Positions 1 through 32,480 of a DNA stretch of 32,480 nt are shown here, piece after piece. Made by a program: the position numbers and the translations under genes. Positions within the stretch are counted from its first letter, which is position 1. Each line of letters starts with the position of its first letter. Below the pieces are notes generated by a model. The model saw only the letters and a list, made by a program, of their open reading frames with translations, ran no database searches and had not been told where the DNA came from. The DNA is from a virus, in IMG/VR virus record IMGVR_UViG_3300029999_000018, positions 1 through 32,480 of that record. One strand, 5' to 3'.

Positions 1-715
1 TGACCGTGGTCTTCTTGAACGCTATGGCCGGCGCCCACGCCCCGCCGAGCAGCGCCACCGTCCCGGCCGTCCCGGTCCCCTGCACCAGCACGTTGCGGGA
101 CAGGTCGTACATGAGCTGCGAGGGCGGCGCGGCTGGTGCCGCCGATGGTGAGGTGATCGGCAGGACCCCGCCGGGGGCCACCACAAACGACCGCTCATCG
201 GTGATCGCGCCTGAGGCCAAGGCCACCGCCGCGGGTGGCACTGTCACCTGCGCGAGGACCAGGACCGCTGTTGACGGCACCGGGATCGACGAGGATGACG
301 GTACGGCCGGCGGGGTCGCGGGTGTGCCTGTGACCACAGCGATCCCGCAGCCGCCCGCCGAGGTGCCCGTGTCGTTGACGAACGCACACACAAGGTCGAT
401 GCGGGGGTTGCTGGGGTCCGCGGCGGCGAGGGTGAGTGTCTGCGCGGTGAGGCAGCCGAACAGGTAGCCGCCCTGCCCTGTGGTGGGGGACGGCACCGAG
501 CAGTAGCCGGCTGCGACCTGCACGGCCAGGCCTGACGCGGCGGTGACCGCCATGGCGCCGAGGCCGGGGTACACGCCGGCGGGGACCTGGACGGCGGTCG
601 CGGTGCCGACGTCCTGAGTTCGGCAGCCCACGTCATAGGTGCGGAACGGCACGCCCGCGTCGAGCGCAGGGCCGTCGCAAAGCCACGGCACCCCGCACGA
701 TGCACTCGTTGCCAC
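1..715 (-). CDS. minor tail protein, partial at 3' end
   Basis: The minus frame is open from a GTG at 715 (reading MATSASCGVPWLCDGPALDA) to the left edge with no stop, so at least 238 residues are present and the C-terminus lies outside the window. The start is preceded by a GA/GG-rich stretch. The sequence has the look of phage baseplate/minor tail proteins: alternating Ala/Val/Gly beta-rich stretches, a segment like NPRIDLVCAFVNDTGTS near residue 110, and VALASGAITDERSF near 165, which resembles the 'xNPRxDLV...ITDxR' pattern common downstream of tape measure genes. It follows the distal-tail-like gene in late order, which supports a tail-tip role. The exact role is inferred; it could equally be a tail-fibre attachment protein. 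Confidence 0.75.
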   Translation of the reverse strand, partial: MATSASCGVPWLCDGPALDAGVPFRTYDVGCRTQDVGTATAVQVPAGVYPGLGAMAVTAASGLAVQVAAGYCSVPSPTTGQGGYLFGCLTAQTLTLAAADPSNPRIDLVCAFVNDTGTSAGGCGIAVVTGTPATPPAVPSSSSIPVPSTAVLVLAQVTVPPAAVALASGAITDERSFVVAPGGVLPITSPSAAPAAPPSQLMYDLSRNVLVQGTGTAGTVALLGGAWAPAIAFKKTTV

Positions 716-737
716 CCCGGACCACCTGCCCCTCTCA

Positions 738-752
738 TGCGATGATGAGCAG
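738..752 (+). promoter_or_regulatory. extended -10 promoter for the 753 gene
   Basis: TGC at 738-740 followed by GATGAT (741-746) gives an extended -10 element. The hexamer ends six bases before the ATG at 753, so the mRNA would start at or next to the start codon. No good -35 box is visible. The call rests on the same spacing recurring at other small genes in this window. Confidence 0.45.
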
Positions 753-1331
753 ATGGCGTTCTATGACATGCACTACCGGGAAGAGGATGGGACGTTTGGC
801 TTCCGCGTGTACCGTCCGGTAGCCGATCGCTACGACGCAGACGGACTGGACTCGGACTCGATCCCTGAGGATTGCTGGGCGATCGGATTGCCGCACCAGT
901 GCGACCACTGGGCCATCGCCATGTCATCCGACAGAGACGCCGTACTGGCTGAGGCGCGGCAGTTCCGCGACGAGCTGGACGCTGCGATCAGGCAGATTGA
1001 GGCGCGCTTATCAGCAATACGCGCTGCTCCAGACGACACTGATCGTCGCGCCGCCCTCGAAGGTGTCACCGGTCAAGTACACCTGCGTGTCGCCCGGGTA
1101 CATGACCCACCAGGCGCTCGTCACGTCCGCCGGGCAGAAGATCGAATTAAGGAACCCTTGCCGCGCGTCCGTACTGACCACCAACTGGTCGGATGTGCCC
1201 ATATTCAGTCCGGTCCAGGTGATCGCCTGCCCCGTCGCCGCGTTCACAATGCTGGGGTTAGTGATCGGCCCGGTCACCGTGATGATCGGCCGGGTCTCGA
1301 AGGTGCCCGAGTTGGTGCATGTGATCGCTGA
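753..1331 (+). CDS. hypothetical protein, antisense insert
   Basis: I do not recognise the family. The ATG at 753 opens a 192-codon reading frame starting MAFYDMHYREEDGTFGFRVY. The first 95 or so residues look like a real acidic protein with an amphipathic helix (DAVLAEARQFRDELDAAIRQIEARL, a possible coiled coil). Beyond about residue 95 the composition turns Arg/Pro/His-rich and the frame runs 321 bases antisense into the distal-tail-like gene. Other plus genes here stop at, or a few bases past, the convergent late stop, so the native stop may have been lost and the tail may be junk translation. No Shine-Dalgarno is seen, which suits leaderless translation. An upstream in-frame ATG at 639 lies inside the minor tail gene and is not preferred. 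Confidence 0.6.
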   Translation: MAFYDMHYREEDGTFGFRVYRPVADRYDADGLDSDSIPEDCWAIGLPHQCDHWAIAMSSDRDAVLAEARQFRDELDAAIRQIEARLSAIRAAPDDTDRRAALEGVTGQVHLRVARVHDPPGARHVRRAEDRIKEPLPRVRTDHQLVGCAHIQSGPGDRLPRRRVHNAGVSDRPGHRDDRPGLEGARVGACDR

Positions 1332-2282
1332 GGCCACGGGCGGTGCGGACCCGGGGAACCCGATCGGCAACGTCAGCGGCAACGTCAGCGGGTTGATCAC
1401 GGGCGGGGGGAGTGTGGCTGTCTCGGTCAGCGGGATGGTGGAGTATTTCCGCGGGTCGGGGGCGACCAGCGGGATGGTGAACTCGACGTCGATGAGGCTC
1501 GGCGTTGACATGGTGATGTTCGCCGACCCGTTCTGCCGGACGTAAATTTGCTTCGGAACAGGCTCGTTCCACACGAATGTGGCCAGGTCTGAGACGGGGA
1601 TGGCTTGCACGAGCTGCTGTTTCGCGAGGTCTCTTGTGGCCTGGTCGGGTGCGGTCGCGAGGATTGTCACGGTGAGCAGCCGCGGCCCGTAATACTGGGC
1701 TGACGGCCAGCCGCCATGATCCGCGGAACGCTGAACGACCTGCCCGACAGTGGGGGGGCCGTCCCAGCCGGTGACGTTTTCCAGCAGCCACGCAACCCCG
1801 TTGGAGTCCGTTTCCCCCAGGGGGATCACGAACGGTTCGCTCGCCCATGCGGGCTGGTAGGAGATCGACCCGGTCCAGAAACCCACCTGACCTGGCGGCT
1901 GCGGGAACGTTGGGGTGATCTGCGCGACAGGGAAGTTCTCCGCCGCCAGATACGTGTCATTGTTCGGCCCGTACTGCCAGGTCCAGTTCGCCGTGTAGAC
2001 GCCGGGCATCATGGTGCCGGGCACAGCCCACTGGAAGCTGTACTGGCCTACCCCGGTCCGCCACAGGACGTTCGGCCCGGCCATGGTGGGGTCGGCGCCC
2101 TGATAGGTGAACGGGCCGCCGCCGGCAACGTCCGGGACGAGCTGGACATACCCACCATAGGTGATATCCAAAGTGACGCTCAGCGGGTCGACGAGCGCGC
2201 CACCCTCAAAGGAATATGCGTTGAAGCTCAGGACGTACGGCTGGCCGGGCTGGGCCAGTTGCGGTGGCATGGGTGTCGTCAT
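1011..2282 (-). CDS. distal tail (Dit)-like / minor tail protein
   Basis: The protein has 423 residues and starts MTTPMPPQLAQPGQPYVLSF. It lies directly downstream of the tape measure in late order, the usual place of the distal tail protein that joins the tail tube to the tip. It is rich in beta-prone, aromatic and Pro residues. A central segment (VTILATAPDQATRDLAKQQL, then SLIDVEFTIPLVAPDPRKYS) resembles the region of actinophage minor tail proteins where DPRKY-type motifs recur. The start ATG sits right at the foot of a GC hairpin that contains its ribosome site. The gene ends TGA at 1011, 320 bases inside the plus-strand ORF that starts at 753. Role inferred from order and motif style. 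Confidence 0.75.
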   Translation of the reverse strand: MTTPMPPQLAQPGQPYVLSFNAYSFEGGALVDPLSVTLDITYGGYVQLVPDVAGGGPFTYQGADPTMAGPNVLWRTGVGQYSFQWAVPGTMMPGVYTANWTWQYGPNNDTYLAAENFPVAQITPTFPQPPGQVGFWTGSISYQPAWASEPFVIPLGETDSNGVAWLLENVTGWDGPPTVGQVVQRSADHGGWPSAQYYGPRLLTVTILATAPDQATRDLAKQQLVQAIPVSDLATFVWNEPVPKQIYVRQNGSANITMSTPSLIDVEFTIPLVAPDPRKYSTIPLTETATLPPPVINPLTLPLTLPIGFPGSAPPVASAITCTNSGTFETRPIITVTGPITNPSIVNAATGQAITWTGLNMGTSDQLVVSTDARQGFLNSIFCPADVTSAWWVMYPGDTQVYLTGDTFEGGATISVVWSSAYC

Positions 2283-2313
2283 CCCCGGCCCTTCTCAAGG
2301 TCAGGGGCCGGGG
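2283..2313 (-). promoter_or_regulatory. hairpin enclosing the ribosome site of the distal-tail gene
   Basis: CCCCGGCCC (2283-2291) is a perfect inverted repeat of GGGCCGGGG (2305-2313) and the stem may extend two pairs. On the minus strand the purine run GAGAAGGG falls on the loop side and stem, immediately before the ATG at 2282. The same AAGGG-CCGGGG layout precedes the tape measure start (6958-6990). It may work as a translation brake or as a weak terminator between the two genes. Confidence 0.5.
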
Positions 2314-2337
2314 GTCAGATCCAATCTGCGGCGAAGG

Positions 2338-5300
2338 TCAGGACACGCCGATCATCGCCGAGGCCTTCATCAGCATGGCCTGCTGCATTTCAGGGGACGG
2401 ATATTGGGGTCCGAAGAACTGGATGTTCACGCCCGCACCCGTGCCGCCCACGCCGGGGGTGACCGTTTCGGGGCCGTTCTCTCCGAAGTGGTACCGGTCC
2501 CCTGAGTGCATCCCGATCCCGGCGACCGGTTCGGGGATAATCCCCCCATTCCGGTACCAATGGTCGGCCTGTTCATGAGCCCAGGCCGCTTCCGGGTCGT
2601 TATAGCGCTGTTTTATATAATTGACCATGGCTACTGCCTGGCCCGCTGCGGTGCTTGAGTTGCCGCCGTACTGGGCGTATTCGCTCGCGCCGTTGATGAA
2701 CTGGGCGAGGCCGTATGCGCCGGAACCGGGGTTTTGGGCGGTGAGGCTGAATCCGGCCTCGGCCATCTCAACGTTGTAGAGCGCCTGCCATTGTGCCCCC
2801 GTCCAGCCTGCCTTGGCGGCTGCCGATTGGAGGGCAGCCTCGGCTGAACTGTTCGCGACGCCTGCGGTGCCGATCCCACCGCCCGACGCTGCGGCTGCCG
2901 CCGCGGATGCTTTCGCTGCGGCAGCAGCGGTGTTGATGGCCTTTTCCAGTTCCGTTTCCATGCCGGTGACGGTGGAGTTGTACTCATTCGTCGTCCACGT
3001 GCCCATCCCGGCGGGGGTGCCGCTGTAGTCCCCGCTGGCGAGGCCACCGGATGCGAATCCGGGCGCTTTGATGTGCCGCAGGTGGGCGAGGTGCTCTTCG
3101 TGCTGGTGGTGCAGGTGCTTGACGTGTGCGAGGTGTTCCTCATGCTGGTGGTGCAAATGTTCGAGGTGGTCGACGTGCGCGACATGCTTCTGGTGGGCGG
3201 CCACGATGGGATGGGCTACCGCCTTCGCGGCTGGCTGCGCGATGTGCGCGGAGGGATGAACGGCTGCTGTTCCCGGCAGTTCCCCCTCATGCCGCAGGTG
3301 GGTGAGATGCTCCTCGTGCTCATGGTGCAGATGCTCAAGGTGCTCGACATGCCTGGCGTGCTGGTGGTGCAGGTGTTCCAGGTGCGCGACGTGCTTCTGG
3401 TGGGCGTCCAGCGGGCCTTTGGCGCTGCCGCCTGCCGCGAACCTTTTCGCATTGACCTGGTCGAAGAACCCGGTGCCGTAGTGCTTGACCGCGTCGGCCT
3501 GAACCACGTACTCGTTGTGGGACAGCAGCGCGGGAATGTCGTCAGCTTTCGGCCGCCCGGAACCCCCGGCGATCAGGCCACCGGCGGCCTGCCCGGACGG
3601 TGTCGGCAGGATCCCGCCCTTGCCGCTTGTCTTGGTGAGGGCTTCCTGGATGCTCCATGTGCCCGTGGCGGCCTCAGTGAGACTCAGCGCCTTGCTGGCG
3701 GGAACGTTCGTGATCGCCGTGCCCAGCATGCTTACACCACGGGTCAGCCCCGCGACCGGCCCGTTCGTGGACGAAGTCATCGCCGCGTTGCCGGTGGCGA
3801 TGTTCTGCGGCATGGTGGTGCCGACCGCGAAACTGAAACCTGCCGTTTTGCCGGTCGTGTCCAGTAGTGCCTGCTGCAGGTTGGCGGCGTGGGGGCTACC
3901 CAGGGTGTCCAGCTTCTGGCCGGCGGTCTGGAGATTCGCCGGCAGCGTGGTGCCCACCGCGAAACCGAGAGTCCCCGTTTTGCCTGACGTGTTCGTCATC
4001 GCCTGCTGCAGGTTGGACAGATGCGGGGTACCCAGGGTGTCGGCGGCGCCCCCGGTGGTTTTGAACGTCCCGCTCAGCGCGTTCATCTGACTGATGGCCT
4101 GAGCTGGGCTTTCACCGATCGCGATCAGGTCGTTGTACAGCACGGTGTAGGAAGGGCTTGCGTTAGCGTTCGCCACCCCGGTGTTGTGCACAGCCGTGGC
4201 ATAGTTGTTCATCGCACCCTGAATGCCGACCGCAGCCCCGATCGCCTTGCTCATGTCGGCGGTCAGGTCCTGCTGGAGCGCGGTCGCAAGGTTCTGCGCG
4301 TCGATGCTCAGGTTCGACATGGCCGTAGCGGCGTTGTTGGTGTCTTTCTGCAGCCCGGTCATGCCCTGGCTGGCGGTGACCCCGGCCCATTTCTGGAGGG
4401 TCTGCAGGTTGGTGGTGGCCGGGCCGCCGGCTTCCTGCGCCAGCGCCGAGATCTGGGCGGCGGCTTCCTTGTTGGTCCCGGCCAGCGGGATCAGCACGGC
4501 CACCGTGTCCTTGATCGCCTTGACTTGCTGGTCGGCGGGCGCCTGGCTGGTCCGCATCGCGTCGAACAACTGCTCGGCGGAGCTGTAGCTGGACTGGAAA
4601 TCTTGCTGGAGCTGGATGGATGCGGTGGTGACCTTCTTGCTCATGGAGACAGCGCCGTCGCCAAGCCCGGACATCTGCGCCCCGGACGCCTTCGCGTCGT
4701 TGCCGAAGGTGACGATTGACTGCGCGAAGGTCAGGAACGTGCTGACCGGGGCCGCAACGTTCTTGGTGAACGTGTCCCACGCGCTGTTGAGGTTGCTGAT
4801 CGCTTTCAGCTGATCGGACGCCGCGTACGTCACGGCGGACACGTCGTTGCCGATCTGGCCCATACCCTGGCCCATGTTCGCGTACCCGGTGATCACACCC
4901 TGTATCTTCTGCATGGCCGTGTCCCAGGTTTTGTTCTGGGTGGTGGTCATGTCGGAGACCTTGAGTCCCGCGAAATTGGCGAGCGCATACGCGCCGGGCA
5001 GTGACGTGCCGAAGGTGGACGCGATCTGGTCGGCGTGCGTGACGGTGCTGCCCAGTTCCTGGTTCAGCAGGGCATGGTTGGCGGTCAGCGCCTGCGCGTC
5101 ATGCGAACCCTGCACCAGGCCCAGGAAACTGCCGGTCTGAGCGGTGGTCAGATTGTCGGTCGCGGTGGCGAGCTTCTGGTTGGTGGCAACCAGCTGGGCC
5201 GCTTCAGTGTTGACGAGGCTGTAGATGCTGGCGTTCTGCACCGCTTTCTGGCTGGCGGTGACCCACTGATCGGTGGCGTCCTTCGCCCTGCTCATCCAGA

Positions 5301-6957
5301 TGGCAAACGCTGTGATCGCGATGACACCCGTCGCGATCACAGCCACCCACGGGTTGTCCCCAATGAAGCCGAGGGCCTCGCCGAGCTTCCCGCCGGCACC
5401 GGATGCGGTGACCAGCCGGTCTCCCAGCGAACCCGCCGCGCCCGACGAGTTGACCAGAGCCGACCCGATCCCCCCGATCTTGACGGCCAGCCCGCCGATA
5501 CCCGTAGCCATCCCCACCAGGGCCGTGCCGATTTTCGTCACCACGGTGACCGCCAGGCCACCCCAGAGATACAGGCCGTGCATGGCCAGCCCGGCGATCA
5601 GCAGCGGCGCCGGGAGTTTGGTGATCCAGTCGAGCAGCTGCGCCGCCGCACCCACCACCGCCAGCAGATCTTCCGCGATATGCGTGACCTCGGCGGCTTT
5701 AAGCAGGTTCGCGAAAGCGTTCCCCAGCGACACCAGGACGCCGCCGAACATGGCCAGGTCTTTCTGCCCCTCCGTCAGGAACGTGTTCAGCGCACTGCCG
5801 CCGGTCGTCATGTCCACGACGATCCGGGCACCGAACGTGTCCAGCACACCGCCGGTCTTGACCGCCAGCGAGCCCATACTGCCGAACTTTGAGTTGACCG
5901 CATCGATCGCGTCGCCGAACAGGCCCCACACTTCCGGCCGGATCGCGGTGGTCAGGTCGTTGAGGCTGTGCGTGAGGAACGGCATCGCCGTGCCGGTCGC
6001 CTGGCTTACCGTGTACAGGGCGCGCACGTGCTCGACAAGATCCCCGGCGGGGTCTCCCGCCGCGATGCTGGCCAGTGCGAACTCACCCAGACCGAGCGCC
6101 GCCGCGCCCAGGGCCGGGACCGCGACCGCCCCGAACTCGATCACCGTGTCGAGGAGCAGATGCCATACGGGGACACTCATGCCGGCAGCCCCGGCGAACA
6201 GGGGGATCTCCCTGGTGAGCAGCCCCATCCAGCCGTAGGCGCGGTGCGCCGCCTCACCGGCATTGTCTGTCGCGGTCGCCAGGCCATTCGTGGCGACTGT
6301 CGCCGCAGCGATCACCCCTGTGTCCGCGTCGAACGAAAGCCTTACCTTGTCACCCGCCGACAGTACGTCCAGCGTCGCCTTGATTGCTTCGTTCGCCGCG
6401 ACCACGCTGGCCAGATCCGCTTTCGCGCCGACCTCAACCAGATCGGTCCCGCCGGCCGTGAGCCCAGCCCGGATCTCAGTGTCCGCCTTCGCGATGCTCG
6501 CCGGGTCCACGCCAACCTCAACGGGGACCGTCTCGGCCGTAAGCCCAGCCCGGATCTCAGCGTTTACTTTCGCGATGCTCGCCAGGTCGACACCGACCTC
6601 GATCGGTGCTGTCTCGCCGCCCAGGACCCCCAGTTCCGCTCGGGCTTTCGCGATACTGGCCGGGTCGACGTCGAACTGGACGGGGGCCGTGTCGCCGCCC
6701 AGCAGCCCCATGGCTGCACGGGCCTTCGCTATGGACGCATCATCAACGTTGAACTGGACGGGGATGGTCGCGTCGCCGAACGCGCCCAGCGCCGCCCGGA
6801 CCTTCGCTATCGACGCATCATCAACGTTGAACTGGACGGGGATGGTCGCGTCGCCGGCTGCGCGGGTTTCGGCGTCGATCTTGGCTTTCAGCTCGTCGCC
6901 AAAATTACTGATGTCGGGGGTCACGCTTATGCGTGCGCTGCCTATCAGCAGAGACAT
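2338..6957 (-). CDS. tape measure protein with C-terminal lysozyme-like domain
   Basis: At 1539 residues this is the longest gene; it sets tail length and sits between the tail chaperones and distal tail gene. Residues about 25-185 hold about six copies of a ~28-residue repeat (PVQFNVDDASIAKARAA type). Hydrophobic stretches near 240-300 and 540-560 are candidate membrane segments. A second ~42-residue repeat (NLQQA...AVGTT) lies around 990-1080. Residues about 1180-1296 are an extreme His-rich heptad region (HLEHLHHQHEEHLAHL). Residues about 1375-1462 look like a lytic transglycosylase/lysozyme-type domain (NVEMAEAGF, then NPGSGAYGLAQF with a downstream YG and WY), common in actinophage tape measures and expected to cut peptidoglycan at entry. 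The extreme C-terminus is Gly-rich. The start ATG has AAGGGGG upstream. Confidence 0.93.
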   Translation of the reverse strand: MSLLIGSARISVTPDISNFGDELKAKIDAETRAAGDATIPVQFNVDDASIAKVRAALGAFGDATIPVQFNVDDASIAKARAAMGLLGGDTAPVQFDVDPASIAKARAELGVLGGETAPIEVGVDLASIAKVNAEIRAGLTAETVPVEVGVDPASIAKADTEIRAGLTAGGTDLVEVGAKADLASVVAANEAIKATLDVLSAGDKVRLSFDADTGVIAAATVATNGLATATDNAGEAAHRAYGWMGLLTREIPLFAGAAGMSVPVWHLLLDTVIEFGAVAVPALGAAALGLGEFALASIAAGDPAGDLVEHVRALYTVSQATGTAMPFLTHSLNDLTTAIRPEVWGLFGDAIDAVNSKFGSMGSLAVKTGGVLDTFGARIVVDMTTGGSALNTFLTEGQKDLAMFGGVLVSLGNAFANLLKAAEVTHIAEDLLAVVGAAAQLLDWITKLPAPLLIAGLAMHGLYLWGGLAVTVVTKIGTALVGMATGIGGLAVKIGGIGSALVNSSGAAGSLGDRLVTASGAGGKLGEALGFIGDNPWVAVIATGVIAITAFAIWMSRAKDATDQWVTASQKAVQNASIYSLVNTEAAQLVATNQKLATATDNLTTAQTGSFLGLVQGSHDAQALTANHALLNQELGSTVTHADQIASTFGTSLPGAYALANFAGLKVSDMTTTQNKTWDTAMQKIQGVITGYANMGQGMGQIGNDVSAVTYAASDQLKAISNLNSAWDTFTKNVAAPVSTFLTFAQSIVTFGNDAKASGAQMSGLGDGAVSMSKKVTTASIQLQQDFQSSYSSAEQLFDAMRTSQAPADQQVKAIKDTVAVLIPLAGTNKEAAAQISALAQEAGGPATTNLQTLQKWAGVTASQGMTGLQKDTNNAATAMSNLSIDAQNLATALQQDLTADMSKAIGAAVGIQGAMNNYATAVHNTGVANANASPSYTVLYNDLIAIGESPAQAISQMNALSGTFKTTGGAADTLGTPHLSNLQQAMTNTSGKTGTLGFAVGTTLPANLQTAGQKLDTLGSPHAANLQQALLDTTGKTAGFSFAVGTTMPQNIATGNAAMTSSTNGPVAGLTRGVSMLGTAITNVPASKALSLTEAATGTWSIQEALTKTSGKGGILPTPSGQAAGGLIAGGSGRPKADDIPALLSHNEYVVQADAVKHYGTGFFDQVNAKRFAAGGSAKGPLDAHQKHVAHLEHLHHQHARHVEHLEHLHHEHEEHLTHLRHEGELPGTAAVHPSAHIAQPAAKAVAHPIVAAHQKHVAHVDHLEHLHHQHEEHLAHVKHLHHQHEEHLAHLRHIKAPGFASGGLASGDYSGTPAGMGTWTTNEYNSTVTGMETELEKAINTAAAAAKASAAAAAASGGGIGTAGVANSSAEAALQSAAAKAGWTGAQWQALYNVEMAEAGFSLTAQNPGSGAYGLAQFINGASEYAQYGGNSSTAAGQAVAMVNYIKQRYNDPEAAWAHEQADHWYRNGGIIPEPVAGIGMHSGDRYHFGENGPETVTPGVGGTGAGVNIQFFGPQYPSPEMQQAMLMKASAMIGVS

Positions 6958-6963
6958 TCCCCG

Positions 6964-6990
6964 GCCCCCTTATCGGCGTGTGCGGGGGGC
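6964..6990 (-). promoter_or_regulatory. G/C hairpin over the tape measure ribosome site
   Basis: GCCCCC (6964-6969) can pair with GGGGGC (6985-6990). On the minus strand this places the AAGGGGG ribosome site of the tape measure in the 3' arm, nine to ten bases before the ATG. It matches the arrangement at the distal-tail gene. Confidence 0.35.
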
Positions 6991-7008
6991 GCTAATTAAT
7001 ACCCGGCA

Positions 7009-7014
7009 TATAAT
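7009..7014 (+). promoter_or_regulatory. -10 box (TATAAT) of the HNH gene
   Basis: A perfect TATAAT lies 64 bases before the start codon of the 7079 gene, in an AT-rich patch (CTAATTAAT at 6992-7000) that is unusual in this high-GC window. No TTGACA-like -35 is seen. The predicted RNA start near 7021 falls exactly at the first base of the leader hairpin. Confidence 0.65.
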
Positions 7015-7020
7015 CAGTGG

Positions 7021-7078
7021 AGAGGGCCTCCTGTCTTCTCCCTGGAGCGGGAGGCCCTCCTGATCCAGGGAGACAGGC
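7021..7078 (+). promoter_or_regulatory. structured 5' leader with two competing hairpins
   Basis: Hairpin 1 pairs GAGGGCCTCC (7022-7031) with its perfect complement at 7050-7059. Hairpin 2 pairs 7030-7036 plus 7040-7045 with 7065-7077 (13 pairs, three-base bulge) and buries the AGGGAGA ribosome site at 7067-7073. The two share bases 7030-7031 and interleave, so they should be mutually exclusive. This would allow translation of the endonuclease to be switched by folding order or by read-through RNA. Confidence 0.6.
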
Positions 7079-7744
7079 ATGGCAGACAGTGAGAAGCAGC
7101 GCGCCTACCAGCGCGAATGGCAGGCGAAGAACCCCGACAAGGTGCAGGCGTACTCAGAAAAGTACCGCGAGGCTAACCGCGACGAGATCAACGCCCGGAA
7201 CCGGGAACGCTACGCGGCCAATCGCGAGAAGTTCCTCGCCAAGAACCGCACCTACCGGGATGGGAATCGCGACAAGGTTCTCGCATATCAGCGTGAGTAC
7301 AATGCGGTTAACCACGACAAGAAGCACGCGAAGGCCACCGAGTACTATTGGGCGAACCGTGAAAAGGAAATCAACCGGGGCCGCAAGTACAACGCCATAC
7401 CGGGTCACCGCCGCGCCGTCCAGATGCGCTACCACCACGGCATGGAGGCCGACGAGTGGGCGGCACTCCTAGATGCACAAGACGGCTGCTGCTACCTGTG
7501 CGGCTGCCTGCTCGATCCAGACGGCCGCGTCTGCATTGATCACGACCATGGATGCTGCCCAAAGAACCGGTCGTGCCGGATCTGCCGACGTGGCCTTACC
7601 TGCTCGCCATGCAACGTCGCGATCGGCATGGCTGACGATGACCCCGCACTGCTACGCCTGATCGCGGACAACCTTGAGGCCGCCCTTGCTGCGGTACGGG
7701 CGCGAATGAATGAGCGGTCAGTGCAGTTGGAGTTCGACGTCTAG
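7079..7744 (+). CDS. free-standing HNH / recombination endonuclease VII-family protein
   Basis: The 221-residue product starts MADSEKQRAYQREWQ. Residues 5-105 are about seven Arg/Lys/Asn-rich repeats of roughly 11-14 residues (YREANRDEINARNRERY), a likely helical DNA-binding arm. The catalytic half has CYLC (138-141), IDHDH (153-157), CRIC (166-169) and CSPCN (175-179), the zinc-bound His-Me finger layout of the endonuclease VII family, ending ADDDPALL...A..LE. It probably nicks or cuts DNA as a homing-type enzyme. It lies antisense between tail chaperone and tape measure; both neighbours look intact, so it is intergenic rather than in an intron or intein. Its TAG overlaps the chaperone stop in a shared CTAG (7741-7744). 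A paralog is at 28608. Confidence 0.9.
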   Translation: MADSEKQRAYQREWQAKNPDKVQAYSEKYREANRDEINARNRERYAANREKFLAKNRTYRDGNRDKVLAYQREYNAVNHDKKHAKATEYYWANREKEINRGRKYNAIPGHRRAVQMRYHHGMEADEWAALLDAQDGCCYLCGCLLDPDGRVCIDHDHGCCPKNRSCRICRRGLTCSPCNVAIGMADDDPALLRLIADNLEAALAAVRARMNERSVQLEFDV

Positions 7745-8193
7745 CCGCCCTTTACAAGCCGCATCGGAGGTTCCTGCCCGGTCATTGCCCGGTACTGGGC
7801 CACCGACAGCGTCTTCCGCTTCGCCACCTGCACACCCGGCCGGGGGATCGGATCCGGGGCCCGCGGCGTGGACCCGGACGTGTGCGACGCCGCGTACATC
7901 CACTCCAGCCGCCGCAGCACATCAATCACCGACGCGAGCAGCATCTCCACCTGCGACCATGGTGTCCCCGCCGGGTCAAGATCAGCGGCCACCTGCGCGG
8001 CCTGCTCCGGTGCGGCACCCCGCAAAGCTGTCATCGTCGCCGACTCCGGCGGCAGATGAGACACCAGCACCGACAGTTTCCGCGGTGACAGCACCCCGCG
8101 GCACGCATCCAGCAGATCCATGCGGTAGTAGCGGTGCAGGTCCGCTTCTACGGCTCCGGCGTGGTCCCGGAGGAGCCGCCCGAGCCTTGGGAT
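7741..8193 (-). CDS. tail assembly chaperone, frameshift-extension part (GT product)
   Basis: This frame carries the T part of the G/GT tail chaperone pair, which binds tape measure and tail tube during tail assembly. It has no convincing own start: an ATG at 8121 exists, but homologous-looking coding extends upstream through RLGRLLRDHAGAVEADLHRYY. A -1 slip at GGGGGAA (8199-8193) in the upstream gene joins the frames and gives a fusion of about 263 residues. The region after it (MDLLDACRGVLSPRKLSVLV, then LPPES) is typical of siphovirus GT proteins in actinophages. The stop TAG is shared with the convergent HNH gene. Confidence 0.85.
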   Translation of the reverse strand: MPRLGRLLRDHAGAVEADLHRYYRMDLLDACRGVLSPRKLSVLVSHLPPESATMTALRGAAPEQAAQVAADLDPAGTPWSQVEMLLASVIDVLRRLEWMYAASHTSGSTPRAPDPIPRPGVQVAKRKTLSVAQYRAMTGQEPPMRLVKGG

Positions 8194-8531
8194 TCCCCCA
8201 GTTCAACACCCGAATGCGCGTACCACTTACGCTGCAGCTCGTTGTACCCGCCGGAAGACAGCGGGATCTCCGTGAACTCCTCCCACTGATCCCCCAGCGC
8301 CAGTTTCAGGAACTTATGGCCGGTGAGCAGCCCACTGAAATCCTTCCCGCCGGCGACCGGCAGCCAGTCAATGTCCGCCATGTGCGCGGCGGTGAACTCC
8401 CGGCCGGCGAGCCGGAACCGGAACGGCTCCTTCGCCGCCTCCTTGACGAACACGTCCAGGTCGAACACGCCATCCCCGTCCGGGGCCGCAGCAGGCTTCC
8501 CTGCCGGGTTGCCTTTCCCTGTGGCGGTCAT
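8148..8531 (-). CDS. tail assembly chaperone (G product)
   Basis: The 127-residue protein starts MTATGKGNPAGKPAAAPDGD. It lies between the tail tube and tape measure genes and ends in a Ser/Gly-rich linker (ESQGSGGSSGTTPEP) just past the frameshift site, as expected for the short product of a G/GT pair. The core FRFRLAGREFTAAHMADIDW, then DFSGLLTGHKFLKLALGDQW, matches the usual style of actinophage chaperones. It overlaps the tail tube stop by one base (TGATG), which suggests translational coupling. Confidence 0.88.
   Translation of the reverse strand: MTATGKGNPAGKPAAAPDGDGVFDLDVFVKEAAKEPFRFRLAGREFTAAHMADIDWLPVAGGKDFSGLLTGHKFLKLALGDQWEEFTEIPLSSGGYNELQRKWYAHSGVELGESQGSGGSSGTTPEP
8193..8199 (-). 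promoter_or_regulatory. -1 programmed frameshift site GGGGGAA
   Basis: The heptamer is in phase as G GGG GAA within codons CTG GGG GAA of the upstream chaperone gene. Slipping back one base there moves the ribosome into the 7741-8193 frame without an intervening stop, and the joined sequence reads as a continuous chaperone. The site lies about 45 bases before the zero-frame stop at 8148. Confidence 0.75.
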
Positions 8532-9115
8532 CAGACAGTCGCCGGGAAGTTGTCGAGACGGTAGGCGGTGTTCCCTGACGTGTCCGGGTAGCAGGTCATC
8601 GTCACGTCCGCTTTCGACACATCCTTCTGGTCGTACACCACATCAGCGACCTGGGTGACCTCCGCGACCGGCGCGTAAATCTGCTGGATCGAGTTCCCAT
8701 CCGCGATCCGGAACAGCCACGGCCGCCGGTCCGGGTACAGGTTCGCGTTCTCCTGCACCGTCCGGAACCCGTTCACATCCCGGGCCAGCGTCGACAAGGA
8801 CACCCGGAACAGCACCGACTGCACAATGTCCCGCTCAATCTCCAGCATCGTCAGCTGGAAGCTTTTTTCCTGATCGGTGTAGATCGTCCGGTACGGGGTC
8901 TGCACGCCGATCGCCATCACACTCTGCGTGGTGATCTTGAACCCTTCGGTGAGGCCCGCCTGATCACAGGCACCCACCTGAACCCACCCGGTTGTCACCA
9001 CCGCGGTCGGGTCAACCGGCACAGCCGGGGCCGTCCCCCCGAAGTCGACGGTGAACGCGACAGCATTACCCGCGTTGAGAGTCAGGCCCTCTTCGCGGCT
9101 CACGGTAAGCGCCAT
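8531..9115 (-). CDS. major tail tube protein
   Basis: The 194-residue product starts MALTVSREEGLTLNAGNAVA and has a strong AAGGAG ribosome site. It is placed directly upstream of the chaperone pair and downstream of the tail terminator, the conserved position of the tail tube subunit. The body contains the beta-rich pattern seen in actinophage tail tubes (MLEIERDIVQSVLFRVSLST near residue 90 and ADVTMTCYPD near the end). It would polymerise around the tape measure to form the tail shaft. Confidence 0.88.
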   Translation of the reverse strand: MALTVSREEGLTLNAGNAVAFTVDFGGTAPAVPVDPTAVVTTGWVQVGACDQAGLTEGFKITTQSVMAIGVQTPYRTIYTDQEKSFQLTMLEIERDIVQSVLFRVSLSTLARDVNGFRTVQENANLYPDRRPWLFRIADGNSIQQIYAPVAEVTQVADVVYDQKDVSKADVTMTCYPDTSGNTAYRLDNFPATV

Positions 9116-9130
9116 GACCTGCTCCTTTTT

Positions 9131-9616
9131 CTACGCGGGTGCTGCGTGAAGGTTGATCTCGTACGTTGCGTTGAACCGGCGGACCGCCAGATCGGCGTAC
9201 GGCAGCCACCGGGGCCCCGCAACCGTGTTCACATACCCGGCGACCGCGCCGCCCGTCACGGTCCCCTGAAACTGGAAATGCAGCAGGTTATGGACCTGCC
9301 GGGCCAGCAGCGACGCCGACGCCCGGGTCGCCCCGTACGAGTCGACGGAGATGACCGGCTTGTCGATGATCGACTGAATGTCCGCGCCGGTCGTCCGGTA
9401 CAGGCGCACAATCGGCGCCTGGTTTTCCATCGCGTACGGGGTTTCCGCGACCACCCGGGCGACCGTCCCGTACACGGCCGCGAGCTGGCCGGGGAGCCAC
9501 CCCGTGAGGACCTGCTCAATGTCAGGGAGCAGTGCGGGCAGCGAGGAGGCAGGTGCGGCCGGCGGTCCGCCGCCGACCGGGCTGTCGACGGGCGCGAGGA
9601 TGCCGGCCCTAGTCAC
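9131..9616 (-). CDS. tail terminator / tail completion protein
   Basis: With the GTG at 9616 the product has 161 residues (MTRAGILAPVDSPVGGGPPA); this start has GAGG five bases upstream and overlaps the previous stop. A TTG at 9628 would add four residues. It sits between an HK97 gp10-like protein and the tail tube, the usual place for the protein that caps the tail tube and binds the neck. The stretch LPDIEQVLTGWLPGQLAAVYG and the closing beta strands (NATYEINLHA) suit that family. Recognition is by position and general style, not by a diagnostic motif. Confidence 0.75.
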   Translation of the reverse strand: MTRAGILAPVDSPVGGGPPAAPASSLPALLPDIEQVLTGWLPGQLAAVYGTVARVVAETPYAMENQAPIVRLYRTTGADIQSIIDKPVISVDSYGATRASASLLARQVHNLLHFQFQGTVTGGAVAGYVNTVAGPRWLPYADLAVRRFNATYEINLHAAPA

Positions 9617-9941
9617 GCGCGCCCTCAACCAGGGCTTTCAGCATCGTGTTATAAGGCTCTCTGCCGGCATGGCCGTACTCGACGTACAAAGCTTCCGGGG
9701 CGTCGTTGACAAGTTCCGCCCACGCCCGGTCATCGTGGACACCGCCATAGTCGCCGCTCTCGACGTGGAACGAGGCCAGGTACCGGCCCGAATGCTTGTC
9801 TGTGGCCGGGTCGCCGACGGGGGCGATCGACTCCGCGAGCGCCTTCGCGTTTTCCATCCGCCGTTCCATCTCCGCGACCATGAACGGCGCGTTCAGCATC
9901 AGGCCGAGGCCTTGGTACGACAGGCTGACCTCAACATCCAC
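9609..9941 (-). CDS. HK97 gp10-like neck protein
   Basis: The 110-residue product starts at a GTG (MDVEVSLSYQGLGLMLNAPF) with GGAGAGGG upstream. The sequence HSGRYLASFHVESGDYGG followed by DAPEALYVEYGHAG is the familiar pattern of HK97 gp10-like tail-completion proteins, where a GxY/ASF strand and an 'xxYxEYGxxxRxPxxxL' strand recur. It would act at the head-tail joint. Its end overlaps the start of the tail terminator gene. Confidence 0.85.
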   Translation of the reverse strand: MDVEVSLSYQGLGLMLNAPFMVAEMERRMENAKALAESIAPVGDPATDKHSGRYLASFHVESGDYGGVHDDRAWAELVNDAPEALYVEYGHAGREPYNTMLKALVEGARD

Positions 9942-9965
9942 GGCGAACCCTCTCCCCGCACACGC

Positions 9966-9971
9966 TAGAGT
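9966..9971 (+). promoter_or_regulatory. -10 box (TAGAGT) of the 9980 gene
   Basis: TAGAGT ends eight bases before the ATG at 9980 and no ribosome site follows, so a leaderless mRNA is predicted. No clear -35 box is present. It fits the series of close -10 boxes at small genes in this window. Confidence 0.5.
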
Positions 9972-9979
9972 GTGTAAAT

Positions 9980-10285
9980 ATGAGGCGGAACGTGACCATC
10001 GGATGCTCGGTCTACGCTGACAGCGACGGGGGCGTCGCCTTCCTTGACACGCCTGAAGGCGTCATCCCGCCACCCTTCATTGCGCACATGACCTACCTTG
10101 GGCCGCCCTGCGACGTGGTGACCATGGCCGTCAATCGGTTCCGCACACAGCAGGAACTGGCCGTACTGCTCGGCACCCGGCAGCAGTACATCTCGCGGTG
10201 GATAAACGCAGAAATGTCACCCGTGCTATCCGATGAACAGTGGGCGGTACTCGTCCGCCTTGCCATCGCGCCCCTCAGCCGGTGA
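9980..10285 (+). CDS. helix-turn-helix protein, antisense insert among neck genes
   Basis: The 101-residue product starts MRRNVTIGCSVYADSDGGVA. The C-terminal half reads FRTQQELAVLLGTRQQYISR and continues WINAEMSPVLSDEQW, a good match in pattern to Xre/Cro-type helix-turn-helix domains (helix, turn at LGTR, recognition helix QQYISRWI). The N-terminal 50 residues are not recognised and look beta-rich. The gene lies antisense between the gp10-like and head-closure genes and overlaps the latter's end by 11 bases. A regulatory role in phage or host transcription is inferred only from the fold. Confidence 0.75.
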   Translation: MRRNVTIGCSVYADSDGGVAFLDTPEGVIPPPFIAHMTYLGPPCDVVTMAVNRFRTQQELAVLLGTRQQYISRWINAEMSPVLSDEQWAVLVRLAIAPLSR

Positions 10286-10655
10286 TCCGGTCCAGCTCAA
10301 TCTGAACCATGGAAATACCGGACCACGGGGAAATGATCAGCCCCGGGTCACCGTCAGGCAGCCACTCCTGCCCATTGATCAGCACCTGATCCGTCACCGC
10401 AAAATCGATCCCCGCCGGCGCGAACATCGTGTACCCGGTCGCCACCGAGAACTCGCCTTCCAGGTTCTCCCCGAACCCGCCGGGCCTGGTTGCCCGCGGC
10501 GGCCGTTTCAGCAGCAGCGGCATCAGGATCACCTGCACGTCCTGCGTGCTGATGATCCCGTACACGTCGTCACCGTACTCATCGGTGCCGGTGACACCCT
10601 GCTTCTGGATGGTGACGGTCTGCGCGAACGGCCAGTTATCGAACTGGATGCTCAC
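10275..10655 (-). CDS. head closure (stopper) protein
   Basis: The GTG at 10655 overlaps the upstream stop as GTGA and gives 126 residues (MSIQFDNWPFAQTVTIQKQG). A longer upstream frame reads as out-of-frame translation of the adaptor gene and is rejected. The mixed beta pattern with DVQVILMPLLLKRPP and GQEWLPDGDPGLI resembles SPP1 gp16-like head-closure proteins, which seal the portal channel after packaging. Position between adaptor and gp10-like genes supports this. Confidence 0.8.
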   Translation of the reverse strand: MSIQFDNWPFAQTVTIQKQGVTGTDEYGDDVYGIISTQDVQVILMPLLLKRPPRATRPGGFGENLEGEFSVATGYTMFAPAGIDFAVTDQVLINGQEWLPDGDPGLIISPWSGISMVQIELDRITG

Positions 10656-11290
10656 CGCAGCCTCGACTGCAAGGTGCGGACGTTCCGGCGGTAATCCTTC
10701 AGCAACTCCAGGTCCGCCTGCGTAAGCGCGACTTTCACCCCGCCGCCGGCGGCTTCCATCCGGTAGGAGTACGGGCCGATCGTCTCCCCCACCACACCCG
10801 CCGCCACCGTCGGGGACGTCAGCACCGACAGGGCCGCGTTCGCCGCGACCATCGTCACAATGTCCGGGATGTAATCCCAGCCATAGTTGTAGGTGACCCG
10901 GAACGTCCCCGGATACGAGTCGGAATCCTCGATCCATGACTCGGGGAGGTTGATGATCCCCCAGTGCCCCGGGTGGATCCGGATGATCCCCACCCCGTCG
11001 AACGTGAACCAGGTGATGTTCACATCCGGGAGCATCATGCCCCCGCCGATCGCCACCACCGTACTCACCGAGTTCACCGGGCGGCGGGGCAGCTCGATCT
11101 CACTGTCATGCCCGTAGAGGATTTCGGTGATGTCCTGGTCGGCGGTGAAAGCGTTCCGGCAGTACCGGCGGATCTGCGCGCTCGCATCCTGCAGCAGCGG
11201 GTAGGCGCGGGTTTCCTCGCTGGCGGTGAGGGGGCGGCCGAGGCGGGCGGACAGGTCCGTGGTGGAGGCAAGCGGCGGCAGGTAACCCAT
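10652..11290 (-). CDS. head-tail adaptor protein
   Basis: The 212-residue product starts MGYLPPLASTTDLSARLGRP. An N-terminal helix pair (TDLSARLGRPLTASEETRAY, then LLQDASAQIRRYC) followed by a beta-rich middle (RRPVNSVSTVV) is typical of HK97 gp6/SPP1 gp15-like connector proteins that bind under the portal. The ATG has GGGGGTGA upstream. A short helical tail (ADLELLKDYRRNVRTLQSRL) is at the end. It is the first gene after the capsid gene in late order, apart from an antisense two-gene insert. Confidence 0.85.
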   Translation of the reverse strand: MGYLPPLASTTDLSARLGRPLTASEETRAYPLLQDASAQIRRYCRNAFTADQDITEILYGHDSEIELPRRPVNSVSTVVAIGGGMMLPDVNITWFTFDGVGIIRIHPGHWGIINLPESWIEDSDSYPGTFRVTYNYGWDYIPDIVTMVAANAALSVLTSPTVAAGVVGETIGPYSYRMEAAGGGVKVALTQADLELLKDYRRNVRTLQSRLR

Positions 11291-11312
11291 GGCTCACCCC
11301 CGCGCGTGTCGC

Positions 11313-11341
11313 TTGACTTAAGGCTAGAGGATGCTTAAGCT
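11313..11341 (+). promoter_or_regulatory. promoter of the Phd-like gene, with CTTAAG repeats
   Basis: TTGACT (11313-11318), a 17-base spacer and TAAGCT (11336-11341) make the best sigma-70-type promoter in the window. The -10 ends six bases before the ATG. The palindrome CTTAAG occurs at 11317-11322 and 11334-11339, overlapping both boxes. Phd-type proteins usually repress their own promoters, so these are candidate operators. Confidence 0.75.
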
Positions 11342-11347
11342 TGCTGG

Positions 11348-11545
11348 ATGAGTGAGCAAGAGATCGGCATCGAGCAAGCACGCGGCCAGCTCGGGCCACT
11401 AGCCATCGCCGCCGCGACAGAAGGCCAGATCACCTACCTGACCTCACACGGCCACCGGGTCGCCGCGATCGTCCCGCTCGGGCTAGTCACCAACCAGCCG
11501 GCCGAACAGCCCGCGGCGAGAAACCCCCGGAGAGCAGAGAAGTGA
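11348..11545 (+). CDS. Phd/YefM-like antitoxin
   Basis: The 65-residue product starts MSEQEIGIEQARGQLGPLAI. The pattern 'IGIEQARGQLGPLAxxAxxxGQxxYLTxHGxRVAAIVPL' is that of the N-terminal DNA-binding and dimer domain of prevent-host-death antitoxins. The C-terminal 20 residues are Pro/Ala/Arg-rich and short for a toxin-wrapping tail. The gene is antisense between the adaptor and major capsid genes, has its own promoter with palindromic sites, and overlaps the next gene by a GTGA. It could be a true antitoxin or only a Phd-fold regulator. Confidence 0.8.
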   Translation: MSEQEIGIEQARGQLGPLAIAAATEGQITYLTSHGHRVAAIVPLGLVTNQPAEQPAARNPRRAEK

Positions 11546-11781
11546 GCGACAACCTGAACACCCTGCGCGCCCAGCTCGCCGAACTGGAACGCCAAGTAGA
11601 GGTCGCCAAGCAAGCCAAGGCGAGCAACTGGGAAGACGCGCTAGACGGCCTCTACAACGCACTGAACGAGTACATCGACCACGAGACCCTGCCTAACGGC
11701 TATCTCTCCGGGAAACACGGCGTGAACGTCTCTACCCTGCATCGGCTGCTCGTCAGGAAGACGTGGCAGCACGTGGCCTGA
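11542..11781 (+). CDS. unknown protein coupled to the Phd-like gene
   Basis: The 79-residue product starts at GTG (MSDNLNTLRAQLAELERQVE). Residues 5-30 form a clear coiled coil with Leu/Val heptads; the rest (NALNEYIDHETLPNGYLSGK, then STLHRLLVRKTWQHVA) looks helical and weakly like a winged helix. It is not a recognisable RelE, ParE, Doc or PIN toxin. The four-base overlap with the Phd-like gene and the terminator right behind make a two-gene operon laid out like a toxin-antitoxin pair, so a new toxin or co-regulator is possible. Confidence 0.7.
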   Translation: MSDNLNTLRAQLAELERQVEVAKQAKASNWEDALDGLYNALNEYIDHETLPNGYLSGKHGVNVSTLHRLLVRKTWQHVA

Positions 11782-11788
11782 CCGGACA

Positions 11789-11826
11789 GTAAGGGGCGGC
11801 CGGGCCGCGATCCGGCCGCCCTTTAC
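11789..11826. terminator. bidirectional hairpin terminator
   Basis: A 15-pair stem (11789-11803 with 11812-11826; one G-T wobble) and an eight-base loop sits exactly between the convergent stops of the 11542 gene (+) and the major capsid gene (-). Neither side has a strong U-run, as is common in high-GC actinobacteria. On the minus strand it would act on late RNA just after the capsid gene. Confidence 0.75.
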
Positions 11827-11834
11827 TGCGTTTG

Positions 11835-12848
11835 TCAGGTCGCGACCAGCCCAAACGGGAACCGCGAGCTGATGCTCTTGTTGGGCTGCATTATAGTCAC
11901 GGGGTTTGCAACACTGTACGCCAGCCGCAACACGAGCCTCATAGCTACCGCGTCCTGCTGCATGAGGTTAAGAACTACGCCGCCCGAGTCGTTGGAGATG
12001 ACACCTTCGGTGAACAGCTTGAACGAGATGTCCTGGCGGATGCCGATGATGGCCTTACTCCAGTCGCCGGCGATCACCTGTGCTTTGGTGCCGTCCCAGC
12101 TCCCGTTGTCGATCATGCGGAGGGGGTACCCGTAGAGGGCTCCCTGGGCGGGCTGGTTCCATGATGCCTGGCCGCCGGCGTTCTGCATGTCGGGCTCATA
12201 GATGGGGATGCCCTGGGCGGACCGGAGGCCGATGAGCCGCCAGTTGAGGCCGGGGCGGGCGGCGAACCCGTTGACGGTGTACCCGGTCTGCGCCATGGAG
12301 TCGCCGAGGGAGGCCACGGACTGGCCGAAGTCGGCGGCGGCGAGGGTGCCCGCAGCGTCGGTGTAACCGTCTTTGACGGTGTTCCCCGCAGCGACGGCGG
12401 CGGTGTAGATGTCGGTGCCCCAGGTGGTGGGCTTCCCGTACCCCCAGAGGACCGCCTGGTCGATGAGGTTCCCGGCCGCCTCAACCATCCGGGGCTGCAC
12501 TTCATTCCAGATGGGCACGTCAGCGTCGTCGAGGTACGCCTCGGGGATGGGCAGGATGGTGGCGAGTTCCTCCACCACCAGCGTGACGTTCTTCCATGCC
12601 TGGGAGCCGGTCTGCTTCATGCCGACGTCTTCGCCGGGCGTCGACTGGGACACCCAGTAGGCAACCGGCAGAACGTCGAGGACGGGCAGCCGCTGAGTCT
12701 TAGCGGACAGGGTGGTGCGGCGCATCAGGGACAGGGCCGCGGATGCCTTGGGGAGTTCCTGGATGATCTCGGCGGAGAGGGGTTCGGGGACGAGGGCGTC
12801 GGATGTGCCCGCCGCGGCCCGGAAAACGCCAGAGTTGTAAGTGGCCAC
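11835..12848 (-). CDS. major capsid protein, HK97 fold
   Basis: The 337-residue product starts at GTG (MATYNSGVFRAAAGTSDALV) with AAAGGAG upstream. It carries the hallmarks of the HK97-type shell protein: an N-terminal arm, EIIQELPKASAALSLMRRTT, the E-loop-like region with PVAYWVSQSTPGEDV, and a long P-domain helix region (MVEAAGNLIDQAVLWG). The C-terminal strand ends IMQPNKSISSRFPFG. It follows the scaffold gene in late order. Length is a little short of HK97 gp5 because scaffold is separate. Confidence 0.93.
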   Translation of the reverse strand: MATYNSGVFRAAAGTSDALVPEPLSAEIIQELPKASAALSLMRRTTLSAKTQRLPVLDVLPVAYWVSQSTPGEDVGMKQTGSQAWKNVTLVVEELATILPIPEAYLDDADVPIWNEVQPRMVEAAGNLIDQAVLWGYGKPTTWGTDIYTAAVAAGNTVKDGYTDAAGTLAAADFGQSVASLGDSMAQTGYTVNGFAARPGLNWRLIGLRSAQGIPIYEPDMQNAGGQASWNQPAQGALYGYPLRMIDNGSWDGTKAQVIAGDWSKAIIGIRQDISFKLFTEGVISNDSGGVVLNLMQQDAVAMRLVLRLAYSVANPVTIMQPNKSISSRFPFGLVAT

Positions 12849-12930
12849 GGGTGCTCCTTTGACTGTGGGGCGGCGAGCGCGTGGCCGTTCTCCGGCTTGC
12901 CGCTAGCGTGGGCTGTGATGCATGAGGTGC

Positions 12931-12964
12931 TCCCGTTGCGGGAAGGGGCGTGTCCCGTTGCGGG
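12931..12964 (-). repeat. two copies of start-associated dyad TCCCGTTGCGGG
   Basis: TCCCGTTGCGGGA at 12931-12943 and TCCCGTTGCGGG at 12953-12964 lie between scaffold stop and capsid start. On the minus strand each reads CCCGCAACGGGA and folds as a short stem with a CAA loop. The first is followed at about the normal ribosome-site distance by a six-codon mini frame (ATG at 12922, then TAG), which may be a leader peptide or a leftover start. Four further copies lie at 13744, 22483, 22508 and 24713. Confidence 0.7.
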
Positions 12965-12984
12965 TCACGCGGGGTGGTGCGGAC

Positions 12985-13734
12985 TCAGCGGCCGAGCATC
13001 TGCCGGAAGAGGTCGTTGCTGTTGCGGGCCACCTGGTCGCTGGCGGGGGCGGCGCCGGCGCGGAGGGATTCAACAGGCACCTTGTTGCGGAAGAACGGGT
13101 TGGGGGGCTGCTGCTGGACCGCGGCTGCCGCCTCGGCGGCGGTGGCGTGGCCGTTCTGCTGCCCGTTGCCCTGCCCGTTGGTGGCGGCCCGTTCGTTGAT
13201 GGCGGCGGCGAACGCTTCCGCGCGGGCGTTGATTTCCTCCTCGGTGCCGCCGCCGAGATGATCGATGAGGGAGGCGGGCAGGTCGTAGGCGGCGGCGGCC
13301 ATCACCCGGTGCAACTGGGCGCCCTTCTCTGCGGCCTCAGCCCGGTAGGCGTCCCGTTCCGCCTCAAGGCGTTCCTGGGCGCTCATCTGCGAGCGTTTGA
13401 TGTCCTCGAGTTCTTTCGCCGCCGCGGCGTTGGATTTGGCCCGCTGCTCCTGCTTTTTGGCGATGGTCTTCCAGTGGTCGAGCTGGGCTTGCAGCGGATC
13501 GGGCTTGCCGTCACTGTCACCCTCACCGTCCCCGGTCTCGGCCATGCTGGCGAGGAGTTCCGCCGCAGCGTCGTCGCCCCCGGCCGCAGTGGTGCCGTCC
13601 TGGCCGCTGGCCGCACCCTGGGCGCCGGTCGCGGTGGCGGCCTGGCCGTTCGCCGCAGTCGCGCTCGCTGCGCTGTCGCTGCCGTCAGGGCCCGTTGCGG
13701 TTCCCTCGGCTGCCGCGCCTGCGTCTTCACTCAT
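12985..13734 (-). CDS. capsid scaffolding protein
   Basis: The 249-residue acidic, Ala/Gly/Asp-rich product starts MSEDAGAAAEGTATGPDGSD. An unstructured N-terminal half is followed by a coiled coil (LDHWKTIAKKQEQRAKSNAA to AAEKGAQLHRVMAAA, residues about 85-150) and a Gln-rich linker. It ends NSNDLFRQMLGR, a short basic helix typical of actinophage scaffolds that binds the inside of the capsid. It precedes the capsid gene. Composition and place make the call secure, although scaffolds share little sequence. Confidence 0.88.
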   Translation of the reverse strand: MSEDAGAAAEGTATGPDGSDSAASATAANGQAATATGAQGAASGQDGTTAAGGDDAAAELLASMAETGDGEGDSDGKPDPLQAQLDHWKTIAKKQEQRAKSNAAAAKELEDIKRSQMSAQERLEAERDAYRAEAAEKGAQLHRVMAAAAYDLPASLIDHLGGGTEEEINARAEAFAAAINERAATNGQGNGQQNGHATAAEAAAAVQQQPPNPFFRNKVPVESLRAGAAPASDQVARNSNDLFRQMLGR

Positions 13735-13743
13735 GTGGTGCTC

Positions 13744-13755
13744 TCCCGTTCCGGG
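13744..13755 (-). repeat. start-associated dyad TCCCGTTCCGGG at the scaffold start
   Basis: On the minus strand this reads CCCGGAACGGGAGAG and ends nine bases before the scaffold ATG, so the CGGGAGAG part doubles as ribosome site. Same element as at 22483 (small terminase) and 24713 (HNH). Confidence 0.7.
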
Positions 13756-13797
13756 TATGCGAAAGGCCCCCGCGCGCTGGCGTGAGGGCCTGAGGGT

Positions 13798-13824
13798 GGG
13801 CGCCTGCCGTTACGGCCGGCGCCC
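13798..13824. terminator. GC hairpin between decoration gene and scaffold gene
   Basis: GGGCGCCTGCCG (13798-13809) pairs with CGGCCGGCGCCC (13813-13824) with one mismatch and a three-base loop. It lies just after the stop of the 13833 gene in late direction. A second weaker inverted repeat (AGGCCC and GGGCCT) lies at about 13763-13791. No U-run follows, so it may be a partial terminator or an RNA-processing site. Confidence 0.5.
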
Positions 13825-13832
13825 GGGACTAG

Positions 13833-14159
13833 CTACGTGTTGCTGCGGTACGCGGCCGAAAGGACACATTTCACGTTCCCCGTCCCGGCGTAACTGGCGA
13901 GGACCGCGTTGTAGTACCGGTATGAGGGGGTGCGGACGGTGCCGGACGCGGCCGTGGTGCTGGCGACCGACGCGATCGTCACCCACGTGGCGCCGTCGTT
14001 GCTGCCCTGGATGGTGACCGTCCCGGCGGTGACCGTGCCAGGGGCGGTGATCTGGTAGTTGACGATGTTCGCGCCTGGTGTGGCGCCGAGGTCGAATGTG
14101 GTGCCGGTGCCGTTCGCTGATGCGTTCAGCAGCAGGTACGGCGGTTTGCTGGCGGTCAT
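13833..14159 (-). CDS. small decoration-like structural protein
   Basis: The 108-residue product starts MTASKPPYLLLNASANGTGT with a strong AGGAGGGG site. It is Thr/Ser/Ala-rich and beta-prone. Its end (YRYYNAVLASYAGTGNVKCV) is clearly related to the ends of the 14172 product (YRAFNAVLTGYTGTGAVYLR) and the 29338 product (ARYFKAALTGYTGTGTVTAE). Such small beta domains next to scaffold and capsid genes often encode head decoration or surface proteins. Role inferred. Confidence 0.7.
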   Translation of the reverse strand: MTASKPPYLLLNASANGTGTTFDLGATPGANIVNYQITAPGTVTAGTVTIQGSNDGATWVTIASVASTTAASGTVRTPSYRYYNAVLASYAGTGNVKCVLSAAYRSNT

Positions 14160-14171
14160 GCGGTTCCCCTC

Positions 14172-14861
14172 CTAAAACATGCCGATGGAGCCGCCGGCGC
14201 TGCCCGCCGCCGCACCGCCGCGGAACCCGGCACGCAGGTACACGGCACCCGTCCCGGTGTAGCCGGTGAGGACCGCATTGAACGCCCGGTACGTGGACCC
14301 GGGGTTGAACCACACCGCTGAGCAGCGCAGCCCGCCGGTGAACGTGAGGATCGGCGTGAACGTGGATGCGTCCGGGGAGCCGTTGACGGTGATCGTCGCG
14401 GCGGTCACCGTCGGATCGCAGGTCATCATCGCGTCGACCCGGGTTTTCGTGGCCCCGGCGCCGAAGTCCTGGGTGGTGCCGGTCTGGTTCGCGGACAGCG
14501 GCGCCGCACCGCTTGAGGATGGCGGGGCGGTGAGGGTCAGCGCCGTCCCGATCGCCGTCGGGGAACCGGAGCCCTGCTGCCGGGTGAACGTGGTCCCGCC
14601 CACCTGGGTGACATAGGCGTACCAGCCGCCGGTCGCGGACGGCACCGAGATCGGTGAGGGGATCGTGATCGTTGACGTGGACCCGGTGGTGGTGACCGGC
14701 CCGTTCACCGACGCGACCGTCTCCCCGCTCGCGGTCACATAGGAGACCACCACCCCGTACACGCCGGCGAGGACCGTCCCGCCGGTTGTGGCGGTGGTGG
14801 GGACGGGGGCTGCGGGCGGCAGGCCGTTGACCACCGTGTTCAGCAGCAGAGTGTCGGTCAA
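14172..14861 (-). CDS. two-domain structural protein (Ig-like plus decoration domain)
   Basis: With a TTG at 14861 (AAAGGGCGG eight bases upstream) the product has 229 residues starting MTDTLLLNTVVNGLPPAAPV. A GTG at 14897 would add 12 residues and overlap the previous gene by 32 bases. Residues about 25-125 (GGTVLAGVYGVVVSYVTASG, later GWYAYVTQVGGTTFTRQQ) are about three-quarters identical by eye to part of the 30335 product and look like a fibronectin/Ig-type fold. The C-terminal 90 residues are the same decoration-type domain as the 13833 product. A surface role on the head is likely but not shown. Confidence 0.72.
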   Translation of the reverse strand: MTDTLLLNTVVNGLPPAAPVPTTATTGGTVLAGVYGVVVSYVTASGETVASVNGPVTTTGSTSTITIPSPISVPSATGGWYAYVTQVGGTTFTRQQGSGSPTAIGTALTLTAPPSSSGAAPLSANQTGTTQDFGAGATKTRVDAMMTCDPTVTAATITVNGSPDASTFTPILTFTGGLRCSAVWFNPGSTYRAFNAVLTGYTGTGAVYLRAGFRGGAAAGSAGGSIGMF

Positions 14862-14865
14862 GAGG

Positions 14866-15174
14866 TCAGCCGCCCTTTCGCTTGTCGTCGCTGTCACTGT
14901 CTTTCAGGGATCCGTCCGCTTGCCACGTGGCAGGTATGCGCGCCGAGAGACCCAGCGCCTTGGCGCGGGCCATCACGTACCTGCGGACGGTCTCGCGTTC
15001 GGCTTCGCTGTGCTGACCGGAGTCGTCGGTGGCCCGGCCCACGGCGCGGATCGCGTTGTCCAGGTCGTCGGCGTTGCGGATCTGGAATCTTGGCCTGCCC
15101 CCGGCCGTCTTGGGTGGCATCGCCTTGCCCTGCTTCTGCAGTTTCCGCATGGTGGCCACATCGGGCTGCGCCAT
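14866..15174 (-). CDS. DUF6582-like small phage protein
   Basis: The 102-residue basic product starts MAQPDVATMRKLQKQGKAMP. The pattern 'L.KQGKAMPPK...RPRFQIRNADDLDNAIRAVGRA', then 'VRRYVMARAKALGLSARIPATW', matches the small helical module (DUF6582 type) often found near prohead protease or capsid genes in actinophages, where it may occur fused to the protease. No separate protease is seen here. GGGGAGGG precedes the ATG. Function unknown. Confidence 0.7.
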   Translation of the reverse strand: MAQPDVATMRKLQKQGKAMPPKTAGGRPRFQIRNADDLDNAIRAVGRATDDSGQHSEAERETVRRYVMARAKALGLSARIPATWQADGSLKDSDSDDKRKGG

Positions 15175-15191
15175 CGGCCCTCCCCGGTGGT

Positions 15192-15197
15192 TATCGT
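15192..15197 (+). promoter_or_regulatory. -10 box (TATCGT) of the 15204 gene
   Basis: TATCGT ends six bases before the ATG at 15204 and there is no ribosome site, predicting a leaderless mRNA. No clear -35 box. Confidence 0.5.
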
Positions 15198-15203
15198 GAG
15201 TGA

Positions 15204-15392
15204 ATGAGCGACATCACGGATGAGGGCCGCGAGCCGGTGCAGTGCTGGGTTGACGAGGAAGACTGGGGCCGCACTCTTGACCCGTCACTGCCACCCGGCG
15301 TGATCGCGCTCCAGGACGGCGCCGGCTACTGGTGGCGCTACCCGCTGGCCGAGTTTGACGTTCCGGGCGACTGTGCAGAGTGGACCCTGTGA
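15204..15392 (+). CDS. small acidic hypothetical protein
   Basis: The 62-residue product starts MSDITDEGREPVQCWVDEED and contains GVIALQDGAGYWWRYPLAEF. I do not recognise the family. It is rich in Asp/Glu and Trp. It is antisense to the late genes, has a private -10 box, and overlaps the next gene by GTGA, forming a two-gene operon. Confidence 0.65.
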   Translation: MSDITDEGREPVQCWVDEEDWGRTLDPSLPPGVIALQDGAGYWWRYPLAEFDVPGDCAEWTL

Positions 15393-15607
15393 TCTTCGGC
15401 CCGGATCATCCGGCGAACCACTTCAACTGCGACTCCGGCTGTCCCTGTACCTGCGGCAACCGGGAACCGTACGAGGCGAACGCTGGGACAATGTGCAGGG
15501 ACTGCTTGGGGATGATCGAACGGAAACGGGTCCACCGTTTTGAGCACATCGCCGAGGTCGGTGGCATCACGATCCTGGGCGGCCGGTTCGATGAGATCAA
15601 CCAGTAA
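15389..15607 (+). CDS. small cysteine-rich zinc-ribbon-like protein
   Basis: The GTG at 15389 overlaps the previous stop (GTGA) and gives 72 residues starting MIFGPDHPANHFNCDSGCPC. Cysteines fall as C14, C18, C20, C22 and C35-x-x-C38, a likely zinc site. A GTG at 15380 would add three residues. The end GGITILGGRFDEINQ looks like a beta strand. Function unknown; such ribbons may bind nucleic acid or proteins. Confidence 0.65.
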   Translation: MIFGPDHPANHFNCDSGCPCTCGNREPYEANAGTMCRDCLGMIERKRVHRFEHIAEVGGITILGGRFDEINQ

Positions 15608-15611
15608 TGGT

Positions 15612-15773
15612 TTAGATGTCGCACTCGGCGCAGACGTCGTAGACGGTCAGGGGCGTGAAGCCGCTCGCGCTCATCTGGTAGATGGGTATGCGGATCCTGG
15701 CCGGGAGCATGCATCGGTCACACCACAGCCCGGTCTCAGGCTCACCCGTGGTGATCCAGACGTAGCCGTTCAT
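15612..15773 (-). CDS. small zinc-ribbon protein coupled to the MuF-like gene
   Basis: The ATG at 15773 overlaps the MuF-like stop as ATGA, giving 53 residues (MNGYVWITTGEPETGLWCDR). Two CxxC pairs (CDRC and CAEC) about 30 residues apart suggest one zinc ribbon with a beta hairpin between (ARIRIPIYQM). It is co-translated with the head gene upstream. Function unknown. Confidence 0.7.
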   Translation of the reverse strand: MNGYVWITTGEPETGLWCDRCMLPARIRIPIYQMSASGFTPLTVYDVCAECDI

Positions 15774-16609
15774 GCGGGCAGTTGCTTGCCCTGGGCATCC
15801 CACCAGCGCCGCCATGCATTCCGGGCGTCCTTACCGGACAGGCCGTCCGTGACCTTCCACCAGGCCGCCTGCAGATCCTTGCTGTACAGCAGTTCCGCGT
15901 CGTCATTGCTAAATCCGGCCACTGCGACGCACCTGCAGCTGTCGTGGGCTGAGAACCCGGCGGCTTGCTCTGTCTTGTAGGCGAAACCACGGCTGGCGAG
16001 TAGGGCGCAGAAACTGCACGGGTTCGATGCGGTGACCCGCGCCCACCCGATCGCTTCCGGGTCGGCTTTGACCGCCTCGATCACAACTTCACGGAGAGGC
16101 TGCAGCACCAGTCGCGACGCTGCCCCGGACATCCGCACCCCGGCGCCCTGCAGCGCCTGCTGCGGGGTTTTCCCCGCCTGGATACCCCTCAGGAACGTCC
16201 ACGGCCCCGTCGAGTCCAGCGTCCCGGACAGGACTGCCGCATCCACCGGCGGCACCCCGGCGGCCTCGAACACGCCTGGCACCCCGGCTGCGGCGCGGGC
16301 CTGCGCGTAATAGTCCTGGCCCATCTCCGCGGCCACCAGCCGCCGGTTATGCACCAGCTCGGTGACCGCCGTTTTCACTGCCGGCCAGGATTTGCGGGCC
16401 TGGCGGGGGTCGAACAGGTATAGCCATTGGGTCAGGATGTCCCGGATCACCTGCGCACCGAACAGGGCGGAGCTGAAGCGGAACATTTGCGCCTGCATCT
16501 GCACGGCGGAGGTAACGAACGGCTGCGCGACCGCAGCGGCTTGCTGTGCGGGAGCCGTGGTGGTCGTGACCGGCTGGCGCTGCTGTTGCTGCGTCTGCGG
16601 GGTGGTCAC
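15770..16609 (-). CDS. MuF-like / minor capsid protein
   Basis: The 279-residue product starts at GTG (MTTPQTQQQQRQPVTTTTAP) with GAGGGG upstream. After a Gln/Thr/Ala-rich head there is a helical region and then RVTASNPCSFCALLASRGFA with HDSCRCVAVAGF, the conserved C/H cluster of MuF-like and VG15-type minor capsid proteins that follow the portal in actinophages. It probably sits inside the procapsid near the portal and may be ejected with DNA. Confidence 0.85.
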   Translation of the reverse strand: MTTPQTQQQQRQPVTTTTAPAQQAAAVAQPFVTSAVQMQAQMFRFSSALFGAQVIRDILTQWLYLFDPRQARKSWPAVKTAVTELVHNRRLVAAEMGQDYYAQARAAAGVPGVFEAAGVPPVDAAVLSGTLDSTGPWTFLRGIQAGKTPQQALQGAGVRMSGAASRLVLQPLREVVIEAVKADPEAIGWARVTASNPCSFCALLASRGFAYKTEQAAGFSAHDSCRCVAVAGFSNDDAELLYSKDLQAAWWKVTDGLSGKDARNAWRRWWDAQGKQLPA

Positions 16610-16895
16610 GGGCAGCCCCTCGCGCTGTCGGCATCGGTACGCTTAGGTGAGGGCCGGCAGGAGGCCCCGGCCCGGCACTTTGCAGAGAGTTGCATACCGA
16701 GCGGGCGAGCCGTAGCTGTCGGGTTTGTGTTCGGCGGTCAGGCTGAGGCTTAAGAACGAGGCTGCCTCTGCGCGCCTACTCCTGCCGGCTCTCACCCGCC
16801 CGCATGTCTCAACCGCAACGGCTGCGGGACCAGCGGATCCGGGCCCTCAGCCTCCGGCGTCCGCCTGATCATCTGGTCATAGATCCCGGTGACGA
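16610..16895. other. 286-base gap between portal and MuF-like genes
   Basis: No convincing gene on either strand. The only minus reading frame is a 24-25 codon stretch ending at 16792 without a good start. The gap holds an 18-base inverted repeat (16646-16663 and 16779-16796) around about 115 bases, a GGGCCGG/CCGGCCC hairpin at about 16651-16673, and repeated GAGGCT words near 16742-16764. A structured RNA is possible. Confidence 0.5.
16646..16796. repeat. 18-base inverted repeat flanking 115 bases
   Basis: GGTGAGGGCCGGCAGGAG (16646-16663) and its reverse complement at 16779-16796 match at 17 of 18 positions. No transposase lies between and no target duplication was seen. The arms could pair in late RNA to form a long stem. 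Confidence 0.6.
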
Positions 16896-18428
16896 CTAGA
16901 TTCCCGGCTCTTTGCCCGACGCGGGCCCCTGCCATGGTTCCGCGCCCGGCTGCGGGCTCCCCGCACCGATCGCCCCATGCGTCATCTGAGCCTCGATCAT
17001 CTGATTCAACTGCTCCAGCGCATCCCCGGAGGTCGCGGCAGCCTTCCACTGCTCCACCTCCTGCGCACTCACACCAGGGATCTTGTGCCACAACTCGGTT
17101 GCCGGCACACCCAGCATCTGGGCGAGTTTCCCGAGCGCGTCGACGGTCGCAGCGAACGCCCTGGCTGAGGTGTCCCGCCACGTGACGCTTGAGTCGGTGT
17201 CGTTCCAGCCGTCCTTATCCCCCGCGGCGAGGGCGGCGAGCTGCATGGTCTGTTTCCATGGCTCGGACAGGACGCCCTGGGCCTCTTCAACCTTGCGGTC
17301 CAGTCCGTCGCGCGCCGCAGCCAGAGCTTCCGCACTCAAGTTTGCAATTTGTCCCAAAAGGTGATACGGGGGGACTTGGGAGATGGTGGCCATGTGCCGG
17401 ATCGACGCTTCCCGGCTGTTCAGGAAGCCCGTCACATCGGTCTGGCCGAACTCCCCGAACTTCGTGTCGGCGTCCTCGGCGACAAACAGGCGATCCACCC
17501 CGGACCGGAACGGCTCCCTCGGGCGCCCCTCTTCGTCGTCGGGGACCATGCCGGTGACCCACCGCTGCCGGAACGCCCCGTACTGCTGGGCCATCAGCAG
17601 GTTGAACGTGGTCGTGTTGATCTGATCCTGCAACGGAATCAGGGGCTCAACCTCGCCGGAGACATCCATTTCCCCGTCAAGGTCGATCTCATGCAGGAAC
17701 CGGACCACCGGGCATACGCCGAGGCCGTGTTCCTGAATGCTGGCCTCACCCCGGGGGATCACCGGGTCACCGAGTTCGGGCCAGTGGACTTCAGCAGAGT
17801 TCACCGCACCGGTGAGGGTGTACCGGCATTGGTCGTCGTAGAGGTAGACGATCCGGTACTGGCCGCGGGTGGTCTGGTGGATGCGTTCCTCGACCGCGTA
17901 TTCGGGCCACGGGTCGTCGACATCATCGGAGTACAGGGCGGTCATGCGGCGGGGTGAGACGGGGCGCATGACGGGCTGCGGGTCGCCGGGCAGCACCGCC
18001 ATGTATGCGGCCCCGTATTTCATGATGGAGCGGTGCAGGCCATGCTGGCGGGCGGCGAGCCGGTTTGCGATGAAGATGTCCCATGCGGCGGCGTTTTCTT
18101 TCCCGATGCCGAGGACATCCCCGCTGCCTTCACTGCCTTGGGTGGTGCTGCCCTCACTGCCGGGCGCCGGGTCCGATCCGGGCAGTGAGGCGCGGTAGCC
18201 GTCCACATGCAGCTGCTGGCTGACCGTGGACACGACGAGCGGCAGGTAGTTGACGGTGGACCGTTTCAGCAGCCACTTGTACTCGGTGCGCGCCCCCTGC
18301 GGCACGTAAACGGAGTCGTGGTCACCTTTCATGTATTTGGCGATCCGCTGGAGGCGGTGCTGCTCGTTGCGGCGGAGGACGAGGATTTGGGCGCAGATGC
18401 TGGGCACGTCGCTGATGTTGAGGGTCAC
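16896..18428 (-). CDS. portal protein
   Basis: Starting at the GTG at 18428 (GAGGGGG eight bases upstream) the product has 510 residues (MTLNISDVPSICAQILVLRR). An upstream ATG at 18533 would add 35 residues but crosses the divergent promoter region and is not used. Segments such as YVPQGARTEYKWLLKRSTVN, PLVVSTVSQQLHVDGY and IPLQDQINTTTFNLLMAQQY are typical of SPP1/HK97-type actinophage portals; a helical region (SAEALAAARDGLDRKVEEAQ) near residue 400 would line the channel. It forms the dodecameric DNA gate. It lies between terminase and MuF-like genes as expected. Confidence 0.93.
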   Translation of the reverse strand: MTLNISDVPSICAQILVLRRNEQHRLQRIAKYMKGDHDSVYVPQGARTEYKWLLKRSTVNYLPLVVSTVSQQLHVDGYRASLPGSDPAPGSEGSTTQGSEGSGDVLGIGKENAAAWDIFIANRLAARQHGLHRSIMKYGAAYMAVLPGDPQPVMRPVSPRRMTALYSDDVDDPWPEYAVEERIHQTTRGQYRIVYLYDDQCRYTLTGAVNSAEVHWPELGDPVIPRGEASIQEHGLGVCPVVRFLHEIDLDGEMDVSGEVEPLIPLQDQINTTTFNLLMAQQYGAFRQRWVTGMVPDDEEGRPREPFRSGVDRLFVAEDADTKFGEFGQTDVTGFLNSREASIRHMATISQVPPYHLLGQIANLSAEALAAARDGLDRKVEEAQGVLSEPWKQTMQLAALAAGDKDGWNDTDSSVTWRDTSARAFAATVDALGKLAQMLGVPATELWHKIPGVSAQEVEQWKAAATSGDALEQLNQMIEAQMTHGAIGAGSPQPGAEPWQGPASGKEPGI

Positions 18429-18491
18429 CCGGTGAACCCCCTCATGCTGGCGTGCGTGATATCTCAGACCGTGGATAACGTATAGCCGTGA

Positions 18492-18497
18492 TACACT
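18492..18497 (+). promoter_or_regulatory. -10 box (TACACT) of the eight-gene small operon
   Basis: TACACT ends six bases before the GTG at 18504 with no ribosome site between, so the first gene is predicted leaderless. No clear -35 box is seen at the matching distance. Confidence 0.55.
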
Positions 18498-18503
18498 GAA
18501 CGA

Positions 18504-18692
18504 GTGAAGCGCACCACGGAGACTTGCCCTCACTGCGGCGGGCCGATGCCGCCGGCGAGGATATGTGCCAGGCCGGACTGCGGGCAGGAGTTCCGGTTCC
18601 GCCGGGCAGACGCCATCTACTGCACGAAGCGGTGCGCCCGGATCATGGCCCAGCGTGAGCTACGGGCACGAGCGAAGGAGAGTCAAGCATGA
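18504..18692 (+). CDS. small double zinc-finger protein
   Basis: The 62-residue product starts at GTG (MKRTTETCPHCGGPMPPARI). Cysteines occur as CPHC, CARPDC and CTKRC, enough for two zinc sites, followed by a basic helix (RIMAQRELRARAKESQA). The FRRADAIYCTKRCARIMAQR part resembles MYM/zinc-ribbon ends seen in actinobacterial small proteins. It opens an operon of eight genes that overlap by four bases each, antisense between portal and large terminase. DNA or RNA binding is plausible. Confidence 0.72.
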   Translation: MKRTTETCPHCGGPMPPARICARPDCGQEFRFRRADAIYCTKRCARIMAQRELRARAKESQA

Positions 18693-19000
18693 GGGTTGAA
18701 CTGGACACACGCCACTACGGCGTACATGAACTGGCCCGGGAGGCGGAGATCCCCGGCGAGTTCAGCGACTACGCCACACCCAAGCCCGATGAGGTCAGGC
18801 ACGACGAATACACCATCGACGAGGACAGGCTAATTGCGGCACTGCCTGAGGGCTTCCTGCCGGCGTATCCGCGCCGCCGCGTCCTGCTAGCCGTGGGGGA
18901 TGAGGATGGCGCCACTGGACAGTCCGGCCTGACCCGGTTCCGGGACTGGGCGAAGTACTTCGACGCCTACACGCTGACGCTCATGCGGCCAGCGACGTGA
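18689..19000 (+). CDS. hypothetical acidic protein, second gene of the small operon
   Basis: The 103-residue product starts MRVELDTRHYGVHELAREAE at an ATGA overlap. It is acidic with YPRRRVLLAVGDEDGATGQS, then FRDWAKYFDAYTLTLM. No family recognised. Base use looks like its neighbours. Confidence 0.68.
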   Translation: MRVELDTRHYGVHELAREAEIPGEFSDYATPKPDEVRHDEYTIDEDRLIAALPEGFLPAYPRRRVLLAVGDEDGATGQSGLTRFRDWAKYFDAYTLTLMRPAT

Positions 19001-19263
19001 GCGGCGACGGCTTCAAGCGCGGCACAAACTACAACCGCCGCATGGCGGCGGCGAACTATGACCCGCGCGCCGAACTCGCCACAGGGAGTGCGCTGGCCGC
19101 AAAGTGTGCCAGCGGTGAGCACGACGAGCAGGTCGTCACGCCGCGCTACCGGGTGTGGTCGTGGGTTGATAAGCGCCACCGGGAGAACGGTGAGCGATAC
19201 TGCGCCCGGTGCGGTCTGACCGCGCCGCCCGTTCCGGCCGAGGGAGAAGGTTTGATCCAATGA
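18997..19263 (+). CDS. hypothetical small protein with zinc-site-like end
   Basis: The 88-residue product starts at GTG (MSGDGFKRGTNYNRRMAAAN) in a GTGA overlap. The end carries ERYCARCGLTAPP, one CxxC, plus a lone C earlier (KCASGEH), so a zinc knuckle is possible. The middle VTPRYRVWSWVDKRHRENGE is basic. Function unknown. Confidence 0.68.
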   Translation: MSGDGFKRGTNYNRRMAAANYDPRAELATGSALAAKCASGEHDEQVVTPRYRVWSWVDKRHRENGERYCARCGLTAPPVPAEGEGLIQ

Positions 19264-19451
19264 GCAGCACCGAACCGGACGCGACCCGGTACTCATTCAC
19301 CCGCAGCCAGCTAGTCGACGCCATCGCCTGCTGTGTGGTGAACGTCAAAACGTCCGGCCCCGCCGCCGGGATGATTCTGGCCGAGTCGATGGCCGACGCC
19401 ATCATTGAGGCGCTCGGCCTGAACAGCAACGCTAAGGAGAACCAGCGATGA
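19260..19451 (+). CDS. hypothetical small helical protein
   Basis: The 63-residue product starts MSSTEPDATRYSFTRSQLVD at an ATGA overlap. It is predicted helical (AIACCVVNVKTSGPAAGMIL, then ESMADAIIEALGL). Not recognised. It ends with a polar NSNAKENQR that carries the next gene's AGGAG-like site. Confidence 0.65.
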   Translation: MSSTEPDATRYSFTRSQLVDAIACCVVNVKTSGPAAGMILAESMADAIIEALGLNSNAKENQR

Positions 19452-19627
19452 CGCCGCTACCTCCGCAAGTCGATCTGAGCAAGAGCCCACGGCGGGTCAC
19501 CTGTGAATGCGGCTGGCCCCATGGGCATTGCGAGACCTGCGCCCGGGTCTGGGGTTACACCGCCGTACACATGACCCCGGACGGCACGTGTGCCATGTAC
19601 GGGCACAGGGAAGGCAACCTCAGTTGA
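19448..19627 (+). CDS. small cysteine/histidine-rich protein
   Basis: The 59-residue product starts MTPLPPQVDLSKSPRRVTCE at an ATGA overlap. The stretch CECGWPHGHCETCARVWG has four cysteines and two histidines within 15 residues, a compact zinc site, and a later CAMYGH adds another C/H pair. It is too short for many gene callers. Function unknown. Confidence 0.62.
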   Translation: MTPLPPQVDLSKSPRRVTCECGWPHGHCETCARVWGYTAVHMTPDGTCAMYGHREGNLS

Positions 19628-19956
19628 GCTACCTGGACGCAAGGATCGTCATCCGCGCACCACAGGCCAGCGACATCGTGATCACACGGCGCGAGACCGG
19701 CGCCCTGAGCCTTGAACTCGGCGAAACCCTGTCGTTCGTCGTCGGAACCGGTGTCGCGACGAACGACATGCTCCGCGACGAGGCCGCCGCGATGCGGCAA
19801 CTGGCCGAATCCGCTGGGCGTGTCGCCGGGGAACTGGAGGCGCGACTCGCCGCGAAGCGGCTACTGCGCGACATCAAGTCCGCCGAGACGCACGCAGACC
19901 GTCCCGTGCCGAGAGAGACGGGCGACCTTAACCCGGAAGACGTAATGGAGGCATGA
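19624..19956 (+). CDS. hypothetical protein with coiled coil
   Basis: A TTG at 19624 overlaps the previous stop (TTGA) and gives 110 residues starting MSYLDARIVIRAPQASDIVI. The N-terminal half is beta-rich (SLELGETLSFVVGTG); residues about 45-85 form a long helix (MLRDEAAAMRQLAESAGRVA, then ELEARLAAKRLLRDI). A start further upstream at 19507 is possible but would overlap the previous gene almost fully. Not recognised. Confidence 0.65.
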   Translation: MSYLDARIVIRAPQASDIVITRRETGALSLELGETLSFVVGTGVATNDMLRDEAAAMRQLAESAGRVAGELEARLAAKRLLRDIKSAETHADRPVPRETGDLNPEDVMEA

Positions 19957-20117
19957 CTCCGGTGACCGACTGGACGGCGTGCAGCGACCCGCCGGAGGAA
20001 TCATGCAGTGACGCCGGCTGCCCGGTCCACGGAGACGCTGGCCTATGCCCGGACTGCGGGCGCGGCGACTGTACCGGGGAAGACTGCTACTGGCCGGACG
20101 AGGCAGGGCTGCGGTGA
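19953..20117 (+). CDS. small cysteine-rich protein
   Basis: The 54-residue product starts MTPVTDWTACSDPPEESCSD at an ATGA overlap. It contains CPVHGDAGLCPDCGRGDCTG and a final CYW, a C/H-rich pattern able to bind one or two zinc ions. It is acidic overall. Function unknown. Confidence 0.62.
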   Translation: MTPVTDWTACSDPPEESCSDAGCPVHGDAGLCPDCGRGDCTGEDCYWPDEAGLR

Positions 20118-20257
20118 GCGACCTGACCGGCGGGGAGCCGGAAATGCAGGAGTGCGATGACCCGATCCAGTGCTGCGACCCTCGCTGCGACGGGCAGTGG
20201 CATCCGTGCGCGGCCTGCAACGGGACCGGGCTAGCTAAGCATCAGGTCATCTGGTGA
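20114..20257 (+). CDS. small cysteine-rich protein, last gene of the operon
   Basis: The 47-residue product starts at GTG (MSDLTGGEPEMQECDDPIQC) in a GTGA overlap. It carries CCDPRCDGQWHPCAACNGTG, and the CxxCxGTG part recalls DnaJ-type zinc motifs. The last 27 bases overlap the convergent 20231 gene. Confidence 0.62.
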   Translation: MSDLTGGEPEMQECDDPIQCCDPRCDGQWHPCAACNGTGLAKHQVIW

Positions 20258-20374
20258 CGGCGTTCCGGGACGCGGCGGCGACGTCCAGTCGTGGCAGTTA
20301 CCGCAATAGCCCTCACGGACGTCACTCTCGTTATGGCTGACCATGCCGCAGCGGGGACAGGTGATAGAGGCCAT
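20231..20374 (-). CDS. zinc-ribbon small protein
   Basis: The 47-residue product starts MASITCPRCGMVSHNESDVR and continues EGYCGNCHDWT. The 'CPRCGxxSHNxxDVREGYCGNCHDWT' pattern is a small zinc ribbon that recurs in actinophages and actinobacterial genomes. It follows the large terminase in late direction, 25 bases after its stop, yet also has its own TACGCT box six bases before the ATG. Function unknown. Confidence 0.78.
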   Translation of the reverse strand: MASITCPRCGMVSHNESDVREGYCGNCHDWTSPPRPGTPSPDDLMLS

Positions 20375-20380
20375 GGCCAG

Positions 20381-20386
20381 AGCGTA
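20381..20386 (-). promoter_or_regulatory. -10 box (TACGCT) of the zinc-ribbon gene
   Basis: On the minus strand TACGCT ends six bases before the ATG at 20374, matching the leaderless spacing seen at plus-strand small genes. It would give this gene expression independent of the late transcript. Confidence 0.45.
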
Positions 20387-20398
20387 ACCGTAGCGAGG

Positions 20399-22066
20399 TT
20401 AGGAGAAGCCCCATACCTTGCCGCTGCGCTGCCTGGCGCCGCGTTTCTCCCACTCCGGTGACGCCAGCAGCAGCCGGCGGACCATCCGGGAGCCGATCAC
20501 GCACACCGCCGCGTCGATCTTCTTGCTTGAGCCGCGGGATTCCTTCGAGATGGAGATCCCCCACCGGTTCGGGGACCGCCGCGCGTTCACCACATGCCGG
20601 CCCACCCTGGAGTCCCCGTCATGGGTGAACGCCTTCTCCTCGATCTCCGCTGCGCAATGTTCCGCGGCCATCGTGAAGTCATACACCCGGGTCCGCATGT
20701 CCCACGCCACCGGCTGCGGATCCTTCCCGCCCGGCACAGCCCACACCATCAGCTGCTCACCGTACCGTTTCGGCCACTCCACCTTCGTGAAGCTTTCCCA
20801 TTCCTTTACGTCAGCGAAAAACCCGCACACGTTCCAGCGGTCAAACATGCGTTCCACCGCCGCGTCGACCTCAAGGACCGGCACCACGGACTCCGGGTGC
20901 CCCACCTCGGGTTCCCACACGTCGATGCAGAACACGTGGCCGGTTTCCACGTGGCAGGCGATCAGCGCGGTCGCGTCGCTGGCGCGGGAGCCGTCAAAGA
21001 ACGCCACAATGTCGTCGCCGTCGCTGATGACCTGGGACGGGTCGGCGATGGCCGCCCATTGCTGCGGTGTCACCCACGCATCAACGCTGGCGGTCGGCTG
21101 GTTCAGGTAGAAGCGGCGGGCCTCATCCGGTTTCGTGCGCAGCGACAGGATGCGGTCCCGGATGACTTCCTGATCCACCCAGAAGGAATCCCCGTAAGCA
21201 TGCGCGATGCCCTTGCGCAGCGACTCATCATCAGTGAGGTCCGTGCCCGGCGGCGCAACCCGGGCGTCATACAGGATCAGGGCCCCCGACTTGGTGCGCC
21301 CCTCCTCCTGCGCCGCCCAGGCGTCGAAGGTTGCCTCCGCGACCGACCCGGCACCCGGTTCCCAGGCGTTCGCGGTCTCAATCGCCCTGCTCCCGGACTT
21401 GGCCAGGTTGCGGTCGATCGTCGCGGCCAGGTCGACGCCGCCGTTCGCTTTTTTCCAGTGCTCCGGTTCGTCTTCCGCGCAGAACGTGACCTCGGCACCT
21501 TCCGCAGCGGATGCCGACGACGTGATCGCCTCAAGCTGGCCGCCACCCGGCGAGTAGATGACCGTCTTGCCGGGGTCCAGGTGATATTCCCGGACCACCC
21601 GGGATGCCTTGCCGGTCATCGCCCGGATGTGGCGCATCGTGTTCGCCGTCGCAGACTCGCTTACGCCGGCGACCTGTACGAGTGGCATGTCTACCGGCTT
21701 GCCGCGCACACCGCCGGGCTTGTCTTCGTCGAAGCGGTCAAGCCGGACCGGCGCAAGCAATTCGGTTAGCGATATTGCGGCTACACTGGGTGACTTTCCG
21801 GTGCCCTTCGAGTGGCGGCGCACCCCGTGCTGGTAAACCCACCGGCCATCCGGTCGCAGCGCATACCAGTGCAGGATGAAACGAACCTGCGACTCGGTGT
21901 ACTCCCAGTTCAGCCCCGCCCGTGGCCCGTTCGGGTGCCGCAGCCACGTCGCCGCCCACTCGATCGCGATCCACCCGAGCGTCAGATCCGGGATACCCGT
22001 AGGCAGCGTCACCAGACGGTCAGCAGGAGCGACCAGGCGGTTACGCGCCTCCGGCGAGCTTGTCAC
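20399..22066 (-). CDS. terL: terminase large subunit
   Basis: The 555-residue product starts at GTG (MTSSPEARNRLVAPADRLVT). The ATPase part has Walker A HSKGTGKSP (residues 85-93) and Walker B VTFCAEDE (193-200) with the catalytic Glu. The nuclease part shows AFFDGSRASDATALI (first acidic residue D358), FFADVKEW (D419) and a late DAAVCVIG. It pumps DNA into the procapsid through the portal and cuts concatemers. It overlaps the small subunit gene by 26 bases. Length fits the family. Confidence 0.95.
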   Translation of the reverse strand: MTSSPEARNRLVAPADRLVTLPTGIPDLTLGWIAIEWAATWLRHPNGPRAGLNWEYTESQVRFILHWYALRPDGRWVYQHGVRRHSKGTGKSPSVAAISLTELLAPVRLDRFDEDKPGGVRGKPVDMPLVQVAGVSESATANTMRHIRAMTGKASRVVREYHLDPGKTVIYSPGGGQLEAITSSASAAEGAEVTFCAEDEPEHWKKANGGVDLAATIDRNLAKSGSRAIETANAWEPGAGSVAEATFDAWAAQEEGRTKSGALILYDARVAPPGTDLTDDESLRKGIAHAYGDSFWVDQEVIRDRILSLRTKPDEARRFYLNQPTASVDAWVTPQQWAAIADPSQVISDGDDIVAFFDGSRASDATALIACHVETGHVFCIDVWEPEVGHPESVVPVLEVDAAVERMFDRWNVCGFFADVKEWESFTKVEWPKRYGEQLMVWAVPGGKDPQPVAWDMRTRVYDFTMAAEHCAAEIEEKAFTHDGDSRVGRHVVNARRSPNRWGISISKESRGSSKKIDAAVCVIGSRMVRRLLLASPEWEKRGARQRSGKVWGFS

Positions 22067-22472
22067 GCCATGCCCTCATGCTTGCGACGCCGGCCTCTTT
22101 GTCGGGGTCCTGTGCGTCGCCGCGCTCGAGCTCGATCCGCACCCGCCGCCGGTCCCCTTCGGTCGTCAGCAGCCGCGCGCTCGCGCCCTGCCAGGCGGCG
22201 AACAGCATCGCGGACAGTTTCTCCGCCAGGAACATGTCCGACAGAACCTGGGCGGACACCCAGGCTTCCATCCAGTCGGACGGCTCGTAGAAGGCTGCCT
22301 GGCCGGAGGCTTTCAGCGCCCAGTACCAGCGTTTCGCCGCCGGATGCCAGTCCTTCGCCGCCGCGGGGATACGCGCAGTACCCGTGGCGGCACCTTTGGT
22401 GACCGGGCCGCCTTCCTTGTTGGTTCTGCGCCTCTGATCGGCCCTCTTCGGGACCGGGCCTCGAACACCCAT
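22041..22472 (-). CDS. terS: terminase small subunit
   Basis: The 143-residue product starts MGVRGPVPKRADQRRRTNKE, the usual opening of actinophage small terminases (RGPVPKRxxQRRRxNK). It continues HPAAKRWYWALKASGQAAFY and a helical core (LSAMLFAAWQGASARLLTTE), ending in an acidic/basic tail. It recognises the packaging site and recruits the large subunit. The start-associated dyad CCCGGAACGGGAGG supplies its ribosome site. Confidence 0.9.
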   Translation of the reverse strand: MGVRGPVPKRADQRRRTNKEGGPVTKGAATGTARIPAAAKDWHPAAKRWYWALKASGQAAFYEPSDWMEAWVSAQVLSDMFLAEKLSAMLFAAWQGASARLLTTEGDRRRVRIELERGDAQDPDKEAGVASMRAWRDKLAGGA

Positions 22473-22482
22473 CGTTGTTTCC

Positions 22483-22520
22483 TCCCGTTCCGGGAATGAG
22501 GGGCCGGTCCCGTTGCGGGA
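22483..22520 (-). repeat. two start-associated dyads upstream of small terminase
   Basis: TCCCGTTCCGGGA (22483-22495) and TCCCGTTGCGGGA (22508-22520) are tandem. The first reads CCCGGAACGGGAGG on the minus strand and ends a normal distance before the ATG at 22472. The pair matches the tandem at 12931/12953. Confidence 0.72.
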
Positions 22521-22539
22521 CGAGTCCCCGATAGTGCTG

Positions 22540-22803
22540 TTACTTTGTGGCGCCCTTCGCGGTGGCGGCCTTCACGGGCTCAGGCTCGGATACCACTGCC
22601 GACTTCGGCCCGGCGATCGTCGCGGCCACGGGAGTATGCGCATGGGCGTGCAGGCCCTCAATGCGGCCCACGAAGGTGCCGCCGAACAGGCTGGACTGCG
22701 TCCCGTACTTGGACAGGACACCCCGGAGGGCCTCAATCAGCCCCTCCTCGGATTCCTTGTTCTGCAGGTGACCGCTCGCGTTCAGGGACCAGGTCATGCT
22801 CAT
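22540..22803 (-). CDS. hypothetical protein upstream of small terminase
   Basis: Choosing the ATG at 22803 (GGAAGCGAG upstream) gives 87 residues, MSMTWSLNASGHLQNKESEE. A GTG at 22839 would add 12 residues but lies within the divergent promoter. The LIEALRGVLSKYGTQSSLFG part is helical and a His-rich RIEGLHAHAHTPVAA follows; the end is Ala/Lys/Val-rich. Not recognised. It is in line with the late genes. Confidence 0.68.
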   Translation of the reverse strand: MSMTWSLNASGHLQNKESEEGLIEALRGVLSKYGTQSSLFGGTFVGRIEGLHAHAHTPVAATIAGPKSAVVSEPEPVKAATAKGATK

Positions 22804-22817
22804 CTCGCTTCCGTCGT

Positions 22818-22846
22818 TTGCATAACCGCTTGCGGTCACGTATGCT
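22818..22846 (+). promoter_or_regulatory. promoter with ACCGCTTGCGGT operator
   Basis: TTGCAT (22818-22823), a 17-base spacer and TATGCT (22841-22846) precede the ATG at 22853 by six bases. The spacer holds the dyad ACCGCTTGCGGT. The whole 29 bases match the 24936-24964 promoter at 24 positions, including both boxes and the dyad, so the two are probably controlled by one DNA-binding protein. Confidence 0.75.
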
Positions 22847-22852
22847 CAAACC

Positions 22853-23080
22853 ATGGAGACCAGGACAAATGCCAAGGCAACCCGCCGCAGGAAAGCGAGC
22901 TGGACGGAGCGCATCGTCCTCTCCGTCCGCATCCAGCGCGAAACCAACACCCGCCTCACCAAGGCCGTCGCGGACACCGACCGCGGACCACAAGACATCG
23001 TGGAAGAAGCCCTCAACCGCTACTTCGACCACCTGAAGATTCCAGCCGCAAACCAGCTCGACCAGGGGGAACCATCATGA
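22853..23080 (+). CDS. ribbon-helix-helix-like DNA-binding protein
   Basis: The 75-residue product starts METRTNAKATRRRKASWTER. A basic arm precedes RIVLSVRIQRETNTRLTKAV (a likely beta strand and first helix) and ADTDRGPQDIVEEALNRYFD (second helix), the layout of Arc/CopG-type dimeric regulators. It is leaderless behind a dyad-bearing promoter and opens a four-gene operon with ATGA overlaps, so it is a candidate for the protein that binds ACCGCWTGCGGT. Confidence 0.75.
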   Translation: METRTNAKATRRRKASWTERIVLSVRIQRETNTRLTKAVADTDRGPQDIVEEALNRYFDHLKIPAANQLDQGEPS

Positions 23081-23307
23081 ACATCACCCAGTACACGACC
23101 GCTTGCGGCGCGATCCGCTCCGTCACCGGCCCCGCCGACGCGCTCGGCGTCACCATCTGCATCGACGCCGGTATCACAGCCCTCGCCAACGGCGACCAGG
23201 ACGTCGCCAGCGCCATGCTCGACGAAGCCGCAGCCCGCGCCGGCATGATCAGCGACGAAAAGCTTCGCGTCCTCCACCGGGCACGTCTCGCCGGGAGCAG
23301 GTCATGA
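23077..23307 (+). CDS. hypothetical protein
   Basis: The 76-residue product starts MNITQYTTACGAIRSVTGPA at an ATGA overlap with AGGGGGA upstream. It is mostly helical (ALANGDQDVASAMLDEAAAR, then EKLRVLHRARLAGSR). No family recognised. It is second in the operon after the ribbon-helix-helix gene. Confidence 0.68.
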   Translation: MNITQYTTACGAIRSVTGPADALGVTICIDAGITALANGDQDVASAMLDEAAARAGMISDEKLRVLHRARLAGSRS

Positions 23308-23714
23308 CCCGCATGGACGACGCCGCGGCCGGGCTCGAAGAACTGGCCGGACTGATCAATTTCCGCGTCGGCGCCTGGCAGGACTTCGGTTACGCGGAGC
23401 CGCCGGCGCCAGAGTGCGCGACGATCCCGCCATTGGGGCAGCGCAGCGCCAAGGCGATCAAGGCCGGGCACGAGGCGATCAAGGACATTGACCAGCTGAT
23501 TGCCCGGCTTCACCAGGTCCGCGCTCAGCTGGTGAGCGAGCTTCGCCAGGACGAGGACGTGCGCACCGGGCGCATCGGCGAGCCGCCCGGCGGTGTCCTG
23601 GGGCCGCCTCAGGAAGTTCTGGACAAGATGGCGGCGCGGGGAATGCGCGAGCTGACCGGTGTCCCCGTCACCGGCGTCACTGCGGTTCATTGCGCGGGAG
23701 GTGCCACTAAATGA
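23304..23714 (+). CDS. hypothetical helical protein
   Basis: The 136-residue product starts MTRMDDAAAGLEELAGLINF at an ATGA overlap with GGGAGCAGG upstream. Residues about 45-90 are an amphipathic helix (KAIKAGHEAIKDIDQLIARL, then RAQLVSELRQDEDV), a likely coiled coil. The C-terminal part (GVLGPPQEVLDKMAARGMRE) is unremarkable. Not recognised. Confidence 0.68.
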   Translation: MTRMDDAAAGLEELAGLINFRVGAWQDFGYAEPPAPECATIPPLGQRSAKAIKAGHEAIKDIDQLIARLHQVRAQLVSELRQDEDVRTGRIGEPPGGVLGPPQEVLDKMAARGMRELTGVPVTGVTAVHCAGGATK

Positions 23715-24130
23715 CCACCCGCCAGGCATCCCGCCGCATCGGCCAGGGCCCCACCTGGGCCATCTGGTGGCTAATCCCCATCCTCATCGGCTTCTGGCCG
23801 CTCGTCGCCTTCGCCCACTACCCCCCTGACAACAAGCCCATGCAATTCACCGGCCCCGGATGGATCGCCGAAGCCATCTGGATCGCCGCCCTCATCGCGA
23901 CCGGTACCTGCATCGCTGTCTCACGCCACCGGGCCGCCACGGCGGTAAACCCCGCCGGCCATCCCGTCCCCCGAACGGTAAACCCGGCCGACTCACTAAC
24001 GGGACGGCCTCGCGGCCGTAAGCTCACAGACCCGCTAGGCGCGGCGTCAAAGCACATATCCGGCGTGACCCGGAGCCAAGGAGCCGAGCGCCGCCCCCGG
24101 CGTGAAAACACTCCTGCGCCACCCGCCTAA
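23711..24130 (+). CDS. two-segment membrane protein
   Basis: The 139-residue product starts MTTRQASRRIGQGPTWAIWW at an ATGA overlap. Segments at about 15-36 (WAIWWLIPILIGFWPLVAFA) and 51-68 (IAEAIWIAALIATGTCIAV) are membrane-spanning; the 65-residue tail is Arg/Pro-rich and would be cytoplasmic by the positive-inside rule. The size recalls phage small membrane proteins or holins, but no lysin gene is adjacent, so lysis is not claimed. It ends the operon before a hairpin. Confidence 0.68.
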   Translation: MTTRQASRRIGQGPTWAIWWLIPILIGFWPLVAFAHYPPDNKPMQFTGPGWIAEAIWIAALIATGTCIAVSRHRAATAVNPAGHPVPRTVNPADSLTGRPRGRKLTDPLGAASKHISGVTRSQGAERRPRRENTPAPPA

Positions 24131-24135
24131 CGGCC

Positions 24136-24175
24136 GATCGAGGGCCCTCTCCCGCCAGGGAAGGGGTCCTTGATC
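24136..24175 (+). terminator. hairpin terminator candidate after the membrane protein gene
   Basis: GATCGAGGGCCCT (24136-24148) pairs with AGGGTCCTTGATC-like bases ending at 24175, with two G-T wobbles, five bases after the stop. A short ATTTCC follows rather than a full U-run. Confidence 0.5.
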
Positions 24176-24402
24176 ATTTCCGTGGCCTCCCAAACCCGTA
24201 TGGGGCGCGGCTCGCTATCACGTGCCGGTCAAAAAAAATGTGTGCAATGGGGGTCATACCCCACCCTTTCGGGGCATTCCTTCCGGGGCGGCCGGGCTCC
24301 GGCGGGGCGTCTCCCGTTTGGCTTCCCTTGCTGGGGGGAAGGCGACCTGGCTTGGATGGGTGCGTGCCGCGGGTGGGTGCGCATGGCGTGCGTGTGGTGT
24401 GG
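24176..24402. other. gene-free stretch downstream of the HNH gene; possible packaging region
   Basis: I see no credible gene here. It holds an A8 run (24231-24238), the inverted repeat GGGGT-CAT-ACCCC (24250-24262) and nearby GGGG/CCCC blocks, then a strongly G/T-rich tract on the plus strand. HNH endonucleases near terminase genes often take part in cos cleavage, so a cos-like site could lie here; this is inference only. Confidence 0.35.
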
Positions 24403-24705
24403 CTAGGTGATGCCTGGGTGCGGCTCGTGTGGGCGTGCGCGCGGGCGTCTCGCGCGGGCGACTGCGGCGGCTTGTGCGCCTTGCCTGCCTGTGCGTGCGC
24501 GGTGGTGTGGTGTGCAGAGCGCCCGTAGCGCGGCTGGGTTGTGGTCGGCTGGGTGGCCGGTGTGGTCGACGTCGGTGGCTGGTGCGCCGCAGGGCGCGCC
24601 ACTGGGCAGCGTCCAGGTGCACCGGTGGTGGTCGCGTTCGAGGATGGCTGCGCGGATGGTGGGCCAGTCTGGTGGTAGTGGTGCGGTGCGCCAGCTGCCG
24701 GCCAT
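24403..24705 (-). CDS. HNH endonuclease, packaging-associated type
   Basis: The 100-residue product starts MAGSWRTAPLPPDWPTIRAA. The motif order ILERDHHRCTW, DVDHTG, NPAALRALCTPHHRART is the compact HNH fold (catalytic DH, Asn, second His) found beside terminase genes in many actinophages, where it helps the terminase cut. The usual zinc-binding CxxC is not complete here. The start-associated dyad CCCGGAACGGGAGG lies just before the ATG. Unlike the 7079 and 28608 enzymes it is on the late strand. Confidence 0.88.
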   Translation of the reverse strand: MAGSWRTAPLPPDWPTIRAAILERDHHRCTWTLPSGAPCGAPATDVDHTGHPADHNPAALRALCTPHHRARTGRQGAQAAAVARARRPRARPHEPHPGIT

Positions 24706-24898
24706 GGGCGCCTCCCGTTCCGGGATGCGCGCGGTTCCGCTGAGGATGGCCGCCGTTCCGGTAGGGGTTCCGGGGCCGTCCGGAACGGGTTTGGGGTCGT
24801 CTGACCTGCGGAAACGTCGGGCGTTCCGGGTGTTCCGGCTAGATGCGCCGCGTTCCGGGTGTCTGTGCGCACCGTGTTTCCGGGGATGCGCGCGGTGA
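24706..24898. other. gene-free stretch with clustered GTTCCGG repeats
   Basis: No convincing gene. It is dominated by GTTCCGG copies at irregular spacing (see the repeat entry). Reading frames through it give Arg/Pro/Ser-rich products typical of shadows. Confidence 0.5.
24713..24885. repeat. cluster of about nine GTTCCGG words plus one start-associated dyad
   Basis: GTTCCGG (or one mismatch) starts at 24717, 24734 (GTTCCGC), 24755, 24767, 24823, 24832, 24852 and 24876 (GTTTCCGG); an inverted copy CCGGAAC is at 24780-24786. The first belongs to the TCCCGTTCCGGGA dyad at 24713-24725. So many copies in 170 bases suggest a multi-site protein target: replication origin, terminase site or regulator array. 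Confidence 0.65.
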
Positions 24899-24928
24899 GT
24901 GAGACGCAGGTCACACTGTCACACGCCA

Positions 24929-24964
24929 TCACCGCTTGCATTACCGCATGCGGTGACGCATACT
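24929..24964 (+). promoter_or_regulatory. promoter with ACCGCATGCGGT operator and extra half-site
   Basis: TTGCAT (24936-24941), 17 bases, CATACT (24959-24964). The spacer carries the perfect 12-base palindrome ACCGCATGCGGT (24943-24954). A further ACCGCTTGC lies at 24931-24939 just upstream. It matches the 22818 promoter at 24 of 29 positions. It probably drives the small genes from 25189 and perhaps the sliding clamp. Confidence 0.72.
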
Positions 24965-25188
24965 GAGGGAGAAGGCAAGAACACAACTCAACGAAGCGGG
25001 CATCGGGTAACCGGGAGCATCACTCCACACGCTGGAGCGGACCACCGGCCGGACCTCAGAGGGCAGCGGCGAGGAATCGTCAAGCAGGCACTCTCCGCGA
25101 CGGGACATAGCAAGAGCAGGGATGCAATGCCCCTGGCTTGCTACGTGCTTACGCCACATCGGCGCCGGCGCGTAGTGGGGTGAGAGCA
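24965..25188 (+). other. leader region without a clear gene
   Basis: A frame from a GTG at 24953 to 25183 is open (VTHTEGEGKNTTQRSGHRV and on) but its third-position GC is lower than in neighbouring genes and its start lies inside the operator. Another frame reads LREKARTQLNEAGIG and then stops. It may be an untranslated leader or a decayed gene; I do not call a CDS. Confidence 0.4.
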
Positions 25189-25308
25189 ATGGGAATCTAC
25201 GTCGTTACGAACGACGGCATCGTCAGCACGTTCGGCACGCTTACCGCCGCGCTGATCTTCGCCAGCATGACCGGCGGGGACTTCGTTGGCGAGCTGGTTG
25301 CCAGCTGA
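25189..25308 (+). CDS. very small hydrophobic protein
   Basis: The 39-residue product starts MGIYVVTNDGIVSTFGTLTA with GGTGAGAG upstream. The middle (TAALIFASMTGGDFVGELVA) is moderately hydrophobic but short for a membrane span. Not recognised. First of a run of tiny genes ahead of the sliding clamp. Confidence 0.55.
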   Translation: MGIYVVTNDGIVSTFGTLTAALIFASMTGGDFVGELVAS

Positions 25309-25313
25309 TCACG

Positions 25314-25460
25314 ATGGTTCCGGCATGGATACGCGCGGCTTGGCGTGCGCGCGGCATGTGTGAGCAGTGCGGCGAGCGGCCGTACGTAACGGAATGGGCG
25401 GGGAACGGTCAGCTTCTGTGCTGGCCGTGCTGCCAGACACGACAAGGGGAGTCACGATGA
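25314..25460 (+). CDS. small zinc-ribbon-like protein
   Basis: The 48-residue product starts MVPAWIRAAWRARGMCEQCG. CEQC and CWPCC about 25 residues apart form a likely zinc ribbon (MCEQCGERPYVTEWAGNGQL between). It ends in an ATGA overlap with a 13-codon mini gene. Confidence 0.62.
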   Translation: MVPAWIRAAWRARGMCEQCGERPYVTEWAGNGQLLCWPCCQTRQGESR

Positions 25461-25498
25461 AGTACGCCATGGCAGTGATCCTGCCTGACGGTGCGTAA
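25457..25498 (+). CDS. 13-residue mini gene or leader peptide
   Basis: MKYAMAVILPDGA starts at an ATGA overlap (GGGGAGTCACG upstream is a good ribosome site) and its end overlaps the next GTG start by eight bases. Its main use may be to carry ribosomes onto the 25491 frame. Confidence 0.4.
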   Translation: MKYAMAVILPDGA

Positions 25499-25658
25499 GG
25501 CCGTACCGCGGTGGCAGCGCGCACTGCTGGTCTTCGGCGCGCTGCCGATACCGGGCCCGGTTGACAACGTGGCGTTCATCGCCGCAGTTGCCATCCTGGC
25601 GATCTTCTACCGTCCGCTGCTCCGCGTGTGCGTGCGTGCGGCGCAGCTCGAATCCTGA
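25491..25658 (+). CDS. small membrane protein
   Basis: The 55-residue product starts at GTG (MRKAVPRWQRALLVFGALPI). One clear membrane segment lies at about 26-41 (NVAFIAAVAILAIFYR) with basic flanks, perhaps a second short one at 11-20. Not recognised. It ends 90 bases before the clamp gene. Confidence 0.58.
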   Translation: MRKAVPRWQRALLVFGALPIPGPVDNVAFIAAVAILAIFYRPLLRVCVRAAQLES

Positions 25659-25748
25659 CGGCTATTCATGGTGCGTGACAGGCCTCGCCTGTTGCGTTGC
25701 CACGGACGTCCGTCCGAACCAAACACCTTGTTCCACCTGGGGGAAGTC
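25659..25748 (+). promoter_or_regulatory. clamp leader: hairpin, 12-base palindrome and GGGGGAA site
   Basis: CAGGC-CTC-GCCTG forms a hairpin at 25679-25691 and ACGGACGTCCGT (25702-25713) is a perfect palindrome. AACCAAACACC then GGGGGAA follow before the ATG at 25749, matching the 3' half of the intergenic elements at 26847 and 27225. Confidence 0.5.
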
Positions 25749-26846
25749 ATGCATGCATCCATCACCGTCAACCGCACCGAACTAGCCGCCGCTGTTACGT
25801 TCGCCGCGCAAGCATCACCGAAGCGGCCCGTGCTCGAGGTGCTTACCGGCATGCGGGTCACGATCAGCGCGGGCACGCTCGAGGTCGCAGCGTTCGATTA
25901 CGAGCTCGCCGCAAGGGCGAAGGTTTCCGGCGAGGCGAGCGGACCGGCGGACATGCTGGTTACCGGCCCCGAGCTTGTGGCTGCGGTCAAGTCGCTGCCG
26001 AAGGGCCGGAAGGTCACCGCGGAGATCACGCTCACCGATGGGCGGATGGTTATCGTCTGCGAGGGCACCGAAACGGTTCTGTCCGCGCGTGATGACGCTG
26101 ACGAGTACCCGCAGTTGCCGGCGCTGCCCGCGGAGTCCGGTGTTATGGACGCTGAGACGTTCGCCCGCACGGTTGCGCGTGTCGCCGCATGCGCGGGCCG
26201 TGATGACACGCTGCCCGTGCTTACGTGCGTATTCCTGACCGGTGAGGATGGCGTGCTTGAGATGGCCGCGACTGACCGTTACCGGCTGGCGGTTGACCGG
26301 CCGTCCTGGACCGGTGCTGCCGGCCTGCAGATCCTGGTTCCAGCGCGTGACCTTGAGCGGTTCGCGAAGAAGTCCGACCGTCACGGGAAGATCAGCCTGC
26401 ACCTGGACGCGCAGCGCGCCGGTTTCACCGACGGCACCCGGACGATGATCGTGCGGACCATGGATGGCAGTTTCCCGCGCGTCCATGCGCTCCTGTGCGA
26501 CCAGGACGACACAACCGTGACCGTTGACGCTGCCACGCTCACCGCAGCGGTTACCCGCGCAGCGCAGCTCATGGGCCGCAACGAGCGGATTGGATTCGAG
26601 GTCACCGGTACCGGTGTCACTGTCCGCGCGATGCGTGACGGCCAGGTCACCGGAACGCAGACGGTGCCCGCCACCATTGACGGTCCCGAGCTCGAAACGG
26701 GATTCAACGCCGGCTATCTCGCCTCAGTGCTTGCCGGTATCGACGGTGAAGCGCGGATCGGGTTCGTGGGCGCCGTCAAGCCGGCGCATGTCCGCGCGGC
26801 TGATGGGTTCACCGCGATCGTCATGCCGATTCGCCAGCCTGAGTAA
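25749..26846 (+). CDS. dnaN: DNA polymerase III beta subunit-like sliding clamp
   Basis: From the ATG at 25749 (GGGGGAA upstream; an earlier ATG at 25668 is not preferred) the product has 365 residues, MHASITVNRTELAAAVTFAA. Three similar clamp domains can be followed: domain 1 with LEVLTGMRVTISAGTLEVAA, domain 2 with LPVLTCVFLTGEDGVLEMAA followed by the hallmark ATDRYRLAVDR, and domain 3 from about residue 255. The end IVMPIRQPE resembles the clamp C-terminus. It would hold a replicative polymerase on DNA. No polymerase is seen in the window, so it may serve a phage polymerase elsewhere or recruit the host enzyme. Confidence 0.93.
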   Translation: MHASITVNRTELAAAVTFAAQASPKRPVLEVLTGMRVTISAGTLEVAAFDYELAARAKVSGEASGPADMLVTGPELVAAVKSLPKGRKVTAEITLTDGRMVIVCEGTETVLSARDDADEYPQLPALPAESGVMDAETFARTVARVAACAGRDDTLPVLTCVFLTGEDGVLEMAATDRYRLAVDRPSWTGAAGLQILVPARDLERFAKKSDRHGKISLHLDAQRAGFTDGTRTMIVRTMDGSFPRVHALLCDQDDTTVTVDAATLTAAVTRAAQLMGRNERIGFEVTGTGVTVRAMRDGQVTGTQTVPATIDGPELETGFNAGYLASVLAGIDGEARIGFVGAVKPAHVRAADGFTAIVMPIRQPE

Positions 26847-26939
26847 CTGTCCGGAGATTCACGGGCGCGCATGCCTTCCGAGGCGTGCGCGTCCGCGGCT
26901 TATCCGGCCACGTAAACCACGCATCACCAAGGGGGAACC
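26847..26939 (+). repeat. intergenic start-associated element, copy A
   Basis: Right after the clamp stop lies a 19-base block (26847-26865), a 10-pair hairpin (26866-26875 with 26882-26891), the block TCCGCGGCTTATCCGGCC (26892-26909), and AAGGGGGAA before the next ATG. Copy B at 27221 has the same order. The whole unit looks like a reusable leader. Confidence 0.72.
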
Positions 26940-27224
26940 ATGAACACGATCACACGCTGGGCCGGTACTGCCGTCCTGGCCGCCACGGTGGCGATCACCA
27001 GCACCGCGTGCGGTACGAGCACACCGGGCCCGTCCGCGGCATGCCAGAAGGCGACCGCCGCGGTGGACGCCTACACCGCATGGGTCGCGGCGAACACCAC
27101 CTACCCGAACGATTCCCTCACCGAGGGCATGCAGATCATGACGACCGATGATGGCCTGCTCGCCGCGATGGCTAAGGCGGGTTGTCCTGGTAATACCAAG
27201 ATCACGCCGCTACCGGGCAGCTGA
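26940..27224 (+). CDS. small secreted lipoprotein
   Basis: The 94-residue product starts MNTITRWAGTAVLAATVAIT. A signal peptide ends at the lipobox TSTAC with the lipidated Cys at residue 24. The mature part has a Cys pair (AACQKATA and AGCPGN) that may form a disulfide. Phage lipoproteins often block later infections by acting on the cell surface; that role is inference. It has a strong AAGGGGGAA ribosome site. Confidence 0.82.
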   Translation: MNTITRWAGTAVLAATVAITSTACGTSTPGPSAACQKATAAVDAYTAWVAANTTYPNDSLTEGMQIMTTDDGLLAAMAKAGCPGNTKITPLPGS

Positions 27225-27317
27225 CCGGAGGTTCACGGGGAGTCACCGCGCATCTAGCGCGGCGGCTGCCCGCGGCTATCCGGCCGCAACCACCAGCAAC
27301 ACAAGGGGGAAGTCACG
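27221..27317 (+). repeat. intergenic start-associated element, copy B
   Basis: Block 1 (27221-27239) matches copy A at 17 of 19 positions and overlaps the lipoprotein stop; a six-pair hairpin CCGCGC/GCGCGG follows (27246-27262); block 2 CCGCGGCTATCCGGCC (27270-27285) matches copy A apart from one missing T; AACCACC and AAGGGGGAA lead to the ATG at 27318. Loops and stems differ while blocks are kept. Confidence 0.72.
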
Positions 27318-28448
27318 ATGGAAACCACCATCGACGGCACGGAAGCCGTCACCGAAACCACCACGTCAGCGCCGGTCATCAATGGCGCTGAGATCCTCGA
27401 CGAAGTAGAGCGCTACCTGCGCAGGTTCGCTGTTTTGCCGTCCAGTCACGCGGCCACAGCGATCACGTTGTGGGCGGCAGCGACACATGCGGCCCAAGCT
27501 TTCGACTGCGCGCCACGATTGGCGTTGATCTCAACCGAGCCGGCCAGTGGCAAAACGCGCGTGCTGGACCTGCTGACGCTGCTCGTCGCGAAGCCTGAGC
27601 CAATGTTCGACATGACCGGGCCCAGCCTGTTTTCGCTGATCAGCGCCGAGCATCCGACGATCATGCTGGATGAGACCGATCAGTTTTTCGGCCGCGGTGG
27701 TGGCGGGGGGAAGCGGAACGTGATCGCGATCTTGAACACCGGTTACCGGCGCGGCGCGACAGTGCTGCGGATGGAACGCGGCGCGGCCGTCCGCTACGAC
27801 GTATTCTGCCCTGTCGCGCTTGCCGGTCTCGGAAAACTTCCCGACACGATCGATTCACGGTGCGTAAAGGTCAAGATGCGGCAGCGCAAGGCCGGCGAGA
27901 AGTGTGACCGCTACATCCCGCGGTATCACGCACCGCTCGGCCAGCAGATCGGCAAGGCGCTCGGCGCGTGGGCAACCTCGGTGGGCGCCGAGTTGGCGAC
28001 CGCTGAACCGGAGCTACCGGACGGCGTGGAAGACCGCGCAGCCGAGCTCTGGTGGCCGCTGCTCAGTATCGCCGATATTGCTGGGGGTTCTTGGCCTGAG
28101 CGCGCTCGGGAGGCATGCGTAGCGCTGGCCCGCGGCGACAGTAGCGGAGAGAGGGACGTTAAGCCGCCTGCACTCCAGTTGCTTGACGACCTCGCCAGTG
28201 TCTGGCCCGCCGGGGCCGATCGGATGGCAACCGCAGACCTCGTGCGCGAGCTGCTTACCCTGCCGGATTCCCCGTGGGCGGCCATGTGGTCACCCATGAC
28301 CGCACCTCGCGAGATCGCCGCGCTTCTGGAGAGTCACGGCATCAAGCCCGCCAAGATTCGCATTGGTGAAAGGACAATGCAAGGCTACCGCCGGCCTGCT
28401 TATCTGCCCGAAGCGGCAAAGCGGGAAGCGGAAGCCGTACCCGCCTGA
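27318..28448 (+). CDS. DUF3631-type P-loop ATPase
   Basis: The 376-residue product starts METTIDGTEAVTETTTSAPV. Walker A is EPASGKT (residues 74-80), Walker B PTIMLDETD (113-121), and a sensor/arginine region LGKLPDTIDSRCVKVKMRQR follows at about 171-190. The C-terminal part (PALQLLDDLASVW, then SPMTAPREIAALLESHGIKP) matches the DUF3631 layout with a winged-helix-like end. In actinobacteria and phages this domain is often joined to primase or helicase parts; here it stands alone after the clamp gene, so a role in replication initiation or helicase action is inferred. It closes the early block before a terminator. Confidence 0.85.
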   Translation: METTIDGTEAVTETTTSAPVINGAEILDEVERYLRRFAVLPSSHAATAITLWAAATHAAQAFDCAPRLALISTEPASGKTRVLDLLTLLVAKPEPMFDMTGPSLFSLISAEHPTIMLDETDQFFGRGGGGGKRNVIAILNTGYRRGATVLRMERGAAVRYDVFCPVALAGLGKLPDTIDSRCVKVKMRQRKAGEKCDRYIPRYHAPLGQQIGKALGAWATSVGAELATAEPELPDGVEDRAAELWWPLLSIADIAGGSWPERAREACVALARGDSSGERDVKPPALQLLDDLASVWPAGADRMATADLVRELLTLPDSPWAAMWSPMTAPREIAALLESHGIKPAKIRIGERTMQGYRRPAYLPEAAKREAEAVPA

Positions 28449-28456
28449 GAGAAAAG

Positions 28457-28503
28457 AACGCGCGTCGCGTATTCCTTCGGGAGTATCGCGGCGCGCGTTT
28501 TTT
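28457..28503 (+). terminator. strong intrinsic terminator
   Basis: AACGCGCG with further CGCG and TATTCC pairs with GGAGTAT, CGCG and CGCGCGTT across a short UUCG-type loop, and TTTTTT follows at 28498-28503. It lies nine bases after the ATPase stop and is the only terminator here with a full U-run. Confidence 0.92.
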
Positions 28504-28531
28504 ATGTGGCCTTTTAGTAACAGGTGTCCGC

Positions 28532-28579
28532 TAGACTGTTCGTATTAGATCCCCGCGCCTGCGTCAACAGGCCGGGGAC
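28532..28579 (+). promoter_or_regulatory. -10 box and leader hairpin of the second HNH gene
   Basis: TAGACT (28532-28537) could start RNA near 28544; TTAGAT (28545-28550) is an alternative. A 10-pair hairpin with one bulge follows (28551-28561 with 28568-28577). The ribosome site AAAGCAGG (28596-28602) can pair CAGG with CCTG at 28588-28591. The layout parallels the 7021-7078 leader. Confidence 0.5.
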
Positions 28580-28607
28580 GTGGCCGACCTGATGAAAGCA
28601 GGCCGAC

Positions 28608-29336
28608 ATGACCGAGGATACGCCGGCAACCGGCAACGCCGATGCCCGCGAACGTGCCCGCGAATCTGAGCGCAAGTACCGCGAGGCTAACCGCGAAGAG
28701 ATCAACGCACGTCGACGACGCTCCAGGGGCGCGAATCCCGAGCCGAAACGGGAACAGGACCGGCGCTACCGTAAGGAAAACCAGGACAAGCTCCAGGCTT
28801 ACCGTGAGGCTAACCGTGAGCGGAAAGCGGAACTTAACCGGGAATACCGCGCCGCCAACCGCGACCGCATCCGGAAGCGCAGGGCCGGCCGACAGCGCGA
28901 GTACTACCAACAGGCCAAGCTTGACCCTGACTTTATGCAACGGCAGCGTGAGGCGCAGCGGAAGTACCGCACAGCCAACCGTAAGACTGTGAGGATCCTC
29001 GAGCGGCTTCGGAAGCACGGGCTTACGCCGGACGGGTGGAGTGCTCTATGGGCAGCAGCAGATGGCCGGTGCTACTTGTGTCAGCGCGAACTCAGGCCAG
29101 ACGAGGCGGTAATCGAGCACGACCATCGATGCTGCCCGGAACACACCTCTTGCGGTGCCTGCCGCCGGGGGTTCGCCTGCGGTAGCTGCAACGCCGCAAT
29201 TGGTTTCGCTGACGACGATCCAGAGCGCCTGATGCTGATGGCGGCCAACCTGCGCACCGCAATCGATGCGGTGGCCGAACGCATGAGCGCCCGGCCCGTG
29301 CAAGGCACCCTGTTTAGTCCTGGCGATGCAGCCTGA
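28608..29336 (+). CDS. free-standing HNH / recombination endonuclease VII-family protein, paralog
   Basis: The 242-residue product starts MTEDTPATGNADARERARES. Residues 20-125 hold Arg/Asn/Glu-rich repeats (YREANREEINARRRR, YREANRERKAELNREY) like those in the 7079 product. The catalytic part has CYLC (155-158), IEHDH (169-173), CGAC (182-185) and CGSCN (191-195), then ADDDPERLML. The first catalytic-region residue is Glu where the paralog has Asp. It lies between the early block terminator and the convergent 29338 gene with one base between stops, antisense to late genes, and is probably a mobile intergenic endonuclease. Confidence 0.9.
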   Translation: MTEDTPATGNADARERARESERKYREANREEINARRRRSRGANPEPKREQDRRYRKENQDKLQAYREANRERKAELNREYRAANRDRIRKRRAGRQREYYQQAKLDPDFMQRQREAQRKYRTANRKTVRILERLRKHGLTPDGWSALWAAADGRCYLCQRELRPDEAVIEHDHRCCPEHTSCGACRRGFACGSCNAAIGFADDDPERLMLMAANLRTAIDAVAERMSARPVQGTLFSPGDAA

Positions 29337-29337
29337 C

Positions 29338-29646
29338 TTACGTCTTCCCGAACGCGATCTCGGCGGTAACCGTCCCGGTGCCCGTGTAGCCGGTCAAGGC
29401 CGCTTTGAAGTACCTCGCCAGAGGCAGGCCCGTCACCGCCGTCCCGGCTGTCACTGCGGTGACCGCAGAGCCGGCCGGGAAAAAGTTCACGCCGTCCAAG
29501 GATGCGGAAAATTGAATGCTGAACGCGCTAACGACGCCAGCCGTCTCCACGAAGATTGAAACTTCATCCTTCACGTCCCCGGCGTCAGCGACAGCGCTCG
29601 TCGTGTTCGCGGACACCGCGCTGAGCAGGGTCACGATGTCGGCCAC
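29338..29646 (-). CDS. small decoration-like structural protein
   Basis: The 102-residue product starts MADIVTLLSAVSANTTSAVA. It is beta-rich with SIQFSASLDGVNFFPAGSAV and ends ARYFKAALTGYTGTGTVTAE, the same closing pattern as the 13833 and 14172 products. It is last in the right-hand late block. A capsid or tail surface role is inferred. Confidence 0.72.
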   Translation of the reverse strand: MADIVTLLSAVSANTTSAVADAGDVKDEVSIFVETAGVVSAFSIQFSASLDGVNFFPAGSAVTAVTAGTAVTGLPLARYFKAALTGYTGTGTVTAEIAFGKT

Positions 29647-30051
29647 CTAGATACCCGCGCTTTCGCCGCTCTCGTCGACGATGCCGACAGCGACCTCACC
29701 GGGCGTGATGGTGTCCGGGCCCGGGAGGGAGTTAACCTCCGCGGTCACCTCATCGGACTCGTCCGCATCCGCCGGCTTGAAAGTTTCCGCGAACGCATCC
29801 GCTGGCAGGTGGGAGATGTGCCCCGCCTCGTCCCGCACCACGTACTCACCGGTGCGGACGGGGATCACGACACCGTGCCGGCTGATGATCGACAGGACAC
29901 CGGCCTCGACGTTGAAGGCGTCAGCGTCGAGGCGGAGGAATTCCAGCACCGCACCGGAGCCGTCAAGGGGGACCGCTTCAACCGTGCCGGCCTGGCCGTC
30001 TGTGCGGACGTAGCGCCTGTTCAGGCGGCCACCAACGTAGCTGCTGGTCAT
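29647..30051 (-). CDS. small phage protein with VVRDEAGHISHLPADAF motif
   Basis: The 134-residue product starts MTSSYVGGRLNRRYVRTDGQ at an ATGA overlap with the upstream gene. The middle GEYVVRDEAGHISHLPADAF matches a short beta domain (GxxVVRDxxGxxxxLxAxxF) seen in many small phage proteins, and the neighbour at 30048 is a clear paralog. The C-terminal 35 residues are acidic. Function unknown. Confidence 0.7.
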   Translation of the reverse strand: MTSSYVGGRLNRRYVRTDGQAGTVEAVPLDGSGAVLEFLRLDADAFNVEAGVLSIISRHGVVIPVRTGEYVVRDEAGHISHLPADAFAETFKPADADESDEVTAEVNSLPGPDTITPGEVAVGIVDESGESAGI

Positions 30052-30335
30052 ACGGTCACCTCTGGGTCTGTGTCGGCTACCGTGAACGCCTCCGTGAACT
30101 CATCCGCCGGCAGGTGCGTCACCTGCCCGGCATCGTCCCGTACCACATACTCGCCGGAGCGGATATTCAGCACCGCACCCTGCGGGGTCTGCACGCTCAG
30201 AATCCCGGACACGGGTTCCCATGAATGCCCGGCCGCGCCGAGGAACGTGAGCACATCGGGCACGCTGTCAGCCGTGAGCAGCATCGCCTCGAGCGGGCCG
30301 TCTTTAACGTCGGTGCGGACGTAGCGGCCGGCCAT
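30048..30335 (-). CDS. small phage protein, paralog of 29647
   Basis: The 95-residue product starts MAGRYVRTDVKDGPLEAMLL at a one-base TGATG overlap. GEYVVRDDAGQVTHLPADEF and TFLGAAGHSWEPVSGILSVQ line up with RLDADAFNVEAGVLSIISRH in the neighbour. It likely arose by tandem duplication. Function unknown; co-expressed with structural genes. Confidence 0.7.
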   Translation of the reverse strand: MAGRYVRTDVKDGPLEAMLLTADSVPDVLTFLGAAGHSWEPVSGILSVQTPQGAVLNIRSGEYVVRDDAGQVTHLPADEFTEAFTVADTDPEVTV

Positions 30336-31006
30336 CAGACGGGCTCGATCACTTTGAGCTTGACCATCGCCGTGCCCGCTGGTGCGGCGGCACCACCCGA
30401 GCTCGGTGGCGCGGTCAGGGTCAGGTTTGTGCCCAGTGCGGTCGGTGCGCCCGCCACCTGCTGCCGGGTGAACGTGGTCCCGCCCGCCTGCGTCACGTAG
30501 GCGTACCAGCCGTTTGCGTCGGTCACCGATGGCGGGGATGGGATCGTGATCGTCGACGTCGTACCCGACGTGGTCACTGGGCCGTTCACGGAGGCGACCG
30601 TTTCCCCGTACAGGTTCACGTACGTGACCTCCACCCCGTACACACCCGCCAGGACCGTCCCGCCCGTTCCCGCGGTCGTGGGCGCGGGGACAACGGGCGG
30701 GAGAAGCGCCGAATCCACACCGACCTGCAGCTGTGAGCCGAACACGGCCGTGGAAAAATCCGTGTACCACCATTTGGCGGCCGCCGGGGCCAGCACGCGC
30801 TCATGTTTCACCGCCAGGCCCTGCTCTGTCAGCATGGTCTTAAACGTCACCCAATGGGCGGCGCTGTCGGTGTTGTCGACCAGGATGAGCGTCCCCCCGG
30901 TGTTGTTGAACACGTTGCCGTTGACCGGGTCTATGGCCACCTCGGCGGGGTCGGCTACACCGGCGATCCCGTTGGTTGTGGTGCTGGCGATCACAGTTGG
31001 CGCCAT
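30335..31006 (-). CDS. structural protein with Ig-like domain
   Basis: The ATG at 31006 (AAAGGA seven bases upstream) gives 223 residues, MAPTVIASTTTNGIAGVADP; a GTG at 31012 is too close to that site. The N-terminal 95 residues (NTGGTLILVDNTDSAAHWVT, then AKWWYTDFSTAVFGSQLQVG) look like a small phage head-surface domain. Residues about 105-205 repeat the domain of the 14172 product nearly intact. The shared domain suggests both sit on the particle surface. Confidence 0.72.
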   Translation of the reverse strand: MAPTVIASTTTNGIAGVADPAEVAIDPVNGNVFNNTGGTLILVDNTDSAAHWVTFKTMLTEQGLAVKHERVLAPAAAKWWYTDFSTAVFGSQLQVGVDSALLPPVVPAPTTAGTGGTVLAGVYGVEVTYVNLYGETVASVNGPVTTSGTTSTITIPSPPSVTDANGWYAYVTQAGGTTFTRQQVAGAPTALGTNLTLTAPPSSGGAAAPAGTAMVKLKVIEPV

Positions 31007-31064
31007 GGGCACGTCCTTTCACTTGCGATGCGCCCGTGGCGCTTTCTTTGGCACGATGACGGGC

Positions 31065-31346
31065 ATGAGCGACGAGGGTGAACTGCCGCTGGAGATGCCG
31101 CAACTGGCCAGGGTGACCGTTCCGTTTACCGGCGTCCAGCAAGCCAGCCTGAACGACTTTCAGATCAGCGGCACCTGGCATCCCTACACCTGCCCGCTTG
31201 ATCACGACTGGTGCGATGAGCCAGAGCACATCCTCAACGTGCTGAACGAGGAGGGCTTCACATGCTCCTGTACTGGATGCGGTTACACGCAGGACTGGGC
31301 GTACGCCTACACGGTGGACTGGTCCTGGCGGCGGAAGAACGCCTAG
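31065..31346 (+). CDS. small cysteine-rich protein, antisense insert
   Basis: The 93-residue product starts MSDEGELPLEMPQLARVTVP (an ATG three codons upstream at 31056 is also in frame). Cysteines and histidines in YTCPLDHDWCDE and FTCSCTGCGYTQD suggest a zinc site. It lies antisense between two late genes and overlaps the end of the next by four bases. The -10 candidate CACGAT (31052-31057) is weak. Function unknown. Confidence 0.65.
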   Translation: MSDEGELPLEMPQLARVTVPFTGVQQASLNDFQISGTWHPYTCPLDHDWCDEPEHILNVLNEEGFTCSCTGCGYTQDWAYAYTVDWSWRRKNA

Positions 31347-32080
31347 CGCTCAGGATCGCGTTCGGTGTCGATCTGCTCATGCCGGACCTCACCGGTAACC
31401 GTCGTCTCACCGGCCACAGTGTCCTTGGACAGGCGGACCCGCTCAACCGGCACCGTCTCCGTGGTCACGACGGGCCGTTCCGCGTGGAGGATCACCTCAT
31501 GCTCGGCGGTGGACAGGTCCTCCCCGGTCATGGCCTCGTCCACGTTCGCGGCGGTGATGGGTTCCCGTTCCACCCGGACCTCTTCATGGCTGACCGGCAC
31601 CGTCTTCGTGACCTGCTCGGTGACGATGACCTTCCGCAACCGCACCCGGCCCGTCTCCGCCGTTTCCGTGCCGACGTGCATCTGCTCTTCCGACCGGGTC
31701 ATCGCATCAGGGGCGGACACCGGCAGCGGCGGCACAGGCTCGGCGGGGAACGGCGGACTGGTGTAACTCAGCCCATAGTGCAGGAAGATCTGCTCCTCCC
31801 GGTACGGGGACAGCTTCCCATCGGAACCGATCCGCGGCGCGCCGGTGATCGTCTCCTTCGCGGCAGCCAGCTTCACGTCACCGCTGTGGCTGCGGAACTG
31901 GGCCAGGGCGACCGGCACGAACGTTTCCTTCGACCCGAACAGGCCGGTGGTCACGGTCAGCCACTCGGGGGCACCGGTCACCCTGTCCTCGTAGACGGCG
32001 GTGACGTGGCCGACCTTCTGGCCGTCCCGATCGCGGGCGGTCGCACCGATCAGTGCCTGAGCCTCGTCATGGGTGAACAC
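31343..32080 (-). CDS. PRC-barrel plus DUF2382 (YsnF/AvaK-like) protein
   Basis: The GTG at 32080 has AAGGAG six bases upstream and gives 245 residues (MFTHDEAQALIGATARDRDG); the ATG at 32164 is not used. Residues 1-75 match the PRC-barrel pattern (VGHVTAVYEDRVTGAPEWLT, FVPVALAQF). Residues about 130-245 match DUF2382: repeated RLRKVIVTEQVTKTVPVSHE and ERVRLSKDTVAGETTVTGEV. This pairing is common in chromosomal stress-type proteins of actinobacteria but odd in phages; it may be a host-derived moron or a particle protein. Confidence 0.85.
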   Translation of the reverse strand: MFTHDEAQALIGATARDRDGQKVGHVTAVYEDRVTGAPEWLTVTTGLFGSKETFVPVALAQFRSHSGDVKLAAAKETITGAPRIGSDGKLSPYREEQIFLHYGLSYTSPPFPAEPVPPLPVSAPDAMTRSEEQMHVGTETAETGRVRLRKVIVTEQVTKTVPVSHEEVRVEREPITAANVDEAMTGEDLSTAEHEVILHAERPVVTTETVPVERVRLSKDTVAGETTVTGEVRHEQIDTERDPER

Positions 32081-32097
32081 GCGATCTCCTTGGATGG

Positions 32098-32367
32098 TTA
32101 ACCGACGTGTGACCCGCACGCCCCGCAAAACGACTTGTGGACGCGGGCTTTCGGGTGCGGGCACGGTTCAGGTGCACGGAAGGGCACACGCCCCGGTGGT
32201 GATCCGGCTTGGCCGGCCGGGGCGCGTGCGCCGACCGGCTGACCGGCCGCAGCCAGGGCGACGGTACGCAGCCACTCCGAGCGGTTTACCTCACCGCGTG
32301 CGGTGTCGATGATCGCGGCCTCAGCGGTTGTGAACTTCGCGGCGAGGGCGATAGTCCTGCCAGCCAC
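32098..32367 (-). CDS. ribbon-helix-helix-like protein with C-terminal zinc knuckle
   Basis: The GTG at 32367 gives 89 residues (MAGRTIALAAKFTTAEAAII); a longer frame to 32439 has no better site. AKFTTAEAAIIDTARGEVNR with SEWLRTVALAAAG resembles the strand-helix-helix of Arc/MobC-type proteins. The end CPHPKARVHKSFCGACGSHV has three Cys and several His, a likely zinc knuckle. DNA binding is likely. Confidence 0.75.
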   Translation of the reverse strand: MAGRTIALAAKFTTAEAAIIDTARGEVNRSEWLRTVALAAAGQPVGARAPAGQAGSPPGRVPFRAPEPCPHPKARVHKSFCGACGSHVG

Positions 32368-32393
32368 GAGGTTTACCTGCCTTCGCTGGGGTT

Positions 32394-32399
32394 TACGGT
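32394..32399 (+). promoter_or_regulatory. -10 box (TACGGT) of the 32406 gene
   Basis: TACGGT ends six bases before the ATG at 32406, with TTTAC at 32372-32376 as a weak -35. It repeats the leaderless spacing seen elsewhere. Confidence 0.5.
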
Positions 32400-32405
32400 A
32401 GGCGG

Positions 32406-32480
32406 ATGACGCCCCGCATGACCGGTGACCTGATCGCATTCCTGAACGCGCGGCTCGACGAGGACGAGGACGGTGCCCCG
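32406..32480 (+). CDS. DUF6221-like small protein, partial at 3' end
   Basis: Only 25 codons are in the window. MTPRMTGDLIAFLNARLDED continues with EDGAP and resembles the opening of DUF6221 proteins (a short helix with FLxARLDEDE), which are widespread in actinobacteria and their phages. Function unknown; the gene runs off the right edge. Confidence 0.6.
   Translation, partial: MTPRMTGDLIAFLNARLDEDEDGAP

Follow-up and report, generated by a model that had tools for sequence, protein, structure and literature searches.

A two-gene operon between the capsid and adaptor genes

The window (the whole stretch of DNA that was analyzed) is 32,480 bp long and comprises the entire IMG/VR record of a soil phage. 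Its - strand carries a siphophage structural module, with genes for the terminase, portal, head maturation protease, scaffold, major capsid protein, head-tail adaptor, and tail. Inside the 544-bp gap between the end of the capsid gene (11835) and the start of the adaptor gene (11290), a two-gene operon runs on the + strand, antisense to the module. From left to right, the features of the locus are:

10652-11290, - strand: flanking gene for the head-tail adaptor (phrog_442, 1.2e-21)
11313-11341, + strand: promoter, with -35 box TTGACT (11313-11318), a 17-nt spacer, and -10 box TAAGCT (11336-11341); score 8/12
11317-11322, no strand: upstream CTTAAG box over the -35 box, at position -31 from the ATG (-23 or -24 in relatives)
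11334-11339, no strand: downstream CTTAAG box over the -10 box, at position -14 from the ATG (the same position in most relatives)
11348-11545, + strand: ORF1, 65 amino acids, a predicted DNA-binding protein of the Phd/YefM fold (from profile and model), apparently without the C-terminal toxin-binding helix
11542-11781, + strand: ORF2, 79 amino acids, GTG start, with a putative short coiled coil and a C-terminal helix-turn-helix-like end; no independent homolog
11554-11607, + strand: ORF2 residues 5-22, a predicted coiled coil with heptad positions L5, L8, L12, L15, V19, and A22 (helix 3-24 in a low-confidence model)
11704-11778, + strand: ORF2 residues 55-79, resembling the C termini of NUMOD4-HNH endonucleases from sister phages (11/25 identical)
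11787-11828, no strand: bidirectional terminator hairpin with an 18-bp stem, separating ORF2 (+) from the capsid gene (-)
11835-12848, - strand: flanking gene for the major capsid protein (phrog_10, 2.4e-38)

An earlier note on this DNA had described a four-base overlap between the two genes, and this is present: ORF1 (11348-11545) and ORF2 (11542-11781) share the bases GTGA. The GC content by codon position is coding-like in both (0.71/0.52/0.77 in ORF1 and 0.66/0.35/0.82 in ORF2; the capsid gene has 0.62/0.48/0.87).

For comparison, we fetched 80 relatives of the capsid protein. One of these contigs (L003) comes from the virus of the window itself, with 100% identity over 5,641 bp, and so does not count as independent. 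In the closest independent capsid relatives, the capsid and adaptor genes are separated by 51 bp (L004) or 54 bp (L005), versus 544 bp in the window. In other close relatives, large gaps at this position are mostly filled with + strand ORFs that resemble minor structural genes, and we found no relatives of ORF1 or ORF2 in the capsid-adaptor gaps of close capsid relatives. The operon is an insertion between genes that are adjacent in relatives.

The ORFs that fill this gap in two of the relatives (L006 and L008) share a protein motif with a segment that the window carries at 30457-30703 and at about 14573-14822. These two stretches are 79% identical in DNA and belong to two distant structural-type genes (as seen through L003).

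The accessory (moron) loci of prophages have been reported to have such a layout, in which an antisense unit carries a promoter of its own (PMC7067206). Like phage morons, the operon is an extra transcription unit between genes that are neighbors in relatives; it is antisense to late genes, is absent from close relatives, and has its own promoter and terminator, with an operator that is conserved in relatives and a hairpin that is shared with the capsid gene. The comparison with morons is one of layout, and expression in the prophage state and an advantage for the host lie outside it. No integrase or repressor was recognized among the window proteins that we searched.

The hairpin at 11787-11828 is predicted to be stable on either strand (-36.8 kcal/mol, z = -5.1; opposite strand, -34.1 kcal/mol, z = -5.2). 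The operon had been said to have its own terminator. The hairpin is real, but it is not clear that it belongs exclusively to the operon, because it folds on both strands, lies 3' of the convergent capsid gene as well, and lacks a proper T-run. Since a strong hairpin lies directly 3' of the capsid gene in at least two sister phages (L010 and L033), this one may originally have been part of the capsid gene.

The proteins encoded by ORF1 and ORF2

On its own, ORF1 matched Phd/YefM models at E values that did not pass the cut-offs (0.024 in Pfam and 0.012 in NCBIfam), and single-sequence scans of viral and genome contigs gave no match. With tblastn against plasmids, we found relatives in Streptomyces, the best of which is 64% identical over 44 residues (E = 1e-7). 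An alignment of six sequences, including these plasmid relatives, led to further relatives in viral and genome contigs, and a 20-sequence profile that includes ORF1 matched Phd of phage P1 in a search against the PDB (6e-7). The structure model of ORF1, built from this alignment, has a pLDDT of 82 (above 90 over most of residues 1-45), with a beta-alpha-alpha-beta-beta arrangement. Its best neighbors in the PDB are RelB2, RelB1, VapB46, YefM, and Phd, all with a probability of 1.00 and, as the chain is small, with Foldseek E values of at least 0.009.

Judging by the profile and the model, ORF1 is a member of the Phd/YefM fold superfamily, so "Phd-like," as the protein had been described, is the right term. 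It has the predicted N-terminal DNA-binding fold of the superfamily, and the CTTAAG pair gives it the paired palindromic operator over its own promoter. Residues 46-65 are disordered in the model, and this segment is shorter and richer in proline than in toxin-paired relatives, whose long tail after the Phd fold is absent from ORF1. The segment might conceivably still fold upon binding.

The earlier note had described the second protein as not a known toxin fold. In searches of Pfam, NCBIfam, and PADLOC, no toxin family matched ORF2. (A Pfam match to flagellar FlgK_D1, with an E value of 0.0037 that did not pass the cut-off, was set aside as a coiled-coil artifact.) The protein had also been called a coiled coil; this fits residues 5-22 but not the rest. 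Structure prediction for the 79-residue protein alone, which the earlier note had proposed, gave a helix at residues 3-24, but the model is of low confidence (pLDDT 59) and a structure search with it returned nothing usable.

At its C-terminal end, ORF2 resembles phage endonucleases. Residues 55-79, with a net charge of +4, align with the C-terminal 25 residues of a NUMOD4-HNH_3 endonuclease from a sister phage (L007), with 11 of 25 residues identical and 20 of 25 similar (E = 3e-6 for the pair). An HNH protein from another sister phage (L082) has the same end, and both proteins were confirmed as NUMOD4-HNH. ORF2 and these two proteins all end in ...RKTW(Q/R)HVA-stop. There is also a weak match to gp7.7 of phage T7, which is annotated as an HNH endonuclease in some records. 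What these proteins have in common with ORF2 is a C-terminal, helix-turn-helix-like end of 25-38 residues; residues 1-54 of ORF2 are unlike HNH proteins, and Pfam finds neither an HNH nor a NUMOD4 domain in it. We read the shared end as a helix-turn-helix-like DNA-binding end, with the qualification that no helix-turn-helix model matches ORF2 and that the likeness to HNH proteins spans only 25 residues. Given this resemblance of its final 25 residues to the C termini of NUMOD4-HNH proteins, ORF2 is probably a small DNA-binding protein. The endonuclease genes themselves lie directly after the head-tail adaptor gene in the sister phages (L007, 8107-8760; L082, 1839-2447).

In viral contigs, ORF2 was found in L003, which is the same virus and 100% identical, and nowhere else. 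Searches of phages, plasmids, and 297 genomes gave insignificant or marginal matches, with no clear full-length relative. ORF2 is known from one virus only.

The CTTAAG operator and related loci

The two CTTAAG palindromes that had been reported over the promoter boxes are indeed there, starting at 11317 (overlapping TTGACT) and at 11334 (overlapping TAAGCT). CTTAAG occurs three times in the 32,480 bp (at 11317, 11334, and 16749). If these sites were placed at random, the probability that two of the three would fall no more than 35 bp ahead of the ATG is about 7.5e-6, and the chance of a site at exactly -14 is 7.8e-5. The promoter contains no TGTACA-type operator. This had also been called the best promoter of the window, which we could not establish: 17 sites tie at 8/12 under consensus scoring, and a stricter scan lists none here. 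Given the tie with 16 other sites, the label rests on the operator and not on the hexamers. Since the -10 box ends 6 nt before the ATG of ORF1, the mRNA of the operon is probably leaderless, with its start at 11348. TAAGGT-N6-ATG (N7 in one case) recurs in related CTTAAG loci. The two boxes are 17 bp apart in the window versus 9 bp in the other CTTAAG loci, and the window carries CTTAAGCT where those loci have CTTAAGGT.

We tabulated 33 Phd-like loci and scored CTTAAG within 60 bp upstream of the gene. Thirteen of them (including the window) have CTTAAG, mostly at -14 and -23 from the ATG. None of these 13 has TGTAC or GTACA within 60 bp upstream, and none has a Doc-type or RelE/ParE-type toxin gene downstream. 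Among the 20 other loci, 18 have TGTAC or GTACA, and 14 have a toxin of the Doc or RelE/ParE type (five of the downstream toxins were confirmed by Pfam as ParE_toxin or Fic). The chance that all fourteen toxins would fall outside the thirteen CTTAAG loci is about 5e-5, although the loci are related, so this overstates the strength of the association. A phylogenetic tree groups the window with the CTTAAG loci, weakly (0.77). By these sequence features, ORF1 is one of an actinobacterial set of "CTTAAG-box" Phd-like genes, from plasmids, phages, and chromosomes, without a recognizable toxin. Several plasmid records annotate such genes as "type II toxin-antitoxin system Phd/YefM family antitoxin"; the annotated Phd/YefM antitoxins in this set have no recognizable toxin and have a different operator.

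The set includes Phd-like genes from phage-plasmids and plasmids of Streptomyces (pCQ4 from Streptomyces sp. W75, pSP90, CP042280, and others), which are 45-64% identical to ORF1 over the N-terminal 45 residues. They share with ORF1 the placement of the CTTAAG boxes in the promoter, the leaderless start, and the lack of a recognizable toxin. They differ in being 70-110 residues longer at the C terminus and in the genes that follow them, among which there is no relative of ORF2, and some are divergent from a tyrosine integrase gene.

In three of these loci (L084, L085, and L094, from Streptomyces plasmids, one of them pCQ4), the CTTAAG-box phd gene adjoins the divergent tyrosine integrase gene; in L087, the integrase gene is one to two genes further off. 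The CTTAAG boxes in the integrase-adjacent plasmid loci might also control the integrase. SpdA2 of pIJ101 and the sps palindrome looked similar and were rejected: the paper that describes them mentions neither Phd/YefM nor CTTAAG. Our search of the literature on Streptomyces phages and repressors gave no relevant paper with CTTAAG operators.

The operator and promoter can also be searched for without the protein. The pattern CTTA-N5-CTTAAGGT-N5..7-ATG has 3 matches in 393 Streptomyces genomes, and a variant with N5..8 has 3 matches in 201 Streptosporangiales genomes. All six precede a Phd-like gene, and three of the six loci (L131, L255, and L256) were missed by the protein search. The reversed pattern has 3 matches in the Streptomyces set and none in the Streptosporangiales set. 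Of the tests, this operator-alone search is the strongest. In viral contigs, the bare pattern CTTAAG-N3-CTTAAGGT lacks specificity (none of its 135 sites lies ahead of a Phd-like gene), so the rule is limited to high-GC genomes of actinobacteria and to the complete promoter geometry. The pattern with the wider spacing of the window has one site, which is unrelated. In high-GC actinobacterial genomes, then, the promoter pattern finds such genes by itself, and so tells regulators apart from real antitoxins with no need for laboratory work.

The exact tandem pair of CTTAAG boxes occurs in four phage or plasmid records besides the window, once per record and at the phd-like gene. This favors autoregulation over a regulon, and we rejected a phage-wide CTTAAG regulon on these grounds.

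The genes downstream of CTTAAG-box phd genes are unlike each other. They encode proteins of 45 to 110 residues, of which some are apparently coiled coils and one is, in our reading, probably a winged helix; in other cases there is no such gene. Many members of the set instead carry 50-160 extra C-terminal residues, and several of the CTTAAG-box relatives of ORF1 are solitary. Beside at least 12 close relatives of ORF1 with the same operator, we found no relative of ORF2 (best phmmer E = 0.13), nor is there a Doc or RelE/ParE toxin. Because the partners are unlike and none resembles ORF2, the pairing of ORF1 and ORF2 is, at the level of sequence, not conserved. Conserved co-occurrence of both genes, as in type II toxin-antitoxin systems, is thus lacking, and the toxin-antitoxin reading that the earlier note had offered fares poorly by the homolog comparison that it had suggested. 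Its alternative of a regulator pair is supported by the conserved Phd fold and CTTAAG operator and by the DNA-binding-type motif at the end of ORF2.

Some solitary Phd-like proteins have long C-terminal extensions (L097, 2492-3283; L098, 2492-3088; L256, 1525-2211). The first two are from viral contigs and have TGTAC boxes, and the third has CTTAAG; on visual inspection, L098 and L256 have similar extensions. Two other solitary Phd-like genes, with GTACA boxes, lie immediately upstream of an apparent gene for the urease gamma subunit (L118, 2492-2800; L122, 2492-2776).

Comparison with known systems and possible functions

TGTACA is the known core of the YefM and Axe operators, in pairs that are 12 bp apart with one over the -10 box (PMC7730913, PMC4803016). 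The operon in the window shares with YefM-YoeB and Axe-Txe the DNA-binding fold, a pair of short palindromes that overlie the promoter boxes, with one at -10, and the arrangement of a short operon in which the fold protein comes first and a small second gene follows. The principle of a short-palindrome operator is therefore kept, but the hexamer and the spacing differ (CTTAAG, with 17 bp in the window and 9 bp in relatives, rather than TGTACA with 12). Furthermore, the operon has no YoeB/RelE-type toxin, and ORF1 appears to have no toxin-binding tail. Similarly, ORF1 is a phage-borne Phd-fold protein like Phd of phage P1, which the profile including ORF1 matches, but the operon has no Doc/Fic protein, ORF1 is shorter and apparently lacks the Doc-binding helix, and the operator differs. 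Because the two defining features of YefM-YoeB and Phd-Doc for which we tested, a TGTACA-type operator and a neighboring toxin gene of the Doc, RelE, or ParE type, are both absent, the operon should not be filed as either system. The operon is real and is unlikely to be an ordinary toxin-antitoxin pair.

Starting from the fold, the operator and its conservation, the layout, and the insertion, all established computationally, we propose that this is an autorepressed phage moron in which ORF1 is the repressor and ORF2 is cargo or a co-regulator, and not a Phd-Doc or YefM-YoeB pair. We give this explanation a probability of roughly 0.6. By analogy with YefM and Phd, we infer that a dimer of ORF1 would bind each CTTAAG box. 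Bound ORF1 would cover the -35 and -10 boxes, block RNA polymerase, and so keep the leaderless transcript at a low level. ORF2 would be made in step with ORF1 and would probably act on DNA, most likely as an accessory regulator or as a co-repressor together with ORF1. Toxins play the latter part in toxin-antitoxin operons.

A more tentative idea is that a DNA-binding Phd head, which stays constant and has its own operator, is combined with an exchangeable effector, which is either fused to its C terminus or encoded by the next gene, and that ORF2 is one such effector. The CTTAAG-box genes would then be a separate class of self-regulating expression cassettes in actinobacterial mobile elements, and ORF2 would possibly be a toxin or anti-phage protein of a new kind whose end binds DNA. 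If this is true, then the variable partners and extensions of these genes are a list of candidate effector proteins of phages and plasmids.

It is unlikely that the operon is a genuine type II toxin-antitoxin module whose toxin, ORF2, has a new fold and would be neutralized by ORF1, which would also repress the operon. The antitoxin-first order, the autoregulatory operator, and the location in a phage would suit such a module, and a 4-bp overlap with a small, co-transcribed second gene is typical of toxin-antitoxin operons. The fold of ORF1 does occur in antitoxins, and one antitoxin family can pair with unlike toxins. However, the genes that follow the CTTAAG-box relatives differ from one another or are missing, the C-terminal helix with which Phd and YefM bind toxins is apparently lacking in ORF1, and ORF2 does not match the toxin families of Pfam, NCBIfam, or PADLOC.

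We consider it quite improbable that ORF2 acts on other phages in the lysogen, as a superinfection-exclusion or anti-phage moron whose level is set by ORF1. There is no PADLOC match, and no integrase or repressor was recognized among the window proteins searched, even though a promoter antisense to the late genes is the layout of accessory (moron) loci (PMC7067206) and close relatives lack the operon. Finally, ORF2 is very unlikely to be the functionless remnant of a decayed NUMOD4-HNH homing endonuclease that was captured behind a Phd-like gene: the stretch of 25 residues at its C terminus stops at precisely the same point as the HNH proteins of L007 and L082, and their genes are located just after the adaptor gene, but residues 1-54 are unlike those proteins, and ORF2 keeps a coding-type GC3 (0.82), an overlapping start, and the heptad pattern.

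Elsewhere in the window, two genes of the recombination endonuclease VII type lie on the + strand at 7079-7744 and 28608-29336 (Pfam, 5e-12 and 3e-13), the first of them on the strand opposite to the tail genes. Both have long N-terminal repeats that resemble YREANRDE/YAANREK. The tape measure gene (2338-6957, - strand) contains a long run of repeats rich in His, Glu, and Leu at about 3070-3500 (HLEHLHHQHARHVEHLEHLHHEHEEHLTHL).
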